Positions 1 through 64,000 of a stretch of 64,000 nt of DNA are shown here, piece by piece; within the stretch, counting starts at the first letter, position 1, and each line of letters opens with the position of its first letter. This DNA is from Micromonospora sp. NBC_01796 (GTDB lineage: Bacteria; Actinomycetota; Actinomycetes; Mycobacteriales; Micromonosporaceae): assembly GCF_035917455.1 (NCBI RefSeq), contig NZ_CP109078.1:6618001-6682000 (forward strand), given 5' to 3'. The position numbers and the translations under genes were made by a program. The notes under the pieces were generated by a model. That model did no database searches. It was not told where the DNA came from and was given only the letters and a program-made list of their open reading frames with translations.

Positions 1-222
1 TCGTCGGGTCAGCTCCGTCCGGGGGACATGCTGATCCTGGCCAGTGACCGGCTCAGCCAGTGCCTGCTGTGGCACTCCGCGAGGTCCGACGGGGCGGTGT
101 GGGAGGCGCTGCGGGCGGTCGACCGGCAGTCCTTCGAGACTCTGGTACGCGCCCTGCGTACCCACGGCAGCCTGGAGGTCGACGACGTCACCCTGCTCCG
201 GATCGCCGTGCTCGCGGAGTAG
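1..222 (+). CDS. C-terminal end of a PP2C-like phosphatase domain protein (partial)
   Basis: The frame is open from the first base, so this is the 3' end of a gene that begins outside the window; 73 residues are visible. The stretch LRPGDMLILASD near the start and DDVTLLRI near the end match the last strands of PP2C-type Ser/Thr phosphatases (usually LxxGDxLLLxTDGL and DDVTxLxI). The Gly of the usual TDGL is Arg here (SDRL), so activity cannot be assumed. It stops 135 bp before the sigma factor start. Confidence 0.5.
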   Translation, partial: SSGQLRPGDMLILASDRLSQCLLWHSARSDGAVWEALRAVDRQSFETLVRALRTHGSLEVDDVTLLRIAVLAE

Positions 223-357
223 AGCGGGGGCGGTGGCCGACGGCAATCGGTCGCCGCCCCCGCCCCGCCGGTGAACTTTCCCTCGCTGACACTCAACCTT
301 CGACCCCTCGGTGACCTCTCATCCGTTGACGTCAACGTGCAGGAGGGACCGGACAAG

Positions 358-873
358 GTGAGTGATGACGGATTCCGGGAGTTCGTCGAGGTTCGTTACG
401 GCGACCTTCTCCGTACCGCCTACCTGCTGACCGGATCACGGGACGCGGCACAGGACCTGCTCCAGAACGCCCTGGTCGTCACGATGCGCCGCTGGCGGCA
501 GGTCGACGAACCGATGGCGTACGTCCGGCGGGTCATGGTCAACGAGCGAACGAGCCTGTGGCGGCGGCTCGGCTCGCGTGAGCTGCTGACCGCGATCGTG
601 CCGCAGCGCGAACAGCCCGACGGCACCGATCGCCTCGCCGAGCGGGACCAACTGTTGACCGCGTTGCGCCGGCTGCCGGCCCGGATGCGGGCGGTGCTGG
701 TCCTGCGGTACTGGGAAGAGCTGTCCGAGATGGAAACGGCGCAGCTTCTCGGCTGTTCCGTGGGCACCGTGAAGAGTCAGGCGTCCCGGGGGCTGGCCCG
801 TCTCCGTGACGTGCTCGGAGAGTCCGGCGATTCGCAGGTGCCGTCGAAAGTGACCGTGGGAGGGATCGCATGA
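358..873 (+). CDS. ECF RNA polymerase sigma factor, SigE-like actinobacterial family
   Basis: Product of 171 residues, the usual ECF size. Region 2 covers about residues 7-60, with the family hallmark LLRTAYLLTGSRDAAQDLLQ; region 4 covers about 105-152, with the helix-turn-helix around AQLLGCSVGTVKSQASRGL. No extra C-terminal domain is seen. I chose the GTG at 358 because the upstream GTG at 271 would add 29 residues without family resemblance, and an AGGAGG lies just before 358. The stop overlaps the start of the next gene (ATGA), so the two are translated together. The downstream protein is a plausible membrane-anchored partner. The regulon is unknown. Confidence 0.9.
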   Translation: MSDDGFREFVEVRYGDLLRTAYLLTGSRDAAQDLLQNALVVTMRRWRQVDEPMAYVRRVMVNERTSLWRRLGSRELLTAIVPQREQPDGTDRLAERDQLLTALRRLPARMRAVLVLRYWEELSEMETAQLLGCSVGTVKSQASRGLARLRDVLGESGDSQVPSKVTVGGIA

Positions 874-2291
874 GCGTGGACGAGTTGCGGGCCGGGTTCC
901 GGCGGCTCACCGATCCGGTGCTGCCGAGCGAAGACCCGTACGGCGAAGTGCTGCGCCGGGCGCGCAGCCGTCGGCGGAACAGGTTCGCCGGATTCGGCGC
1001 GGCCGGTGCCGCCCTTCTTGCCCTGGCGCTGTCCGGACCGGCCATCGTCGGCGTCGGCGGCTGGCAGGGTGCGCCTCCTTCCGAGGGGTACCCGGTCGAG
1101 TCGGAGTGGACCTGGCGACTGATCGACTCCCCGACGCGGGGCAACCTCGCGGGCGACACCGAGTTGGTGTCCGACCTGACCCGGGCGCTCGCCGACGAGT
1201 CCCCACTGCCCGGGGTGAAGGTCCTCTTCGTCCACGATTTCGCCCGGTCGCGCGTCGCCCTGGTCGCCGACTACTCCGACTCGGCCGCGAGTTTGTCCGT
1301 CCTCCGCGAGGACCGTGGCGCATCGGCCGGCGATCTCGCCCGGAGCGACGGACTCCGCAACGCCCGGCTGGACCCCTTCGTCAACGCTCACGGTCTGCTC
1401 GGCGACGAGGAGGTACGGGTGTCGTTCTGGCAACTCGGGCTGGCTCCCGCCGGTTGCACGGTGGCAACTTCGGAGCACGCGACGATCGGCCCGGACGGTG
1501 CGGTCCGGCGGGTCTGGCAGCCCGCCCCGACCGGGGACTACGCGGTGAGTGAGGAGATGCCGGCTGCTCGATGGCGGACGACCTGCGACGGCGTCGTGCG
1601 TCAGGAGGGACCGGTGGAGCCCGGAATCGACGAGATCGACGATCTTGCTGCGCCGTCCGATCCGGAGGCGGCTTCCGACTGGACGACCCTCCTTGACCGG
1701 CCGACCGGGCAGGCGGCGCTGGCGTCGTACCAGGAACTGGTGGGACCGGCCGGTCTGGCGGCCACCAGGCCGGTCGTTCGCTGGGCGGGCACCGTCACCG
1801 ACGGGGCGCACGCGGTGCCGGCGGCACTGCTCGGGCCGGCGACCGGCCCCGGCGCGGTGGTGCTCCAGGTCGGCGCCGAGTCGAAGGCCCTGGTGGCCCT
1901 GGTCGACAACAACCAAGCCACTCCGGACGACTCAGCGACCGGGGCGGCGAACCGCGCCGGATGGTCGCTGGTCGCACCGGGGACCGCGGACGACTCAGGC
2001 GTGATCGCGGTCCGGGTACCGGCGCGTGCCGGCGGGCGCGCGGTCGCGTCGGATCGGATGCTGGTGGTGGGACCTGCGTCGGCTGCCACCGTCGAGGCGG
2101 TCGACGCCACCGGCGCGGTGGTCGGATCCGCCCGGATGGAGCGAGGTGCCGCCATCCTCATCCTGCTCACACGCGACGAGGTGACCCTGCGCGTGCTGGA
2201 CGCGACGGGGAAGCAGGTGGTGGCGACCGTGACGCCGGAGCACGCCGCCGGCCAACAGCTCTTCGGCGAGCCGATCGTCTCGGCCTGGTGA
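870..2291 (+). CDS. Single-pass membrane protein co-translated with the ECF sigma factor
   Basis: Product of 473 residues overlapping the sigma factor gene by four bases. A basic segment (about residues 29-38, rich in Arg) is followed by one hydrophobic helix at about 40-62, giving a short cytoplasmic N-terminus and a large extracytoplasmic part of about 400 residues. This layout fits proteins encoded with SigE-type ECF factors that anchor or respond to envelope signals. I see no zinc-binding HxxxCxxC anti-sigma motif in the N-terminus, so an anti-sigma role is only an inference from the overlap. The outer part resembles no domain I recognise. Confidence 0.7.
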   Translation: MSVDELRAGFRRLTDPVLPSEDPYGEVLRRARSRRRNRFAGFGAAGAALLALALSGPAIVGVGGWQGAPPSEGYPVESEWTWRLIDSPTRGNLAGDTELVSDLTRALADESPLPGVKVLFVHDFARSRVALVADYSDSAASLSVLREDRGASAGDLARSDGLRNARLDPFVNAHGLLGDEEVRVSFWQLGLAPAGCTVATSEHATIGPDGAVRRVWQPAPTGDYAVSEEMPAARWRTTCDGVVRQEGPVEPGIDEIDDLAAPSDPEAASDWTTLLDRPTGQAALASYQELVGPAGLAATRPVVRWAGTVTDGAHAVPAALLGPATGPGAVVLQVGAESKALVALVDNNQATPDDSATGAANRAGWSLVAPGTADDSGVIAVRVPARAGGRAVASDRMLVVGPASAATVEAVDATGAVVGSARMERGAAILILLTRDEVTLRVLDATGKQVVATVTPEHAAGQQLFGEPIVSAW

Positions 2292-2315
2292 GCCCGGCGT
2301 CGGTGGCCACCACAC

Positions 2316-2546
2316 TCATACGAGGTAGATGTCCACGATCGACCCGTCGCTCCGTACCACCCGGAGCTGGTCTTCCGGGGCGATCGTGTGCAGCACGGCG
2401 GCGATCCGCAACGCCCGGTTCACGGCATCGGTCTGGGTGACTCGCCACCCGGAGGTCAGCGCATCGCGTGCGTCCAGGGCAGCGGGGGTCAGGTTGCAGG
2501 TCATCTTCGTCAGTCGCGACATCCCGTCACCGGGCTCGGCGGTCAT
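2316..2546 (-). CDS. Small possible DNA-binding protein (ribbon-helix-helix-like), last gene of a mini-ORF operon
   Basis: Product of 76 residues. A predicted strand (KMTCNLTPAALDA) is followed by a helix (TQTDAVNRALRIAAVLHTI) and a terminal strand pair (LRVVRSDGSIVDIYLV). This pattern resembles small actinobacterial ribbon-helix-helix proteins, but no exact family is recognised. The ATG overlaps the stop of the preceding gene (ATGA at 2543-2546), making it the fifth and last member of a translationally coupled minus-strand operon (3407 to 2316). It ends 24 bp from the convergent sigma partner gene. Confidence 0.6.
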   Translation of the reverse strand: MTAEPGDGMSRLTKMTCNLTPAALDARDALTSGWRVTQTDAVNRALRIAAVLHTIAPEDQLRVVRSDGSIVDIYLV

Positions 2547-2737
2547 GGGGCCGATTCCTGTGCCGCCGGCTCATCCAGCACCGACACCGCCCAGGCCAAC
2601 TGGGGGCACCCATCCGGGGTGCACTGTCGGCACGTTCCGGGCTGCCAACTGTTGCCACCCGGCTGGTGCTGCCGTCGCGTCATGTCAGCCGACATCCAGA
2701 TCGCTGCCCGCGTCAATGGCTCATCCATCCGGCTCAT
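2543..2737 (-). CDS. Small cysteine-containing hypothetical protein
   Basis: Product of 64 residues with a central CRQCTPDGC cluster (C-x2-C-x4-C) that could bind a metal or form a small knuckle. Its start overlaps the stop of the gene before it (ATGA, 2734-2737) and its stop overlaps the start of the gene after it. Longer upstream extensions of this frame have poor codon use, so the internal ATG at 2737 is preferred. Short Cys-bearing proteins of this kind are often seen beside XRE regulators in actinomycetes. Function unknown. Confidence 0.55.
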   Translation of the reverse strand: MSRMDEPLTRAAIWMSADMTRRQHQPGGNSWQPGTCRQCTPDGCPQLAWAVSVLDEPAAQESAP

Positions 2738-3006
2738 CTCGCCGCCACCTCCCGGACGATCGCAGTGACGCGGATGTAGTTCCCGAAGCACCGCAGATGC
2801 CCCTGCCGCATCGGGTGCATGCAGGTGGACCAGTGGGCGGACACCCACACTTCCGGCTCGCCGTCGCGCGTACGTGGGTCGGTCCTGTCGATGGCGACCA
2901 CCTGGATCTCGGTCTCCTCCATGGCCGGGGCACCGCCGGTGTACCACTCGCCCGCCCGGAGGTGTAGCAGCGTGCCCGGCGGCACGCTGGGCAGGATCAC
3001 CTTCAT
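2734..3006 (-). CDS. Small hypothetical protein of the XRE-linked mini-ORF operon
   Basis: Product of 90 residues starting MKVILPSVPPGTLLHL, with a core rich in beta-type residues and three cysteines (two near SAHWSTCMHP and RCFG). The start is backed by a GGGAGG seven bases upstream. In the sequence as given, the same frame is open back to 3222, so a 162-residue fusion with the preceding small gene would be read. I prefer the short start because the preceding gene fits a different frame over its last 18 codons (see the entry at 3003-3222). No known domain recognised. Confidence 0.55.
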   Translation of the reverse strand: MKVILPSVPPGTLLHLRAGEWYTGGAPAMEETEIQVVAIDRTDPRTRDGEPEVWVSAHWSTCMHPMRQGHLRCFGNYIRVTAIVREVAAR

Positions 3007-3222
3007 GCCTGGGCCTCCCGCTCGGCCGCGAGCATCTGCGGGTCGGCTACCAGCCGGCGGGCTCCCGCCAGCCGGGAGCACCTTCCTGCTCGATACGACG
3101 GTCACAGTTTGCACTCCTCGCCGCGTTCGTGTCTCGACGGTCGCCCGCGCGATGCCCAGCAGCGCCGGCCACAGCGACCGGGACAGTGTCGTCAGCGGAT
3201 GCGGCTCCTGGGAGGGACTCAT
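3003..3222 (-). pseudogene. Small hypothetical gene with an apparent frameshift
   Basis: The start ATG overlaps the stop of the preceding small gene (ATGA, 3219-3222). The first ~45 codons (MSPSQEPHPLTTLSRSLWPALL..., then VQTVTVVSSRKVL) have good G/C third positions in one frame. The last ~18 codons read much better in another frame (ARRLVADPQMLAAEREAQA, then TGA), whose stop overlaps the next ATG exactly as all other junctions in this operon do. A net one-base shift around 3045-3075 would join them. It is either a real lesion or a sequencing error. Function unknown; the stretch before the shift resembles nothing I can name. Confidence 0.4.
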
Positions 3223-3407
3223 CGGGTCCGCCACCACGCGGCCTGGCGGGAGTTGAGTCGCGCTCGCCTCTCCTGCGCGCTGGTCGTCTGCGTGCCGGCC
3301 ACACCGGAAGACATGGTTGGTGCGTCGGCGGCGGGCCTACGGGGCGGCCGATCGCGAAATGGCCCGATCGGGTCCGGATTGTCGCCGGCAAACCACTTCC
3401 ATCGCAT
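3219..3407 (-). CDS. Small hypothetical protein, first gene of a mini-ORF operon
   Basis: Product of 62 residues starting MRWKWFAGDNPDPIGPF, ending in a basic, Trp-containing tail (RAAWW-type, here RQAAWWRTR). The ATG at 3407 is favoured over nearby ATGs at 3412 and 3402 because a GGAGG lies six bases upstream of it. Its stop overlaps the next start by ATGA. It leads a minus-strand chain of five small genes that diverges from the XRE regulator at 3597, so the two units probably share the 190-bp gap as a control region. No known domain. Confidence 0.5.
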   Translation of the reverse strand: MRWKWFAGDNPDPIGPFRDRPPRRPAADAPTMSSGVAGTQTTSAQERRARLNSRQAAWWRTR

Positions 3408-3596
3408 CGCATACCTCCGGTCCACTACCGACGGGGCAGGTGCGGCGCCACCGCCAACAGGGGCGCCACACCCGCTCATCAGGCGGCCGGGCTGCCCCTC
3501 TCCCGTAGCCTTGCCGATACTCTGAGCACACGGCAGCAGGTCCGCGTCTCCACTCGTCTCCAAACACCGGGGCCTCGACTTGAGAGGGCGGGAGGC

Positions 3597-4799
3597 TTGG
3601 ACGGTTTCGGTACCGTATTGAAGACCATGAGGGAGACCGCAGGTCTCTCCCCGGCTGCACTCGCGGCCCGATCGGTCGTCTCCAAATCTCACCTCGGGCA
3701 CCTGGAGACCGGCGAGCGAGTGCCCACGGCGGATATCGCCGCCGTACTCGACACGACCCTCCGGGCCGGTGGGGTACTGATGGAGCTGGCCGCACTGGAG
3801 CGGGGAGGTGGAGACGACATGCGACGGAGAGCCCTACTCGCGACCGTTGGCGCGGCTGCGAGTCTCGGCGCGATCGGCGGGCCGCACGCGCTCGGGGACA
3901 TGGTGCGGCACGGGCTGTTGGATGCGGCGGGCACGGAGGAGGACTGGGACGAGGTGCTCGCGACCAACACCCGGTTGCTGGTGACTGATCCGTCCCCGCT
4001 GCTCGGCGCCTCGCTGCTGACGAACCTCATGGTGATCAAGCAGCAGATGCGGGCCAACCCGGCACGAGGGCTGTTCCGGTCCGCCGCCGGCCTCGGAATC
4101 ATCTACGGCCTCTGGTTGGGCAACCATGACCAGCTCGGCGGTGCCGGCCACTGGTACCGGACCAGCGCGACCCTCGCGGACAGATCCGGGGACACCGACA
4201 TGATGGCCTGGGTGCGCGGTCGGGCCGCGTCACGTGGGGTCTACGAGGACTGGACCGTCGACCACGCGCTGAACGTGGCCACCACCGCGTTGGCCGTCAC
4301 CGACCGGCCCACGCTCGGTGCGCTGGAGGCGCACGCGGCGCAGGTCGGGGCGTACGCCCTGACCGGAGATGCGCGGCGTGGCCGGGCTGCGGTCGAGGCC
4401 ATGGCTGATGTGGCCGAGCAACTACCCGCGCCGTCGGCCGGGCCGGGGCCGGTGGAGCGGACCGTGTTCCTGTCCGCATTCCTGGAGGCCCGTGTCGGCA
4501 CCCCGGACTCGGCGGAGGCCGCGTACGAGCGGGCGGAGTCGGCTCTTGCGGGGCTTCCCACCTGGCTGCTCGAAAGCCGGGTGTACCGAGCGCGGGCGAT
4601 GGTCGCGGACGGCGACATAGCCGGCGGGTTGGCGTACGCATTGCAGGCGGTCGATGGATTGCGGCACGATGTACGGGTGATCTCGGTTGCCGTCCGAGAC
4701 GTGTGCCAAGCGGTACCGGCCTCGTATCGGGGTGATGATCTGCACGAGCTGCACCGGCATGCCAGCCCCATCCCCGGCCCCTGGGAGCGACTCCGATGA
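3597..4799 (+). CDS. XRE-family transcriptional regulator with TPR-like C-terminal region
   Basis: Product of about 400 residues. An N-terminal helix-turn-helix occupies about residues 7-60 (LKTMRETAGLSPAALAARS and KSHLGHLETGER), followed by a long alpha-helical region with Ala-rich repeated segments typical of the TPR-like sensor half of large actinobacterial XRE regulators. The start is uncertain: a TTG at 3597 reading LDGFGTVLKTMRE fits family N-termini, and an AGAGG lies nine bases upstream; an ATG exists at 3627. The gene diverges from the five-gene mini-ORF operon and overlaps a tiny downstream frame by ATGA. Confidence 0.8.
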   Translation: MDGFGTVLKTMRETAGLSPAALAARSVVSKSHLGHLETGERVPTADIAAVLDTTLRAGGVLMELAALERGGGDDMRRRALLATVGAAASLGAIGGPHALGDMVRHGLLDAAGTEEDWDEVLATNTRLLVTDPSPLLGASLLTNLMVIKQQMRANPARGLFRSAAGLGIIYGLWLGNHDQLGGAGHWYRTSATLADRSGDTDMMAWVRGRAASRGVYEDWTVDHALNVATTALAVTDRPTLGALEAHAAQVGAYALTGDARRGRAAVEAMADVAEQLPAPSAGPGPVERTVFLSAFLEARVGTPDSAEAAYERAESALAGLPTWLLESRVYRARAMVADGDIAGGLAYALQAVDGLRHDVRVISVAVRDVCQAVPASYRGDDLHELHRHASPIPGPWERLR

Positions 4800-4906
4800 T
4801 CAAGCCACGTAGGTTCATCGCCCATACGCGTGCCGTGTGTCGTGCCTCCGCCGGCATCGTGGCCAGGGCGGGCCACCGGGGCACGATCCGCAACCACGGC
4901 AGTTGA
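4796..4906 (+). CDS. Possible tiny basic protein coupled to the XRE gene
   Basis: A 36-codon frame, starting MIKPRRFIAHTRAVCRA and ending TIRNHGS, overlaps the XRE stop codon by ATGA. Third positions are mainly G or C. It is too short for usual gene callers. Coupling and codon use support expression, but I know no homologous family, so it remains tentative. Confidence 0.35.
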   Translation: MIKPRRFIAHTRAVCRASAGIVARAGHRGTIRNHGS

Positions 4907-5114
4907 GGCAGACTTCGCAGGTCGGCCGATCGTGCGGTCAGCATGTCGTCTGCGACTCGCCGTGATCCGCCGAGTGACGCCGAGTTCATGGGTGCCCCAT
5001 CAACTCGCGTTTGATGTAGGCGATAGTTGGGGAAATACCCGAATCGTCCGTTTGGTGATAGTCGTTGGGATAGCTTCGGGATTGTCTTATCTCGGCAGCA
5101 CTTCGGGAGCCACG

Positions 5115-6137
5115 ATGTCGCATCACCTTGACACCCCGCACGCCGCCCAGACGGGCCAGCTCTACCTTGACGACCTGTTCGTCTTTCCCGGCGAACGTGG
5201 CACCGTGCTGGTGCTGGACGTGAACAGCTCGGTCACGAACGTGGACCTCCAGCCGGGCTTCCACCACGAGGGCCGGTACGAGTTCAAGATCCACATCAAC
5301 GGCTCGGTGATGGAGGAGTTGACCTACCGGGTCGCCTTCGGCGAGTTCGACGGTCAGGGGCAGGACCTCACCGTGTCCGTGCTCACCGGTGCGGATTCCC
5401 GTGAGGACGGGGCGATGGGTGCGGTGCTTGCTCAGGGCCGTACCGGTGAAGAGGTGACCGGGCAGGGCCTGCGGGCGTGGGCCGGGAGGATCACCGACCC
5501 CTTCTACGTCGACCTGGACCTGCTCGCCACCGTCAACGGTGCGGTGGCGAAGGGCACGAAGCTGGACCGGTCGGCCTGGAAACCGGAGCAGGCGAAGAAC
5601 ACCTTCGCCGGCACCACCGTCGACTCGATCGTGCTGGAGTTGGTCGACGACGAGTTCTTCTCCGACGGCGCGACCATCGGTGTGTGGGCCGCGTCCAAGC
5701 TCGCCACCGACGCCGGCGGCTGGCGTCAGATCAACCGCGCGGGCCACCCGATGATGTGGCCGATCTTCTGGCCCACCGACACCGACTTCTCCAACCCGGC
5801 CAACACCCGTCACCCGTGCGAAGACCTGGCGCAGGACGGCGCCGCGATCGCCGGCGCGGTCGCCGGTGCCGTCGCCGCCACAGGTACCTCCCAGGACCCG
5901 GAGGCGTACGGCTGGAGCGTGGCGCGCCGGGTCTATCCGGATGTGCTGTCCTACGAGGTGGGCACTCCGGCGAACTTCGGCTTTGCGAAGATCAATGGTC
6001 GGACGCTGGCCGACAACGCCCCCGAGGTGATGATGTCGCTGGTGGTCAACACGGCAATCAACTCCGGCCTCACCCCGGACACCACCAAGGACGCCCGCAC
6101 CGACGTCTTCCCCTACGTGGTCCCTGTCGCGCGCTGA
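5115..6137 (+). CDS. DUF4331 family protein
   Basis: Product of 340 residues. It begins MSHHLDTPHAAQTGQLYLDD, the hallmark of DUF4331 proteins, whose N-terminal SSHREAP-like motif is followed by a predicted beta-rich fold. FGFAKINGR and the TPDTTKDARTDVFPYV end also fit this family. Most relatives are secreted; no clear signal peptide follows from the ATG at 5115, and the 95 in-frame codons upstream look non-coding. The family has no assigned reaction. It is monocistronic and convergent with the LacI regulator. Confidence 0.8.
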   Translation: MSHHLDTPHAAQTGQLYLDDLFVFPGERGTVLVLDVNSSVTNVDLQPGFHHEGRYEFKIHINGSVMEELTYRVAFGEFDGQGQDLTVSVLTGADSREDGAMGAVLAQGRTGEEVTGQGLRAWAGRITDPFYVDLDLLATVNGAVAKGTKLDRSAWKPEQAKNTFAGTTVDSIVLELVDDEFFSDGATIGVWAASKLATDAGGWRQINRAGHPMMWPIFWPTDTDFSNPANTRHPCEDLAQDGAAIAGAVAGAVAATGTSQDPEAYGWSVARRVYPDVLSYEVGTPANFGFAKINGRTLADNAPEVMMSLVVNTAINSGLTPDTTKDARTDVFPYVVPVAR

Positions 6138-6153
6138 GGGTCGCCGGACCCGG

Positions 6154-7188
6154 TCAGACACCGACCGGACGGTCAGGTGCCGGTCCGGTCGACTCGCGTA
6201 CGGTCAGGGTTGCCGGCAGGATGACGGTCCGCCGGTCCGGTTCGGCGGTCGGTTCGTCCAGTCGGGCCAGCAGCATCGCGACCGCCACCTCACCTGCCTG
6301 CTCGATCGGCCCGGTCAGGGTGGTCAGCGGCGGGTGGCAGAAGTCGGCGCCGAAGATGTCGTCGCAGCCGACCACGCTGAGGTCGCCGGGGACCCGTACA
6401 CCCCGCTCCCGGAGCCGGGGCAGCATGCCGATGGCGAACAGGTCGTTGAAGCAGACGCAGGCGGTCGCCCCGGCGGCGAGCACCGCGTCGGCGGCTGCCG
6501 ATCCGGAGCTGCGCCCGCGCGGGAACGGCCCCACCTGGCGGAACCGTTGCCCGTACCGTTCACCGGCCGCGCACATCGACCGCCACCGGGCCCGGTTCGA
6601 CCAGGCGGTGTCCGGGCCGGCGACGTAGACGATGTCGCGGTGTCCCAGGTTGACCAGGTGTTCGACGGCCAGGCCGATCCCGGTCGGGGTGTCGATCACC
6701 ACGCTCTGCACGCCCCGGACGTTGCGGTTGACCGTTACCAGCGGGATCTCCCCGGCCAGCGTGGTCAGGGCGCCCTCGGGGAGCCGGGAAGCGGCGAGGA
6801 TGGCGCCGTCGAGCGAGCGGCGCATCTTGTGCAGCATCTCCGCCTCGTGCTCGCCGGAGTCCTCGGTGTCGATCAGCAGTTGGGCGTAGCCGGCGGCCTT
6901 CAACCGCTGCTGGGTGCCCCGGATCAGTCCGAAGTAGAACGGGTTCGTCACGTCTGAGATCAGGACCGCGATGGTCCCGGTCCGTCCGGAGATCAGGGCC
7001 CGCGCCTGCGAATTGGGTACGTAGTTCAGCTCGCGGGCGGCAGCCTGGATCCGGTCGCGGGTGGCGGCGTTGACCCGGCCGGGTTTGTTCAGTGCCCGGG
7101 ACACGGTCGACGGTACGACCCCGGTGACCCTGGCGATGTCGGTGATGGTGACCGGGCGGGTGCGGCGACCGCCCTCGCTGCTTCCCAT
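6154..7188 (-). CDS. LacI-family transcriptional regulator of a sugar-uptake operon
   Basis: Product of 344 residues, standard for LacI proteins. The helix-turn-helix lies at about residues 13-35 (VTITDIARVTGVVPSTVSRALN, split here for length), followed by the hinge (LNYVPNSQARAL) and a periplasmic-binding-like sensor domain (IAVLISDVTNPF, VVIDTPTG, VVGCDDIFGADF). The ATG at 7188 is preferred over one 18 codons upstream because it lies at the usual distance from the helix-turn-helix. It diverges from a carbohydrate ABC operon, and the gap contains a GGCAAACGATTGCC palindrome of LacI type, so it probably represses both units until a sugar binds. Confidence 0.9.
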   Translation of the reverse strand: MGSSEGGRRTRPVTITDIARVTGVVPSTVSRALNKPGRVNAATRDRIQAAARELNYVPNSQARALISGRTGTIAVLISDVTNPFYFGLIRGTQQRLKAAGYAQLLIDTEDSGEHEAEMLHKMRRSLDGAILAASRLPEGALTTLAGEIPLVTVNRNVRGVQSVVIDTPTGIGLAVEHLVNLGHRDIVYVAGPDTAWSNRARWRSMCAAGERYGQRFRQVGPFPRGRSSGSAAADAVLAAGATACVCFNDLFAIGMLPRLRERGVRVPGDLSVVGCDDIFGADFCHPPLTTLTGPIEQAGEVAVAMLLARLDEPTAEPDRRTVILPATLTVRESTGPAPDRPVGV

Positions 7189-7219
7189 CTCGCCAGGCAA
7201 CCACGGTTGGCAAAACCAT

Positions 7220-7233
7220 GGCAAACGATTGCC
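7220..7233. promoter_or_regulatory. LacI-type operator palindrome
   Basis: GGCAA-ACGA-TTGCC is a five-base inverted repeat around a central CG, the form bound by many LacI-family dimers. It lies between the divergent LacI gene (start 7188) and the binding-protein gene (start 7320). Binding is inferred from position and symmetry. Confidence 0.65.
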
Positions 7234-7319
7234 GTCGATCACGGTCGATTGTTACGGTCCCGTGAATTCCGCCACCGAGGTGCGCCGGTGCGCTGCCTCC
7301 CGCCGAGGAGCTGAGGTAG

Positions 7320-8648
7320 ATGAAAGCGCGACGAACTCTGGCCGGGCTGACCGGTCTGATCGTGGTCGGGCTCGGCCTGACCGCCTGCGGCGCCGACGAG
7401 GGCGGTTCGGGCGGGGCCGGATCCAGCCTGGACGTCCTGGTCCAGGCGAACTCGATCTACCCCGAGCAGCAGCGGAAGTGGTTCTCCGACGTCTCCGCGA
7501 AGTTCGCGGCGGAGACCGGGGTGACCGTACGGTTCGAGACGTTCGCCTCCCCGAACGACGAGCTGACGAAGATCCAGACCTCGGTCCTGTCCGGCCAGGG
7601 ACCGGACATCTACTCCCTCGGCACCACCTTCACCCCGACCGCGTACGCGACCGGCGCGTTCGTCGAGTTCACCGACGACGACTGGGCGAAGATCGGTGGA
7701 CGGGACAAGTTCCTCCCGGCCACCCTCGGCATCTCCGGACCCGAGCCGGGCAAGGAGGTCGGGGTACCGTTCGCCAGCCGGCCGTTCGTCATGGCGTACA
7801 ACAAGGAGTTGCTGGCCGCAGCCGGCATCGACAAGCCCGCCGAGAGCTGGGACGGGCTGCGCGAGCAGGCCAAACGGCTCTCCACCGGTGGCCGGTACGG
7901 TCTCGCGGTCGCGTACGCCGACTCGTTCGACCCGTGGAAGTTCATCTGGGCGATGGACGTGCAGGCGGGCAACCCCCTGGTCACCGGTGGCACGCTCCGG
8001 CTGGACGACCCGACCACGCTGGCCGCGTACCGCAGTTACCTCGGTTGGCTGGCGACCGACAAGGTGGTCGACCCGGCCTCGGTCGGCTGGAAGAACGCGC
8101 AGGCCATCGCCGCCTTCGCGGCCGGCAAGGCGGCGTTCCTGCCGATGGTGTCGGCCACCTCGAAGGTGACCCTGGACGCCTCCGCCGTCGCCGGGAAGTA
8201 CGCGTACGCGATCATGCCGACCGTGCCGCCCGGCGCGTCGGCGGTGGCGGCGTCGGGGCGACCGGCGACGAGCATCCTCTCCGGGGACAACCTGGTGGTG
8301 GCGAAGTACAGCAAGAACAAGGACAACGCCCTCAAGCTGATCAAGCTCCTGACCGACCCGGAGATGCAGGGCACGTACTACAAGACGTTCGGTGAGCTGC
8401 CGACCAACACCGAGGCGGCGGGCGCCCTCAGCGGCGACCCGGCGCTCGCCGCACTGGTCGAGTCGTCGTCCAAGGCGGTCGGTACGCCGTTCAGCGGCGC
8501 CTGGAGCCAGATCCAGCTCGCACTGGTCAACGTGGTGGTCCAGTCGATCCCCACCCTGTCCGCCGGCCGGATCGACGAGGCCAAGCTGCGGTCGCTGCTC
8601 GCCGAGGCGCAGAAGACCGGGCAGGCAGCGCTGGACAAGGCCAAGTGA
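7320..8648 (+). CDS. Carbohydrate ABC transporter substrate-binding lipoprotein
   Basis: Product of 442 residues. A lipoprotein signal (MKARRTLAGLTGLIVVG, then LTACG with the acylated Cys at 23) precedes a family-1 solute-binding fold. Visible family features include NSIYPEQQRKWFSDVSAKF, PDIYSLGTT and the C-terminal ALKLIKLLTDPEMQ. It would capture a sugar outside the cell for the two permeases that follow. The stop overlaps the first permease start (GTGA at 8645). No ATPase gene is in the operon, so a shared MsiK-like ATPase encoded elsewhere is likely. The substrate is not evident. Confidence 0.9.
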   Translation: MKARRTLAGLTGLIVVGLGLTACGADEGGSGGAGSSLDVLVQANSIYPEQQRKWFSDVSAKFAAETGVTVRFETFASPNDELTKIQTSVLSGQGPDIYSLGTTFTPTAYATGAFVEFTDDDWAKIGGRDKFLPATLGISGPEPGKEVGVPFASRPFVMAYNKELLAAAGIDKPAESWDGLREQAKRLSTGGRYGLAVAYADSFDPWKFIWAMDVQAGNPLVTGGTLRLDDPTTLAAYRSYLGWLATDKVVDPASVGWKNAQAIAAFAAGKAAFLPMVSATSKVTLDASAVAGKYAYAIMPTVPPGASAVAASGRPATSILSGDNLVVAKYSKNKDNALKLIKLLTDPEMQGTYYKTFGELPTNTEAAGALSGDPALAALVESSSKAVGTPFSGAWSQIQLALVNVVVQSIPTLSAGRIDEAKLRSLLAEAQKTGQAALDKAK

Positions 8649-9664
8649 CACCGGCACCCCTGACCGGCGAAGGTCCGGTGACCACGGCGGCCCCGCCCGG
8701 CGCGGACCAGCCGACGCCCGCGCCCGGCCCGGTCCGCGCGCCCGCCCCGGTCCACCGCCAGCCGACCCGGGCCCGGCGTACGCGGCAACGCCACCGTCCG
8801 CTCTGGATGCTGATCCCCGGTGGGCTGCTGACCCTCGTGGTGATCGTCGTCCCGCTGCTCACCGCCGGCTACATCTCCCTGCTCGACCTCGACCAGTACT
8901 CGATCCGGCAGTGGGTGGGTGCGCCGTTCGTCGCGCTGGACAACTACGTCGAGGCGGTGTCCGCCTCGCACCTGCCGCACGCCATCGGCGTCAGCCTCGG
9001 TTACGCGCTGCTCGCCACCGTCCTCACCCTGCCGCTCGGTGTCGCCGCCGCACTCGCCACCCACGACCGGTTCCGGGGCCGGGCACTGGTCCGGTCGATC
9101 TTCCTGATCCCGTACGTCCTGCCGGCGTTCGTGGTCGGCACGGTGTGGCGGATCATCCTGCAACCCGACGGGGTGGCCAACGCCGCACTCGGGCAGCTCG
9201 GGTTCGCGCCCGGACTCTGGCTCAACGGTCCACGCAGCTTCTGGGCCCTGGTCATCGTGCAGGTCTGGACCGCGTGGCCGCTGGTCTACCTGCTGGCGGT
9301 CTCCGGGCTGCACACCGTCGACCCGGTCGTGCACGAGGCCGCCGCGCTCGACGGGGCCGGCTGGTGGGCCAAGCTCCGCTACGTCATCGGGCCCTACCTG
9401 CGCGGGCCGGTCTCGCTGGCGCTGGTCATCTCGTTCCTGCACCACGTCAACAACTTCACCCTCCCGTTCGTCCTGTTCGGGGTGCCGGCACCGCGTGACG
9501 TCGAGGTCCTGCCGGTGCTGACGTACGTGGAGAGCTTCCAGAACTTCCGGTTCGGGCTCAGCGCGGCGATGGCGGTCCTGTCGCTGGTGCTGGTCGCCAT
9601 CCCGATCGCGGTCTACCTGCGAGCCGTCCGACTCGACACCGGAGACGAGGGGCGTACGCCATGA
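8645..9664 (+). CDS. Carbohydrate ABC transporter permease, MalF type
   Basis: Product of 339 residues with a long Pro/Ala-rich cytoplasmic N-terminus (about 50 residues) and six predicted membrane helices. The EAA loop is visible as EAAALDGAGWWAKLRYVIGP, where the ATPase docks. The GTG start overlaps the binding-protein stop, and its stop overlaps the next permease (ATGA at 9661). It forms one half of the membrane channel of the LacI-controlled importer. Confidence 0.9.
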   Translation: MTPAPLTGEGPVTTAAPPGADQPTPAPGPVRAPAPVHRQPTRARRTRQRHRPLWMLIPGGLLTLVVIVVPLLTAGYISLLDLDQYSIRQWVGAPFVALDNYVEAVSASHLPHAIGVSLGYALLATVLTLPLGVAAALATHDRFRGRALVRSIFLIPYVLPAFVVGTVWRIILQPDGVANAALGQLGFAPGLWLNGPRSFWALVIVQVWTAWPLVYLLAVSGLHTVDPVVHEAAALDGAGWWAKLRYVIGPYLRGPVSLALVISFLHHVNNFTLPFVLFGVPAPRDVEVLPVLTYVESFQNFRFGLSAAMAVLSLVLVAIPIAVYLRAVRLDTGDEGRTP

Positions 9665-10542
9665 CCACCCGTACCCGGGCCACCCGGTCGGCGGAGATCA
9701 CCCGGCTGCTGCCCGGCCCGCTGCGCGCCCTCGTCCTCGCGGTCCTGTTGCTGCTGGTCGGGGCGCCGCTGCTCTACATGTTCCTTGCCTCGATCAACTC
9801 GGACCTCTCCGTCGCCGCCGGTGAGTTCCTGCCGCGCAGCCCGGACTTCGGCAACTACCGGCGGATCTGGTCCACCACCGACCTCGGCCCCGGACTGGTC
9901 AACAGCGTGCTGGTGGCCGGCGCCGTCGCGGTGGTCTGCGCCCTGGTCTCGATCGTCAGCGCGTACGTGCTGGTCCGGGTCGCGTTCCGGGGCCGGATCG
10001 CCATCCTGCGGGGTCTGCTCGCGTTGCAGACCATTCCCGGCACGCTCATGCTCCTGCCGGTCTTCGTGCTGTTCGCCAGCGCCGCGACGGTCCTCGGGGT
10101 CCCGGTGATCGGCACCCGGTGGGCGCTGTGGCTCACGTACCTGACCTTCGGGCTGCCGTTCTCGACCTGGGTCATGGTCACCTACCTGCGCGGCCTGCCC
10201 CGCGAGCTGGACGAGGCGGCACGGGTCGACGGGGCCTCGTCATGGCGGGTGCTGACCCGGATCATCGTCCCGCTGAGCTGGCCCGGACTCGCCGTCTCCG
10301 GCATCTTCGCCTTCCTGCTCGGCTGGAACGACGTCCTGTTCGCCTCCGTACTGACCAATCCCGACACCCGTACGGCGGCGGTGTCGCTCCAGATCTTCGG
10401 CGCCACCCAGGAGGGCGGTGCGATCCCGGTCTACGGCCAGCTCATGGCGGCGGCGCTGATCTGCGCCGTACCGGTGGTCGTGCTCTACCTCTTCTTCCAG
10501 CGCTACCTGATCAGCGGCCTCACCACGGGCGGGGTGAAATGA
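9661..10542 (+). CDS. Carbohydrate ABC transporter permease, MalG type
   Basis: Product of 293 residues with six predicted helices and a clear EAA loop (DEAARVDGASSWRVLTRIIV). It starts by ATGA overlap with the MalF-type gene and ends by ATGA overlap with the dehydrogenase gene. It supplies the second half of the channel. The first helix (LRALVLAVLLLLVGAPLLYMF) and the GWNDVLFASVL stretch near the end match the MalG family. Confidence 0.9.
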   Translation: MTTRTRATRSAEITRLLPGPLRALVLAVLLLLVGAPLLYMFLASINSDLSVAAGEFLPRSPDFGNYRRIWSTTDLGPGLVNSVLVAGAVAVVCALVSIVSAYVLVRVAFRGRIAILRGLLALQTIPGTLMLLPVFVLFASAATVLGVPVIGTRWALWLTYLTFGLPFSTWVMVTYLRGLPRELDEAARVDGASSWRVLTRIIVPLSWPGLAVSGIFAFLLGWNDVLFASVLTNPDTRTAAVSLQIFGATQEGGAIPVYGQLMAAALICAVPVVVLYLFFQRYLISGLTTGGVK

Positions 10543-11789
10543 CCCCGGCCCCGCGCGACGCGAGCCCACCGGACGATCGGAGAACGGACCGTATGAACGG
10601 CGGCGCCACCGACCCACCCGCCCCGATCGACGTCGCGATCGTCGGCGCAGGCATCATCGGCGCCAACCACGCGGCGGCCGTCGACCGGCACCCCCGCCTG
10701 CGGGTCGCCGCCCTGGTCGACCCGGACGAGGCGGCCAGCGGCGAACTGGCCCGGCGCATTGCCGAGCGCACCGGAACCGGGCCGCCAGGCCGCTACCCGA
10801 ACCTCGCCGACGCCCTCGCCGACCGCCCGATCGGCCTGGTCGCGATCTGTACGCCGAGCGGTCTGCACGCCCCGATCGCCGAGCAGGCGGTGGCCGCGGG
10901 CGCCCACGTGGTGATCGAGAAACCGTTGGACGTGACCCTGCGCCGGGCCAGGAGGCTGGCCGACGCCGCCACCGACGCGCGGTCCCGGGGACTCGTCGTC
11001 TCCGTGGTGAGCCAGCACCGCTTCGACCCGGCCAGCGTGGCGGTCGCCGATGCCGTCGCCGCCGGGCAGCTCGGGCCGATCACCTCCGCGGTGGCGTCCG
11101 TACCGTGGTGGCGCGACCAGGGCTACTACGACTCGGCCGACTGGCGCGGCACCTGGGCGTACGACGGCGGTGGTGCGCTGATGAACCAGGGCGTGCACAC
11201 CGTGGACCTGCTCCTCTGGCTGCTCGGGCGACCGGTCGAGGTTTCCGCGCAGACCGCCAGGCTGGCCCACCACGGGATCGAGGTCGAGGACGTGGCGGTC
11301 GCCACCGTCCGGTTCGCGTCCGGGGCCCTGGCCGTGCTGCACGCGACCACGGCGGCGTATCCGGGTCTGGGGATGCGGCTCCAGGTGCACGGCACCCGTG
11401 GTTCCGCGGTCATCCACGACGACCAGCTCGAATATTTCCACGTCGCGGGCGACACCGACGACCGTCCGCCCCGACGGCCACCCAACCAGGCAGCCGAACG
11501 GGTCCCGGTCGGTGACCTGCGCGGCGCACCCAAATCGGAGGACGGTTTCGTGCTCGGTCACCTGCGCCAGTACCAGGACGTCGTCGACGCGATCGACCAG
11601 CGGCGACCACCCGGTGTCACGGTCGAGGACGGGCTCCTGTCGCTCGCCGTGGTCGAGGCGGTCTACCGGTCCGCCGCACTGGCCCGCCCGGTCGCGGTCG
11701 CCGACGTACTCGCCGGTGCCTTCGACGACCTGCCGTACGTCACCGGCGGCACGGTGCCGGTCCCGGCCGGGGAGGCGGGGCCGCGATGA
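10539..11789 (+). CDS. Gfo/Idh/MocA-family NAD(P)-dependent sugar oxidoreductase
   Basis: Product of 416 residues from the coupled ATG at 10539; an alternative ATG at 10593 would remove 18 poorly conserved residues. The Rossmann nucleotide motif is VAIVGAGIIGANHAAA (GxGxxG), and EKP (in VVIEKPLDVTL) is the signature Lys-Pro region. The catalytic-domain segment GGGALMNQGVHTVDLLLWLLG is typical and contains the conserved His. It probably oxidises or reduces the sugar or cyclitol brought in by the ABC genes. The next gene overlaps it (ATGA, 11786). Confidence 0.88.
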   Translation: MTPAPRDASPPDDRRTDRMNGGATDPPAPIDVAIVGAGIIGANHAAAVDRHPRLRVAALVDPDEAASGELARRIAERTGTGPPGRYPNLADALADRPIGLVAICTPSGLHAPIAEQAVAAGAHVVIEKPLDVTLRRARRLADAATDARSRGLVVSVVSQHRFDPASVAVADAVAAGQLGPITSAVASVPWWRDQGYYDSADWRGTWAYDGGGALMNQGVHTVDLLLWLLGRPVEVSAQTARLAHHGIEVEDVAVATVRFASGALAVLHATTAAYPGLGMRLQVHGTRGSAVIHDDQLEYFHVAGDTDDRPPRRPPNQAAERVPVGDLRGAPKSEDGFVLGHLRQYQDVVDAIDQRRPPGVTVEDGLLSLAVVEAVYRSAALARPVAVADVLAGAFDDLPYVTGGTVPVPAGEAGPR

Positions 11790-12652
11790 GGTTCTCCGTT
11801 TTCACCGCGTCGACCCCGGAGTGGACACCGACCCAGGCGGCGAACGCCCTGGCGGCACAGGGTTGGGACGGCATCGAGTGGCGGGTCACCGACCAGGAGC
11901 CGTCGGCCGAGCCGGGCTTCTGGGCCGGCAACCGGGCCACCTGGCCGCTACAGGGGCTGGAGGACCACCTGGCCGAGATAGCCAGGATCACCCGGTCGGC
12001 CGGACTCGACTACTCCGGCCTCGGCGGGTACGTGCGCTGCGGCGAGCGGGCGGACGTGGAGCGGATGCTGGCCGCCACCGCCGCTCTCGGCGCCGGCCGG
12101 GTACGGGTGACGATGCCGGCGCTCGGCACCGGCCGGTACCCGGAGCTGTTCGACGCCACCCGCCGCGATCTGGACTGGGCCGCCGGTCGGGCCGCCGCGT
12201 ACGGGGTCAGCGTGCTGGTCGAGCTGCACCACCGGACCATCGTGGCGTCGTCGTCGGCCGCGATCCGGCTGGTCGAGGGGCTGGACCCGGCCCGGGTCGG
12301 GGTGATCCACGACGTCGGCAACCTGGTCATCGAGGGGCACGAGGACTACCTGGCGGCGTTCGAGATGCTGGGTCCGTACCTCGCCCACGTGCACGTCAAG
12401 AACGTCGCCTGGCGGCCGGTGGGTCAGCGGCCGGACGGGGCGACCGAGTGGGCGGAGGACTGGGCGCCGCTGCGGGACGGGCAGGCGGACCTGGACGCGT
12501 ACTTCGAGGCGCTGGCGGCGATCGGGTACGACGGGTGGGTGACGGTCGAGGACTTCTCCACCGCCCAGCCGCTCGCCGAACGTACCCGTGACAACCTGGC
12601 GTACCTGCGGGAGGTCGCCGACCGGGCACGTACCGGCCATCCCGCGCGGTAG
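11786..12652 (+). CDS. Sugar phosphate isomerase/epimerase (AP-endonuclease-2-like TIM barrel)
   Basis: Product of 288 residues. The TIM-barrel family pattern is visible: WDGIEWRVTD (metal Glu near the N-terminus), VLVELHHRTI, VGVIHDVGNLVIEG (His/Asp metal ligands), LAHVHVKNV and GWVTVEDFS with a late Glu. Such enzymes isomerise or epimerise keto-sugars or inosose. It is the last gene of the LacI-controlled operon and follows the dehydrogenase with an ATGA overlap, which suggests the two act in sequence on the imported sugar. Confidence 0.85.
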   Translation: MRFSVFTASTPEWTPTQAANALAAQGWDGIEWRVTDQEPSAEPGFWAGNRATWPLQGLEDHLAEIARITRSAGLDYSGLGGYVRCGERADVERMLAATAALGAGRVRVTMPALGTGRYPELFDATRRDLDWAAGRAAAYGVSVLVELHHRTIVASSSAAIRLVEGLDPARVGVIHDVGNLVIEGHEDYLAAFEMLGPYLAHVHVKNVAWRPVGQRPDGATEWAEDWAPLRDGQADLDAYFEALAAIGYDGWVTVEDFSTAQPLAERTRDNLAYLREVADRARTGHPAR

Positions 12653-12692
12653 CGACGTCTTCGACCTTGTGACCGGGCGGCACACTGTCCCC

Positions 12693-14024
12693 GTGCGCCC
12701 CTCACCGCTCGTCCGCGTCGGTCTTGCCGTGGTGGCCCTGGCCGGGGTGCTGGCCGCGATCGTGGGCCTGGTCACCTCGTCGGGTGCTGTCTGGCCGCGC
12801 GGTGAGGTAGTCGGCGCTCTCGCCCTCACGCTGGCGGCGAGCGTGGCGTGGTGGCTGGCGGCGCGCCGGGCAGGCCCGGCCGACGAGACCCTGTTGCGGT
12901 TCGGTTGGTGGCCGGCGCACCGGCAGTTCGTCGCCGACACGGTGCTGATCATCGGGGGGATCTGCCTGCTCGCCGTGCCGTCGGCGGTCGAGTCCACCGA
13001 TCGGGACCTGCTCGCGCTGCGCGCCAGCGATCCGGTGATCCGTCAGGTAAAGGTCATCTCGGTGGAGAACCCCGGCACGTCGCGAGGCAGGACCGGTACG
13101 ACCTACCACGTCGACATGACGGTCGAGGTGCCGTACCCGAGCGGGCCGCCGGTGCGGGTGACGGAGCGGTTCTACGCCGATGACAAACCCCGGTCCTGGG
13201 AACCCGTCTACGCGCTCTACCAGCCGTACCGGCCGGAGGCCGGACTGGTCCTGGGCCGGAGCAGGGAGGGGTTGGCCGGAGTTCTCCAGCCGGCCGGGCC
13301 GGACGCATTCGTGGGCTGGCTACTGATCGGCCTCGCGGTGATCGTCCTACGAGGTGTCGGTGCCGGGCCACCCGGCGGATGGCGGTCGCAGGCCAGGCTA
13401 CGGCGGGAACTGCGCCGCGGCGTCCCCGCGATCGTGCTCGAAGGGCACCTCAGACCATCGACGATGTCCTCCGACTCGACGTTGCCGGCGGAGTTCCACG
13501 GCGCCGAGGCCAGTGGCACGATCCACTTGAACCCGGCGTTCGACCTGCGCCGGATGCAGCCCGAGTTCTCCGGCACGGTGCGACTGTGCTGGCTGCCCGG
13601 CACCAGACCCGGTCGATGGCGCAAGCTGCACGCGGCGATCCTGGTCACCGAGCACGGGCGTTACGCCCCGGTCGGCATCCGCAGCCTCCCGCCCGTCCAC
13701 GCCACCCGGCGAGCCCCGGTGCCCGATCGTCTGGTCGGTCCCTTTCCTCATGCCGGCGGAAACTACCGAGGTCTGCTCCTGCTCACCGGCGTCCTGGCAC
13801 TCGGTGCGTTCTGCGCCGGGGTGCTGGTGCCGGTCCAGGACGCCGCGACCGTGGGCGGCGGCTTCGACAACGACATGTCGAGCAGCCTGGGCGTCCGGAT
13901 GCTCGCTCAGGTGTGTCTGCTGCTCATGCCGCTGGTCGTGACCTTCTACTACCTGGGTTCCCGGCCGTCGCGACACCCACCGGATCGTGCCCCTACACGG
14001 CCCGACACCGCCGCTACGGGTTGA
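12693..14024 (+). CDS. Multi-pass membrane protein of unknown function
   Basis: Product of about 443 residues. Predicted membrane helices lie near residues 8-27, 32-52, 80-100, 205-220, 350-370 and 395-415. The segment between the third and fourth helices (VKVISVENPG through VTERFYADD) resembles the extracytoplasmic part of DUF3592-like proteins. The start is uncertain: GTG codons exist at 12669 and 12693. It ends inside the convergent glycosyltransferase gene by 11 bp. No catalytic motif recognised. Confidence 0.7.
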   Translation: MRPSPLVRVGLAVVALAGVLAAIVGLVTSSGAVWPRGEVVGALALTLAASVAWWLAARRAGPADETLLRFGWWPAHRQFVADTVLIIGGICLLAVPSAVESTDRDLLALRASDPVIRQVKVISVENPGTSRGRTGTTYHVDMTVEVPYPSGPPVRVTERFYADDKPRSWEPVYALYQPYRPEAGLVLGRSREGLAGVLQPAGPDAFVGWLLIGLAVIVLRGVGAGPPGGWRSQARLRRELRRGVPAIVLEGHLRPSTMSSDSTLPAEFHGAEASGTIHLNPAFDLRRMQPEFSGTVRLCWLPGTRPGRWRKLHAAILVTEHGRYAPVGIRSLPPVHATRRAPVPDRLVGPFPHAGGNYRGLLLLTGVLALGAFCAGVLVPVQDAATVGGGFDNDMSSSLGVRMLAQVCLLLMPLVVTFYYLGSRPSRHPPDRAPTRPDTAATG

Positions 14025-15603
14025 GTTCGTCGGTGAAGCTCGCCAGCTCCCGCCCGTCGGCCCCGTACGCGACCAACCGCCCGTGGGCCATGTTCGCGCT
14101 GCGGAACGAGAACTCCCGTTGCCCCGGATGGAGGTCGAGCAGCGGGATCACCCGGGGCGCACCGCCGGGCGCGGACCGGTATTCGAGCCGGGTGACGGAT
14201 TCGTCGACGACGCCGTTCACCCGTACCTTCGTCTTCTCCCGGACGACGCCGAAGCGGACCGCGGCGCCGGCCGACGGGGCGGCGCATCCCGCGACGTCCC
14301 GGCAGTAGTAGAAGTAGCGCGGGTTGTCCGCGTCCGTCACGGTGTACGCCTTGAACGTCGGGTCGGCCCCCGCCGGCAGCGGCAGTACGGCGAAACACGC
14401 CAGCGTGGCCGTGACCGCGGTGACCGCCCGCAGCCAGCCGCGACGCTGACCGGCAGGCCGACGGGCGGTGCCGACCGCGACCACGGCGATCCCGCCGAAG
14501 CCGGCCAGGCAGACGGTGACCGCACCGAGGGCCCGGGCGTTCTCCAGCAGAAACTGGAGGCCGGGGAAGGTCGACACGTCGTCCAGCAGCGCACCGAGAC
14601 TGAACACCGTCACCACCAGCAGGGCCGCCCCGGCGACCCGGCGCAGCACGCCCCGGGCGGCGACCAGGAGCATCGCCGCGAGCACCGTCCAGACCTGGTG
14701 GTGGGTCCACGACACCGGGGAGGCGACCACCGTGGCGCAGCCGACCAGGACCGCGGCGCGTACCGGTTGGTTGTCCAACTGGAGGCTCCGGGCCCGCAGC
14801 AGGGCGGTGCCGCAGACCAGGGCAACCAGCGCGGCCCAGAGCAGCGGCAGCGTCTCCGGGGACACCCCGACCCGCATCAGCATGCCGTGCACGGACTGGT
14901 TGCCCAGTGAGGCGAGGTTGCCGATCCGGGACGTCTCCAACATCATCCCGGTCCAGTACGTCCAACTGTCGGTGGGCAGCACGACCGCAGCGAGGACGGC
15001 GCAGCCCACGAACGCACCGAGCGCACGGGCGGCGTCCCGGTACCGGCGCGAGACCAGGAAGAAGACCACGAACAGCAGCGGGGTCAGTTTGATCGCGGCG
15101 GCGACGCCGACCAGCACGCCCCGGTAACGCGACGGGGTGAGCCCCACCGCGTCGACCAGGGCGAGCAGCACGATGAACATGCTGACCTGGCCGAACCGCA
15201 GGTTGCTCTGCGCCGGTGCGGAGACCAGCACCGCGCAGGCGATGGCGGCGACGACGAGCTGGCGGTGCGGGGGCGCGACGGGGAACGCGCCACGCACCGT
15301 CGCGGCGATGGCGGCCACCGCCGCGATCGTCCCGACCAACCAGATCACCTGTACGGCGGACTCCGGCAACGCCACCATCGGGCGCAGCAGCAGCATCGCG
15401 AACGGCGGGTAGGTGAACGGCCCACCGTTGGCCGCGGCGTACTCGTACAGCGGGCGGGCGGCTTCGACGGTCTGCGCCGCTCCGTAGTAGATGTGCAGGT
15501 CGGACAGTCGGTCCCAGTCCGGCCGGCGCAACACCAGCACCGACGACACGACGGCGATCACGCCGAAGAGCGACCACATCGAAGCAGCCCTACGCCATGG
15601 CAT
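14014..15603 (-). CDS. GT87-type polytopic membrane glycosyltransferase
   Basis: Product of 529 residues with about ten predicted membrane helices. The first loop has the DLHIYY motif after RPDWDRLS, which carries the acidic residue expected of GT-C/GT87 mannosyl- or arabinosyltransferases, and FTYPPFAMLLLRP matches the YPP signature of the family. These enzymes use polyprenyl-phosphate sugars on the outer face of the membrane. Unusually, about 110 residues follow the last helix and contain two Cys in YYCRDVAGCAAP, suggesting an extra extracytoplasmic domain. The start is an ATG at 15603. Confidence 0.8.
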   Translation of the reverse strand: MPWRRAASMWSLFGVIAVVSSVLVLRRPDWDRLSDLHIYYGAAQTVEAARPLYEYAAANGGPFTYPPFAMLLLRPMVALPESAVQVIWLVGTIAAVAAIAATVRGAFPVAPPHRQLVVAAIACAVLVSAPAQSNLRFGQVSMFIVLLALVDAVGLTPSRYRGVLVGVAAAIKLTPLLFVVFFLVSRRYRDAARALGAFVGCAVLAAVVLPTDSWTYWTGMMLETSRIGNLASLGNQSVHGMLMRVGVSPETLPLLWAALVALVCGTALLRARSLQLDNQPVRAAVLVGCATVVASPVSWTHHQVWTVLAAMLLVAARGVLRRVAGAALLVVTVFSLGALLDDVSTFPGLQFLLENARALGAVTVCLAGFGGIAVVAVGTARRPAGQRRGWLRAVTAVTATLACFAVLPLPAGADPTFKAYTVTDADNPRYFYYCRDVAGCAAPSAGAAVRFGVVREKTKVRVNGVVDESVTRLEYRSAPGGAPRVIPLLDLHPGQREFSFRSANMAHGRLVAYGADGRELASFTDELNP

Positions 15604-15723
15604 CGGACCAACGTACCGAACATGCGCGTCGGAGGGCACACAGCGTGTGGGATCGATGCTAGGTTGACGTCCCGGTCCCGGCAGCGGTGAGTGGCGGGGC
15701 GATGACCAACCGTTGGAGAGATC

Positions 15724-16602
15724 GTGTCCGGAGCGGTGACGCAGGACCAGTGGCAGGCCGCTCGGGGCGCATTGCGTGACGCCGGAGACCGGTTCGTCGA
15801 CCTGATCTCCGGGGCGCGGGGCGAGACACCGGTGACCCCGCACTGGACGGTCGCGCAGATGACGGCCCACGTCGCGGCGACCGCCCGGCTCTACGCCTCG
15901 ATGGTCGAGCCCGATCCCGTCCCGCTGCCGGTCCCCGGACTCGGCGAGCGGCTACAGAGCACCACCGTGGACACCGTCGCAGACCTCAACGAGGTGTTCC
16001 TCGCGCACTTCACCGAGCGCGACCTGGCCGTGCTCGGCGAGCAGCTACGGGCCGACATCGACCACATCCTTCGGGTGACCGCCGACCGGGATCACACGGC
16101 CGGGATCGACTGGCTCGGCGGATCGTACCCACCCCTGGCCGGGATCCTCGCCCACCTGGTCAACGAGCTGATGATCCACGGCTGGGACATCGCCCGCGTC
16201 CGGCGGGTGCCGTGGGAGATCCCGCCCGCGTACGCCGGTCTGTACCTCGACCTGTTCGTCATGGGCATGCTCGGCGACGGTTATGACCACGGACGGCTGC
16301 TGGACAACGACGAGCCGCCGCGGGAGCGTCGGATCGCGGTCGAGTTCCGCTCCCGGTACACCACCCCGGTCACGGTCGTGCTGCACAAGGGTCTGGTGAC
16401 CTCCGAACCGCCCGGATCCGCTCCGGACATCCGGCTGTCGTTCAACCCGGTCACCCTCAACCTGCTGATGTTCGGCCGGGTCGGAACGGCGCGGGCGCTG
16501 CTCAGCAGGGGAGTGGCCGTCACCGGTCCCCGCCCCTGGCTGCTGCCGACCTTCCTGCGTACGCTGCGCGCGCCCGGCCCCCTGCGCGCACCCGCCGCCT
16601 GA
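15724..16602 (+). CDS. Maleylpyruvate isomerase-like (MDMPI) protein, probably mycothiol-dependent
   Basis: Product of 292 residues. The N-terminal four-helix part has the metal-binding pattern: HWTVAQMTAHVAATA (first His), and ELMIHGWDIAR (HxxD). These are the DinB/MDMPI metal ligands. The C-terminal third (SRYTTPVTVVLHKGLV to FNPVTLNLLMFGRVG) resembles an SCP2-like sterol carrier fold. The family uses mycothiol as thiol cofactor in actinomycetes. A GTG start at 15724 follows a GGAGAG. It is monocistronic; the substrate is unknown. Confidence 0.78.
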   Translation: MSGAVTQDQWQAARGALRDAGDRFVDLISGARGETPVTPHWTVAQMTAHVAATARLYASMVEPDPVPLPVPGLGERLQSTTVDTVADLNEVFLAHFTERDLAVLGEQLRADIDHILRVTADRDHTAGIDWLGGSYPPLAGILAHLVNELMIHGWDIARVRRVPWEIPPAYAGLYLDLFVMGMLGDGYDHGRLLDNDEPPRERRIAVEFRSRYTTPVTVVLHKGLVTSEPPGSAPDIRLSFNPVTLNLLMFGRVGTARALLSRGVAVTGPRPWLLPTFLRTLRAPGPLRAPAA

Positions 16603-16705
16603 ACCACACCGGCCACGTCACCACGCTCACGGTTTACCGCATTTCCGGTACGGGTACCGCAGCCGGAAGATCGACCGGTGAACCGTCGGCGAGGAGTGGG
16701 GAGCG

Positions 16706-17683
16706 GTGCGGCTGCGGCGTACGGATCTGACGAAGCCCGGCTACGGCCGGCGCGTACGGGGCCGTGGGGTCAGCTTCCTCGACCGCGACGGACGCCCGCT
16801 GCGCGACCCGGACGAGGTGCAACGCCTCCGTGAGCTGGTGATCCCACCGGCCTGGCGGGACGTCTGGATCTGCCCCGATCCCCACGGCCACATTCAGGCC
16901 ACCGGAACCGACGCGGCCGGACGAAAGCAGTACCTCTACCACCCGCGCTGGCGGGCGAACCGGGACCGGGACAAGTTCGCGCACGTCCTGACGGTCGCCC
17001 GGCGGCTACCGGCGTTGCGCCGGAGAATCGACCGTGATCTCGCCGGTCGGGGGCTGAACCGTGCCCGGGTGCTCGCCGCCGTCGTCAAACTGCTCGACCT
17101 GGGCATGTTCCGCATCGGTGGCGACCAGTACGCCACCGGCGACGACCCGACGTACGGCGTGTCGACCCTGCGTCCGGAACACGTACGCCCCGGGCGCGGC
17201 TGCGTGGTCCTGGAGTTCGCCGCGAAGGGTGGGATCGAACAGGCACGGCAGGTCACCGACCCGGAGGTCTGCCGGGTTCTGCGGGACCTGCGCCGCAGGC
17301 GCCGCGACTCCGACCGGTTGTTCGGATACTGGGCGGGGCGACGCTGGCACGACGTGCACGCCGACGACGTCAACAACTACCTGCGCGAGTTGAGCGGAAT
17401 GCCGATGTCGGCGAAGGACTTCCGTACCTGGAAGGCGACGGTGCGTACGTCCCGGGTGCTGGCCGAGGCGGCGCCGCAGCGGTCGAAAACCGGCCGTCGC
17501 AGGGTCGTCGCCGAGGCGATGCGGGATGTGTCCGACCTGCTCGGCAACACCCCCGCCGTCGCGCGGACGTCGTACGTGGACCCGACCCTGCTCGACCGGT
17601 ACGACAACGGCCAAACACCCGACATCCGACCCGGTACGTCCGACGCAGCGGCCGAACGCGCCGTGCTCAGATTCCTCCTATGA
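16706..17683 (+). CDS. DNA topoisomerase IB
   Basis: Product of 325 residues, usual for bacterial poxvirus-like topoisomerase IB. The N-terminal DNA-clamp domain shows GRGVSFLDRDGRPL and LVIPPAWRDVWICPDP. The catalytic part contains MFRIGGDQYATGDDPTYGVSTL (split motif with Arg), EFAAKGG (Lys), a conserved DFRTWKATV near residue 235, and the active-site Tyr at about 290 in TSYVDPTLL. It nicks one strand through a 3'-phosphotyrosine and relaxes supercoils. The start is GTG at 16706. It converges with and overlaps the next gene by six bases. Confidence 0.9.
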   Translation: MRLRRTDLTKPGYGRRVRGRGVSFLDRDGRPLRDPDEVQRLRELVIPPAWRDVWICPDPHGHIQATGTDAAGRKQYLYHPRWRANRDRDKFAHVLTVARRLPALRRRIDRDLAGRGLNRARVLAAVVKLLDLGMFRIGGDQYATGDDPTYGVSTLRPEHVRPGRGCVVLEFAAKGGIEQARQVTDPEVCRVLRDLRRRRRDSDRLFGYWAGRRWHDVHADDVNNYLRELSGMPMSAKDFRTWKATVRTSRVLAEAAPQRSKTGRRRVVAEAMRDVSDLLGNTPAVARTSYVDPTLLDRYDNGQTPDIRPGTSDAAAERAVLRFLL

Positions 17684-18334
17684 CCGCGGTGTGCTGTCCC
17701 AGCGCCACGTGGTGAGACGAGGGTGCCCCGGCAGTTCGGTGCGGCCGGTGGCCCACAGCAGGGTGAGCCAGGGATCCGCACCGCCCGGAGCCTCCGGAAA
17801 CAGACGGGCGAGCACCCGCGAGCAGAGAGCGGAGGGCGGGGTCCAGGCAAGCCCGAAGCCTTCCGCCAGATCGTGCATGTGTACCAGCGTCTCCACCACC
17901 CCCATCGCCGCGAAGCCTTCGGGGTCCGACACCCCGGCGCCGTGGTGGGCGCGGACCCGGGGCGGCGTCGTGCGCACCATGGCGACCAGCAGCGCACCGC
18001 ACGCCTCCAGCACCTGCACCAGGCCGGCCGGACCCGCGTCACGGTCCGCGAAGAGGAAGTTCGCGGGTCCGTCCGGCCTCTTCCGGCTCAACACGAAAGG
18101 GACATGGGTGTCCAGCGGCGGGCTCTGCGGCCCCAACTGCACGGCGTAGTAGAACAGGTCATCGGCGAGGTGCTCGGCGGTCTCCCAGCAGTCCCACTCC
18201 AGCGAACCGGCCTTACCGGCCCACCCCTGCGGGGGCGCGTCCCGAAGGACGCCCACGGCGAGCCGCACGGCAAGGTCGACGTCGTCCGCGGTGACGGGAG
18301 ACAGGACTGATCCGGTTTCGGCTGATCGAGACAT
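17678..18334 (-). CDS. Hypothetical protein resembling the MDMPI/DinB helical-bundle family
   Basis: Product of 218 residues. WETAEHLADDLFYYAVQLG and the ETLVHMHDLAEGFG stretch mirror the two metal-ligand regions (H and HxxD) of DinB/maleylpyruvate-isomerase-like bundles, although overall similarity is weak. The ATG at 18334 was chosen because the 24 in-frame codons upstream look random. It converges with the topoisomerase gene. The role is unknown; a thiol-dependent enzyme is only a guess. Confidence 0.55.
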   Translation of the reverse strand: MSRSAETGSVLSPVTADDVDLAVRLAVGVLRDAPPQGWAGKAGSLEWDCWETAEHLADDLFYYAVQLGPQSPPLDTHVPFVLSRKRPDGPANFLFADRDAGPAGLVQVLEACGALLVAMVRTTPPRVRAHHGAGVSDPEGFAAMGVVETLVHMHDLAEGFGLAWTPPSALCSRVLARLFPEAPGGADPWLTLLWATGRTELPGHPRLTTWRWDSTPRS

Positions 18335-18524
18335 GGCAGCACCGTATCGCGAGGGAAGAGGGCAACCTGTTCTGGTCCGCGAGAACCGGAGCCAGAGGTT
18401 CGCCACTTCGGCGCCACCTCGGCTTCCGGTCCCCGCGGATGTTCGTCAGAACGAGCGCCACTCGTCGACCATCGGGGGTCAGCGGCCAGATTGACCCAGA
18501 GGGCCGCTACGTCACCCTGCGTAC

Positions 18525-19268
18525 CTACACCTCCACTGCACCCCGAACTCCTCGCAGCGCCGCTGCGAGGTCGGCAGCGATCTCGAAGGTCGGTGCCGCC
18601 CTCCCGGTCTCGTCTGCGTCCAGCGCGACGTGCTCGACGCGGGCCAGCATCTCCGTTGCGGTCTCCCGGTCATGGAGCGCCAGAGCCAGTTCTGCGCGGT
18701 ACACCAGAACCTCTACGTGTGTGACGGGGTCGTCGTCGGCCTGCGGGCGAGCCAACGCGCTGTCGAGGATGCGGACTGCCTGGCCGGCGTCACCCTTGGA
18801 GTCGGCCAGCACGACGGCGTTCGCCAGCGCTTTGGCGAGTCGTCCGGCGGATGCGGGGGCTGACGTGGGCATCGTGGCGGGGTTCTGGAAGACGCGGATC
18901 CAGTTGCCGCCCGGGTCGACGACGCTGAATCCGCCCAGCCCGTCGGCGTTCTTTCGAGCCCTGGGCCGGGTCATCCGCGGCATTCCGGACACCAGGACTT
19001 TGCCGTACGCGTCCCGCATGCCGGTAGCGAAAGCCCGGTGCAGTTCCGCGATGTCCGGGGTGATCACGAGACAGGAGCCGTAGGAATGCTCTGGGTCGAA
19101 CCCGGCGATCTCGAAGAATTGCAGGTGCAGGTCTTCACGTTGCAGTGCCACGCAGGGGTTGGGTTTGCGCTGCTTATACGTGGTGCTGAAGCCGAGAACC
19201 CGGTAGAAGGTCTCGATGTCGTCAATCGACGCGCAGGGCAGCAGGGGAACGGTCACCTCGTTGGTCAT
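18525..19268 (-). CDS. VOC (glyoxalase/bleomycin-resistance) domain protein with an extra helical C-terminal domain
   Basis: Product of 247 residues. The first ~130 are a VOC fold: TVPLLPCASIDDIETFYRVLGF at the start, LHLQFFEI in the middle and SVVDPGGNWIRVFQ at the end. The rest (about 140-247) is Ala-rich and helical, with TPR-like spacing (LAKALANAVVLADSKGDAGQ, VLVYRAELALALHD). Such fusion is not usual for VOC proteins, which average 120-150 residues. The substrate is unknown. No neighbour suggests a pathway. Confidence 0.75.
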   Translation of the reverse strand: MTNEVTVPLLPCASIDDIETFYRVLGFSTTYKQRKPNPCVALQREDLHLQFFEIAGFDPEHSYGSCLVITPDIAELHRAFATGMRDAYGKVLVSGMPRMTRPRARKNADGLGGFSVVDPGGNWIRVFQNPATMPTSAPASAGRLAKALANAVVLADSKGDAGQAVRILDSALARPQADDDPVTHVEVLVYRAELALALHDRETATEMLARVEHVALDADETGRAAPTFEIAADLAAALRGVRGAVEV

Positions 19269-19460
19269 GGCTCTTTCCTAGGCGTCGCGGAGGGTCTGTC
19301 GCACATGGAAATAGCCGATCATCGCCCGAGCCCATCCGATCGGGCGATGCGACCGCAGTCGGCGTGCAGCCGCTTGGATGTGCGGAGACGTCCGTCGGAC
19401 GGCTGGGGGTGTGGTGGCAGAGCCTGTCGGGTGGGCGGCACGGCTGGTTGAATCGTCGGA

Positions 19461-19961
19461 ATGACTGGCTGGCCGACTGTGATCGGGACGCTCGGCGGGG
19501 TCGCCGTCACGGCCCTCCTCGGGCTCGTGACCGCATACCTCACACATCGCTGGCAGCAGGAGCGGGTTCGCCAGGAGCAGCAGATCGTGTCCCACCGGGA
19601 GCTTCGCGCGGCACGCCGCGACGTTTATGCGCGGTATCTGGTGTCGGCCCAGCATGCGTTCGATGCCGCGAAAGCCCAGTACCTGGCCAACCGCGACCAA
19701 CCACGGGATCCGGCCGAGTTCACCACGGACCCGCCCGAGGAGATGCGCGTCGCGATCGCCGCCAACGAGGCGCTACGGGTCGAGGTGATGCTGCTGGCCG
19801 GCGAGCCGCTGCGGGCCGCGTTGGAGGCGTACGACAGGGGTTTGTGGAGACTGTGGCCGGTGCTGGGGTCCGGCAACGACCGGAGCTTCCAATCGGACAG
19901 CACCCGGAGGTACCACCGCCTGGTCCAGGCAATGCACGACGAGGTCACCGGCACCCATTGA
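19461..19961 (+). CDS. Small membrane-anchored coiled-coil hypothetical protein
   Basis: Product of 166 residues. One hydrophobic helix at about residues 5-27 (IGTLGGVAVTALLGLVTAYL) is followed by a charged coiled-coil segment (HRWQQERVRQEQQIVSHRE) and an alpha-helical remainder with no recognisable domain. This single-anchor plus coiled-coil form is common in actinobacterial proteins of unknown role. It is monocistronic and has no obvious Shine-Dalgarno sequence. Confidence 0.6.
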   Translation: MTGWPTVIGTLGGVAVTALLGLVTAYLTHRWQQERVRQEQQIVSHRELRAARRDVYARYLVSAQHAFDAAKAQYLANRDQPRDPAEFTTDPPEEMRVAIAANEALRVEVMLLAGEPLRAALEAYDRGLWRLWPVLGSGNDRSFQSDSTRRYHRLVQAMHDEVTGTH

Positions 19962-20011
19962 AGACGCCGTACGCCCTACGGTCGGTTTGATCTTTCACGC
20001 CATGCAGGTGA

Positions 20012-20460
20012 TCAAGTCGTGTCGTCACCCCGGACGAGCCATCGACGGATCGTCGACAGGTCCGCCTCGGTCAGGCCGGTGTACGGGTCGACGCGGTGCA
20101 GCAGCGCCCTTGCCGGGTGATGCGCCTTGACCCATCGCCGGTCGGCGTCGGTTGTCTCGTCGTCGAGCCAGACGAACGGACGTCCGGCTGCCCACCGACC
20201 GGGAGGTCCGGAAGCCCGAGCCGTGGCGAGATGACCTCGTTCGCCTCCGCCATCCACGTCGTTGCCCAGACCAACTGGCATCCCAGGGACATCAGTCCGC
20301 GCCCGTCATCCGGGTCGAGCCGATCGAGCAGGGGATTGCCCGTATCGTCCGATGGTCGAGCCGGGGAAGGTCTTCGATCACCCGGCCGGGCCTTGAACGG
20401 GATCAGCGGTCCGTCCACGTCGAGGAAGAGCAGGGGGCGGGTGGCGAGGCCGGGCGTCAC
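20012..20460 (-). pseudogene. HAD-superfamily hydrolase, broken by an internal deletion and frameshift
   Basis: The first frame (GTG at 20460) reads LLFLDVDGPLIPF, the HAD motif I with its nucleophile DxD, and continues through QLVWATTWMAEANEVI and LGLPDLPV. The rest of a normal protein appears in another frame: WAAGRPFVWLDDETTDAD, then RALLHRVDPYTGLTEADL to a TGA at 20012. The switch is near 20195-20215. About 15 residues that usually lie between these parts (around a HWKT motif in relatives, from memory) are missing, so this is a deletion rather than a single-base slip. It is probably inactive. Confidence 0.65.
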
Positions 20461-20548
20461 GCCCGAACCGTAACGTGAGGACGGTCCGGGCTGCACCGGG
20501 TACGCGGCCGGACGCCGGGCGGCCCCGACCAGACAGCGGGGAGAGCGC

Positions 20549-21388
20549 ATGACATCGACCGTGTTTCGTTTCGACCAGGGCCTGGCGGTACGGCGGCTGG
20601 GGTTCGGTGCCATGCACCTGCCCACCGAGCCGGGTCCTGCCCACGAAGCCGCTCTGACGGTGGTCCGGCGGGCTGTCGAACTCGGCGTCACGCTGATCGA
20701 CACCGCCTACCTGTACGGCGGGGGAGCCAACGAGGAACTTCTTGCCGAGGCCCTGCATCCCTATCCGGACGGGCTGCTCATCACCACGAAGGTCGGTGTC
20801 GCACGCTCCGGCGCTGGGGGCGAATGGAAGCTGGACGGGCGCCCGGCGGTCCTGCGTACGCAGGTCGAGCAGGGATTGCGCCGGCTGCGGTTGGAGCGGA
20901 TCGAGCTGCTCCAGCTACATCGGATCGATCCGGAGACACCGCTCGCCGACCAGCTCGGCACACTGCGCGATCTGAGGGCCGAGGGAAAGATCGGCCGGAT
21001 CGGACTTTCCGAGGTCACCGTCGCCGAACTCGACCAGGCACGGCGGATCGTCGACGTGGCGAGTGTGCAGAACAGGTACAACGTGCTCGATCGCGAGCAT
21101 GAGCCCGTACTCGAAGCCTGTGAGCGGGCGGGGATCGCGTTCCTGCCGTGGCGGCCGGTCGCGGCAGGTTCGTCGGGAGCGAAGGCGGAGATCGCGGCGG
21201 TGGCGGCCGAGGTCGGTGCCACACCCACCCAGGTTTTGCTCGCGTGGCTGCTGGGCCGGTCGCCGGTGATGCTCCCGATTCCGGGTACCGCTCGGCTGGA
21301 CCACCTGGAGGAAAATCTCGCCGCGGAAGGGCTCCACCTGGGCCAGACCCATCGCGCCCGCCTGGACCGGCTGCACGAGCCGGCGTAG
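20549..21388 (+). CDS. Aldo/keto reductase
   Basis: Product of 279 residues, normal for the family. The catalytic tetrad is visible: Asp in VTLIDTAYLYGGG, the Tyr in TAYLYG, Lys in LITTKVG and His in ELLQLHRID. The (beta/alpha)8 pattern continues with LRDLRAEGKIGRIGLSEVT, SVQNRYNVLDRE and the C-terminal NADPH-binding MLPIPGTARLDHLEENLAA. It reduces carbonyls with NADPH. It starts at ATG 20549 after GGGAGAG and follows the broken HAD gene divergently. Confidence 0.88.
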   Translation: MTSTVFRFDQGLAVRRLGFGAMHLPTEPGPAHEAALTVVRRAVELGVTLIDTAYLYGGGANEELLAEALHPYPDGLLITTKVGVARSGAGGEWKLDGRPAVLRTQVEQGLRRLRLERIELLQLHRIDPETPLADQLGTLRDLRAEGKIGRIGLSEVTVAELDQARRIVDVASVQNRYNVLDREHEPVLEACERAGIAFLPWRPVAAGSSGAKAEIAAVAAEVGATPTQVLLAWLLGRSPVMLPIPGTARLDHLEENLAAEGLHLGQTHRARLDRLHEPA

Positions 21389-21414
21389 GACTTCGAGGCA
21401 GTCCGTCATCCGCG

Positions 21415-22021
21415 TCATCGGGTGGCCGGCTCGTACCGGAGATTCTCACCAGCCGGCAGCAGATATCCCTCCCAGCGCGGTTCCGGTGCGATGCCGTCGA
21501 GCTGTTCGGAGGAGATGTCGGCGTTCAGTTTCGAAGCCGATGAGGCCGAGCCGGAACGGGACCTCGCGGAAGATTGTCGTGCCGACGGCGGCCAGCCAGT
21601 CGTCCAGGGGACGCCGCCAGACCAGGGAATCCTCCCCGCTCCGGGAGTCGAAGGGGAAGCCGCCGATGCGCGGGTCGACGCGCGCCAGAGCTCCCAGGGG
21701 CAGATAGAAGTCGAGCCATTCAGGATCCTCGTCGCCACCCAGGATCACGCAACCGCACACCACTCGGTGACCATTCGGAAGGTGCACCGTCCCCCGCAGG
21801 TGGCCGAAGGTCGCCAGGGATGAGACGGTGCAGGGAACTTCCGCCTGCTCACCAGGTTCGTGGTCTCGGGATCCGTAGCAGCCGTCGATGGAAGCCGCTC
21901 GCCACAGGGCCGTCAGCGCCCTTTGTAAGCCTTGATGATCCAGGTCGCCCAACTCGATGGACAGCTCGTAGAACCCTCCCGACCAGTTTTCTTCGTCGGT
22001 GAACGAGGCTGGATCAGGCAT
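21415..22021 (-). pseudogene. Uncharacterised protein gene with a frameshift near its 3' end
   Basis: The main frame from ATG 22021 reads NWSGGFYELSIELGDLDHQG to RLGLIGFE. It then runs into low-quality sequence. From about 21530 the frame that reads KLNADISSEQLDG and WEGYLLPAGENLRYEPATR to the TGA at 21415 has the better codon use and ends the way relatives seem to. The slip lies in a short stretch around 21526-21532. The family is unnamed (small actinobacterial proteins with FYELALELG- and GYLLP-like motifs, from memory). A single-base error or lesion would explain it. Confidence 0.55.
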
Positions 22022-22748
22022 GGCCCTTCCGAGGGGTCAGGACGCAGAACTCGTTGCCGTCGGGGTCGGCCAACAGCACCCGGCCGACGTCGTCCTGGCC
22101 GGTGTCGATTCGGGTGGCCCCGAGGGAGAGGAGACGGTCGACCTCCACTTGCTGGTCACCGTCGGCCGGTGGAGCGAGGTCGAAATGCAGCCGGTTCTTC
22201 CCGGTTTTCGGCATCAGGGGCGGGCCGCCCCAGGTGATCTTCGGACCGCCGTACGGGGAGCGGATCGCGGTCTCCTGGTCCTGGTCCCAGACCAATGGCC
22301 AGCCCAGCGCCTCGCTCCAGAAGTAGCCGACCCGCTGCGAACCGTCGGACGAGAGCGCGCCGATGAATCCGCACTCGGCTAGGAAGTTGTTGCCCGGCTC
22401 GATGACGCAGAACTCATTGCCCTCGGGGTCGGCGAGCACCACGTGATCCTCGTCGGGGAGTTGGCCGACGTCGATGTGCCGCGCGCCGAGCTTGAGTGCC
22501 GTCGCCACCGTCTGCTGCTGCTGATCGAGGGACGCGCTCGTCAGATCGAAGTGGATCCTGTTCGGGCCGGTCTTCTGCTCCCGGCTCGGGAGAAATCGGA
22601 GCCGGAACCCGGTGTCGTCGCTCGGCAGGAGGGCGATGCCGTCGTGGGGATCGTCGGCCAACTCCCAGCCCAGGACACCGGCCCAGAATTGCCCGACACG
22701 GAGTGGGTCGTTGGCGTCAAAACAGAGCGCAAAAAGTTGGGTGGTCAT
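22014..22748 (-). CDS. Two-domain VOC protein (glyoxalase/bleomycin-resistance superfamily)
   Basis: Product of 244 residues made of two VOC halves. The first (about 1-115) runs QLFALCFDANDPLRVGQFWAGVLGWEL to VVLADPEGNEFCVIE; the second (about 120-244) runs GYFWSEALGWPLVWDQ to VLLADPDGNEFCVLTP. Each half ends with the ADPxGNEFC motif of the CFP30-like VOC subfamily. Ligand and role are unknown. The start is the ATG at 22748; four more codons are possible. It overlaps the broken gene downstream by eight bases, so the two were probably co-transcribed. Confidence 0.82.
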   Translation of the reverse strand: MTTQLFALCFDANDPLRVGQFWAGVLGWELADDPHDGIALLPSDDTGFRLRFLPSREQKTGPNRIHFDLTSASLDQQQQTVATALKLGARHIDVGQLPDEDHVVLADPEGNEFCVIEPGNNFLAECGFIGALSSDGSQRVGYFWSEALGWPLVWDQDQETAIRSPYGGPKITWGGPPLMPKTGKNRLHFDLAPPADGDQQVEVDRLLSLGATRIDTGQDDVGRVLLADPDGNEFCVLTPRKGHA

Positions 22749-22913
22749 CCGGCTTCGCATCTCCGATCTGGTGACTCATGGTCGGAGACACGGCACCTCC
22801 GCCCTGTCCCGCGAGGAAATCAACGCTAGGACGGTCGGCGCCCGTCATGCAACGCGAATACCAGCGGGGGTGGCCCGGCGGTAGCCGGTCATCGCCGCGC
22901 GAAGGGAGTGGGT

Positions 22914-23435
22914 ATGACACCGGACGAACTTGTCACTCTGGCGCTTGAGGTTTCCGAGGAGGGCATGCGGGCGGGTGAGCTGCCTGTCGGCGCGGTCGTG
23001 GCGATGGGTGACGAGATCATCGGGCGTGCGTACACCCAGGAGCGGACGCAGGGCCGCCGACTGGTCCACGCCGATCTGCTGGCCCTGGAACAGGCCGACC
23101 GGAGCCTCGGCTGGAAGCAGCGAAGGGATCCCCTGACGTTGGCGATCACGTTGGAGCCGTGTCTCATGTGCCTCGGAGCCGCGATGGCGCTCGGAGTGTC
23201 CCAGGTCTACTACGGTCTGGAGGCACCTGACGACGGCGCTGCCGGCGTACCCGCCGTATGGCAGCCGTCTCGGCAAACCATGTGGTTTTCGCAGGTACCT
23301 GCCGTGGCGGGCGGATACCGTCGATTCGAGTGCCGGGACCAGTTCCGCCGCTACGCTCTGACCGCGTCGAACACCAATCTGCGCCGGTACGCCGAAAGCA
23401 TGAGTATCGAGCCGGACGAATCGGTCGGCGTGTGA
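22914..23435 (+). CDS. Cytidine/deoxycytidylate deaminase-fold nucleoside deaminase, variant active site
   Basis: Product of 173 residues with the zinc-binding second motif intact (PCLMC: Cys 83 and Cys 86). The first motif reads VHADLLAL: His 52 is present but the proton-shuttle Glu of HAE is Asp 54. In TadA/guanine-deaminase relatives the Glu is needed for catalysis, so activity may be altered or the substrate may differ. PVGAVVAMGDEIIG near the N-terminus fits the fold. ATG 22914 is preferred over the GTG two codons upstream because of the GGGAG spacing. Confidence 0.8.
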   Translation: MTPDELVTLALEVSEEGMRAGELPVGAVVAMGDEIIGRAYTQERTQGRRLVHADLLALEQADRSLGWKQRRDPLTLAITLEPCLMCLGAAMALGVSQVYYGLEAPDDGAAGVPAVWQPSRQTMWFSQVPAVAGGYRRFECRDQFRRYALTASNTNLRRYAESMSIEPDESVGV

Positions 23436-23655
23436 CCACGGCGGGAGTCTGATGGCGGGTACGACTCGCGGCGATGGCGCCCCGAGGCGTACCCGCCGGC
23501 CCTGCGCCACGTCGCAAGGTCCCCTTCGCTCTCCTGAGGATGGGCCTTCACCCGCCGGGGACGGAGACATCCGCTCGACAGGGGCCGCGGTAACGAACGC
23601 CGGGTTTGCCAGGGCGGGTGGAGAGTGTGGTTGTGTCGATCTTTATGATCACCCG

Positions 23656-24642
23656 ATGTTCGGACTCTTCAGGAAGCCGCCCACACCGGATACCGACTAT
23701 GGCCAGGCCGACCTGGAGTTGCGCAGTGCGCGTGACCGGGCGCTCGCGGGTGACTGGGCAGCAGGCCGCGACCTGATCAGGTCGACCGGCAAGGACTGGG
23801 AGCTGCGCGGCCGTAGGCTCGCGGTGCTGAGCAGCGCCGTCGCGGAGTCCTCGCAGTGGCTGGACGCGTGGGAAGCCACTGCGCCAGACGACCCGACGGT
23901 TGCCATCCTGCGAGCTGGTGCCCTGATGGACCAGGCTGGCAAGGCCCGGGGCCAAGCGTCTGCGCGCAACACCAGCCGGGAGCAGTTCGAGAGGTTCCAA
24001 CAGCTTTCCGCCCTCGCGACCGAGGCCGGCCACCGCGCGGCGGAGCTCAACCCGGACGACCCCTATCCATGGGCGACCAGCATGACCTCGATGCTCGCCA
24101 ACGGCCGCCAGCAGCGCGACGAGTTCCTCGTGGCGATGGACGAGTCGGTCAAGCGTGATCCGTACAATTTCGACGCTCACCTCATGGCGGTGACTTTCCG
24201 CTGTGCGAAGTGGTACGGCTCGCACGAGCAGATGTTCGACGCCGCCCGCGAGCCCGCCGCCGCCGCACCCGCCGGGTCATCGGTCGCGATGCTGCCGCTG
24301 CTCGCCCACTTCGAGTACGCGCTGCGCGAATTCGGCTTTGACACGCGGGCGGAGTCGCTGAGCACAAAAGCGAGTTACTTCCGCCGGCCGGAGGTGATCG
24401 GGGAGATCGACGCGTGCGCGGCGAAGTGGCGCGGGGCCGGCGAGCCTCGCCTGATCGGTCGGGGCATCACGCTTCGTCACTGGCTGGCGCTGGCGAACTA
24501 CCTGGCCGACCATGACCGGAAGGGGACCAAGGCTCTGCTCGCGCAAATCGGTCCCTACCTCGGAAACACCGCGACGTACGGCTACTTCTGGATGCGGCAG
24601 ACCGAGGGCTTCCACGCCGTCTGGAAGTGGGCCGACAAATGA
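23656..24642 (+). CDS. Hypothetical alpha-helical (TPR-like) protein
   Basis: Product of 328 residues beginning MFGLFRKPPTPDTDYG. Repeated helix pairs with Ala/Leu spacing (DRALAGDWAAGRDLIR; RAAELNPDDPYPWATS; ESVKRDPYNFDAHLM) suggest TPR or Sel1-like units for protein binding. No signal peptide, membrane helix or catalytic motif is seen. The start follows a poor upstream region and has no clear Shine-Dalgarno sequence, but the start choice fits codon use. It is monocistronic. Possible DUF4034-like protein; not certain. Confidence 0.6.
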   Translation: MFGLFRKPPTPDTDYGQADLELRSARDRALAGDWAAGRDLIRSTGKDWELRGRRLAVLSSAVAESSQWLDAWEATAPDDPTVAILRAGALMDQAGKARGQASARNTSREQFERFQQLSALATEAGHRAAELNPDDPYPWATSMTSMLANGRQQRDEFLVAMDESVKRDPYNFDAHLMAVTFRCAKWYGSHEQMFDAAREPAAAAPAGSSVAMLPLLAHFEYALREFGFDTRAESLSTKASYFRRPEVIGEIDACAAKWRGAGEPRLIGRGITLRHWLALANYLADHDRKGTKALLAQIGPYLGNTATYGYFWMRQTEGFHAVWKWADK

Positions 24643-24721
24643 GCACGCCGGGGGCTCGACGTTCCTAAGCAACGCCGGCTCCCGCGCCACCGGCCACGTC
24701 AGCCCCCGACCGGTTCGGGTT

Positions 24722-25156
24722 TCAGCCCCGCAGGGTGGCGATGGCCTTCTCGATACGCCGCTGGCGTGTCTCGGGCTTCTTCGCGCTCTCGATCGCGCGT
24801 ACGTGCTCACGCTTGTGGCTGTACGCCAGATTGTCGTACGCGGCGCGGGCGATCGGGTCGTCGTCCAGGGCTCGGGCGAAGTCCGTCGGCTCGACGACGA
24901 CGCGTGGCTCGGTGTCGAGTTTCAGCTCGACCTCGACCTCGTCGCCGATCGCGACGCCCGCGGCCTGCCGGTTGGCGTTGCTGAGGCCGAGCAGGTGGCG
25001 ACCGCGCATGATGGCGACTCGGCTCCTCCAGGAATGCCCGTTGACCGTGATCGTCACCGGCGGCCGGGCGCCCCCGCCGAGCGCCTCCACCACATCGGGC
25101 GGCACTTCCAGCCCCCGCATGGGCTCGGGCGGCTCGACGAGGGTACGAAACTTCAC
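24722..25156 (-). CDS. DUF1905/YdeI-like domain protein
   Basis: Product of 144 residues. The N-terminal half matches DUF1905 (VPPDVVEALGGGARPPVTITVNG, then VAIMRGRHLLGLSNANR and VGDEVEV-like IGDEVEVELKLD). The C-terminal half is the YdeI-like piece (FARALDDDPIARAAYDNLAYSHKREHVR, AKKPETRQRRIEKAIATLR). Proteins of this form are common in actinobacteria and have no established reaction. The start ATG at 25156 is fixed by the MKFRTLVE opening. It is likely transcribed alone or after the minus-strand VOC gene 28 bp upstream. Confidence 0.8.
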   Translation of the reverse strand: MKFRTLVEPPEPMRGLEVPPDVVEALGGGARPPVTITVNGHSWRSRVAIMRGRHLLGLSNANRQAAGVAIGDEVEVELKLDTEPRVVVEPTDFARALDDDPIARAAYDNLAYSHKREHVRAIESAKKPETRQRRIEKAIATLRG

Positions 25157-25184
25157 GACGTGCTCCTTGCCGATCGGTACGGGG

Positions 25185-25577
25185 TCAGGAGGCGTAGGTG
25201 GTGATCTTCCACAGGTAGCCGTCAGGGTCGCTGAAGTAGCCGAAGTACCCGCCCCATTGGGCGGCCGCTGCCTCTCTGACCACGCTACCGCCGGCGGTCA
25301 CCGCATTGCGGATGGTCTCGTCCACCACCTCCCTGGAGTCGGGGTTGAGGTGGAACGAGGCGCCCCGGAAGCCGGACCCCTCCGCGGAGACGCCTGCGTC
25401 CTGTGCCGCCGCGTCCCATTCGTAGAGAGCCAGTTGTAGGGCTCCCTCGCCCAGGCTGAACGAGACGAAGTTGCGGGTATCCTTGTCGATCTTGAAGCCC
25501 AGACCTTCGGCGTAGAACTTCTTGGCGCGGTCCAGGTCCTTAACACCGAGCATGATGGCGCTCACCGACAGTGACAC
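25185..25577 (-). CDS. VOC family protein
   Basis: Product of 130 residues, a single VOC domain. It starts VSLSVSAIMLGVKDLDRAKKFY, the typical first strand and helix, and ends with FGYFSDPDGYLWKITTYA, the typical last strand. The GTG at 25577 is backed by an AAGGAG seven bases upstream. It diverges from the SigJ-like sigma factor gene with 130 bp between them, so the two may share control. Ligand unknown. Confidence 0.8.
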   Translation of the reverse strand: MSLSVSAIMLGVKDLDRAKKFYAEGLGFKIDKDTRNFVSFSLGEGALQLALYEWDAAAQDAGVSAEGSGFRGASFHLNPDSREVVDETIRNAVTAGGSVVREAAAAQWGGYFGYFSDPDGYLWKITTYAS

Positions 25578-25709
25578 GGTTTTCTCCTTGTAATTTCGAT
25601 CTGCTGGCCGTACCGGTGGGCCGGACATCGGTCCGGGGCCCGGGATGTCACACCGGCTCGGTTCCGCCGGTCAATTGGTATGACAGGCCGCGACGGAGGA
25701 ACGTGACAG

Positions 25710-26579
25710 ATGATCGAGAACGACTGGCTGAGCGAACGGTTCGCCGAGCACCGGGACCGCCTGCACGCGGTGGCGTACCGGATGCTCCGCTCGTCCGGCG
25801 ACGCCGAGGACGCGGTGCAGGAGGCGTGGCTGCGGGTCAGCCGCGCCGACACCGACAAGGTGGAGAATCCGGCCGGGTGGTTGACCACGATCGTCGCCCG
25901 GGTCTGCCTGAACATGCTCGAAGCACGCCGGGCCCGCCGTGAGGAGCCGGTCGGGGCGCTGCCACCCGAGCCAGCCACACCGCACGCCACCACCCCAACC
26001 GGCCCGGTCGACCCCGAGGACGAGGCGCTGCTGGCCGACTCGGTCGGTGTCGCACTGATGGTGGTCCTGGACACGCTGACTCCCGCCGAACGGCTCGCGT
26101 TCGTCCTGCACGATGTCTTCGACGTGTCGTTCGCGGAAATCGGTGCCATCGTCGACCGCTCCCCGGCCGCGGCCCGGCAACTGGCCAGCCGGGCCCGCCG
26201 CCGGGTGCAGGGAGCGGCTGCCGCGTCCGACGCCGCACGCTCCCGCAAGCGGGACGTCATCGCCGCCTTCCTGGCCGCCTCCCGCAACGGAGATTTCGAC
26301 GCCCTGCTCACGCTGCTCGACCCGGACGCCGTGACCGGTGGGGCCCAGGGCGCCCACGCGGTGGCGGCAACCTTCGCCGGACGAGCCCAGGCCGCCCGGC
26401 CCGCCCTGGTCAACGGCGTTCCGGCGGCCGTCTATGCGTACCGCGGCCTGCCGAAGGCCGTCTTCACGTTCACCATCAGCAACGACAAGATCACCAGCAT
26501 CGCCATCGACGCCGACCCGGATCGGCTCCGCGACCTCGACATCGTCTTTCTCAGCACCGGCGACAGGGAGCGGGGATGA
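25710..26579 (+). CDS. SigJ-family ECF sigma factor with SnoaL-like C-terminal domain
   Basis: Product of 289 residues. Region 2 lies at about 10-70 (RDRLHAVAYRMLRSSGDAEDAVQEAWLR, split for length) and region 4 at about 110-165 (RLAFVLHDVFDVSFAEIGAI, then SPAAARQLASRARRRV). These match the SigJ/ECF41 group, where the C-terminal SnoaL-like domain (about 180-289) regulates activity instead of an anti-sigma factor. It overlaps the next gene by ATGA, and that operon continues into an alpha/beta hydrolase. ECF41 factors usually control adjacent genes. Confidence 0.88.
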   Translation: MIENDWLSERFAEHRDRLHAVAYRMLRSSGDAEDAVQEAWLRVSRADTDKVENPAGWLTTIVARVCLNMLEARRARREEPVGALPPEPATPHATTPTGPVDPEDEALLADSVGVALMVVLDTLTPAERLAFVLHDVFDVSFAEIGAIVDRSPAAARQLASRARRRVQGAAAASDAARSRKRDVIAAFLAASRNGDFDALLTLLDPDAVTGGAQGAHAVAATFAGRAQAARPALVNGVPAAVYAYRGLPKAVFTFTISNDKITSIAIDADPDRLRDLDIVFLSTGDRERG

Positions 26580-27121
26580 TTCTCGGGCCGGACGAGAGAC
26601 CGGACCTGTTCCGGACGGAGGTCAAGCTCTCGTATTGCACGCTCGCCGTCCACGATCTTGACCAGTCGCTCCGCTTCTACCGCGACGTACTCGGCTTCCA
26701 GGTACGCGATGACGTCGAATTCGAGGGGATGCGGTGGGTGAGTGTCAGCGCGCCGTCGCAGCCGGACGTGCAGATCGTCCTCGAACCACCCGGCGTCCAC
26801 CGGGGCGCCACGCCGGCCGACCAGCAGGCGATCAGGGACCTCATGGCCAACGGACTGCTGGGCCGTCTCGTGTTCGTGACCGACGACTGCGACGCCACCT
26901 TCGAGCGCGTCGAGGCCGCGGGCGCCGAAGTGATGCAGGAACCGATCGACCAGCCCTCCGGCGTCCGCGACTGTGCCTTCTGTGATCCCTCCGGAAACCT
27001 GCTGCGCTTCACCCAACCCGCGGCCGATAGTCCCGGCAATCGCGTCACGCCGAGCGCAGGCGTTTCGACCGGGCATAGCACCCAGAATTGTCTCCCGCCG
27101 GCCGTAGTCTCACCGGCATGA
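26576..27121 (+). CDS. VOC family protein in the SigJ operon
   Basis: Product of 181 residues. The VOC core (about 15-145) begins KLSYCTLAVHDLDQSLRFYRD and ends DPSGNLLRFTQP. A C-terminal tail of about 35 residues with no family likeness extends to a stop that overlaps the next start by ATGA, so it may be padding that couples the two genes. Position in an ECF41-type operon suggests a stress or oxidant-linked role. Ligand unknown. Confidence 0.8.
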   Translation: MILGPDERPDLFRTEVKLSYCTLAVHDLDQSLRFYRDVLGFQVRDDVEFEGMRWVSVSAPSQPDVQIVLEPPGVHRGATPADQQAIRDLMANGLLGRLVFVTDDCDATFERVEAAGAEVMQEPIDQPSGVRDCAFCDPSGNLLRFTQPAADSPGNRVTPSAGVSTGHSTQNCLPPAVVSPA

Positions 27122-27993
27122 CAACTCCGCAGACACATACCCTCGCCATTGCAGGCGTCGACCTGGTCTACGACGTGCGCGGTCCGCTGCCCCCGTCCGG
27201 CGGGCGCCCCGCCCTGCTCATGATCGGACAGCCGATGACGGCGAGCGGTTTCGAGGCGCTCGCCGCCCACTTCACTGACCGTACGGTGGTCACCTATGAC
27301 CCGCGTGGGCTGGGGCGGAGCATCCGCAAGGACGGGCGGTCCGACCACACACCGCAGCAGCAGGCCGCCGACCTGCACCTGCTGATCGAGGCGCTCGGTG
27401 CCGGGCCGGTCGAGGTGTTCGCCAGCAGCGGCGGTGCGGTGACCGCACTGGAACTGGTCGCGGCGTACCCCGGCGACGTTGTGACGCTGGTGGCGCACGA
27501 GCCGCCGATCAACGCGGTGCTCCCCGACGCCACGGCCGCCGAGCGCGCCCGCGCGGGCTTCCACGAGGCGTACCAGGCGAAGGGCAACGGCGCGGGAATG
27601 GCCGCGTTCATCCTGATGACCTCGTGGCAGGGCGAGTTCACCGACGCCTATTTCGCCCAGCCCACGCCCGACCCGGCGATGTTCGGCATGTCGACCGAGG
27701 ACGACGGCAACCGCGACGATCCGCTGCTGTCGAAGAACTCGTGGGCGATCACCGACTACCGCCCGGACGCGAGCGTGCTCACCGCCGCTCCGACCCGGAT
27801 CGTGATCGCGGTCGGCGAGGAGTCGGCGGGGACCTACACCGCGCGTACGGCCGGGGGCACTGCGGCGTTGCTCGGCCAGGAGGCGACGGTGTTCCCGAGC
27901 CACCACGGCGGCTTCCTCGGTGGTCAGTTCGGTTACGCGGGCAAGCCCGAGGAGTTCGCGGCGAGGCTGCGCGAGGTGCTGGACGCGGGCTGA
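27118..27993 (+). CDS. Alpha/beta hydrolase
   Basis: Product of 291 residues. The fold is visible: VDLVYDVRGP and LLMIGQPMTASGFEALAAHF at the start, VVTYDPRGLGRS, and the nucleophile elbow FASSGGAVTALEL (G-x-S-x-G-like as SSGG, with a shifted nucleophile Ser in ASSGG). A late Asp/His pair (HHGGFLGGQFG) provides the base. The start is fixed by ATGA overlap with the VOC gene. It closes the three-gene SigJ operon. Relatives include haloperoxidase-like hydrolases; substrate unknown. Confidence 0.8.
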   Translation: MTTPQTHTLAIAGVDLVYDVRGPLPPSGGRPALLMIGQPMTASGFEALAAHFTDRTVVTYDPRGLGRSIRKDGRSDHTPQQQAADLHLLIEALGAGPVEVFASSGGAVTALELVAAYPGDVVTLVAHEPPINAVLPDATAAERARAGFHEAYQAKGNGAGMAAFILMTSWQGEFTDAYFAQPTPDPAMFGMSTEDDGNRDDPLLSKNSWAITDYRPDASVLTAAPTRIVIAVGEESAGTYTARTAGGTAALLGQEATVFPSHHGGFLGGQFGYAGKPEEFAARLREVLDAG

Positions 27994-28020
27994 GGCTCAG
28001 GTCAGGACCGGATCAACGCG

Positions 28021-29013
28021 TCAGAACCTCGCGGGTCGCCAGGACGGTCCCGCGATCCCGGGTGGTGTGCGCCACGTCGGCTTGATGGCTTGCCAGGTGG
28101 CGGGCCACTGCTCGGGCGGGAGTGCCAGGGTGGCGCACACCTCGCGGGCCAGGCCCTCGGGGGTCCGGCCGTGCCACGGGCAGTCGACGAAGACCTGGTA
28201 GTCGTCGTCGATCTGAAGCGCGACCCGGAACAGCTCGGGGTTGCGGTAGTCGTTCGCGACCCAGCTCGGTCGGAGGCCGTGGGTGCGCAGCCGATCGCGG
28301 TCGATGTTCGTCAGGACAAGCCGTCCGGCCGTCCGTTCCGGCGTCTCCCATGAATGATCTGCTGCCACCCGTGCGACCTCGGCGTCGTACCGGGTGGCGG
28401 TGAAGGAGACGCCTCGGAGCATGGGGACCTCGATCGACCAGTCCCAGTGGACCAGGTCGCCGTCCCGGACGATGGTCACGTCCGTGGACCCACAGCCGTA
28501 CACCCCGCAGGTGCAGCGGGCGATCGGTACGGTGCGCGGTTGTGACGTGGCCACGAGACGATTGGTGGGGACAAGGATTTCGTACGGGTCCATCCCGAGC
28601 CCGGCTCCGGCGGAGGTCATCTCCACGTCGTTGACGTACACCCGCACCTGGAATCCACCGCCGGTGGCGGCGGTCGCCGACGACACCTCCAGACGTAGGG
28701 AGTCCACCCCCGGTCGGCGGGCGATGCCTCCACCTGCCGCCACGGTGAAGCCGATCGGAACGGTGCCCGGGTAGGGGATCCCGAGTTCCTCGAGCGCCTT
28801 GACGACGAGTTCGCGGACATCCCAGGACGAGTCCCGTACGGAGACACCCGCGAGTTCACACAGTGCCGGGGAGTCCAGCCCGTCGATGAGCGCCTGGCAG
28901 GCGGCATGGATCATGTCTTCGAGGCCGTATCCGGTGTCCGCGTTCCACCGCTCCACAGCGTCGTACAGGCGCTTCTCGGCGATTTCGCCACCCGTTTCGG
29001 TCACGGTCACCAT
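28021..29013 (-). CDS. Large hypothetical protein with a CTCGVYGCG motif
   Basis: Product of 330 residues with no membrane helix or signal. Centrally RCTCGVYGCGSTDV (four residues around three Cys and no His) precedes VHWDWSIEVPM, reminiscent of a metal-binding or redox turn. The N-terminal part (about 1-90) is helical and the C-terminal part is beta-rich with Trp-Pro (ALPPEQWPATWQ). I do not recognise the family. The ATG at 29013 has the better Shine-Dalgarno; an ATG 11 codons upstream is possible. It lies 53 bp downstream of the YCII gene. Confidence 0.6.
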   Translation of the reverse strand: MVTVTETGGEIAEKRLYDAVERWNADTGYGLEDMIHAACQALIDGLDSPALCELAGVSVRDSSWDVRELVVKALEELGIPYPGTVPIGFTVAAGGGIARRPGVDSLRLEVSSATAATGGGFQVRVYVNDVEMTSAGAGLGMDPYEILVPTNRLVATSQPRTVPIARCTCGVYGCGSTDVTIVRDGDLVHWDWSIEVPMLRGVSFTATRYDAEVARVAADHSWETPERTAGRLVLTNIDRDRLRTHGLRPSWVANDYRNPELFRVALQIDDDYQVFVDCPWHGRTPEGLAREVCATLALPPEQWPATWQAIKPTWRTPPGIAGPSWRPARF

Positions 29014-29066
29014 CGTCCACGACCGTTCCGGGGACCGCATCGGCATTAGTGTCGGGGAGGGGCGGT

Positions 29067-29618
29067 TCAGCGCGTCCCCGGTCTGCCGCCGAAGCGCCAG
29101 TAATGAACTTCCGTACGGCCTTCGCCACCTGTCGGCAACGAGGCCGCCGCAGCTTCGCGGTCCGGTGCCTCCAGCAGAGCCGCCCGGCCGAGGTGTGTTT
29201 CGCCGTCCAGGGCGAGTAGATCGCCGTACACGATCGTGTGTTTCGGGGGGACCGGTTGGGGGCCTGGTTCACCCCGGGCAATAACGAGGAACCGGCCGTA
29301 GCCGTCGACCGCTTCGGTGAAGTCCCACATCGTACGGCCGAGGACGTTGACGAACCCGTACAGCAGGATCGAGCCGAACACCCCGGCCCGGTGGTACGGC
29401 TCCTCGTACGCGAACTTGTGGGCAGCCAGCGCATCGGGCTGGTCGACGATGTGCAGGCTGCCCGTTGTCTCCGCCTCCTCACCATCACCGGTCAGGGTCG
29501 GCCCACGGGCGATCAGTCTGTCGGCGTACGAATCCATGAAGGACCAGTGTTCGGCGTTCAGGCTTCTCTTGAGCCCGAAGGAACCGGGGCGGTCGCGGCC
29601 GTAGACGAAATACTGCAC
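29067..29618 (-). CDS. YCII-related domain protein
   Basis: Product of 183 residues. The first ~95 are a YCII domain: VQYFVYGRDRPG start, EHWSFMDSYADRLIARGPTL with the conserved His and a Glu/Asp pair, GSLHIVDQPDALAA and FGSILLYGF. The GTG at 29618 fits the usual start of YCII proteins just before the first strand; the ATG 22 codons upstream adds non-family sequence. The remainder (about 100-183) has no clear match. The family folds as a dimeric ferredoxin-like barrel; role unknown. Confidence 0.72.
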   Translation of the reverse strand: MQYFVYGRDRPGSFGLKRSLNAEHWSFMDSYADRLIARGPTLTGDGEEAETTGSLHIVDQPDALAAHKFAYEEPYHRAGVFGSILLYGFVNVLGRTMWDFTEAVDGYGRFLVIARGEPGPQPVPPKHTIVYGDLLALDGETHLGRAALLEAPDREAAAASLPTGGEGRTEVHYWRFGGRPGTR

Positions 29619-29707
29619 GCCGCCCAGCCTAGAGATCGCCGACAGCGGCCCGAACCAGCCCACGCTTGGGACAGACGAGCGCACAGCGCCGGTGCGAGGA
29701 TCAGTGC

Positions 29708-30262
29708 GTGGAGATTCGCTTCGACTTCGGTGACGAGCATGGTCGGGTGTTGGTGGACGTCGTGCCGAACACCGACCCGGTGGCCGTCGGCAAGACCGAG
29801 CGGGAGTTCGGGATGCCGGTGTGTACGGCGTCCGTGGAGTTCAGTGCGCGCGGTTACCGGTCGCTGCTGGGCTGGGTGCAACTGGTACGTGAGCCCGGCC
29901 CGTCGGACCCGTTCGGGATCGATCCGTTCGACCTGTTCGAGGACTCCAGCGCACCTTTTGCCTGGTACGGGTTCCAACCGGCGCTGTTCGACGCTCCTTC
30001 CCACTGGCGCCCCGGTGCGGTGCGGTGGGAAGCGCACAGCTTCCTGACCATCGGTCCCTGGGACGTCGACCCGACGCTCGTGGTTCCCCTGGTCGGGTTC
30101 GCCTGGGGCTACGGCTATGACCAGGATCCGGAGGACCAACCGCACCTGTCCCCGGTGCGCCTGCTCGGACCGGCGGACTGGGACGGCCATCGTCCCTACC
30201 TGGCCGACAGGTACCCGACCTGGAAGTTCGACGACGGGAGCCCGCTCGCCGACCAACGGTGA
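29708..30262 (+). CDS. Hypothetical beta-rich protein
   Basis: Product of 184 residues beginning VEIRFDFGDEHGRVLVDVV. It is rich in Trp, Tyr and Phe (SARGYRSLLGWVQLVRE; HWRPGAVRWEAHSFLTI; GFAWGYGYDQDPEDQPHL). No known domain recognised; a beta-sandwich is likely from residue pattern. The GTG at 29708 is favoured because the 14 codons upstream look non-coding. It is divergent from the YCII gene and ends 26 bp before the left inverted repeat of the insertion-sequence remnant. Confidence 0.6.
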   Translation: MEIRFDFGDEHGRVLVDVVPNTDPVAVGKTEREFGMPVCTASVEFSARGYRSLLGWVQLVREPGPSDPFGIDPFDLFEDSSAPFAWYGFQPALFDAPSHWRPGAVRWEAHSFLTIGPWDVDPTLVVPLVGFAWGYGYDQDPEDQPHLSPVRLLGPADWDGHRPYLADRYPTWKFDDGSPLADQR

Positions 30263-30288
30263 CGACCGTTCCGACGGGCGGATTGTGA

Positions 30289-30315
30289 CTAGTGCCCCGT
30301 CTTTGAACGTTGATC
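30289..30315 (+). repeat. Left 27-bp terminal inverted repeat of the IS630-like remnant
   Basis: The sequence CTAGTGCCCCGTCTTTGAAC continues to 30315 and is the exact reverse complement of 31496-31522. The outermost CTAG fits the TA-target preference of the IS630/mariner group. Confidence 0.85.
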
Positions 30316-30327
30316 CACCCCCCTAGT

Positions 30328-30343
30328 GACAACACCCGTTGTC
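30328..30343. repeat. Palindrome GACAAC-N4-GTTGTC, copy 1
   Basis: GACAAC ACCC GTTGTC, inside the left end of the IS remnant. The same six-base arms recur at 30362, 30475 and 31248. Confidence 0.6.
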
Positions 30344-30361
30344 GACACTCGGCCTGACGCC

Positions 30362-30377
30362 GACAACAGATGTTGTC
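30362..30377. repeat. Palindrome GACAAC-N4-GTTGTC, copy 2
   Basis: GACAAC AGAT GTTGTC, 34 bp after the first copy. Both lie upstream of the ABM gene and could be operator or REP-like elements. Confidence 0.6.
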
Positions 30378-30420
30378 AACCCCTGTCCGGTAGTCGCGTT
30401 TCGTCGTCGCGTCGTCGTGC

Positions 30421-30495
30421 CGTTTCCGCACCACCGCCGCAGGTCCGAATCGTCTCGCCCGCCACCACCACAGTGACAACAGCGTTGTCAAGCAG
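30421..30495 (+). repeat. Direct repeat A of a pair bracketing the ABM gene
   Basis: About 75 bp starting CGTTTCCGCACCACCG that aligns with 31194-31268, with roughly four bases in five identical by eye. It ends in a GACAAC-AGC-GTTGTC palindrome (30475-30489). Differences fall partly at codon third positions if the minus strand is read (WRARRxGPA), which hints at coding ancestry or a dispersed repeat family. Confidence 0.6.
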
Positions 30496-30771
30496 TGGGC
30501 CTACCGCGCACGGCTGATGCTGTCCCCGCACGACGGAAACGGCGTTTGAGGAGCATCCGTGTCAGATCGTGCGCTAAGTTTTTCGTTGGGCTGCTTGGTG
30601 CTTTGACCTGGGGCGATTGAGCGTCGGAGCCTTCGTGGGTCGTTGTCAGTTGGTAACCTTCTCCGCACAAGGTGCAGGCCGGAGCTGGCGAAGCAGGAAT
30701 CGCGGGCCGTGGCGCGTGGTCATCGTGCCAACGGCACGGCCCTGACCGTCTCGTTAAGCAGGAGTGTTTTG

Positions 30772-31080
30772 ATGCCGACCGTCGCGTTTCTTGCCCGATT
30801 CAAGGTTAAGCCAGGGAAGGCAGCGGACCTGATCGCCGGTTTCCGACCTGCGATCGAGCAGGCGGAGCAGGAACCGGGCACGCTGTTCTACGCTCTGCAC
30901 CGGTCCAAGGACGATTCCGAGCTGTTCTGGATCTCCGAGCTCTACGCAGACGACTCTGCCTTCGCCGTTCACCACGGGAGCGCTGTGATGGCCGCAGTCA
31001 GGCCGGTGATAGCGGAGCTCGTCGCCGAGTCGGAACAGGTCTTCGGCGCGGCTGTGTATGGGAAGGGCGTACCGGCCTGA
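30772..31080 (+). CDS. Antibiotic biosynthesis monooxygenase (ABM) domain protein
   Basis: Product of 102 residues, a single ABM fold. It begins MPTVAFLARFKVKPGKAADL, the family's first strand and loop, and contains QEPGTLFYALHRS and FWISELYADDSAFAVHHGS, the core strand-helix pattern with the conserved His pair. Relatives include quinol monooxygenases such as YgiN and heme-degrading enzymes; the reaction here is unknown. An AGGAG lies eight bases upstream of ATG 30772. It sits inside the inverted repeats of the IS remnant and between two direct repeats, so it may be transposed cargo. Confidence 0.85.
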   Translation: MPTVAFLARFKVKPGKAADLIAGFRPAIEQAEQEPGTLFYALHRSKDDSELFWISELYADDSAFAVHHGSAVMAAVRPVIAELVAESEQVFGAAVYGKGVPA

Positions 31081-31193
31081 CTGTCCGCGTCCCGCGGGAC
31101 CATGCCTTCCCTCTCGCCGAACGTTCTCCGAATCGCAGGTGAGGAACATGGTCGAGTGAGATAGCCCGGGGCAGCACGTTGCCATCCGGCGGC

Positions 31194-31268
31194 CGTTTCC
31201 GCGCCACCGGCGCGGGTCCGGGTCGCCTTGCTCGCCACTGCCACGGCGACAACATGCGTTGTCGAGCG
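31194..31268 (+). repeat. Direct repeat B of a pair bracketing the ABM gene
   Basis: Matches 30421-30495 in the same orientation. It contains GACAAC-ATGC-GTTGTC at 31248-31263. It lies between the ABM stop (31080) and the transposase fragment, close to where the transposase is cut off. Confidence 0.6.
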
Positions 31269-31288
31269 TCATGGTTCAACGCGCTCGG

Positions 31289-31420
31289 TTGGGCGGACAT
31301 CAGCACCATGATCGCCCGCCGCAGCTTCACCGGGTCCTTCGCGGTCCGGGTGATCCGCTGCAACCGCTGACCCTCGACCATCGACACCTGCCGGACGAAC
31401 ACCTCCGGGCGTCTACCCAC
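31289..31420 (-). pseudogene. IS630-family transposase, N-terminal fragment
   Basis: A GTG at 31420 starts GRRPEVFVRQVSMVEGQRLQ, continuing through TRTAKDPVKLRRAIMVLMSAQ. This matches the conserved N-terminus of IS630-family transposases, the helix-turn-helix region, from memory of the family. Similarity ends abruptly at about 31289, and no catalytic domain follows. The fragment reads inward from the right inverted repeat, as normal for the family. Confidence 0.7.
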
Positions 31421-31495
31421 CGGCCACCACCTCCCACAGCGTCCTACGTTGGGAGACAGCCGGCCCGACGCCCCCTCAGAACCGACGGATTACAC

Positions 31496-31522
31496 GATCA
31501 ACGTTCAAAGACGGGGCACTAG
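31496..31522 (-). repeat. Right 27-bp terminal inverted repeat of the IS630-like remnant
   Basis: Exact reverse complement of 30289-30315, ending in CTAG. The bases outside the pair do not match further, so 27 bp is the full extent. Confidence 0.85.
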
Positions 31523-31527
31523 CTCGG

Positions 31528-31809
31528 TCATCGGGGCCGGCGTACCCGTACCCAGCCGAGGAAACGGTGGTGGATGGCGTCCGGCTCGACGGCCAGCTCC
31601 ACCGCCGGATTGACGGCGGTGAGGTCCGCGAGGGCGTGCACGAACTGTGCACCGAGGTAGAGGTACAGCTCGACCTGCCGGTCCCGGAAACCGTGTGTCA
31701 GGTCGAGTTTGGCGTCCGCGCAGGGCCACGGTTGGGCGTCGGTCCGGCAGATCCAGAATGGTCGCAGGGGAGTGTGCATCGCCAACTCCGGCGGGTCAGG
31801 CATGACCAT
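31528..31809 (-). CDS. Small hypothetical protein of the XRE-linked type
   Basis: Product of 93 residues with CRTDAQPWPCADAKLDL, a Cys-Pro-Trp-Pro-Cys pattern, and RFLGWVRVRR at the C-terminus. Similar short proteins beside XRE/DUF397 loci are common in actinomycetes (from memory); none has a proven role. It overlaps the gene upstream: the stop of that gene lies inside ATGGTCATGCC, so two ATGs (31809, 31803) are possible starts. It ends five bases from the right end of the IS remnant. Confidence 0.65.
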   Translation of the reverse strand: MVMPDPPELAMHTPLRPFWICRTDAQPWPCADAKLDLTHGFRDRQVELYLYLGAQFVHALADLTAVNPAVELAVEPDAIHHRFLGWVRVRRPR

Positions 31810-32146
31810 TCCGCCCGCTCGGGCCGGGTATGACCGGCGGCCAGTCAGGGACATGTCCCGGCAACGCGCGGCGGCGTACGACAAAGGGCATCTCGGGTTT
31901 TTCCGGCTCGCCCGGTGGCATCTCGACGCCCCGCAGGGACAGCCATTCCCCGCCCCACACCGAGGCGTCCTTCGGCAGGTACGTCACGCGTAGGTGCAGG
32001 TCACCGTCGCCGGGCCGGACATGCGGGTGGGCGCCCCGGTGGTACTCGTCGTGCTCCGCGTTCACGATGTCGCCGATCTTGACGAGCGGCTTTCCGCTCA
32101 TTTCGTGGAAGTTCCGCGCAACGGTTCGGTCGTCGTGTTCGGACAT
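31796..32146 (-). CDS. Small hypothetical protein coupled to the XRE-linked gene
   Basis: Product of 116 residues starting MSEHDDRTVARNFHEMSGKP, with KIGDIVNAEHDEYHRGAHPH (His-rich) in the centre and VWGGEWLSLRGVEMPP after it. No known domain. It has a large hairpin (32173-32221) just upstream of the start and overlaps the next minus gene by 14 bp. It diverges from the XRE-DUF5753 gene, which starts 247 bp away. Confidence 0.6.
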   Translation of the reverse strand: MSEHDDRTVARNFHEMSGKPLVKIGDIVNAEHDEYHRGAHPHVRPGDGDLHLRVTYLPKDASVWGGEWLSLRGVEMPPGEPEKPEMPFVVRRRALPGHVPDWPPVIPGPSGRNGHA

Positions 32147-32172
32147 CGGCGCGTCTCCTTTCGTCGGTGGAA

Positions 32173-32221
32173 GGGGCCGCCCCGCTCGCACGGGCGGGTG
32201 GGGAAGGAACGGGGCGGCCCC
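32173..32221. other. GC-rich hairpin in the divergent XRE gap
   Basis: GGGGCCGCCCCG (32173-32184) is the exact reverse complement of CGGGGCGGCCCC (32210-32221), with a 25-base loop. It lies in the likely 5' leader of the minus-strand pair and could act as an attenuator or block read-through from upstream. No U-run follows. Confidence 0.4.
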
Positions 32222-32262
32222 GCAGTTCCGCCCGGGCGTTTGCCGACAGCTCCGAGCGGTTC

Positions 32263-32303
32263 CACTAGTGACACCCTGGTACCGCGCCCCCTAGTGTCGA
32301 TAG
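32263..32303. promoter_or_regulatory. Paired CTAGTG boxes upstream of the XRE gene
   Basis: CACTAGTGACAC (from 32263) and CTAGTGTCGATAG (32291-32303) are direct CTAGTGnC boxes 26 bp apart, the first a perfect CACTAGTG palindrome. They lie about 95 bp upstream of the XRE ATG and could be autoregulatory sites or part of the promoter. Function is inferred. Confidence 0.35.
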
Positions 32304-32392
32304 GCGTTCGAACCCGCTAGAGCCGACGTGACGGGAGCGGGTCCCGCATGAGTGGCCGTGAATAGTTGATCTGTTGAATTGGGGGATGTCGA

Positions 32393-33193
32393 ATGGCGGA
32401 CGTACCGGGTCCACTGGCCGAATTCATCGTTGGGGAGATCCGCCGGGCGAGGACCGCGTCCGGCCAGACACAGGAGTCGTTCGGCAAGGCCGCTGGTTTC
32501 AGCGCGTCACACGTCAGCTCGGTCGAGAACGGCACCCGAGCACTGACCATGGACTTCGTCCGTGGCGCCGATCGCGCGTCGAACACCGGCGGCCTGTACG
32601 AGCGGCTCGTGCTCAAGTTCGGCGCCCCGTCGTGGTTCCAGCCGTGGCGGGACGCCGAACAGTCGGCCGACCAACTCCGGGCTTTCCAGCCGAACCTGAT
32701 TCCCGGCCTGCTCCAGACCGAGGACTACGCCCGCGCGGTGTTGCGTCTAGACACGACGATGAGCGAAGCGGAGGTAGAACAGGCCGTGGCGACCCGGATG
32801 GAGCGGCAGGCGATCCTGGACCGGGACGACCCGCCGCACCTCGTGGCCGTGCTCGACGAGGTTGCGCTGCACCGCTTCGCCGAGGGCTGCGACAAGATGC
32901 TCGCGGCCCAACTCGTGCACCTGCTGGAGATGGCGCAGCGACCACGGGTCAGCGTGCACGTCATCCCGGCCGGCGTCGGCCTACATGTCGGGCTGAGCGG
33001 CCCGTTCGTCCTGGTACACAGGTCGGAGGGCGGCTGGGTCGGGTACATGGAGAATCAGCTCGGCGGCACGGTCGTGCATCGGGCCGAGCAGGTGGCCAGC
33101 CTGCTGACAAGGTGGGAGAGCGTCCGGAACGAGGCTCTGCCGACGCGTCAGTCTCTCGATCTGATCAAGGAAGTGGTGAAGCCATGGATCTGA
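32393..33193 (+). CDS. XRE-family regulator with DUF5753 domain
   Basis: Product of 266 residues. The helix-turn-helix lies at about residues 8-60 (IRRARTASGQTQESFGKAAG, then SHVSSVENGTRAL). The DUF5753 domain follows (about 75-265), with the signature AFQPNLIPGLLQTEDYARAVL. It overlaps the DUF397 gene by ten bases, the classic actinobacterial XRE-DUF397 pair. Such pairs regulate development or secondary metabolism in some streptomycetes; targets here are not known. Confidence 0.9.
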   Translation: MADVPGPLAEFIVGEIRRARTASGQTQESFGKAAGFSASHVSSVENGTRALTMDFVRGADRASNTGGLYERLVLKFGAPSWFQPWRDAEQSADQLRAFQPNLIPGLLQTEDYARAVLRLDTTMSEAEVEQAVATRMERQAILDRDDPPHLVAVLDEVALHRFAEGCDKMLAAQLVHLLEMAQRPRVSVHVIPAGVGLHVGLSGPFVLVHRSEGGWVGYMENQLGGTVVHRAEQVASLLTRWESVRNEALPTRQSLDLIKEVVKPWI

Positions 33194-33372
33194 CCGGCGC
33201 CAGGTGGCGTAAGTCCTCTCGCAGCGGCTCCAGTGGCGGCAACTGCGTGGAGGTCGCGGACAACCTGCCCGGCCGCGTGCTGGTCCGCGACACCAAGAAC
33301 CGCGACGGCGGCACCCTGACCTTCGCCCCGGACGCGTGGCGCGCGTTTGTCGGCCTGGCAAAGCAGCACTGA
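33184..33372 (+). CDS. DUF397 small protein, partner of the XRE regulator
   Basis: Product of 62 residues. The family pattern is clear: WRKSSRSGSSGGNCVEVADN near the start, VLVRDTKNRDGGTLTF in the middle and WRAFV near the end. Its ATG lies inside the end of the XRE gene, so it is translationally coupled. DUF397 proteins are thought to act with the partner regulator, as in antitoxin-like or co-factor roles. Confidence 0.88.
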   Translation: MDLTGARWRKSSRSGSSGGNCVEVADNLPGRVLVRDTKNRDGGTLTFAPDAWRAFVGLAKQH

Positions 33373-33387
33373 CACCTAAAGAACCTC

Positions 33388-33429
33388 GACCGTCGCCCCT
33401 GTCGCCCCAACCGGCACAGGGGCACGGTC
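33388..33429. terminator. Imperfect hairpin terminator between convergent genes
   Basis: GACCGT-c-GCCCCTGT (33388-33402) pairs with ACAGGGGCACGGTC (33416-33429), with one unpaired base and a 13-base loop. It sits just after the DUF397 stop and before the convergent anchored-protein gene, so it could serve both. Confidence 0.5.
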
Positions 33430-33453
33430 ATCTCCGGCCCGCGCTTCCGCCGC

Positions 33454-33795
33454 TCAGTTGGTCGGCAGCTCGCCGATCAGCACCCGCCCCAACGGCCACC
33501 GGAGCCACTGTGCCGGGTCCGACCGGTGGTGCAGGGTGATCTGATCGCCGTCCACGTCGATCGAGTAACCGGCGTACGGATCAGGATCGTCCTCCTGGCC
33601 GGCGGAACCCGCCCGTCCACCGCCACGGTCAAGAGTGCCCTGGTCCGGCCCCTGTCGATCGAGCGACGGCGGCGCGGGGGAGCGCGGGTACGCCGGTGGG
33701 ACGAGAGTCGCGGTGGTGAGCTGACCGAATGCCGTCCATGCCGTCAACGCTGCCAGCAGGGGCACCACGGTAAGGGCGAGTACGTGAGCCTTCAC
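33454..33795 (-). CDS. Small signal-anchored hypothetical protein
   Basis: Product of 113 residues. The first ~25 form a membrane anchor or signal (VKAHVLALTVVPLLAALTAW), followed by a Pro-rich linker and a beta-type end (SIDVDGDQITLHHRSD, WLRWPLGRV). The GTG at 33795 has a GGAGG seven bases upstream and beats the longer upstream start. Envelope location is likely. No known domain. It diverges from the DUF2188 gene. Confidence 0.55.
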   Translation of the reverse strand: MKAHVLALTVVPLLAALTAWTAFGQLTTATLVPPAYPRSPAPPSLDRQGPDQGTLDRGGGRAGSAGQEDDPDPYAGYSIDVDGDQITLHHRSDPAQWLRWPLGRVLIGELPTN

Positions 33796-33895
33796 CTGGT
33801 CACCTCCGGTGCCAGGAGCCCCCGGGGGTGGGGACACCGTTCGTAACTACAACGAGCGAGCGCCCGATCGGTGTCCCCGCGACTGCGGGTTACCT

Positions 33896-33920
33896 GTTTG
33901 AGGCTCGGAGACCGGGGTAC
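33896..33920 (+). promoter_or_regulatory. Stress-type (SigB-like) promoter of the DUF2188 gene
   Basis: GTTT at 33896-33899 and GGGTAC at 33915-33920 are separated by 15 bases, matching the GnnT-N14-16-GGGTA form of SigB-type promoters in actinomycetes. The start codon is 45 bp downstream. The same pattern recurs at 36097-36121 and 37238-37261. Confidence 0.55.
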
Positions 33921-33964
33921 GAAACAAGGGATCGATGATCTCGAAACCCTGATGAGGAGGAACG

Positions 33965-34186
33965 ATGAGCCGCAGCGAGTACCACGTCGTACCGGACGGC
34001 AGTCGCTGGAAGGTCGAGCAGGGGTCGAGCGGGTTCGGCACCTTCGCCACCAAGCAGGAGGCCGTCGACAAGGGCCGCGAGACCGCGCGGGCGAACCAGC
34101 CGAGCCAGCTCGTGCTGCACACCACCGACGGGAAGATCGAAACCGAGTACACCTACCAGGACGATCCGTACCCGCCGAAGGGCTGA
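33965..34186 (+). CDS. DUF2188 stress-type small protein
   Basis: Product of 73 residues. The DUF2188 pattern is visible: SEYHVVPDGSRWKVEQGSSG, then FATKQEAVDKGRETARANQP and LVLHTTDGKIETEYTY. The start has AGGAGG four bases upstream. It has its own SigB-like promoter and ends just before a strong bidirectional terminator. Family members are small and soluble, often stress-induced; molecular role unknown. Confidence 0.82.
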   Translation: MSRSEYHVVPDGSRWKVEQGSSGFGTFATKQEAVDKGRETARANQPSQLVLHTTDGKIETEYTYQDDPYPPKG

Positions 34187-34213
34187 CGCCGCGCCCGGCG
34201 CACAAGCTTGGAA

Positions 34214-34243
34214 AGGGGCCCGACTCGTACGAGTCGGGCCCCT
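34214..34243. terminator. 30-bp perfect palindrome terminator between convergent genes
   Basis: The arms are AGGGGCCCGACTCGT and ACGAGTCGGGCCCCT, a 15-base perfect inverted repeat centred on GTAC. It lies between the DUF2188 gene (ending 34186) and the convergent DUF4235 gene (ending 34268) and can stop transcripts from both strands. Confidence 0.75.
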
Positions 34244-34267
34244 CCCGGTTGGTGGTGGTTCGGGAAC

Positions 34268-34540
34268 TCAGGTGGGCCAGCTACCGGTGACCCGACGTAC
34301 GCCGACCGCACCACCCCGGTCGACGGCCGCCTTGACCACCGCGAAGATCGCGCCCTGGATGGCGGCGGCGGCGAGGATCTCGCCCCAGCCACGGTCCTCG
34401 TCGGTGGCGTTGGGCGCGTCGCCGTCACCGGCCGCCGTCTTCCAGACCTGCTTGAACACCATGCCGGCGAGTGCACCGGCCGCGACACCGAGCAGGATTC
34501 CCACCGGTTTGTACGCCATCTTGTTGACCGTCTTGCCCAT
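34268..34540 (-). CDS. DUF4235 membrane protein
   Basis: Product of 90 residues with the DUF4235 pattern KMAYKPVGILLGVAAGALAG near the start and GWGEILAAAAIQGAIFAVVKA in the second half, which form two predicted membrane helices. The ATG at 34540 is preferred over 34549 because the GGAGG is too close to the latter. It is the last gene of the hemerythrin operon; the LLM gene upstream is 25 bp away. Confidence 0.82.
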   Translation of the reverse strand: MGKTVNKMAYKPVGILLGVAAGALAGMVFKQVWKTAAGDGDAPNATDEDRGWGEILAAAAIQGAIFAVVKAAVDRGGAVGVRRVTGSWPT

Positions 34541-34565
34541 CGTGCCCATCCTCCCTCGTGGCCGG

Positions 34566-35528
34566 TCAGCGTCGTTGATCGCGCAGCGCCGGCAGTACGT
34601 GCTTGGCGTACAGGTCGAAAAGCCCCTGGTAGTGCGGACCGGTGTTGGCGACGTAGATCTCGTCGAAGCCCGCCTTGGCGTACTTGTCGATCATCTCCAG
34701 GTGGGCGTCCGGATCGCTGCCGCAGACGAACGCCTTGCGCACCATGTCCTCGGTGACCAGCTCGGACGCCTGCTCGAAGTGCCGGGGCGACGGCAGCACC
34801 TGGGACAACTCGCCGGGCACCCCGGCGTTCGGCCAACGCTCGTACGCGATCCGCGCACCCTCGTCCTCGGTCGCCGCGTACGCCGCCTTGAAGCCGGCCT
34901 GGCACGGCTTGTCGCCGCCGCCACCGTCCCGGAAGCGCTTGACGAGGTCGGGGTCGGGGGAGGTGCTCATGTAACCGTCACCGATCCGGGCCGCCAGATC
35001 CACCGACTTCGGGCCGAACCCGGAGACGTAGATGGCCGGCGGCTGCTCCGGCCGGGTGTAGATCCGAGCATGTTCCACCGTGTAGTGCTTGCCGTGGTGG
35101 TTGGTGAACTCGCCCTTCCACAGCTCGCGGATGACCTCCACGGACTCTTCCAGCATCTCCAGCCGTACGTCCGCGCTGGGCCACGCGTCACCGAAGATGT
35201 GCTCGTTGAGTGCCTCGCCGCTGCCGATGCCGAGCACGAACCGACCCTCGTGCAGGACCGCGCTCGTCGCCGCCGCCTGGGCGATGACCGCCGGGTGGAT
35301 CCGTACGGTCGGGCAGGTGACGGCGGTGGTCACCGGCAGCCGGCAGACCTGGCTCAGCGCGCCGATCGTCGACCAGACGAACGGGCTCTGCCCCTGGGCG
35401 TCCACCCACGGGTGGTAGTGGTCGGAGATCCAGAGTGCCTCGAAGCCCGCCCGCTCGGCGCCCCGCGCCTGCTCCAGCAACTCGGCGGGGGTGTATTCCT
35501 CGCTGGAAAGGAAGTACCCGATGCGCAT
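34566..35528 (-). CDS. LLM-class F420-dependent oxidoreductase
   Basis: Product of 320 residues. Family signs include MRIGYFLSSEEYTPAELLEQ at the start, AGFEALWISDHYHPW (the bulge with the conserved His), TAVTCPTVRIHPAVIAQAAA, LGIGSGEALNEHIFG and GDGYMSTSPDPDL. It matches the F420 glucose-6-phosphate dehydrogenase-like (TIGR03557) group. It uses the flavin-like cofactor F420. It starts after AAGGAG and lies 36 bp below the hemerythrin gene, so the two form an operon. The related gene at 36220 is a paralogue. The physiological substrate is unknown. Confidence 0.87.
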   Translation of the reverse strand: MRIGYFLSSEEYTPAELLEQARGAERAGFEALWISDHYHPWVDAQGQSPFVWSTIGALSQVCRLPVTTAVTCPTVRIHPAVIAQAAATSAVLHEGRFVLGIGSGEALNEHIFGDAWPSADVRLEMLEESVEVIRELWKGEFTNHHGKHYTVEHARIYTRPEQPPAIYVSGFGPKSVDLAARIGDGYMSTSPDPDLVKRFRDGGGGDKPCQAGFKAAYAATEDEGARIAYERWPNAGVPGELSQVLPSPRHFEQASELVTEDMVRKAFVCGSDPDAHLEMIDKYAKAGFDEIYVANTGPHYQGLFDLYAKHVLPALRDQRR

Positions 35529-35564
35529 TGTCCACTCCTTCGCGCTGCGAAAACCGTACGGGGA

Positions 35565-36065
35565 TCAGGCGGTGACCGCGTCCACGGCCTTTTTCATCGC
35601 CTTCGGCTCGGTGGGCTTGCGGGGCGCCTTCTTCTTCAGCTCGATCATGCGTTCGCCGATCTCCTGGAGCTTCTTTCGGCCGAGCCCCTCACGCACCTTC
35701 GGGAACCACTCCTCTTCCTCCTCCTCGATGTGGTGCGTGACATTCTCGATCAACACCATCGTCTTGGCGTCGAAGCGCTCGTCCTCGGGCTTCATCGCGG
35801 CAAGTTCGAGGCAGAGTACGTCCGCCACGTGGTGCTCCTCGTAAGATTCCAGCACGTCGTCCTCGAGATCCGGCAGCAGCTTGCGGGTCTCCGGGTACAT
35901 GCACTCGTTCTCGATGTAGGTGTGCACGGTCAGCAGTTCGAGAATGCGGTCGACGATGTCGCCCTTTTTCTTGGTGGCATTCTCGCCGGCCTGCTGGAAT
36001 TCGTTGAACAATGCCTTGATCTCTTTGTGATCCTGCTTGAGCAGAACAATCGCGTCGTTCGACAT
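35565..36065 (-). CDS. Hemerythrin-like HHE domain protein
   Basis: Product of 166 residues. HHE-type metal ligands are spread as expected: LKQDHKEIKALF (His), VHTYIENECMYP (His, Glu), EEHHVADVL (HH) and VTHHIEEEEEEWF (HH-E). A Lys-rich tail follows the helical bundle. Di-iron hemerythrin-like proteins bind oxygen, NO or peroxide. It has a GTTT-N16-GGGTA promoter 35-60 bp upstream and leads an operon with the LLM and DUF4235 genes, pointing to oxidative or general stress. Confidence 0.88.
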   Translation of the reverse strand: MSNDAIVLLKQDHKEIKALFNEFQQAGENATKKKGDIVDRILELLTVHTYIENECMYPETRKLLPDLEDDVLESYEEHHVADVLCLELAAMKPEDERFDAKTMVLIENVTHHIEEEEEEWFPKVREGLGRKKLQEIGERMIELKKKAPRKPTEPKAMKKAVDAVTA

Positions 36066-36096
36066 CCGAGCCTCCTGGTTGGTTCGAAGACCCTGC

Positions 36097-36121
36097 TACC
36101 CTCCGCCCTCCGAACGGAAAC
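36097..36121 (-). promoter_or_regulatory. Stress-type (SigB-like) promoter of the hemerythrin operon
   Basis: On the minus strand GTTT (36121-36118) is followed after 16 bases by GGGTA (36101-36097). It lies 31 bp upstream of the hemerythrin ATG and has the same spacing class as 33896-33920 and 37238-37261. Confidence 0.5.
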
Positions 36122-36219
36122 CTCGGCCGATGCCGCTGACCTGGAACAAAGAACGCTGGCGCCGCCCCGAAAGGGGAGACGCCGGTCGTGCGGGTGCGCC
36201 TGGTTCAGGTGGCGATGGG

Positions 36220-37197
36220 TCAGGTGGCGGAGCCGGACGGCTTGAGCGACCGGATCCGGTCGGCCAGGTCGCGTTCGAAGAAGTCGAGGAAGCCGTCCGG
36301 GTCCGGGCCGGCGTTGAGCAGCACCAACCGGTCATAACCGGCGTCGAGATAGCCCTGCACCGCCCGTACGTGTGCCTCCGGGTCCGGACCGACGGTGTAC
36401 TGCCGGCGGATGTCGTCCTCGTCGACCCACTTGCTGGCGGCGTCGAAGTTGACCGGGTTGGGCAGCTCGCTCATCACCTTCCAACCGGTGACCGCCCACC
36501 GGCTGCTGGTCAGGGCCGCCTGCACCGCCTGTTGCTCGTCGGTCGCCCAGGCGAGGTTGACCTCGGCGTAGCGGGGGCCGTCGCCACCGGCCTGTCGGTA
36601 GTGCTCGATGATCTCGGCCTGCGGTTCGACCGCGAACAGGGCGGTGCCGAGTTCCCCGGCGATCTTCGCCGAGGCCGGTCCGCTGGCGGCGACCGCGATC
36701 AGCGGCAGGGTCTCCGGCAGGTCGAAGACCCGCGCGTCCTCCAACTGGAGGTGCTTGCCCTCGTACGAGTGGTACCCGCCCGACCAGAGTAGGTTGATGA
36801 TCTCCAGTGCCTCGCGCAGCCGTTCGTGTCGACCCCGCACGCTCGGAAAGCCCAGGCCCACCACGTGCTCGTTCAGCCGCTCGCCGGCACCGACACCGAG
36901 GGTGAAACGGTTGCCGGAGACGATCGCCAGGGTTGCCGCCGCCTGGGCGATGATCGCCGGGTGGTAGCGCATCGTCGGACAGGTGACGCCGGTGACCAGG
37001 CCGACGGTCCGGGTACGGGCGGCGACGGCGCCGAGCACGGTCCAGGTGAACGACGAGTGCCCCTGGATGTCCAGCCACGGGTGGTAGTGGTCGCTCATCT
37101 CCACGAAGTCGAAGCCGACCTCCTCGGCCCGGATCGCCTGCCGGATGATCTCCTCCGGCCCGAACGCCTCCGAGGAGAGCTTGTACCCGATCTGCAT
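36220..37197 (-). CDS. LLM-class F420-dependent oxidoreductase (second paralogue)
   Basis: Product of 325 residues. It begins MQIGYKLSSEAFGPEEIIRQ and carries GFDFVEMSDHYHPW, TGVTCPTMRYHPAIIAQAAA, LGVGAGERLNEHVVG and LVLLNAGPDPDGF, the same features as the gene at 34566. Both belong to the TIGR03557-like group of F420 enzymes. A SigB-like promoter (37238-37261) sits 41 bp upstream. The two paralogues with the hemerythrin gene between them suggest a common stress response, not a biosynthetic pathway. Confidence 0.87.
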   Translation of the reverse strand: MQIGYKLSSEAFGPEEIIRQAIRAEEVGFDFVEMSDHYHPWLDIQGHSSFTWTVLGAVAARTRTVGLVTGVTCPTMRYHPAIIAQAAATLAIVSGNRFTLGVGAGERLNEHVVGLGFPSVRGRHERLREALEIINLLWSGGYHSYEGKHLQLEDARVFDLPETLPLIAVAASGPASAKIAGELGTALFAVEPQAEIIEHYRQAGGDGPRYAEVNLAWATDEQQAVQAALTSSRWAVTGWKVMSELPNPVNFDAASKWVDEDDIRRQYTVGPDPEAHVRAVQGYLDAGYDRLVLLNAGPDPDGFLDFFERDLADRIRSLKPSGSAT

Positions 37198-37237
37198 GCC
37201 CGGTCCCCTTCTCGCCGCCAACCACCGGATGACCGAC

Positions 37238-37261
37238 TACCCCGACCGGTACGCGACAAAC
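37238..37261 (-). promoter_or_regulatory. Stress-type (SigB-like) promoter of the second LLM gene
   Basis: On the minus strand GTTT (37261-37258) and GGGTA (37242-37238) are separated by 15 bases. It lies 41 bp upstream of the ATG at 37197. This is the third site of this form within 3.4 kb. Confidence 0.5.
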
Positions 37262-37373
37262 GTGCAGGTCACCTCGCTGCGGTCGAATCGGGGAGCGTTC
37301 GATCGACGAAGTGGGATAAGGTATCGAGCCTTGCCTGAGCAAGACCTCACTTACCCCCGGGGGATTTTTTCTC

Positions 37374-38219
37374 GTGTCTCGTTGGAAAAGCTCCACAGTC
37401 CTGACCGTTTCCGCGGTCGCGATGCTCGGTCTCACCGCCTGCGGCCCGCAGGATGCGGCGACGGAGACCAAGAAGGAACCGACGGTCCTGGAACTGCTGG
37501 CCAGTGACGCCAAGGGCTCGATCCAGAAGACGGCGACCACCATCGGCAGCGCCACCTCCATCACGTTCACGATGGACGGTAAGGGCGAGGGCGAGCCGAT
37601 CAAGGGGAGCGGTTTCGCGATCCTCGGCACCGACCGCAAGGCCGAGATGACGCTGGAGGACCCGAAGGAGGGCCCGACTACCGTCCGCATCATCGGCTCC
37701 GCCATGTACGTCGGAATCTCCGCCGCCGAGCAGGCGGAGTTCGACGGCAAGAAGTGGCTGAAGATGGATGCCGGCATGGCCGGCCAGGAGGGTACCGAGG
37801 CGATGTCCAGCATGCTGGACAACATCGACCCGGGTCAGTCCCTGAAGCCGGTCCTGACCGCCGAGACGGTGACCGTGGTGGGGGAGGAGACGGTGAACGG
37901 GGCAAAGACCGTCCACTACACCGCGACCGTCCCGAGCACGGCCTACGTCGCCGCGACGACCGACGCCAAGGCCCGCGAGGCGCTCGAGAAGGAGCTCACC
38001 AAGCTGGGCGTCAAGGAGGTCAAGGTCGACCTCTGGGTGGACGAGCAGTACCAGCTCCGTCGCTTCCGCGCCTACCTCAACGACGCGAACGACATCACGG
38101 CCGACTACACCGAGTACAACAAGGCCCTGACCGTCGACGTGCCGCCGGCTGCGGAGACCGCCGACTTCGCCGAGATGATGAAGGGCCTCGCGGACGCCCT
38201 GAAGGACCTCGAAGGCTGA
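37374..38219 (+). CDS. LppX/LprAFG-like lipoprotein
   Basis: Product of 281 residues. The lipoprotein signal is MSRWKSSTVLTVSAVAMLG with the lipobox LTACG (Cys 23). The mature part has the half-barrel pattern of LppX/LprAFG proteins (FTMDGKGEGEPIKGSGFAIL; NIDPGQSLKPVL; TVHYTATVPS; VDLWVDEQYQLRRF). Such proteins carry lipids or sense membrane state outside the cell. The GTG at 37374 starts close to the signal. A strong terminator follows at 38243. Confidence 0.82.
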   Translation: MSRWKSSTVLTVSAVAMLGLTACGPQDAATETKKEPTVLELLASDAKGSIQKTATTIGSATSITFTMDGKGEGEPIKGSGFAILGTDRKAEMTLEDPKEGPTTVRIIGSAMYVGISAAEQAEFDGKKWLKMDAGMAGQEGTEAMSSMLDNIDPGQSLKPVLTAETVTVVGEETVNGAKTVHYTATVPSTAYVAATTDAKAREALEKELTKLGVKEVKVDLWVDEQYQLRRFRAYLNDANDITADYTEYNKALTVDVPPAAETADFAEMMKGLADALKDLEG

Positions 38220-38242
38220 CCGACCGGCACCTCGAACGCGTG

Positions 38243-38271
38243 ACGGCTCCGGGTCCGCCCGGAGCCGTTTT
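38243..38271 (+). terminator. Rho-independent terminator of the lipoprotein gene
   Basis: ACGGCTCCGGG (38243-38253) pairs perfectly with CCCGGAGCCGT (38258-38268) over a four-base loop, followed by TTTT. It begins 24 bp after the lipoprotein stop. Confidence 0.8.
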
Positions 38272-38307
38272 GCGTTTCGACTCCAACCGCCGCCCCGCGG
38301 GCGGCGC

Positions 38308-38715
38308 TCAGGCGAGCTGACCGCTCTCGTGCAGCCGGTCGAAGATGATCTGGTCCACGGGGGAGACCCGGTCCCGGTCGGCGTACCCGAGCCAGGCCAC
38401 CTCGGCGATTTCGTTACTGGCCGTGAGTACGCCCCGGTAGTCGGCGGCGTAGCAGGTCATCCGGACGGTGATGCCCTCGGCGTGCCCGTGGGCCTGGGCC
38501 TCGAAGGTCCCGACCGGGGTGACGCTCTCCGGTGTGATCGCCACCCGGAGTTCCTCGTCGATCTCGCGGACCAGGGTGGCCAGGTCGGTCTCGCCGGGCT
38601 CGCGCTTCCCGCCGGGCAGGTAGTAGACGTCCTTGCCGTGGCTGCGGGTGCTGAGGATGGCGCTGTTCTCGATCCGGATCCACGCGATCTTGTCAATGAC
38701 GGTCACGCTCGGCAT
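38308..38715 (-). CDS. NUDIX hydrolase
   Basis: Product of 135 residues. The Nudix box reads GGKREPGETDLATLVREIDE, then ELRV (G-x5-E-x7-REUxEExGU pattern with the metal-binding Glu residues). The fold hydrolyses nucleoside diphosphates linked to another group. It overlaps the end of the TetR gene by 23 bp on the same strand, so the two are probably co-transcribed from the TetR promoter. The start at ATG 38715 gives the usual strand before the box. Substrate unknown. Confidence 0.85.
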   Translation of the reverse strand: MPSVTVIDKIAWIRIENSAILSTRSHGKDVYYLPGGKREPGETDLATLVREIDEELRVAITPESVTPVGTFEAQAHGHAEGITVRMTCYAADYRGVLTASNEIAEVAWLGYADRDRVSPVDQIIFDRLHESGQLA

Positions 38716-39328
38716 CGTAGGCGCCGGCCTTTCCGCGTACGGTGAGCACCCCGGCGAGGTCGATCTCGTCGGATCGGCCTCCGAACCCGGACTCCGAGAT
38801 CAGGCGCGCGCCGAGGACGGCGCTCCAGAACGTACGGGTCTCGACGTCGGCGGGCCGGTCGATCTCCCACCCCCGGCGCTCCAGGATCGTGGTGAGGTAC
38901 CGCTGCGCCTTTCCGAACAGCAGGGTGAGGCTCTGCTCGGCCAGTGGCCGCAGCTCCGGGCGCTGACGGGTGATCGACATCGCCCGGACGGCGGTCGGCA
39001 CCGCCGGCAGCGCGAGTGCCGTACGCGCCATCGCCGTCCGGAACGCCTCCGGCGTACGCTGCCGCCGCCCGACCGGCTCCAGTCGTGCGGCGTCGCGCAG
39101 TAGCAACCGGAACGCCGTGTGCACGAACAGCGCGTCCTTGGAACCGAAGTAGTAGGTGATCTGGTTCGCGTGCGCGCCGGCCGCGGCGGCGATCTCGGCG
39201 ACACCGACGCCGTCGTAGCCCCGCGCCGCGAACAGCGCCGCGGCCTGTTCGAGGATCAATCCACGGGTACGCCGACCGCGGTCCCTGGGTGGGGCGTCGC
39301 GGCCGGAGCGCGGCTCGGAGGTGGACAT
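38693..39328 (-). CDS. TetR-family transcriptional regulator
   Basis: Product of 211 residues. The helix-turn-helix lies at about residues 20-65 (RTRGLILEQAAALFAARGYD, then AEIAAAAGAHANQITYYFGS). The variable ligand domain follows. The ATG at 39328 is six bases from a 19-bp palindrome (39334-39352) that also lies upstream of the divergent ketosynthase gene, so the protein probably represses both. It overlaps the NUDIX gene downstream. Confidence 0.87.
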   Translation of the reverse strand: MSTSEPRSGRDAPPRDRGRRTRGLILEQAAALFAARGYDGVGVAEIAAAAGAHANQITYYFGSKDALFVHTAFRLLLRDAARLEPVGRRQRTPEAFRTAMARTALALPAVPTAVRAMSITRQRPELRPLAEQSLTLLFGKAQRYLTTILERRGWEIDRPADVETRTFWSAVLGARLISESGFGGRSDEIDLAGVLTVRGKAGAYDAERDRH

Positions 39329-39333
39329 GTCAA

Positions 39334-39352
39334 AGTTGTATGCGATACAACT
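39334..39352. promoter_or_regulatory. TetR operator palindrome
   Basis: AGTTGTAT-GCG-ATACAACT is a perfect eight-base inverted repeat around a three-base centre, in the 70-bp gap between the TetR gene (start 39328) and the ketosynthase gene (start 39399). Position and symmetry fit a TetR dimer site acting on both genes. Confidence 0.75.
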
Positions 39353-39398
39353 AGGAGATGGCAAGCCCCGAATCCACGCACCCCGCCAGGAGGCCAGC

Positions 39399-40631
39399 AT
39401 GAACGCCCACGACGTTGTCGTCACCGGGCTCGGCGCGACCACGCCGCTCGGCGGGGACGTCGACTCGCTGTGGCAGGGCATGCTCGTCGGGCGCTCCGGC
39501 GTACGCCGAATCGACGACCTGATGGCGTCGTTCGCGTACGCCGACGACCTGCCCACGAAGATCGCGGCGCCGATGGCCGTCTCCCCGGCCGACGTCCTGC
39601 CCCGGGTGCAGGCCCGCCGGATGGACCGCTGCCAGCAGGCCGCGCTCGTCGCCGCCCGGCAGGCATGGGACGACGCCGGGGCGCCCGAGGTCGACCCGGT
39701 CCGCCTCGCGGTGGTGATCGGCACCGGGGTCGGCGGCCTCACCACCCTGCTCGGCCAGGACGACCTGCTCGAGGAGAAGGGCCCGAGCCGGATCTCCCCG
39801 CTCACCGTGCCCATGCTGATGCCGAACGGCCCCGCCGCCTGGGTCAGCCTGGAGTACGGCGCCCGCGCAGGCGTGTACGCCCCGGTCTCCGCCTGCGCCT
39901 CCGGAGCCGAGGCCCTCGCCCTCGCCGCCCGACTCATCCGCGCAGGCGAGGCCGACGTGGTCATCGCCGGTGGAGCCGAGGCCGCCATCGCCCCGCTGAC
40001 CATCGCCGGATTCGCCCAGGCCCGTACGTTGTCCAAGCGCAACGACGACCCGGAGCGCGCCTCCCGGCCGTTCGACGTCGACCGGGACGGCTTCGTGCTC
40101 GGCGAGGGCGCCGGGGTGATGATCCTGGAACGGGCGGACTTCGCGGCCGGGCGGGGCGCCCGCGTACTCGGGCGGCTGGCCGGCTACGGCATCACCTCCG
40201 ACGCCCACCACATCACCGGCCCGGACCCGACCGGCGCAGGACAGATCCGGGCGATCCGTACGGCCGTGGCCAGCGCGGGCCTCCAGCCCGCCGACGTCAA
40301 GCATGTCAACTGTCACGCCACGTCCACCGTCGTCGGAGACATCGGCGAGGCCGCCGCCATCGAGCAGGCCCTCGGGGACGACGTCGTGCTCACCGCGCCC
40401 AAGTCCAGCCTCGGTCACCTGGTCGGCGCCGCCGGTGCGGTCGAGGGCATCATCACCCTGCTGTCGGTGGTCAACAACGTCATCCCGCCCACCCTCAACC
40501 TCGAACAGAAGGCCCCCGAGGTCCACCTGGACGTGGTCACCGACAAGCCCCGCGAGCAGCAGCTCGACGCGGCCCTCTGCAACTCCTTCGGCTTCGGCGG
40601 CCAGAACGTCTCCCTGCTCTTCACCGCCTGA
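39399..40631 (+). CDS. Beta-ketoacyl-ACP synthase (FabF-like)
   Basis: Product of 410 residues. The catalytic Cys is at about 166 in SACASGAEALALAA, with the two His in CHATST and SLGHLVGAAG. The Lys in the APKSSLGH segment is also conserved. It condenses an acyl group with malonyl-ACP. It starts after CAGGAGG and diverges from a TetR gene with a shared palindrome. No other fatty-acid or polyketide genes are nearby, so it may act as a lone ketosynthase in a regulated lipid change. Confidence 0.87.
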   Translation: MNAHDVVVTGLGATTPLGGDVDSLWQGMLVGRSGVRRIDDLMASFAYADDLPTKIAAPMAVSPADVLPRVQARRMDRCQQAALVAARQAWDDAGAPEVDPVRLAVVIGTGVGGLTTLLGQDDLLEEKGPSRISPLTVPMLMPNGPAAWVSLEYGARAGVYAPVSACASGAEALALAARLIRAGEADVVIAGGAEAAIAPLTIAGFAQARTLSKRNDDPERASRPFDVDRDGFVLGEGAGVMILERADFAAGRGARVLGRLAGYGITSDAHHITGPDPTGAGQIRAIRTAVASAGLQPADVKHVNCHATSTVVGDIGEAAAIEQALGDDVVLTAPKSSLGHLVGAAGAVEGIITLLSVVNNVIPPTLNLEQKAPEVHLDVVTDKPREQQLDAALCNSFGFGGQNVSLLFTA

Positions 40632-41775
40632 CCAGCGTGTCGTAGAGAGCGAGGTGGCGGTGCACCATCAGGTCGGCGGCCAGGTGCACCCGGCTCCAGT
40701 CCCGTGCCGCCCGGCCGACGGACTCGGCGTACGCCCGGTCGCGCAGCAGCCGTTCCAGGGCGTTGGCCAGGCCGACCGGGTCGCCGGGGCGTACCAGCAG
40801 GCCGCGCCCCTCCGCGAGCAGTTCGGGGATTCCGCCCACCGCGGAGGCGACGACCGCCCGCCCGGCCGCCATCGCCTCCATCACCGCATTGCTCATCCCC
40901 TCCGTCATCGACGGCAGCGCCACCACATCGGCGCGGGCCAACAGGCCGTCCATGTCCAGTCGCGCGCCGAGCAGACGCGCGTCGATCCCGGTCAGGGCGG
41001 CGTGGCGCCGCAGGGCGTCGCGCTCGGGACCGTCTCCGACCAGCGCGAGTGTGCAGGTCAGGCCCCGGTCACGCAGCAGTGCGGCGGCGTCGATCAGGTG
41101 CTTGTGGCCCTTCAGGCCCCTGAGGTTCGCCACACACAGGACCACCGGGTGGGCGCTGTCGAGTGGGGTCGGCTCGGCCCCGGCGAACGCGGCCGGCGGT
41201 AGCCCGTTGTAGATCACCGCGAGCCCGCCCGCCGGTACGCGTTCGGTCTCACGAACCCGATCGGCGACCGCGTGCGCGTTGGCCACCAGCAGGTGGGTCA
41301 TCCGGGCGGAGATGCGCTCGACCGCCAGCACCCAGCGTCGCCCGCGTTTGAAGTCGTCCAGGCTGCGACGCCCGGCGACAAAAACCGGGACCCGCGCCAG
41401 CCGGGCGGCTGGTGCTCCCAGCACGTAGCTGTTGAACAGGAACGCGTGCACCACGTCGGGCCGTGACCGGCGCAGCTGGCGGACGAGTCGCCCCCACGTT
41501 GCGAGCAGGGGCGGTACCGCCCGCCATCCGCCGGGCTGTCGCAACCCGAGATGTACGACCGGAACCCCCGCCACCCGGAGCGCGTCCTCCCGAGGTCCCG
41601 CCCCGGTCAGCACCACGACGGACACCTCCACGCCGAGCCGGCTGAGCCCTTCGGCGAGCAGGACCAGTTGTTTCTCGGCGCCGCCAAGGCCCAGTTGGCA
41701 GATGATCAGGCATACCCGTAGCGGCGCCACCCGGCGTCCGGTCATCGGATCGGCAACGGCGGCCAACTCTTCCAT
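40621..41775 (-). CDS. Glycosyltransferase family 4 (GT-B) protein
   Basis: Product of 384 residues. The GT-B fold is visible: VCLIICQLGLGGAEKQLVLL near the start (the GGAE loop), VVLCVANLRGLKGHKHLIDA in the middle and the EX7E-type segment LPSMTEGMSNAVMEAMAAGR with the two Glu that bind the sugar nucleotide. The ATG at 41775 gives the usual N-terminus; an ATG 32 codons upstream is less likely. It ends inside the convergent ketosynthase gene by 11 bp. Acceptor unknown. Confidence 0.87.
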   Translation of the reverse strand: MEELAAVADPMTGRRVAPLRVCLIICQLGLGGAEKQLVLLAEGLSRLGVEVSVVVLTGAGPREDALRVAGVPVVHLGLRQPGGWRAVPPLLATWGRLVRQLRRSRPDVVHAFLFNSYVLGAPAARLARVPVFVAGRRSLDDFKRGRRWVLAVERISARMTHLLVANAHAVADRVRETERVPAGGLAVIYNGLPPAAFAGAEPTPLDSAHPVVLCVANLRGLKGHKHLIDAAALLRDRGLTCTLALVGDGPERDALRRHAALTGIDARLLGARLDMDGLLARADVVALPSMTEGMSNAVMEAMAAGRAVVASAVGGIPELLAEGRGLLVRPGDPVGLANALERLLRDRAYAESVGRAARDWSRVHLAADLMVHRHLALYDTLVRR

Positions 41776-41930
41776 TCGGCAGACGCTATCAGTATGAAAT
41801 ATCCCAAATCGCTCAGAACACCCTGGCTCGCGAGTCCCGACCACCGCCCGGGTCACCCGTGCGGTGGACACGGGTTGCGGGGGCCGGCAAACCCGCCTGG
41901 CGCGGGCCGGCGGCCGACAATCCTTTGCTC

Positions 41931-42317
41931 ATGGAGACCGACCGTGTGACCCTGCCGGACCTCACCCTGTACCGGCTGCAGCGCAGTGAGCGCGACGCGG
42001 AGTTCGAGGGTGTGGCCGTACCCGGTCTGGTGGCGCGGTTCTACCACCGCGACGAGGACGGTCGCACCGCCACCGTCGGCCGTTACTGGTACGCCGGCCG
42101 GGAACTGCTGATGGCCTGGGGGTACGCCGACGAGGAGCACTGCCGGGCCTCGGCGGTCCGGGGCGCCGACGGTCGATGGCACCCGCCGACCGAGGGCTGC
42201 CCGACGGTGCGGGTGGTCCGGGAGCGGCCGGAGGCGCCGGTGGCCGGGTTCGAGGTCCAGACCCCGTCCGGGAACTGGATCGCGGGAGGGACGACGGCAC
42301 CGGTTCCGGCCGGATGA
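41931..42317 (+). CDS. Small hypothetical protein
   Basis: Product of 128 residues. It has LPDLTLYRLQRSERDAEFEG near the start and ARFYHRDEDGRTATVGRYWYAG in the middle, with a beta-type, Trp/Tyr-rich pattern, and ends in a Gly/Thr-rich tail. No family recognised. The ATG at 41931 and GTG at 41946 are both plausible. It is divergent from the glycosyltransferase gene and stops just before an 8-bp tandem repeat. Confidence 0.5.
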   Translation: METDRVTLPDLTLYRLQRSERDAEFEGVAVPGLVARFYHRDEDGRTATVGRYWYAGRELLMAWGYADEEHCRASAVRGADGRWHPPTEGCPTVRVVRERPEAPVAGFEVQTPSGNWIAGGTTAPVPAG

Positions 42318-42344
42318 TCCGGCCTCCGGGTTCCCCCGGCCGGT

Positions 42345-42392
42345 CCCGTCGTCCCGTCGTCCCGTCGTCCCGTCGTCCCGTCGTCCCGTCGT
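42345..42392 (+). repeat. Six tandem copies of CCCGTCGT
   Basis: Six exact, contiguous 8-bp units (42345-42392) lie in the gap between two convergent genes. Nothing codes here with confidence. Such runs are prone to slippage and may vary between strains. Confidence 0.85.
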
Positions 42393-42456
42393 GCTGCACC
42401 ACCCGGACGTCGTCAAGATCTACGACTTCGATGCCGAGCTTCCGTCGCCGGCCAGG

Positions 42457-42831
42457 TCAGCCGGCTGCCCCGGCGACCGGTTCCGGCCGGGGCACCGATG
42501 CGGTGCGGCGGACCGCCCAGAGCGAGCCGGCGGTCAGGGCCAGGGCGGTGGCGAATGCCGCCAGGTGGATCACCGGGTTGTCGATCGGTACAAACCCGAT
42601 GATCGCCACCGGCACCTGGACGACCGCGACCAGGGCCACCAGCAGGCCACGCCGGGCACGGCCCCAGGCGTACGCGGTCCACAGCGGAGCGGTGACCGCG
42701 ATCAGGGTCAGTGCGTCCAGCACCGAGTGCAGGTACGTGTTGTGTACCGCGTTGTGCGCGAACGCCTGAGCTGGTGATGCCACCAACAGCCCCGCGATCA
42801 CCAGTCCGGCCACGATCCCAATTCGACGCAT
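42457..42831 (-). CDS. Small membrane protein with signal peptide
   Basis: Product of 124 residues. An N-terminal signal (MRRIGIVAGLVIAGLLVASP, then AQAFA cleavage) is followed by three predicted membrane helices (LIAVTAPLWTAYAW; LLVALVAVVQVPVAIIGFV; AAFATALALTAGSLWAV). The ATG at 42831 is chosen over 42861 because it opens the signal. A conserved HNTYLHSVLDAL stretch has two His that could face the outside. Function unknown. Confidence 0.62.
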   Translation of the reverse strand: MRRIGIVAGLVIAGLLVASPAQAFAHNAVHNTYLHSVLDALTLIAVTAPLWTAYAWGRARRGLLVALVAVVQVPVAIIGFVPIDNPVIHLAAFATALALTAGSLWAVRRTASVPRPEPVAGAAG

Positions 42832-43097
42832 GACAACCTCCCAGTGCGACCGCGAAGTCACGGATAGTCATCACGGTAGGCAGGGGATCGGTGCGCAGAT
42901 AGGCGCATCGCGTCATCTGCCGCTCCGGACACCCGTGCGGGGGAGTTGCGGCCATTGATGGAACTCTTTGGCATCGTCCGGCGACTACTTCTCCGGGAGG
43001 CCCGTCAACCGCCCACTGTCCCTTTCGGAGGAGCAGCCGATGGACCGCAGAGCGAGACGCACGGGTCGGACCCCGTGACCCGCCGACCCGTCACCCG

Positions 43098-44426
43098 GTG
43101 ATGCCCGGACCGCCGGTGCTGGCGCACGGGGTGGGTGGCCGCCAGGACCTGCCCATCTCGCTCACCGAGCTGGTCGTCGGCGCCGTGCTCGCACTGGTCG
43201 TCACGTTCCTCGCCCTGGGCACCCACTGGCGCCGCCCCCTGCTCGACACCGCCGACACGGCCGGTCGGCCGGTGCCCGTACCACTGGCCCGTCTGGTCGA
43301 CTCCGCCGGTGGGGCGTGGGGCGTACGCCTGCTCGGCCTCGCTCTCGCCGGCTGGTTCGGCGTCGGACTGCTCGCCGGCCCGGACACCCCGCAGAACCCG
43401 ACCGCAGGCGCGGTCCACGTGCTCTTCTGGGTGGGGCTGGTGCCGCTGTCGCTGCTGTTCGGGCCGGTGTGGCGCGCCCTGAACCCGGTACGCACCCTGC
43501 ACCTGCTCGCCGCGCTCGCCCTGCGCCGCGACCCGGCGACCGGGCTCCGGCCGCTGCCGCCCCGGCTCGGGTACCGACCCGCTGCCGTCGGCCTACTGGC
43601 GTTCGTCTGGCTGGAACTGGTCGCGCCGGGGCGGGCCACCCTGCCCGTCATCGGCGGATGGCTGGCCGCGTACCTGGTCGCGATGCTCGCCGGTGCCGTG
43701 CTGTACGGAGCCGGGTGGTTCGACCGGGGCGACGCGTTCGAGGTGCTCAGCGCGCTGGCCGGCCGGCTCGCGATCATCGGTCGCCGGGGCGACGGGGCAC
43801 TGGTGTGGCGCAACCCGCTCGACGGCATCGCCTCGCTCGCCCCGGCCCCCGGCCTGGTCGCCACGGTGGTGGTGCTGCTCGGCTCCACCATGTACGACAG
43901 TGTCTCCAACGCCCCGTTCTGGCTTCGTTTCCAGCAGGGCAACGGACTGCCCGCGCCGGTAACCGGCACCGTGGGACTGGTCGGCGTCATCGGCGCGGTC
44001 GCCCTCGCGTACGCCGCCGCGACCCGTGCCGCCGCCCGACGCGGGCACACCGACCGGACGGGTACGCCCGGGGAACTGGTGCACTCCGTCGTCCCGATCG
44101 CCGTCGCCTACCTCGTCGCCCACTACCACTCGCTGCTGATCCTGGAGGGTCAGCGGACCATCGCCCTGCTCTCCGACCCGCTCGACACCGGCGCGAACCT
44201 GCTCGGCACCGCCAACTGGCCGGTCCGTACGGACCTCGTCACCCCCTCCGGGGTCGCGAACCTCCAGATCACCGTGATCGTGCTCGGCCACCTCCTGGGC
44301 ACCCTGCTCGCCCACGACCGGGCCCTCGGACTGTTCCCACCGGCCGAGGCGACCCGAGCGCAGGTCCCACTGCTGGTGCTGATGGTCGGGTACACGGTGA
44401 CCGGCCTGCTGCTGCTCTTCGCCTGA
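43098..44426 (+). CDS. Polytopic membrane protein near copper/heme genes
   Basis: Product of 442 residues with about ten predicted membrane helices (for example LTELVVGAVLALVVTFLAL; FWVGLVPLSLLFGPVW; VAYLVAHYHSLLI; GYTVTGLLLLFA). HYHS in the ninth helix region has two His. The family is not recognised. A GTG at 43098 follows two short coupled frames (see findings), which hints at coupled translation. It lies 105 bp from the convergent Dyp peroxidase gene, and the copper chaperone gene is just beyond. Confidence 0.65.
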   Translation: MMPGPPVLAHGVGGRQDLPISLTELVVGAVLALVVTFLALGTHWRRPLLDTADTAGRPVPVPLARLVDSAGGAWGVRLLGLALAGWFGVGLLAGPDTPQNPTAGAVHVLFWVGLVPLSLLFGPVWRALNPVRTLHLLAALALRRDPATGLRPLPPRLGYRPAAVGLLAFVWLELVAPGRATLPVIGGWLAAYLVAMLAGAVLYGAGWFDRGDAFEVLSALAGRLAIIGRRGDGALVWRNPLDGIASLAPAPGLVATVVVLLGSTMYDSVSNAPFWLRFQQGNGLPAPVTGTVGLVGVIGAVALAYAAATRAAARRGHTDRTGTPGELVHSVVPIAVAYLVAHYHSLLILEGQRTIALLSDPLDTGANLLGTANWPVRTDLVTPSGVANLQITVIVLGHLLGTLLAHDRALGLFPPAEATRAQVPLLVLMVGYTVTGLLLLFA

Positions 44427-44460
44427 CGGTTCGGGCAGGCGGGTCAGCGTCAGCCGTACC

Positions 44461-44516
44461 GCGTCGGCCGGTCAGCGTCGGCCGGTCAGCGTCGGCCGGT
44501 CAGCGTCGGCCGGTCC
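44461..44516 (+). repeat. Four tandem copies of a 14-bp unit
   Basis: GCGTCGGCCGGTCA repeats four times (the last ending CC), contiguous from 44461 to 44516, between the polytopic membrane gene and the convergent Dyp gene. It likely arose by slippage. It has no coding capacity of note. Confidence 0.75.
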
Positions 44517-44531
44517 CCGTCGGTCGCGCGG

Positions 44532-45767
44532 TCAGCCGAGCAACTGTTCGCCGACCCAACCGTCCGGGGAGCAGCCGGGCGGGATGGCGAAGACCGCCGA
44601 GCCGATCGGCGTCGTCCACTCGTTGAGCAGGTCCAGTTCGGCGAGGCGGCGTTGGATCGGCAGGAACTGCCGCTCGATGTCCGCCTGGTACGACGCGAAG
44701 ATCAACCCGGTGTCCGGATGCCCGTCCGGGTTCGGCACACCGTCGTAGTTGTACGGCCGGCGCAGGATGCGCAGCCGATCCTCGGTGACGTGGGCGCGGC
44801 TGATGTGGGAGAAGTCGGGAATCGCGGGCAACCCGGTGGCGTCGGTGACGGCGAAGTCGGGCAGGTCGTGTTCGGCGGTCCCGCTCAGCGGCGCACCGGT
44901 GTCCAGGCGCCGACCGACGGCGAGTTCCTTGTCGGCCCGTCCGAGCAGGTCCCACGTCTCCAACTCGGCCCGGATCCGCCGCAGGACCAGGGTGGTGCCG
45001 TCGCGCAGCCAGGCCGGCCCCTCGGGCACCCATACCGCCCGGTCCAGGGCACCGGTGGCCATCTTCGGGTTGGCGGTGCCGTCGAGTTGGCCGAGGATGT
45101 TGCGCTGGGTCTGCGGCTCGGCCTGGACACCCGCGCCGCGACGGAACCCCTGCTGGACCCAGCGCACGGCCCCGAACGGGCGGGCGTCCTTGATCAACAT
45201 CCGCTGGGCGTGGGCGACGGTGAGCGGGTCGTCGGCGCAGATCTGGAGCAGCAGGTCACCACCGGACCAGGCCGGCAGCAGCCGGTCGATGGGGAACGGC
45301 GGCAGGTCGGCGACGGACGGGGGGCGCCGGTCGTCGAGCCGGGCGGCGGCGTACAGGCCCGGTCCGAATCCGAACGTGATGGTGAGCCGGGCGGGGAGCA
45401 CGGCCAGTTCCCGTTCGGTGTCGCCCAGGGCCGGCTCACCCCGGGTCAGCCGGGCGGCGTCGTCGGAGAGCAGGCGCATCAGCCGGACCAGGGCCGCCCG
45501 GTCGGTGCCCGGTTTCAGGGTGAGGCCGACAAACGCGGCGTGCGACTGCGGGTCCGTGGCGATGCCGGCCTGCCGGGCGCCGTGGAAGGGCTCCACCGCC
45601 GTACCGATCTCGACGGCCGGAACGGGCGACGCGGCCGGCGGCGCGGCGTCGGTGGCGTGGACGGCGGCGACCGTACCCGCTCCGGCGAGGATCCCACCCA
45701 CCGCGACGGACCCGCCGGTGAGCAGACGCCGCCTGCTCACCGGACGGTACGTGGACCGGTCCGTCAT
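44532..45767 (-). CDS. Dyp-type heme peroxidase with Tat signal
   Basis: Product of 411 residues. A twin-arginine signal (VSRRRLLTGGSVAVGGILAG) directs export. The Dyp motif GQLDG (in RNILGQLDGTANP) carries the distal Asp, and FSHISRAHV with RILRRPYNYD carries the proximal His and Arg region. It uses peroxide to oxidise dyes or phenols; some relatives deferrochelate heme. It overlaps the PCu(A)C gene by ATGA, and a polytopic membrane gene is convergent. Confidence 0.9.
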   Translation of the reverse strand: MTDRSTYRPVSRRRLLTGGSVAVGGILAGAGTVAAVHATDAAPPAASPVPAVEIGTAVEPFHGARQAGIATDPQSHAAFVGLTLKPGTDRAALVRLMRLLSDDAARLTRGEPALGDTERELAVLPARLTITFGFGPGLYAAARLDDRRPPSVADLPPFPIDRLLPAWSGGDLLLQICADDPLTVAHAQRMLIKDARPFGAVRWVQQGFRRGAGVQAEPQTQRNILGQLDGTANPKMATGALDRAVWVPEGPAWLRDGTTLVLRRIRAELETWDLLGRADKELAVGRRLDTGAPLSGTAEHDLPDFAVTDATGLPAIPDFSHISRAHVTEDRLRILRRPYNYDGVPNPDGHPDTGLIFASYQADIERQFLPIQRRLAELDLLNEWTTPIGSAVFAIPPGCSPDGWVGEQLLG

Positions 45768-46411
45768 GCCGGCGGGCTCATGCTCATGCCCGCGCCGGGG
45801 CTGGCGGTGGGGCTCATGTTCATGCCGGTGGCTGGACTGGCGCCGGGGCTCATGTTCATGCCGGTGCTCGGGTCGTAGCTCTCCCCGGCGCCGGCGAACG
45901 GCTTCACGATCGCGGCGAACTCGGCGGTGCGGCCATCCGCGAAGGTCAACGTGAAGATGACCTCGTCGCCGGGCTTGACCGGCTTCACCAGGTTCATCAA
46001 CATCAGGTGGTCGCCGCTGGGTTCCAGCACATGGGTGCCCTTAGCCTTGATCACAAAGCCGCCGGTCTTGGGCTGCATCACCATCTTGCCGTCTTTCATC
46101 GCCATCTCGTGCAGTTCCATCGGCGACACCGACGACACGGCGCTCACCACGGTGACGTCGGTGTCGCCGTCGTTGACCAGGGTGCCGAACGCCGCCGTCA
46201 TCCCCGAGTCGGCCGCCTTGACCCACGGGTCACGGAGGTTGAACGCGCCGGTGGTCGACGAAGCACTCGGGCTGGCCTGGCCGGTACCGGACGGTTCGCT
46301 GCCGCCGCACCCCGCCGCCGTGCCGATCAGGGCCAGAGCCGCCACGGCGGCGCTGGCGATGGTCAGGAGTGCGGGACGCCGTCGTGGGACTGGCGACGCG
46401 GCAGTGCTCAT
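45764..46411 (-). CDS. PCu(A)C copper chaperone lipoprotein with Met-rich tail
   Basis: Product of 215 residues. An Ala-rich lipoprotein signal ends at GTAAGCGG (Cys about 35). The PCu(A)C domain shows MELHEMAMKDGKMVM and HVLEPSGDHLMLMNL, matching H-M-x10-M-x21-H-x-M copper ligands. The last 35 residues contain three GM(N/S)MSP units, giving MxM copper sites. Domain and position next to a peroxidase suggest copper delivery to an extracytoplasmic enzyme. ATG 46411 has a GAGGA nearby; an ATG eight codons upstream is possible. Confidence 0.87.
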   Translation of the reverse strand: MSTAASPVPRRRPALLTIASAAVAALALIGTAAGCGGSEPSGTGQASPSASSTTGAFNLRDPWVKAADSGMTAAFGTLVNDGDTDVTVVSAVSSVSPMELHEMAMKDGKMVMQPKTGGFVIKAKGTHVLEPSGDHLMLMNLVKPVKPGDEVIFTLTFADGRTAEFAAIVKPFAGAGESYDPSTGMNMSPGASPATGMNMSPTASPGAGMSMSPPA

Positions 46412-46605
46412 CTGTTCCTCGGCCTTCGTGTTCATCTGGGGTGTTCCGTTCGCCCTGTTGGTCGTTGCCACCCCTCGTGGAGTTCCCGGCATCGTGCCCG
46501 GCTCGACGCTCTCCCTGTGTCGTGCCGCCCCGCCGGGGAAGCGGTGGCCGGACCAGCAGGTCTGATCGATGTCGGGACGCAGGTCACAGAGGGTGAAGAA
46601 ATAAC

Positions 46606-46622
46606 CGGGGAGGGTCTCCCCG
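46606..46622. promoter_or_regulatory. TetR operator, distal copy
   Basis: CGGGGA-GGGTC-TCCCCG: six-base inverted repeat with a five-base centre. It is one of two equal sites in the gap before the TetR gene at 46680, centre-to-centre 36 bp from the other. Confidence 0.65.
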
Positions 46623-46641
46623 TTTGACTCTTCGTACGAAG

Positions 46642-46658
46642 CGGGGAAGATCTCCCCG
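46642..46658. promoter_or_regulatory. TetR operator, proximal copy
   Basis: CGGGGA-AGATC-TCCCCG: the same arms as 46606-46622. It lies 21 bp upstream of the TetR start codon. Two sites suggest cooperative repression of the TetR-MFS unit and possibly of the divergent PCu(A)C gene. Confidence 0.7.
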
Positions 46659-46679
46659 GTTTCAGTGAGGAGCGTCGAC

Positions 46680-47375
46680 GTGGCTGGTACTGCCGTACAA
46701 CAGCGGTTGCCCCGGCAGCGAGCCGACGCGTCCCGGAACTTCGACCGGATCATCGCCGCTGCCGGCGAGCTTTTTGTCGAGCGGGGCGCCGATGTGCCGC
46801 TGGACGAGATCGCGCAGCGGGCGGGGGTGGGTAACGCCACCCTCTATCGGCATTTCGCCAACCGGCGGGAACTGATCCGGGTAGTGGTTCTGACCCTGAT
46901 GTCCGGTCTGACCGACCAGGCGGACCGGGCACTGACGGAGGAACCAGACCCGTTCGAGGCGCTCCGGCGGTTCGTGCACATATCGGCGGAGCTGCTGATC
47001 GGGGGGCTGTGTCCGGTTTTCTCCGACTGGCTGGACCCCGCCGATCCCGAGTTGAACGTACAGCGGGAGCGGATGGAGGACGCGTTGGAGGCCATCCTGC
47101 GCCGGGCACGTGAGTCCGGCCAGTTGCGTCCCGACGTGGCCATCGGCGACGTGATCGTCCCGATCGTCCAGCTCACCCGACCGATGCCCGGTACCGGGCG
47201 GGCGACCCTCGATCGGTTCGCCCACCGCCACCTGGAGATCCTGCTCGACGGGCTGCGCGCACCGCAGCGTTCCGTACTGCCGGGGTGCACGGTCACCCTG
47301 GCCGACCTACGACAGGCAGCGTGCGGTCCGGCTCAGCGTGGAGCCGACCCTTCCGCCGAGCGGGGAGCGCGCTGA
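46680..47375 (+). CDS. TetR-family regulator of an efflux pump
   Basis: Product of 231 residues. The helix-turn-helix lies at about residues 22-70 (NFDRIIAAAGELFVERGADV, then DEIAQRAGVGNATLYRHFAN). The GTG at 46680 has AGGAG seven bases upstream. Twin CGGGGA-N5-TCCCCG operators precede it, and a DHA2-type MFS exporter follows 117 bp downstream, the usual repressor-efflux arrangement. Confidence 0.88.
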   Translation: MAGTAVQQRLPRQRADASRNFDRIIAAAGELFVERGADVPLDEIAQRAGVGNATLYRHFANRRELIRVVVLTLMSGLTDQADRALTEEPDPFEALRRFVHISAELLIGGLCPVFSDWLDPADPELNVQRERMEDALEAILRRARESGQLRPDVAIGDVIVPIVQLTRPMPGTGRATLDRFAHRHLEILLDGLRAPQRSVLPGCTVTLADLRQAACGPAQRGADPSAERGAR

Positions 47376-47492
47376 CCGACCGGCGCTGACCCACGGCGCC
47401 GACAAACCAAACACCATCACCGCCACATCCGGGTGGCCTGCGTCCACAGGCTGCCGTTTCCATCCATATTTGCGAAAATTGCGGGGACCTTC

Positions 47493-48998
47493 ATGTCCAC
47501 AGAAGTAGAAGCCAATCCGAGGCGCTGGACAGCGCTGATATTCATCTCGTTGGCTCAGTTGATGGTCGTGCTGGATGCGACCGTGGTGAACATCGCCCTG
47601 CCGGCGGCCCAGCACGACCTGGGTATCTCCGACGGCAACCGGCAGTGGGTCATCACCGCCTACACGCTCGCCTTCGGTGGTCTGCTGCTGTTCGGCGGCC
47701 GGCTCGCCGACATCGCCGGCCGGAAGCGGATCTTCACCATCGGTCTGATCGGCTTCGCCGCCGCCTCGGCCATCGGCGGTATCGCGGCCAACACCGGCAT
47801 GCTGCTGGGTGCTCGTGCCCTGCAGGGTGTCTTCGGCGCGATGCTCGCCCCGGCCGCGTTGTCGCTGCTGGCGGTCACCTTCACCGAGGCCAAGGAACGC
47901 GCCAAGGCGTTCGGTGTGTTCGGTGCGATCGCGGGTGGTGGTGGCGCCCTCGGGCTGATCCTCGGCGGTGTCCTCACCGAGTACCTGAACTGGCGCTGGG
48001 CGTTGTTCGTCAACATCCCGATCGCGCTGATCGCCGCCGCGGGTGCGTACCTGGTGATCCACGACGTACCGGGTGCCCGTAACCGCAACCGGCTGGACAT
48101 CCCCGGCGTGGTGCTCTCCACCACCGGTCTGGTCTCGCTGGTCTACGGCTTCACCCGGGCCGAGTCCGACGGCTGGACCGCCGCCTGGACCCTGGGCTCG
48201 TTCGTCGCGGCTGCCGTGTTGCTGGCGGCGTTCGTACTGGTCGAGTCGCGGGTCGCGCACCCGCTCCTGCCGCTGCGGGTACTCACCGAGCGCAACCGGG
48301 CCGGCGTCTACTCCGCGCTGGGCATCGCGGTGATCGGCATGTTCGGCCTGTTCCTCTTCCTCACCTACTACCTCCAGGTGGTCAAGGGATGGTCGCCGGT
48401 CGTCACCGGCGTGGCGTTCCTGCCGATGATCGTCGGCATGATCACCGGTTCGACCCAGATCGGCGCCCGGCTGATGAACCGGGTCGCGCCCCGGCTGCTG
48501 ATGGGTCCGGGCTTCCTGGTCGCCGCGATCGGCCTGCTGATCCTGACCCAGATGAAGGTGGACAGCTCGTACGGCGGCCTGATCCTGCCGGGTCTGGTCC
48601 TGCTCGGCCTGGGCATGGGTACGGCGTTCATGCCGGCCATGAGCCTGGCCACCTACGGTGTCGAGCCGCGTGACGCGGGTGTCGCCTCCGCGATGATCAA
48701 CACGTCGCAGCAGGTCGGCGGCTCGATCGGCACCGCGCTGCTGAACACCGTCGCGGCCAGCGCCACCGCGGCGTGGTTGCTCGACCGGGGCGGCAACCCG
48801 GCGCTGATCAACGAGGCGGCCGTGCACGGGTACGCCACCGCGATCTGGTGGGCGGTCGGCCTGATGGCCCTCGCCGCGGTGATCGTGTTCACCTTCGTCA
48901 ACACCGGACGTCAGGACGGCGGAGCCGTGACCAGCGGATCCGGTGCCAGCGACGACGAGACCGCGGGGGACGTCCCCGTACCGGTGATGATGCACTGA
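47493..48998 (+). CDS. MFS drug efflux transporter, DHA2 (EmrB/QacA) type
   Basis: Product of 501 residues with about 14 predicted membrane helices. The first-helix motif LMVVLDATVVNIALPAAQHD (motif D1 region) and RxxGRxxG-like GGRLADIAGRKRIF are visible, followed by ALQGVFGAMLAPAALSLLAV. DHA2 proteins export drugs or dyes with proton coupling. The start ATG at 47493 is 117 bp after the TetR gene. A strong 18-bp stem terminator follows at 49047. Confidence 0.88.
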   Translation: MSTEVEANPRRWTALIFISLAQLMVVLDATVVNIALPAAQHDLGISDGNRQWVITAYTLAFGGLLLFGGRLADIAGRKRIFTIGLIGFAAASAIGGIAANTGMLLGARALQGVFGAMLAPAALSLLAVTFTEAKERAKAFGVFGAIAGGGGALGLILGGVLTEYLNWRWALFVNIPIALIAAAGAYLVIHDVPGARNRNRLDIPGVVLSTTGLVSLVYGFTRAESDGWTAAWTLGSFVAAAVLLAAFVLVESRVAHPLLPLRVLTERNRAGVYSALGIAVIGMFGLFLFLTYYLQVVKGWSPVVTGVAFLPMIVGMITGSTQIGARLMNRVAPRLLMGPGFLVAAIGLLILTQMKVDSSYGGLILPGLVLLGLGMGTAFMPAMSLATYGVEPRDAGVASAMINTSQQVGGSIGTALLNTVAASATAAWLLDRGGNPALINEAAVHGYATAIWWAVGLMALAAVIVFTFVNTGRQDGGAVTSGSGASDDETAGDVPVPVMMH

Positions 48999-49046
48999 CC
49001 GGCGACCGACGGACGGTGTCTGCGTCCTGAAGGTGCCCGGACACAA

Positions 49047-49086
49047 CAGGCTGGCGGCCCTGCCGAGAGGCAGGGCCGCCAGCCTG
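49047..49086 (+). terminator. 18-bp stem terminator after the MFS gene
   Basis: CAGGCTGGCGGCCCTGCC (49047-49064) pairs perfectly with GGCAGGGCCGCCAGCCTG (49069-49086) over a GAGA loop. It lies 49 bp after the MFS stop. There is no long T-run, but the stem is strong. Confidence 0.75.
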
Positions 49087-49284
49087 CGTCATAGCCGAGG
49101 GCGGGAGGCTTTGAACCCGCCCCGCCGCTGCTTCGTGTTTGTCTCGGGACCCCTCGGGTGTCCCCGGAATGCGAAGAGGTGTTGGTCTCGCCGGAGGAGG
49201 CTGGGCCCACCGAACCTGAATGCGTACACAGGAATACAGCGAACAATCGTCGAGGTACGTCCGCTCCGCTCGTGGAAGAGTCCC

Positions 49285-49902
49285 ATGCTCGCTCATCTCG
49301 CTCTCGTCCGATTCCCGGCGATTCCCGTTCTCGTCCTCGGCGGATCGACCGTTGTCGCCGCCGTACCGAAGATCCTCACCCGTCGTCGGGGCTCCGACCG
49401 CAGGTCAGCGGCGGGGGACACGCGGGTGGGGCTGGCCGATCTTGCCGCGCGGCGGCTACTCCTCGCGGACCGGGTCGCCGCGGCGAAGTTCGCCACCGGT
49501 CAACCGATCGACGATCCGGTACGGGAGCAGAGAGTTCTCGACGAGGTGGCCGACGTGGCCGAGGCGATCGGACTGAAACCCGCTGTCGGTGTTCGTTTCT
49601 TCCGGGACCAGCTAGAGGCCAGCAAAATGGTGCAACGCGCGCTGCACGCCCAATGGCGGGCATATCCGGAGTACGGTCCCCGAGAACGGCCGGATCTGGC
49701 GAAAGACGTACGCCCGCAACTGGACCGGATGACCGTGCACATGTTGCGCGAACTGCTCCTGACCATCAGGGGCACCGGCCGACCCGCCGATGCCGGTCCT
49801 GCGGCGGCCGATCGGCAACTGGACGGGCTGCATCGTGACGCCCTGCTCCTGGCCCTGCGCTCACTGCCGGCGTACGGGCCGCAGGGATCGCCGCCGTCGT
49901 GA
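49285..49902 (+). CDS. Secreted-type chorismate mutase (AroQ gamma class)
   Basis: Product of 205 residues. The AroQ signs are visible: LADLAARRLLLADRVAAAKF (Arg and Lys of the active site), ATGQPIDDPVREQRVLD and GVRFFRDQLEASKMVQRALH, which match gamma-class exported enzymes such as that of mycobacteria. It converts chorismate to prephenate. The N-terminal hydrophobic segment (LALVRFPAIPVLVLGGSTVV) may be a signal or anchor. The ATG at 49285 is preferred because of the GGAAG upstream. It converges with the ABC operon. Confidence 0.82.
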   Translation: MLAHLALVRFPAIPVLVLGGSTVVAAVPKILTRRRGSDRRSAAGDTRVGLADLAARRLLLADRVAAAKFATGQPIDDPVREQRVLDEVADVAEAIGLKPAVGVRFFRDQLEASKMVQRALHAQWRAYPEYGPRERPDLAKDVRPQLDRMTVHMLRELLLTIRGTGRPADAGPAAADRQLDGLHRDALLLALRSLPAYGPQGSPPS

Positions 49903-49914
49903 GTGCGACACCGG

Positions 49915-50769
49915 TCAGTCGATGTCCTCGCGTACCCGGGCGACGAGTTGGGTGGGGTTGACGAACCGCAGCGCCACCACCAGCAGGACCAACATCATCG
50001 AGGTGTAGATGACCGCCATCGCGTCGACCGACTGCTGTGCCCGGATGCCGGCCGCCGACATCGAGTAGTACAGGGCCACCACCAGCGTCTGCGAGTCCGG
50101 TCCGGCGGTGAGGAAGGTCAGTTCGAACATCCCGACCGTCCGGACCAGGACCAGGATCGAGGCGGCCAGGATGCCGGGCGTCAGCAGGGGAGCGAGGATC
50201 CGGACAAAAACCTGACCGGTACGGGCACCGCACATCCGCGCCGCCCGTTCGATCGCCGGGTCGATCTGCTCGATGAACGGGGTCATGGTCAGGATGACGA
50301 ACGGCACCGACGGCACCAGGTTCGCCAGGACCACGCCGGAGAGGTGGCCGGCGAAGCCGTACTTGTAGAGGACCGTCGCCAGCGGGATGCCGTAGGTGAT
50401 CGGCGGCATCAGGATCGGCAGCAGGAACAGCAGGTAGAGCAGTCGCCGACCGGGAAACGAGCGGCGGGCCAGCACGTACGCGGCCGGCACCCCGATCAGC
50501 ACCGAGATGCCGACCACCAGCAGGGACACCTCCAGGGTCACCACCAGGACGGGCAGCAGCCCGAACTCCCGCCAGGCGGTGCCGTACCAGGTGGTGGTGA
50601 AGCCCTGTGGCAGCCAGGTGTCGAACCAGCGGGTGCCGAACGAGTTGACCAGCACCGAGCCGATCACCCCGGCCAGGTTGACGAAGAAGAAGACCACCGC
50701 GCCCCAGACCAGCCAGGCCCCGGGGCTGGCGACGAAGCGTCGGCGGGTGCTGCCTCCGGTTGTCGCCAT
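49915..50769 (-). CDS. ABC transporter permease, second membrane subunit
   Basis: Product of 284 residues with six predicted helices (AWLVWGAVVFFFVNLAGVIG; VLVVTLEVSLLVVGISVLI; LLYLLFLLPILMPPITYGIP). The EAA-like loop is AIERAARMCGARTGQVFVRI. It starts by TGATG overlap with the other permease gene and ends the four-gene operon. With the genes upstream it forms a spermidine/putrescine- or phosphonate-type importer (PotC position). Substrate not evident from sequence. Confidence 0.85.
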   Translation of the reverse strand: MATTGGSTRRRFVASPGAWLVWGAVVFFFVNLAGVIGSVLVNSFGTRWFDTWLPQGFTTTWYGTAWREFGLLPVLVVTLEVSLLVVGISVLIGVPAAYVLARRSFPGRRLLYLLFLLPILMPPITYGIPLATVLYKYGFAGHLSGVVLANLVPSVPFVILTMTPFIEQIDPAIERAARMCGARTGQVFVRILAPLLTPGILAASILVLVRTVGMFELTFLTAGPDSQTLVVALYYSMSAAGIRAQQSVDAMAVIYTSMMLVLLVVALRFVNPTQLVARVREDID

Positions 50770-51674
50770 CAGCCCTTCCCTCCGGCGGTCGAGCCGGTGT
50801 AGAGCAGCGACCGCCAGCCGAGCACCGCCGCGATGACCAGCAGTTCGACCACGCCCATCAACACCGCGATGGTCGCTGCCATCGGGTAGTCGTACCGCAG
50901 GTACGCGGCCTCGTACGCGGCGATCGAGATCACCCGGGTCTCGCCGGCCGGATCGCCGACCAGGACCGCCGACGGGAAGACGCTGAACGCCAGCACGAAG
51001 GTCAGGCAGAACGTGGTCGCCAACCCCGGTGCCAGCAGCGGCAGGGTGATCCGGCGGAACCGCTGCACCCAGCCGGCGCCGAGGGTCGCGGCGGCCCGTT
51101 CCAACGCCGGGTCGATCCCCGACAGGTACGACAGCACCAGCAGGAACGCGAACGGGAACCCGGTGATGACGATGGAGAAGAAGACACCCCAGTAGTTGTA
51201 GGTGAGGCGTACCGGGTCGTCGGTCAGGCCGGTGGCGAGCAGGAGCCGGTTGAACCAGCCGGTCGGGCCGAGGAAGTTGAGCAGGCCCTGCGCGGTCAGC
51301 ACCGTCCCGAGCGTGATCGGCACGACCAGGACCGTCGTCAGCAGCCGCTTGCCCCGGAACCGCCCCCGCATCCGGTACGCGATAGGCACCGACGCGGCCA
51401 CGTTGAGCAGCGCCGCCGGCAGCGACAGCCGCAGTGTGATCCAGATCGTGTCCCGCTGGTACGGGTCGGCGAAGAACTCCCGGTACGCCCCGAACACCCC
51501 GCCCCGCGCCGGTTGGAAGGACAGCCCGACGCCGTAGAGGAACGGGTAGACGAACAACACCAGGACGAACAGGGCCGCCGGGGCGAGCAGCAGCAGTTGC
51601 CGGTCGACGCCCCGCTCGGCCAACCGGTGGCGCAGCGCCACGCGTACCGTCGGGTTCTGATCCTTCGGGGTCAT
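50769..51674 (-). CDS. ABC transporter permease, first membrane subunit
   Basis: Product of 301 residues with six predicted helices (LLLAPAALFVLVLFVYPFLYG at the start). The EAA-like loop is LERAAATLGAGWVQRFRRIT. It overlaps the ATPase gene by one base (TGATG at 51676-51672) and the second permease in the same way (50771-50767). This PotB-like position in a PotDABC order gives the operon its overall type. Confidence 0.85.
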   Translation of the reverse strand: MTPKDQNPTVRVALRHRLAERGVDRQLLLLAPAALFVLVLFVYPFLYGVGLSFQPARGGVFGAYREFFADPYQRDTIWITLRLSLPAALLNVAASVPIAYRMRGRFRGKRLLTTVLVVPITLGTVLTAQGLLNFLGPTGWFNRLLLATGLTDDPVRLTYNYWGVFFSIVITGFPFAFLLVLSYLSGIDPALERAAATLGAGWVQRFRRITLPLLAPGLATTFCLTFVLAFSVFPSAVLVGDPAGETRVISIAAYEAAYLRYDYPMAATIAVLMGVVELLVIAAVLGWRSLLYTGSTAGGKG

Positions 51675-52747
51675 CACGGGGCCTGCGGTTCGTCGGCCGG
51701 AAAGACCAGCAGGCGGGCCGGAGCGACGACCAGTTCCACCTGCTCGCCGAGGACCGGCCGGTGCGACGTACGCAGATTGAGGGTGAGCCCCGCCTCGGTA
51801 CGCGCCTGCACCGCCACCTCGCGGCCCTGGTACTCCACCACCTGCACGGTGGCGAGCAGCCCGGTCCCCGGTACGTCGGCGATCCGCAGGTCCTCGGGCC
51901 GGATGGCGGCGATCACCGCCGCGCCGGCCTCGACCGGGCCGACCGGGGTCCCCACCAGGCGCAGACCCTCGCCCTCCACCACGAACTGGGTGCTGCCGTG
52001 CTTTCGTGTGGCCCGCATCGGCAGCAGGTTGCGGTAGCCCATGAAGTCGGCGACGTGCCGGTTCGCCGGCCGGGTGTGCAGCTCCTCCGGCGGCCCGATC
52101 TGCTGCACCCGTCCCGCCCGCAGCACCACCAGCCGGTCCGCCAGGGAGAGCGCCTCCTCCTGGTCGTGGGTGACGTACACGGTGGTCAGGCCGAGCGACT
52201 GGTGCAGCCGCCGGATCTCGGTCCGCATCTCCAGGCGCAGTTTGGCGTCCAGATTCGACAGTGGCTCGTCCATCAGCACCAGCGCGGGTTCCAGCACCAC
52301 GGCACGGGCGATCGCCACCCGCTGCTGTTGCCCGCCGGAGAGCTGTCCGGGCAGCTTGCCGGCGTGTTCCTCGAGCTGGACCAGCCGGATCGCCTCCTCG
52401 GTACGGCGACGTACCTCGGCCCTCGGCAGGCGGCGCATCTGCAACCCGAACGCCACGTTCCGGCGGACCGACAGGTGCGGGAACAGGGCGTAGTTCTGGA
52501 ACACCATGCCGAACCCGCGCCCCTCCGGCGGCAACGTGTCCAGCCGGGTCTCGTCGGACCAGATGCTGCCCCTGGTCAGCGGCAGCAGCCCGGCGAGGCA
52601 GTTCAGCGCGGTCGACTTGCCGCACCCGGAGGGGCCGAGCAGGGCGATGAACTCGCCGCGTTCGACGGTCAGGTCCAACCCGGTCAGGGCCTCGTGGCGG
52701 CCGAAGCTGCGCGAGACGCCGTCGAGCCGGATCCGGGTGAAGCTCAC
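51674..52747 (-). CDS. ABC transporter ATP-binding protein with TOBE domain
   Basis: Product of 357 residues. Walker A is GPSGCGKST, the signature is LSGGQQQRVAIARA, Walker B is LVLMDEPLSNLD and the switch is VTHDQEEAL. The C-terminal TOBE domain (about 255-357) includes AAIRPEDLRI and is typical of PotA/FbpC/PhnT-type ATPases. The GTG at 52747 overlaps the binding-protein stop (GTGA). It energises the two permeases. Confidence 0.9.
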   Translation of the reverse strand: MSFTRIRLDGVSRSFGRHEALTGLDLTVERGEFIALLGPSGCGKSTALNCLAGLLPLTRGSIWSDETRLDTLPPEGRGFGMVFQNYALFPHLSVRRNVAFGLQMRRLPRAEVRRRTEEAIRLVQLEEHAGKLPGQLSGGQQQRVAIARAVVLEPALVLMDEPLSNLDAKLRLEMRTEIRRLHQSLGLTTVYVTHDQEEALSLADRLVVLRAGRVQQIGPPEELHTRPANRHVADFMGYRNLLPMRATRKHGSTQFVVEGEGLRLVGTPVGPVEAGAAVIAAIRPEDLRIADVPGTGLLATVQVVEYQGREVAVQARTEAGLTLNLRTSHRPVLGEQVELVVAPARLLVFPADEPQAP

Positions 52748-53952
52748 TTCCCCACCTTCGCGCCGCCGATCTCGCGGTCCCATCTGCCGAACGCCTCGAC
52801 CAGGGCCTTGGCACCGAGCGGGACCTCCACCGGGTGGGCGGCGATGAGCTGCTCGTACTCCGGGCGGCCGTACTGCTCGATCGCCTTTCGGCTGGCCTCC
52901 GGCGCCATCGACAGGGTCACGTCCTTCACCGCCGGGCCGGGGTAGAAGTAGCCGTTGTCGTACGCCTTGGCCTGCTGGTTCGGGGTCAGCATCCAGTCGA
53001 GCAGGTTGAGCACCGCGGCCTGCTTGTCGGTCGACACCCCCTTGGGTACGACCGCGTAGTGGGCGTCGGCGACCCAGTGGAAGCCGTCCAGGGTGCCGAT
53101 CCTCGCCTCGGCCGGCACGGTGCCGAGCACCCTCGGGTTGATGTCCCAGCCGGTGGTGCTGACGATGATCTTCGCGGATCCGTTGGCCAGGTTCTTCATC
53201 GTCTCGCTGGTCCCGGACGGGTAGAGGGTCACGTGCCGGTTCAGTTCGGCGAGGTAGGCCCAGGTCCTGTCCCATCCCCGGACCGGGTCCTTCGGGTCGC
53301 TGTCGCCCAGCAGGTACGGCAGCCCCATCAGGAAGGTACGGCCGGGTCCCGAGTTCGACGGGCGGGCGTACTGCACCGCGCCGGGGTTCGCCTTCGCGTA
53401 CGCCAGCAGGTCGGCCGCGGTCTTCGGCGGGTTCGGCACCTTCGCGGGCAGGTACTCGATCAGCGGCCCGGACGGGTAGTACGTGACGGTGACCCCGGAG
53501 TCGCCGGCAAGCTGCTGCATCGCCGCCGCACCGGGCAGGTAGTTCGCCATCCCGGGCAGCCGGTTCGCGTACGCCGGGAGCAGCGGGGTCCACAGTTGCT
53601 GCTCGATGCCGGCGGCCAGGCCGTCCACGCCGGTCAGCACCAGGTCGATGTCGACCCGGTTGGCGTTCTGCTGGGCCCTGATCTTGCCGACCAGCTCCGG
53701 TGAGGGCGACTTCGAGTACGTCACCTTCGACACCACGTCCGGGTTCTTCGCCACGAACTCGTCGATCATCGACTGGGTGAGCTGGAGGTTCCCGGCCACG
53801 TCCAGCACGTTCAGGACAACCGGGGACGCGGGCCTGGCGGGCACCGTACCGCCGGCGGACTCCGGCGCCGCGGACTCCGGCGCCCCGCAGGCGGTGAGCA
53901 GGGACGCGGTCAGCAGGCAGGCGGCGGCGAGACGGCTTCGGGTGAGGCGCAT
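52744..53952 (-). CDS. ABC transporter substrate-binding lipoprotein (family 1)
   Basis: Product of 402 residues. The signal ends at the lipobox LTACG (Cys 22). The fold shows NQLTQSMIDEF-like LQLTQSMIDEFVAKNPDV, YPSGPLIEYLPAKVPNP, LLAYAKANPGAVQYARPSNS and VVPKGVSTDKQAAVLNLLDW, close to binding proteins of 2-aminoethylphosphonate, iron or polyamine importers. Substrate is inferred only from operon type. It is first in the operon and diverges from the ArsR gene. Confidence 0.85.
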   Translation of the reverse strand: MRLTRSRLAAACLLTASLLTACGAPESAAPESAGGTVPARPASPVVLNVLDVAGNLQLTQSMIDEFVAKNPDVVSKVTYSKSPSPELVGKIRAQQNANRVDIDLVLTGVDGLAAGIEQQLWTPLLPAYANRLPGMANYLPGAAAMQQLAGDSGVTVTYYPSGPLIEYLPAKVPNPPKTAADLLAYAKANPGAVQYARPSNSGPGRTFLMGLPYLLGDSDPKDPVRGWDRTWAYLAELNRHVTLYPSGTSETMKNLANGSAKIIVSTTGWDINPRVLGTVPAEARIGTLDGFHWVADAHYAVVPKGVSTDKQAAVLNLLDWMLTPNQQAKAYDNGYFYPGPAVKDVTLSMAPEASRKAIEQYGRPEYEQLIAAHPVEVPLGAKALVEAFGRWDREIGGAKVGK

Positions 53953-54206
53953 GGGCGTCCTTCCGGGCGAAACCTATCGGAAGTGTTCCGGAAGGGAAAT
54001 CTAAACACATCGAAGTCTGAGGTCAAGGTCTGCACGTGGGCGACGGGAGCTGTGGCCGGGAGCCCGGGGGACCTTGGCGGGTCTACCGAAAGTTCCGGAC
54101 TGCCGGGTGATCGGAGAGTGTGATGGCTCACCGTTGGCCGAAGATGCTGGACTGATGACATGAAGAGGTCTTCAATTGCGTGAGTGATCGAGTCGACGGA
54201 GGAGAC

Positions 54207-54572
54207 GTGACCGTTCCGCTGTACCAGCGCAAGGCGGAGTTCTTCCGTACGCTCGGACACCCGGTGCGCATCCGGGTGCTGGAACTCCTCGGCGACGGTC
54301 CGATGGCCGTACGGGACCTGCTGGCCGATGTGGACATCGAGGCGTCCAGCCTCTCCCAACAACTGTCGGTACTGCGGCGGGCGGGGATCGTGACCTCCCG
54401 ACGCGAGGGGTCGGCGGTCATCTACGCCCTCGCCGGGCCGGACGTCGCGGAGCTGATGCGGGCGGCCCGCCGCTTCCTCACCGAGATGATCACCAACCAG
54501 GCCGAACTGCTGGACTCGTTGCGCGAACCGGAAAGCAGCAGCGACGACGACCCGGTCACGGCACGGCGGTGA
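54207..54572 (+). CDS. ArsR-family winged-helix regulator
   Basis: Product of 121 residues. The winged helix is at about residues 8-80 (EFFRTLGHPVRIRVLELLGD, then SSLSQQLSVLRRAGIVTSRR). The typical ArsR metal Cys residues near the recognition helix are absent, so it is a non-metal sensor. The GTG at 54207 has GGAGGA four bases upstream; an earlier GTG (54180) is possible. It overlaps the SulP gene by GTGA (54569) and probably controls it. Confidence 0.85.
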   Translation: MTVPLYQRKAEFFRTLGHPVRIRVLELLGDGPMAVRDLLADVDIEASSLSQQLSVLRRAGIVTSRREGSAVIYALAGPDVAELMRAARRFLTEMITNQAELLDSLREPESSSDDDPVTARR

Positions 54573-56278
54573 GCGTCGCCACGATCGCCGGATCGACCTG
54601 GCACAGGGTACGGGACCTCCTGCCCACCGGGGCGGACCTCACCCTGATGCGCCGGCAACCCCGACGTGACCTCGTCGCCGGACTCACCGTCGCGGTGGTC
54701 GCCCTGCCACTGGCCCTCGGATTCGGCGTCTCCTCCGGAGTCGGTGCCGCCGCCGGCCTGGCCACCGCGATCGTGGCCGGAATCCTCGCCGCGCTGTTCG
54801 GCGGATCCAACCTCCAGGTCTCCGGACCCACCGGCGCGATGACCGTCGTGCTGGTGCCGATCGTGGCCCAACACGGGCCCGGAGGCGTGCTCACCGTCGG
54901 GCTGCTCGCCGGCCTCATCCTGGTGGCGCTGGCCCTGCTCCGTGCCGGCCGGTACGTGCGCCACGTACCGGCGCCGGTGGTGGAGGGCTTCACCGTCGGC
55001 ATCGCCGCGGTCATCTTCCTCCAGCAGGTGCCCGCCGCCCTGGGAGTGTCGACACCGGCGGGGGAGAGCGTCGTCGCGGTCGCCGGGCGGGCCGTCCGCG
55101 ACTTCGCCGGCCAACCCCAGTGGCCCGCGCTGATCCTGGCGACCGGGGTGGCGGTGGTGATGCTCGCCGGCGCCCACTGGCGGCCGACGTGGCCGTTCTC
55201 GCTGCTCGCGGTCGGGGCGGCCACACTGGTCGCGCAACTGGCGCACCTCGGGGTCGGCCGGGTCGGCGCCCTGCCGGCCACACTGCCCACACCCTCGCTG
55301 GGTTTCCTCGACCCGGCCGCCGTCCCGTCACTGCTCACCGCCGCCCTGGCCGTCGCGGCGCTGGCCGCGCTGGAGAGCCTGATGTCGGCCACGGTCGCCG
55401 ACGGCATGACCGTCAACCAGCGCCACGACCCGGACCGGGAACTCTTCGGCCAGGGGGTGGCGAACCTGGTCACGCCCCTGTTCGGTGGCGTACCCGCGAC
55501 GGCGGCGATGGCGCGTACGGCGGTCAACGTCCGTTCCGGGGCCCAGTCGCGGCTCGCCGCCCTGTCCCACGCCATCGTGCTGGCACTGATCCTGCTGGCG
55601 GCCGCCCCGCTGGTGGCCCACATCCCGCTGGCCGCGCTGGCCGGGGTCCTGCTGGCCACCGCGATCCGGATGGTCGAGGTCAGCGCACTGGCCGTACTCG
55701 CCCGATCCACCCGGGCCGACGCGCTCGTCCTGGTGCTGACCGCGACCGCCACCCTCGCACTGGACCTGATCGCCGCCGTCGGGATCGGGCTCGTCGTCGC
55801 CGGTGCCCTGGCGCTGCGCCAGATCGCCCGGGCCGCCCGACTGGAGGAGGTCCCGCTCGACATCGCCGACCACCACGTCGAGGAGCAGGCGCTGCTGCGC
55901 GAGCACATCGTCGCGTACCGGATCGACGGACCGCTGTTCTTCGTCGCCGCCCACCGGTTCCTGCTCGAACTGACCGAGGTGGCCGACGTACGGGTGATCA
56001 TCCTGCGGATGTCGAGGGTGTCGACGATCGACGGCACCGGTGCGCTCGTACTCCGGGACGCGATCGAACGGCTCGAACACCGGGGGATCGTCGTCCACCT
56101 CTCCGGCGTGGCCGCCGGACACGAGCAGGCACTCGGCGCGGTCGGCGTACTCGACCGGCTCCGCGCCGAGGGCAGGGTCTTCCCGGGTACGCCGGAGGCG
56201 ATCGCCGCCGCTCGGGTGCACCTGCACCACACCGGCGTCCTGCTGCCGACCGGGCAGGCCGGACCGGGAACGGCCTGA
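54569..56278 (+). CDS. SulP-family anion transporter with STAS domain
   Basis: Product of 569 residues. The membrane part has 10-12 predicted helices with the SulP signature VALPLALGFGVSSG, and conserved LQVSGPTGAMTVVLVPIV. A C-terminal STAS domain (about 445-569) contains IILRMSRVSTIDGTGALVLRD. It would import sulfate, bicarbonate or another anion. The GTG start overlaps the ArsR stop. Three 30-bp repeats follow its end. Confidence 0.87.
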   Translation: MSVATIAGSTWHRVRDLLPTGADLTLMRRQPRRDLVAGLTVAVVALPLALGFGVSSGVGAAAGLATAIVAGILAALFGGSNLQVSGPTGAMTVVLVPIVAQHGPGGVLTVGLLAGLILVALALLRAGRYVRHVPAPVVEGFTVGIAAVIFLQQVPAALGVSTPAGESVVAVAGRAVRDFAGQPQWPALILATGVAVVMLAGAHWRPTWPFSLLAVGAATLVAQLAHLGVGRVGALPATLPTPSLGFLDPAAVPSLLTAALAVAALAALESLMSATVADGMTVNQRHDPDRELFGQGVANLVTPLFGGVPATAAMARTAVNVRSGAQSRLAALSHAIVLALILLAAAPLVAHIPLAALAGVLLATAIRMVEVSALAVLARSTRADALVLVLTATATLALDLIAAVGIGLVVAGALALRQIARAARLEEVPLDIADHHVEEQALLREHIVAYRIDGPLFFVAAHRFLLELTEVADVRVIILRMSRVSTIDGTGALVLRDAIERLEHRGIVVHLSGVAAGHEQALGAVGVLDRLRAEGRVFPGTPEAIAAARVHLHHTGVLLPTGQAGPGTA

Positions 56279-56286
56279 CCGACCGC

Positions 56287-56375
56287 CGGATCAGCGCTCG
56301 GCCTCGTGCGCCGCTCCGGATCAGCGCTCGGCCTCGTGCGCCGCTCCGAGTCAGCGCTCGGCCTCGTGGGCCGCG
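56287..56375 (+). repeat. Nearly three tandem copies of a 30-bp unit at a gene end
   Basis: CGGATCAGCGCTCGGCCTCG continues to 56316 as unit one; unit two (56317-56346) is identical and unit three (56347-56375) is a close variant ending inside the HxlR gene. The third copy holds the minus-strand TGA of that gene, so the copies duplicate the stop region. Confidence 0.75.
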
Positions 56376-56719
56376 CGTGCTTCGAGCAACTCGGGCAGGT
56401 GTTGCCGGCTCCAGGTGCGGGCGGCGTCGATGAGCGTCAGGAGGCTACGCCCGAGCGGGGTCAGATCGTACTCCACCCGGGGCGGATTCTCGTCGTACGC
56501 GGTGCGGGTCACCAGGCCGTCGCGTTCCATCGCCCGCAGGGTCTGGGTGAGTACCTTCGGGGTGACCGCGCGCAGGGGAACCCGGATCTCGCTGAACCGC
56601 CGCCGACCGTGCTCCAGACAGAGCACCACCATTCCGGTCCACTTGTCGCCGATCTGGAAGGGCAGCGCACCGCTCGGACACATCGGGTCGAACATGTCCG
56701 CGTCCAACGGCTGGGCCAT
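56351..56719 (-). CDS. HxlR-family winged-helix regulator
   Basis: Product of 122 residues. The HxlR pattern is clear: IGDKWTGMVVLCLEHGRRRF, RVPLRAVTPKVLTQTLRAME and TRTAYDENPPRVEYDLTPLG. These regulators sense oxidants, formaldehyde or other small stress ligands. It diverges from the NAD(P)-binding oxidoreductase gene 92 bp away, the usual place for its target. The last codons overlap the 30-bp repeat. Confidence 0.88.
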   Translation of the reverse strand: MAQPLDADMFDPMCPSGALPFQIGDKWTGMVVLCLEHGRRRFSEIRVPLRAVTPKVLTQTLRAMERDGLVTRTAYDENPPRVEYDLTPLGRSLLTLIDAARTWSRQHLPELLEARAAHEAER

Positions 56720-56811
56720 CTCCGGACCCTATCCCGGTACCTTTGAAGTAACCAGTATCCCGTGGATACCGTCTCCGTTGTGGAACCGACAACCGGAGGC
56801 GGGACGCAATC

Positions 56812-57495
56812 ATGAGCGACATTGCCATCTTCGGAGCCGGCGGCCGAGCCGGCCGAGCGGTGACCAGGGAGGCGCGCGACCGTGGGCACCGGGTGACCGC
56901 GGTGGTGAGGGATCCGGAGCGGTTCCGACACCTGTCGGCCGACGGGGTCCGGGTGCTGCGCGGTGACGTCACCGACGTACGCGCGGTTGCCCTGATCACA
57001 CGTGACCACGACGCCGTGGTCCACGCGGTCTCGCCGGCGTCCGGACCGGAGGCGTTGGCCCGACTCGACCGCTTCGACGGCCAGTTCTTCGTCCGGGCGG
57101 CCGACGCCCTGCGACAGGGGATGGCCGAAGCCGGCGTGTCCCGACTCGTGGTCATCGGTCTGTTCGCCAACCTCGACGGGGTCGACGGGCGTCCGGTGAT
57201 GGACGACCCCGCACTGTTCCCCGCCACCCTCCGACCGTTCGCCCGGGCCCACACGGATGGGCTGGACCGGCTGCGTACGACCGGAGGAGCGCTCGACTGG
57301 GTGATGCTCACCCCGCCCGCGATGCTGTCCGCGGACAGCCCCCGGACCGGCCGCTACCGGGTGGGAGGTGACGCCGTGCCGCCGTCGGAGTCCGCGTGGC
57401 TCTCCTACGCCGACCTCGCGGTGGCGGTGCTCGACGAGATCGGGACACCCCGCCACCACCGCACCCGCGTCTCCGTCTACAACACCGCTAGTTGA
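56812..57495 (+). CDS. NAD(P)-binding oxidoreductase (atypical SDR, NAD(P)H-binding)
   Basis: Product of 227 residues. The Rossmann motif is IAIFGAGGRAGRAVTREARD (GxGGxxG). RDPERFRHLSADGVRVLRGD and SRLVVIGLFANLDG follow the NmrA-like/atypical-SDR pattern. It has no classical YxxxK catalytic pair. It is divergent from the HxlR gene, so it is the likely target of that regulator, as with many quinone- or aldehyde-responsive systems. It ends inside the convergent serine hydrolase gene by eight bases. Confidence 0.85.
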   Translation: MSDIAIFGAGGRAGRAVTREARDRGHRVTAVVRDPERFRHLSADGVRVLRGDVTDVRAVALITRDHDAVVHAVSPASGPEALARLDRFDGQFFVRAADALRQGMAEAGVSRLVVIGLFANLDGVDGRPVMDDPALFPATLRPFARAHTDGLDRLRTTGGALDWVMLTPPAMLSADSPRTGRYRVGGDAVPPSESAWLSYADLAVAVLDEIGTPRHHRTRVSVYNTAS

Positions 57496-58885
57496 CCGAT
57501 TTGGCGAGGGTGTCGGCCACGGCGGCGCGGGTGGGGTCGGGGTTGGCCCAGGACCAGTTGGGGTGGGCGCGGTTGGTGAGCAGGGCAAGGACGAGTTTGC
57601 GGTTCGGGTCGACGACCAGGGACGGTCCGGCGAATCCGGTGTGGCCGAAGGTGCGGGCGCTGGAGAGTCGGCCCATGAACCAGGGTTGGTTGAGTACGAC
57701 GCCGAGGCCGTGTGCGGAGGTGCGGTTCGGGCGTTCGGGGTCGATGGCGGGTTTGCCGCCGTTGGCGTTCTCCAACATCTTGCGGACCGTGGCCTCGGCG
57801 AGGATGCGTTTGCCCTGGTAGGTGCCGCCGCCGAGGAGTAGTTGTCCGATCGCGGCGAGGTCGGTGGCGGTGGCGAAGATGCCGGCGTGGCCGGCGATTC
57901 CGCCGAGGTGGTTGGCGACGTCGTCGTGGACGATGCCGCGCAACAGGCCACGGGAGGAGCGGGCGTCGGTGGCGACGAGGCGGGTCTTCTTCGCGTCGGC
58001 GGACAGCCAGCCGTTGGGGGTGAAGCCGGTGTCGCGCAGGCCGAGTGGGCCGGTGAGGTTGGTCTTGAGTGCCTGGTCGAGGCGCTGCCCGGTGACCTTT
58101 TCCACGATCTTCCCGGCGAGCATGAGGCCGACGCTGGAGTAGCGGAAGGTGTCGCCGGGGTTGGCGCCGGAGACGAGTGGGGTGGTCATGACGGCGTTCC
58201 ACCGGGCGGTGTTGTCGGGCAGGCCGGTGACCTTGGCGCCGACGGGTAGGCCGCCGGTGTGGGTGAGGAGCATGGCGACGGTGACCGCGTTCTTGCCGGT
58301 GCCGGTGAACTCGGGGAGGTATTCGGCGACGGGGGCGTCGAGGTTGACCTTGCCCTTGTCGACCTGTTGGAGGAGCAGGATCGCGGTGTAGACCTTGGTG
58401 ACCGAGGCGAGGTCGAAGATCGAGTCGGGGCGCATCGGTACCCGTTGGGCGGCCGGGAGGAGTTTCGGGCCGGCGCTGTAGCGCAGTGCCTCGCCGACGG
58501 CGGTGTGGACGGTGGTCTTGTCGTTGACCAGGACGAGGGCGACCGCGCCGGGGAAGCCTGCGTGTTGCACGGTCTGTGGGGTCGCGGGGAGGTAGCGCTG
58601 GAGGACCTTGGTGACCTCGGCGGCGTACGGGGCCTGGTTCGCCGTACCGGCGGTGGCGCCCGGGGTGGCGGTGGCGCCGGGTGAACCGCTCGGTGCCGAG
58701 CCCAGCTTCGCCGTGTTGCCGGCCGCGTCGGTGGCGCTGACGGCACCGGCCGGATCGGTCGATTCGGTCCAGGCCGGGGCGTTACCGGTGCCGTCGGGTT
58801 TACCGCAGCCGACGATCGCACCGGCGGCGGCGAGCCCGGCTCCGAGCAGCGTGCGACGGGCGAGCGTACGGCGAGCGACATGCAT
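57488..58885 (-). CDS. Serine hydrolase, class C beta-lactamase/DD-peptidase fold
   Basis: Product of 465 residues. It has a lipoprotein-type signal (ARRTLLGAGLAAAGAIVGCG, Cys 27) and a low-complexity linker. The SxxK motif is SVTK (in FDLASVTKVYTA); FRYSSVGLML carries the Tyr of YxN/YSx, and THTGGLP and HTGFAGP follow. Such enzymes are esterases or penicillin-binding-like peptidases outside the cell. The upstream DNA ligase gene is on the same strand but a strong terminator separates them. Confidence 0.82.
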   Translation of the reverse strand: MHVARRTLARRTLLGAGLAAAGAIVGCGKPDGTGNAPAWTESTDPAGAVSATDAAGNTAKLGSAPSGSPGATATPGATAGTANQAPYAAEVTKVLQRYLPATPQTVQHAGFPGAVALVLVNDKTTVHTAVGEALRYSAGPKLLPAAQRVPMRPDSIFDLASVTKVYTAILLLQQVDKGKVNLDAPVAEYLPEFTGTGKNAVTVAMLLTHTGGLPVGAKVTGLPDNTARWNAVMTTPLVSGANPGDTFRYSSVGLMLAGKIVEKVTGQRLDQALKTNLTGPLGLRDTGFTPNGWLSADAKKTRLVATDARSSRGLLRGIVHDDVANHLGGIAGHAGIFATATDLAAIGQLLLGGGTYQGKRILAEATVRKMLENANGGKPAIDPERPNRTSAHGLGVVLNQPWFMGRLSSARTFGHTGFAGPSLVVDPNRKLVLALLTNRAHPNWSWANPDPTRAAVADTLAKSVN

Positions 58886-58985
58886 GAACGTGATAGTGAC
58901 ACCACCCATCCGACTCCCGCGATCCGGGTCGCCCCCGTTGTTCGGGCGATTGCCACTCTTGCGGAGAAAGGGTCGCTACCGGCGG

Positions 58986-59024
58986 CGGGATTCGCACTCT
59001 TTCTCGACAAGAGTGCGAATCCCG
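58986..59024 (-). terminator. Terminator downstream of the DNA ligase gene
   Basis: CGGGATTCGCACTCTT (58986-59001) pairs perfectly with AAGAGTGCGAATCCCG (59009-59024) across a seven-base loop. It lies just downstream of the ligase stop (59038) and upstream of the serine hydrolase start. No U-run, but a 16-bp stem. Confidence 0.7.
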
Positions 59025-59037
59025 GAAGCGGAGGTGG

Positions 59038-61627
<2,590 letters not shown>

Positions 61628-63001
61628 ATGGGCGGTGGCGCCGGACGGCGGTGCGGACGGTCGGCGTCGGCCCGTACGGCGGGGGCGGTCGTCGGCCTGG
61701 TGCTGGTGGCACCGTTGGGGATTCCGGGACTGACCGGAAGCCCGAAGGCGTACGCGGCCACCGTCACCGCCGAGCCGATCCCACCGGTCGAGCCGACTCC
61801 GGCCGCCGGGTCGAGTCCATCGGTGGCGCCGGGCGGCCGGTATTACGTGGTCGGGCCGGGGACGGCTGGGCAGAAGGAGTACCTGTACGGGATCGCGGTG
61901 CAGACGCTCGGTGACGGCAACCGGTTCCGGGAGATCATCGAGCTGAACCGGGACCGGCCACAGCCGGACGGGGGCCGGCTGACCGATCCGCTCGACCTGC
62001 GGCCGGGGTGGATCCTGCTGTTGCCGCCGGACGCCAAGGGAGCCGGCGTGCAGGTGGGCACCCCTCCGGACGTACCGGCCCGGGCTCCGGCGAGCGCCGC
62101 CGAACCGGTCCGCGTACCGGCGCCGGAGGCGGCCAGCGACCGGACCCGTACGAGTTTCGCCGGTTACCTGCTCCGGCTCGGTGCGTTCGGGCTGATGGTG
62201 CTGCTTCTCGCGGTCGCGGTGGCCGTCATCCGGCAGCGGCGGCGTCCCCCGGTCACCGTGGCGAGCACCGCGACCACACCGCCGGCACCGAAAGCAGAAG
62301 CCGGAACGGGAGCGGCAACGGAAGCGGGTGGGGTTCGGGTGGGAGAGCCGGGGGAGTTGCGGGCGGAACTGGGGCAGGGGCCGGACCGGGTCGAGGTCCG
62401 GTTGATCGGTGCCGGCCGGGTGGGCGACTTCGGGGCGTACGCCTGGCTGCCCGACGGTGAACGGTTGCCGGGCGCCACCATGCCGGTGGTGCTGGGGCGG
62501 CAGGCGCAGCGATGGCTCTGGGTGGACCTGGCCCGGACGCCGGATCTGCTGACCATCACCGGGACACCGGAGGCATCCGGGCGGCAGGCGCTCGCCATCG
62601 TGGGGCAACTCCTCGATCGGGGGATCGGTGTCACCGTCGTCGGTCGGGTGCTCGGCGACGACGTACCGGCCGGCTGTCGACAGGTCGACACCTTCCCGGC
62701 GGCGCCGTACGACGCCGCCGGGCCGGGGATCGTGATCAGTGGCGGGTTGCGTGGGCCGGACCTGCTGGCGGCCCGGGGCATGCTGGCCGCCAGCGACGGG
62801 CTGTTGGTGCCCGTGCTGGTCGGGAAGGTGCTCCGGGCCCGCTGGTCACTGCTGGCCGTCGAACGCCCGACCGCCCCGCCGTCCGGTGGGCCCGGGACGG
62901 CACCGGCGTCAACCGATGCGGGGTCTGCGGGGTCCGAGGCGGCACCGCCGTCGACCTCGGGAATTGCCACCGTGGTGGCGGTCCCCGGCGAACGGGATTG
63001 A
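61628..63001 (+). CDS. Secreted/anchored protein with LysM-like module, partner of the mycosin-like gene
   Basis: Product of 457 residues. A signal (SARTAGAVVGLVLVAPLGIP) is followed by a LysM-like module at about 75-140 (YYVVGPGTAGQKEYLYGIAV, then NRFREIIELNRDR and WILLLPPDA). One membrane helix lies at about 178-200 (LRLGAFGLMVLLLAVAVAVI), so the N-terminal part is outside and a soluble domain (about 240-430) inside. The same LysM-like module opens the next gene. It lies directly before a type VII-like mycosin gene, so a role in that secretion system is inferred. Confidence 0.62.
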   Translation: MGGGAGRRCGRSASARTAGAVVGLVLVAPLGIPGLTGSPKAYAATVTAEPIPPVEPTPAAGSSPSVAPGGRYYVVGPGTAGQKEYLYGIAVQTLGDGNRFREIIELNRDRPQPDGGRLTDPLDLRPGWILLLPPDAKGAGVQVGTPPDVPARAPASAAEPVRVPAPEAASDRTRTSFAGYLLRLGAFGLMVLLLAVAVAVIRQRRRPPVTVASTATTPPAPKAEAGTGAATEAGGVRVGEPGELRAELGQGPDRVEVRLIGAGRVGDFGAYAWLPDGERLPGATMPVVLGRQAQRWLWVDLARTPDLLTITGTPEASGRQALAIVGQLLDRGIGVTVVGRVLGDDVPAGCRQVDTFPAAPYDAAGPGIVISGGLRGPDLLAARGMLAASDGLLVPVLVGKVLRARWSLLAVERPTAPPSGGPGTAPASTDAGSAGSEAAPPSTSGIATVVAVPGERD

Positions 63002-63090
63002 ACCGGAGTGCCCGAACTGCCGTTGTGCGGGCGTGGGCGCCGGACGGCGCACGGTGCGCGCGGTCGCGCCCGAGGCGAAGGAGAGTGCCG

Positions 63091-64000
63091 GTGGCGGCGC
63101 AGCGGCGGTCTTCGGTCCGGCGGCGATGGTGGTCCCTCGTCCTCGGGATCGCGGTGGTCCTGACGCTGCCGGGGCAGGCCCTGGCGGCACCCGCCGCTCC
63201 GGGGGAGAGCTACCTGAAGTACTACGTGGTGACCTCCGCGTACCAGGGCGAGTTCGAGACCCTCGAGCGGATCTCGTTCCGGTTCCTCGGCACCACCGAA
63301 CGGGCCGACGACATCTTCGACCTCAACGCCGGACGCCGGCAGGCCGACGGCGGTGTGCTCACCGAACCCGGCCCGCTCCCGCCGGGTTGGTTGCTCGTCC
63401 TGCCCTGGGACGCGACCGGGGAGGGGGTCCGGTACGGCCTGCTCTCCGCAGCCCAGCTCGGCGCCGGACCCGGTGCCGGGCCGGGAACCGGAGCGCCGCC
63501 GAACCCGTCGGCCGGTTTCCCGGTCACGGCACCACCGGTGGGCGGCACCCCGGTCGGCGCCCCGGTCGTGGGCGACGTGACCGGGGCCGGGCAGTGTCCG
63601 GTGACCACCGCCCCGACCGGCCCGGACCGTACCGACCGGCGGCCGGATCCGGGCCCGGCGTGGGCCCGTACGGAGGGCGAAGGGGTCATGGTCGCCGTGG
63701 TGGACTCCGGGGTGGACGGTGGCCGGGCGGGCCTGACCGGACGGGTGGCGGTCGGTGTCGACATCACCGCCGGCAGCGCACGCGGTGACGTGGACTGTCT
63801 CGGCTCGGGGACCGCGATGGCCGGGATCATCGCCGGACGTGCCACCGACTCGGCGGGCGGGAGCGGGATGGCCCCGGCGGCCACCGTGCTGCCGGTCCGG
63901 GTGGTCACCACGACACCACAGGCGCGATCGACCGACGTCGAGACCGGAATCCAGGTGGCGGTCTCGGCCGGAGCCGGTGTGATCGCGCTCGGCGGCCATG
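63091..64000 (+). CDS. Mycosin-like S8 serine protease, 3' end missing, catalytic His replaced
   Basis: 303 codons are visible, open to the window end. After a signal (WWSLVLGIAVVLTLPGQALA) comes a LysM-like module (KYYVVTSAYQGEFETLERIS, then WLLVLPWDA). The subtilase region has the Asp motif VAVVDSGVDG (Asp about 205). The next motif reads DCLGSGTAMAGIIAGR, where mycosins have DCxGHGT, so Ser 239 stands in place of the catalytic His. The Ser motif is beyond the window. The GTG at 63091 follows AAGGAG. Confidence 0.75.
   Translation, partial: MAAQRRSSVRRRWWSLVLGIAVVLTLPGQALAAPAAPGESYLKYYVVTSAYQGEFETLERISFRFLGTTERADDIFDLNAGRRQADGGVLTEPGPLPPGWLLVLPWDATGEGVRYGLLSAAQLGAGPGAGPGTGAPPNPSAGFPVTAPPVGGTPVGAPVVGDVTGAGQCPVTTAPTGPDRTDRRPDPGPAWARTEGEGVMVAVVDSGVDGGRAGLTGRVAVGVDITAGSARGDVDCLGSGTAMAGIIAGRATDSAGGSGMAPAATVLPVRVVTTTPQARSTDVETGIQVAVSAGAGVIALGGH

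Follow-up and report, generated by a model that had tools for sequence, protein, structure and literature searches.

How did an intact gene for an ABM-domain protein come to lie between two perfectly matching insertion sequence (IS) ends, and did the gene and its borders ever move together? The question arises from a 64,000-nucleotide stretch of the genome of Micromonospora sp. NBC_01796 (hereafter the window), in which an initial annotation had noticed perfect 27-bp inverted repeats within CTAG. This observation was confirmed. The two arms are 100% complementary, each consisting of C, TA and 24 bp, and they bound an element at 30289-31522 (Table 1). At ≤3 mismatches, the 27-bp motif is found at two places in the window, both of them the arms of the element (shuffle mean, 0.00). 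Outside the ends, the sequence reads C-TA on the left and TA-G on the right, the pattern expected for a CTAG target. As a tentative first choice, which we hold short of probable, the element is read as a non-autonomous member of the IS630 family, of the mobile insertion cassette type, that would have come in as one unit and since become stranded.

Table 1. Positions of the features of the element within the window.
Feature	Position	Strand	Remark
Left end	30289-30315	+	C+TA+24 bp, same as the transposase-5' end of the IS, inverted; without GTAATC at 30-35
TA, left copy, putative target duplication	30290-30291	.	sequence
Palindrome GACAAC-N4-GTTGTC no. 1	30328-30343	.	
Palindrome GACAAC-N4-GTTGTC no. 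2	30362-30377	.	
63-nt direct repeat, copy 1	30419-30481	+	81% to copy 2
Palindrome GACAAC-N3-GTTGTC no. 3	30475-30489	.	
Tn3-family transposon end	30541-30646	+	38-bp IR and tnpA leader; tnpA absent
ABM-domain protein gene	30772-31080	+	102 aa, intact, AGGAG ahead
63-nt direct repeat, copy 2	31192-31254	+	
Palindrome GACAAC-N4-GTTGTC no. 4	31248-31263	.	
First 44 codons of IS630-family transposase	31289-31420	-	DNA homology ends at 31290
Right end	31496-31522	-	usual transposase-5' end of the IS (24 bp)+TA+G; GTAATC box adjoins
TA, right copy, putative target duplication	31520-31521	.	sequence

The right part of the element belongs to an IS of the IS630 family. The homology covers element positions 1002-1234 (window 31290-31522; 233 bp), comprising the inverted repeat, the leader and about the first 44 codons of the transposase, and breaks off abruptly at 31290. 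These 233 bp share 91% identity with two copies in the relative G038, both full-length with an open transposase frame, and the closest copy found, a partial one in G284 with an identical 27-bp end, reaches 94.9%. The protein of a full-length relative is an IS630 transposase (NCBIfam NF033545, E 4.7e-63; Pfam DDE_3 plus HTH); the 43-aa fragment by itself had no Pfam match, and the element, holding only about 44 codons, encodes no complete IS630-type DDE transposase. The initial attribution of the repeats and the truncated transposase gene to IS630 is therefore upheld, as the repeats, far from being unrelated to any IS630 end, match the 5' ends of IS630 relatives, and full IS630 copies with such ends are present in relatives, including the two in G038. 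The closest G284 copy breaks off at IS position 246, and the ORF behind it resembles another transposase by eye; G284 also shows two partial IS copies on one strand, 2.3 kb apart (L121:2353-2894 and 4936-5181).

The two natural ends of this IS can be told apart. All 12 distinct full-length relatives listed (identical pairs merged; only copies of 1100-1260 bp fitting two patterns kept) carry one 5'-type and one 3'-type end, and they measure 1195-1205 bp, CTA and TAG included. The first 13 bases are common to both ends, with position 9 differing in 3 of the 12 copies listed, after which the ends diverge into a TTTGAAC-like sequence at the transposase start and A(T/C)GC(A/G)GCC at the other end. 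Further inward, GTAATC occupies positions 30-35 in 45 of 62 5'-type and 13 of 13 3'-type ends of relatives, and C precedes TA in 58 of the 62 5'-type ends (loci of the element itself excluded, identical 91-base strings merged, ≤5 substitutions per end). The inverted repeat of the IS is thus split, agreeing at positions 1-13 and in the GTAATC box and differing between them (for example, in L079, L091 and L108).

The window element has no such pair. Both its ends are of the transposase-start (5') type and identical over 27 bases; the 3' end of the IS is absent, and a second 5'-type end occupies its place. The initial annotation mentions neither the 5' type of the left end nor the Tn3-family end and the four perfect palindromes of the interior (Table 1). 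As both ends are of this one type, the element is not an IS with merely its middle deleted. Its initial description as an internally rearranged IS therefore holds as far as IS derivation and truncation are concerned, but is incomplete, since the 3' end is replaced by a second 5'-type end and the interior is a foreign mosaic. The two ends also share a C at position 9, a variant found in 8 of the 62 5'-type ends of relatives, and they part at positions 30-35, where the right end has GTAATC and the left end CCCCCC. The contrast between the mixed ends of relatives and the doubled 5' type of the window favors arrival as a unit, as does the existence of deleted IS derivatives, exemplified by a 199-bp MITE-like copy in G300 (IS 1-174 plus 1176-1205) that keeps both normal ends. 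This copy lies at L123:2801-2999; an end in G345 (L122:1596-1632) is preceded by the same 20 bp and probably marks the same site of insertion, although what remains of the element there differs and is decayed.

A doubled 5' end might also have arisen on the spot, if a single normal IS had exchanged its body and 3' end for foreign DNA and a second 5'-type end through recombination with another copy or aberrant repair, never transposing in its present form. Such a rearrangement accounts for the single copy, the one target site and the intact neighbors, and the abrupt end of IS homology at 31290 agrees with it. However, the inverted 5'-type end would have to be gained exactly at the outer TA, and no intermediate was recognized among the IS copies and ends of relatives examined; we consider this course of events unlikely.

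The missing GTAATC box weighs against arrival as a unit, our preferred reading. Both sides show TA next to an IS630-type terminal sequence, but the inner box is missing from the left end, and the element accordingly lacks the two complete ends of a mobile insertion cassette. Because GTAATC stands in register in both natural end types but not in the left end, the chance of movement as a unit is lowered, and the cassette is probably stranded, perhaps having been non-functional from the outset. Without the box, the need for which is itself putative, the left end may not work. ISY100, a relative in the IS630/Tc1 group, moves with 30 bp at each end and probably requires no more than 24 bp (PMC2170065), which favors the preferred reading. 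The end sequence shared in the window spans 24 bp inside the TA, comparable to the 24-bp repeats of ISY100, and by analogy 24 bp may be sufficient for the IS630 element here.

The insertion site was examined next to its counterparts in relatives. The flanking frames converge, with intact stops at 30260-30262 (left) and 31528-31530 (right), and the cassette lies 27 nt and 6 nt from these stops, respectively. In G033, the left gene has its stop at the corresponding position, and the right frame resembles a frame of G002 to near its end, the latter being four residues longer. When the cassette is removed together with one TA, the spacer between the stops measures 35 nt and contains a single CTAG. 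This is consistent with one insertion and, with the C-TA and TA-G borders and the intact frames, supports arrival as a unit. In G001, of the same genus, both flanks are neighbors, homologous up to window position 30071 and from 31769, and neither this ABM gene nor the IS end motif is present, which points in the same direction. Against it, the stretch between the G001 flanks has been replaced by about 560 bp with a SnoaL-like gene (L083:2782-3288), and the empty TA target site that the initial annotation proposed to look for was not found in clean form among G001, G033, G078, G060 and G002. The replacement in G001 takes the ends of both flanking genes, and the spot syntenic with it may be an insertion hot spot. 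A regulator gene (HTH plus DUF5753) is located near the cassette at 32393-33193.

The same borders could have been left by two IS630 insertions in opposite orientation that flanked foreign DNA and were each later truncated, to 27 bp and 233 bp, without the segment ever moving as a unit. TA on both sides is equally expected from two separate insertions, each of which leaves CTAG borders, and the left copy ends before the GTAATC box, as a truncation would. Truncated copies are common: partial copies occur in several relatives, and the genome under study itself contains a lone 43-bp IS 5' end (C1:2358035; L006:4036-4078) and the decayed 3' half of a related IS (C1:5923527-5923761; L137:1004-1260). 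However, both insertions would have had to occur exactly where the foreign DNA begins and ends, at the distances from the neighboring stops given above, and the position-9 C common to both ends also counts against two independent events, although one subfamily could supply both. Two truncated insertions are thus a serious contender, which we regard as possible and place second to arrival as a unit.

The interior contains several parts of other origin. A Tn3-type 38-bp inverted repeat (GG...CTAAG) occupies 30541-30578 with three mismatches to the form in the plasmid locus L036, and homology reaches about 30646; the leader is directed at the ABM gene, whose start is 125 bp on. Among the best 20 of 28 plasmid records, eight, all from Streptomyces, match within element positions 243-358 at 79-92%. 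Of five such regions examined, two contain a gene for a Tn3-family transposase that begins 23 bp past the match, a third contains a fragment of a Tn3 transposase gene at a distance of about 0.5 kb, and two have no transposase listed downstream, the gene table of the collection being incomplete. A second 38-bp Tn3-type end is absent from the whole window at ≤13 substitutions, and the element does not qualify as a Tn3-family TIME.

Around the Tn3-end region lie four perfect GACAAC(N3-4)GTTGTC palindromes, two of which overlap the copies of a 63-nt direct repeat or lie next to them. The N4 form occurs three times in the 8.56-Mb genome, always inside the element, and of 20,000 random sequences matched to the interior in dinucleotide composition, 4 contained one or more N3-4 palindromes, compared with four sites observed. 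At a guess, the palindromes could be operator sites of a donor regulator. The extended form TGACAAC-N4-GTTGTCR was detected in 8 of 291 genomes of the phylum, this one included; G468, with at least nine extended matches and a CCTGGG-like core, is not obviously related and was set aside. Reading the direct repeats as integron attC sites was likewise dropped, by eye, against the attC core.

When the interior (974 bp) was searched against 396 genomes of the phylum, two others matched over 44 and 40 query bases, which were judged to be chance matches; the regions concerned contain no ABM gene or IS by eye. Phages gave no DNA or protein match to the element, and viral contigs contained neither an exact IS end nor an exact match to the two-palindrome pattern. 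Rfam searches of 30200-31600 returned two matches, both far below the gathering score, and promoter and terminator scans found none. The interior is foreign mosaic DNA.

The ABM gene inside is intact, as initially annotated, and its product belongs to PF03992 (E 1.6e-14; score 54.3 bits, cut-off 23.1). A relative at E≤1e-15 was found in 1 of 300 genomes of the family, namely this one, and at E≤1e-12 in 3 of 396 genomes of the phylum including this one, the other two being 39 and 40% identical; the family certainly has weaker ABM genes beneath these limits. Aligned with two distant relatives from the phylum, the protein is 36 and 39% identical. Six plasmid records contain relatives, the best of them at 40-42% in Rhodococcus, phages none, and viral contigs one weak relative (38% over residues 25-85). 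Short-peptide patterns, which detect close relatives only, gave no confirmed ABM relative in a named genome collection that may omit the genome of the window itself. The ABM gene is, on these searches, foreign to the family as sampled, and no near donor was found. Both its restriction to one family genome and the confinement of the N4 palindromes to the element support arrival as a unit.

If the ABM gene were instead an old resident of the locus around which the IS ends came in, its codon-position GC (0.70, 0.44 and 0.78), not far from that of four neighboring frames, would fit. Yet the other 299 family genomes hold no relative at the limit used, the G001 flanks adjoin without the gene, and the N4 palindromes are unique in the genome, leaving long residence very improbable. 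The finding that the initial annotation had named as refuting its own reading was not obtained either: in no relative examined is the gene carried at this place without the repeats.

The initial annotation had further proposed that a trans-acting transposase could enable the element to spread, which is unproven and now appears unlikely. The cassette is single-copy in its own genome, where no intact cognate transposase was found; a transposase search returned three matches, the fragment in the element and two pieces of the decayed 3' half, and the IS subfamily was once present in this genome and has since decayed. The end motif (≤3 mismatches) has 73 matches in 43 of the 300 family genomes, among which the only inward-facing pair within 2 kb is that of the element itself, although many of these genomes are in many contigs and a pair could be missed. 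Together with the left end lacking GTAATC, the single copy and this absence of a second pair count against spread and against arrival as a unit. A facing pair 13.3 kb apart is present in G280. The exact 24-mer occurs in 25 stretches of named genomes (one match per stretch, several stretches from one genome), 23 titled Micromonospora and 2 Salinispora.

Under the preferred reading of a cassette that arrived as a unit, foreign DNA with the ABM gene, the Tn3-family end and the palindromes would have come between two inverted transposase-5' ends of a Micromonosporaceae IS630 element. Acting in trans, the transposase of an intact relative would then have recognized both ends and excised the unit, which would have joined into CTAG in the short spacer of two convergent genes with duplication of TA. 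The tnpA leader of the captured Tn3 end faces the ABM gene and may drive its expression. The most specific form of this reading, a cassette moved on two copies of one 24-bp IS630 5' end (one without the inner box), with the ABM gene behind the captured tnpA leader amid genome-unique operator-like palindromes, as a counterpart of mobile insertion cassettes made by end duplication rather than internal deletion, is rather doubtful. If the element did move as a unit, two copies of one short end are enough for an IS630-type transposase to carry unrelated genes, and this route of gene transfer would escape IS annotation; if it never moved, it is a useful warning against taking a pair of IS ends around a gene as sufficient proof of a cassette.

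Several known systems resemble the element. Mobile insertion cassettes (MICs) have IS-derived ends around a coding sequence, lack a complete transposase and are thought to be activated in trans (PMC3129680, PMC5444012). Likewise, the window element carries an ABM gene between IS630 ends without a full transposase, whereas its mobility is putative. MIC231 of Bacillus cereus belongs to the IS231/IS4 family; the window element differs from it in its IS630 affiliation, in having the IS 5' end on both sides, in its ABM cargo and in its single copy. The IS630-family MITE-like derivative in G300 is also non-autonomous with the same kind of ends, but it has a normal 5'-plus-3' pair and no cargo, in contrast to the two 5'-type ends and foreign cargo here. 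Transporter ISs (tIS) hold passenger genes unrelated to transposition inside IS ends (PMC3129680), which the window element also does; tIS are IS copies plus passenger genes, however, whereas 44 codons are left of the transposase here. Reuse of Tn3-family ends in mosaic mobile DNA is known from TIMEs and mosaic non-autonomous Tn3-derived elements (PMC4133298). A Tn3-family end is similarly reused in the window element, but with one such end only it cannot act as a TIME. At the level of titles, the literature found describes no IS630 cassette of this kind. In summary, the kind of element is already known, and the layout of two identical ends and the ABM cargo are its new points.
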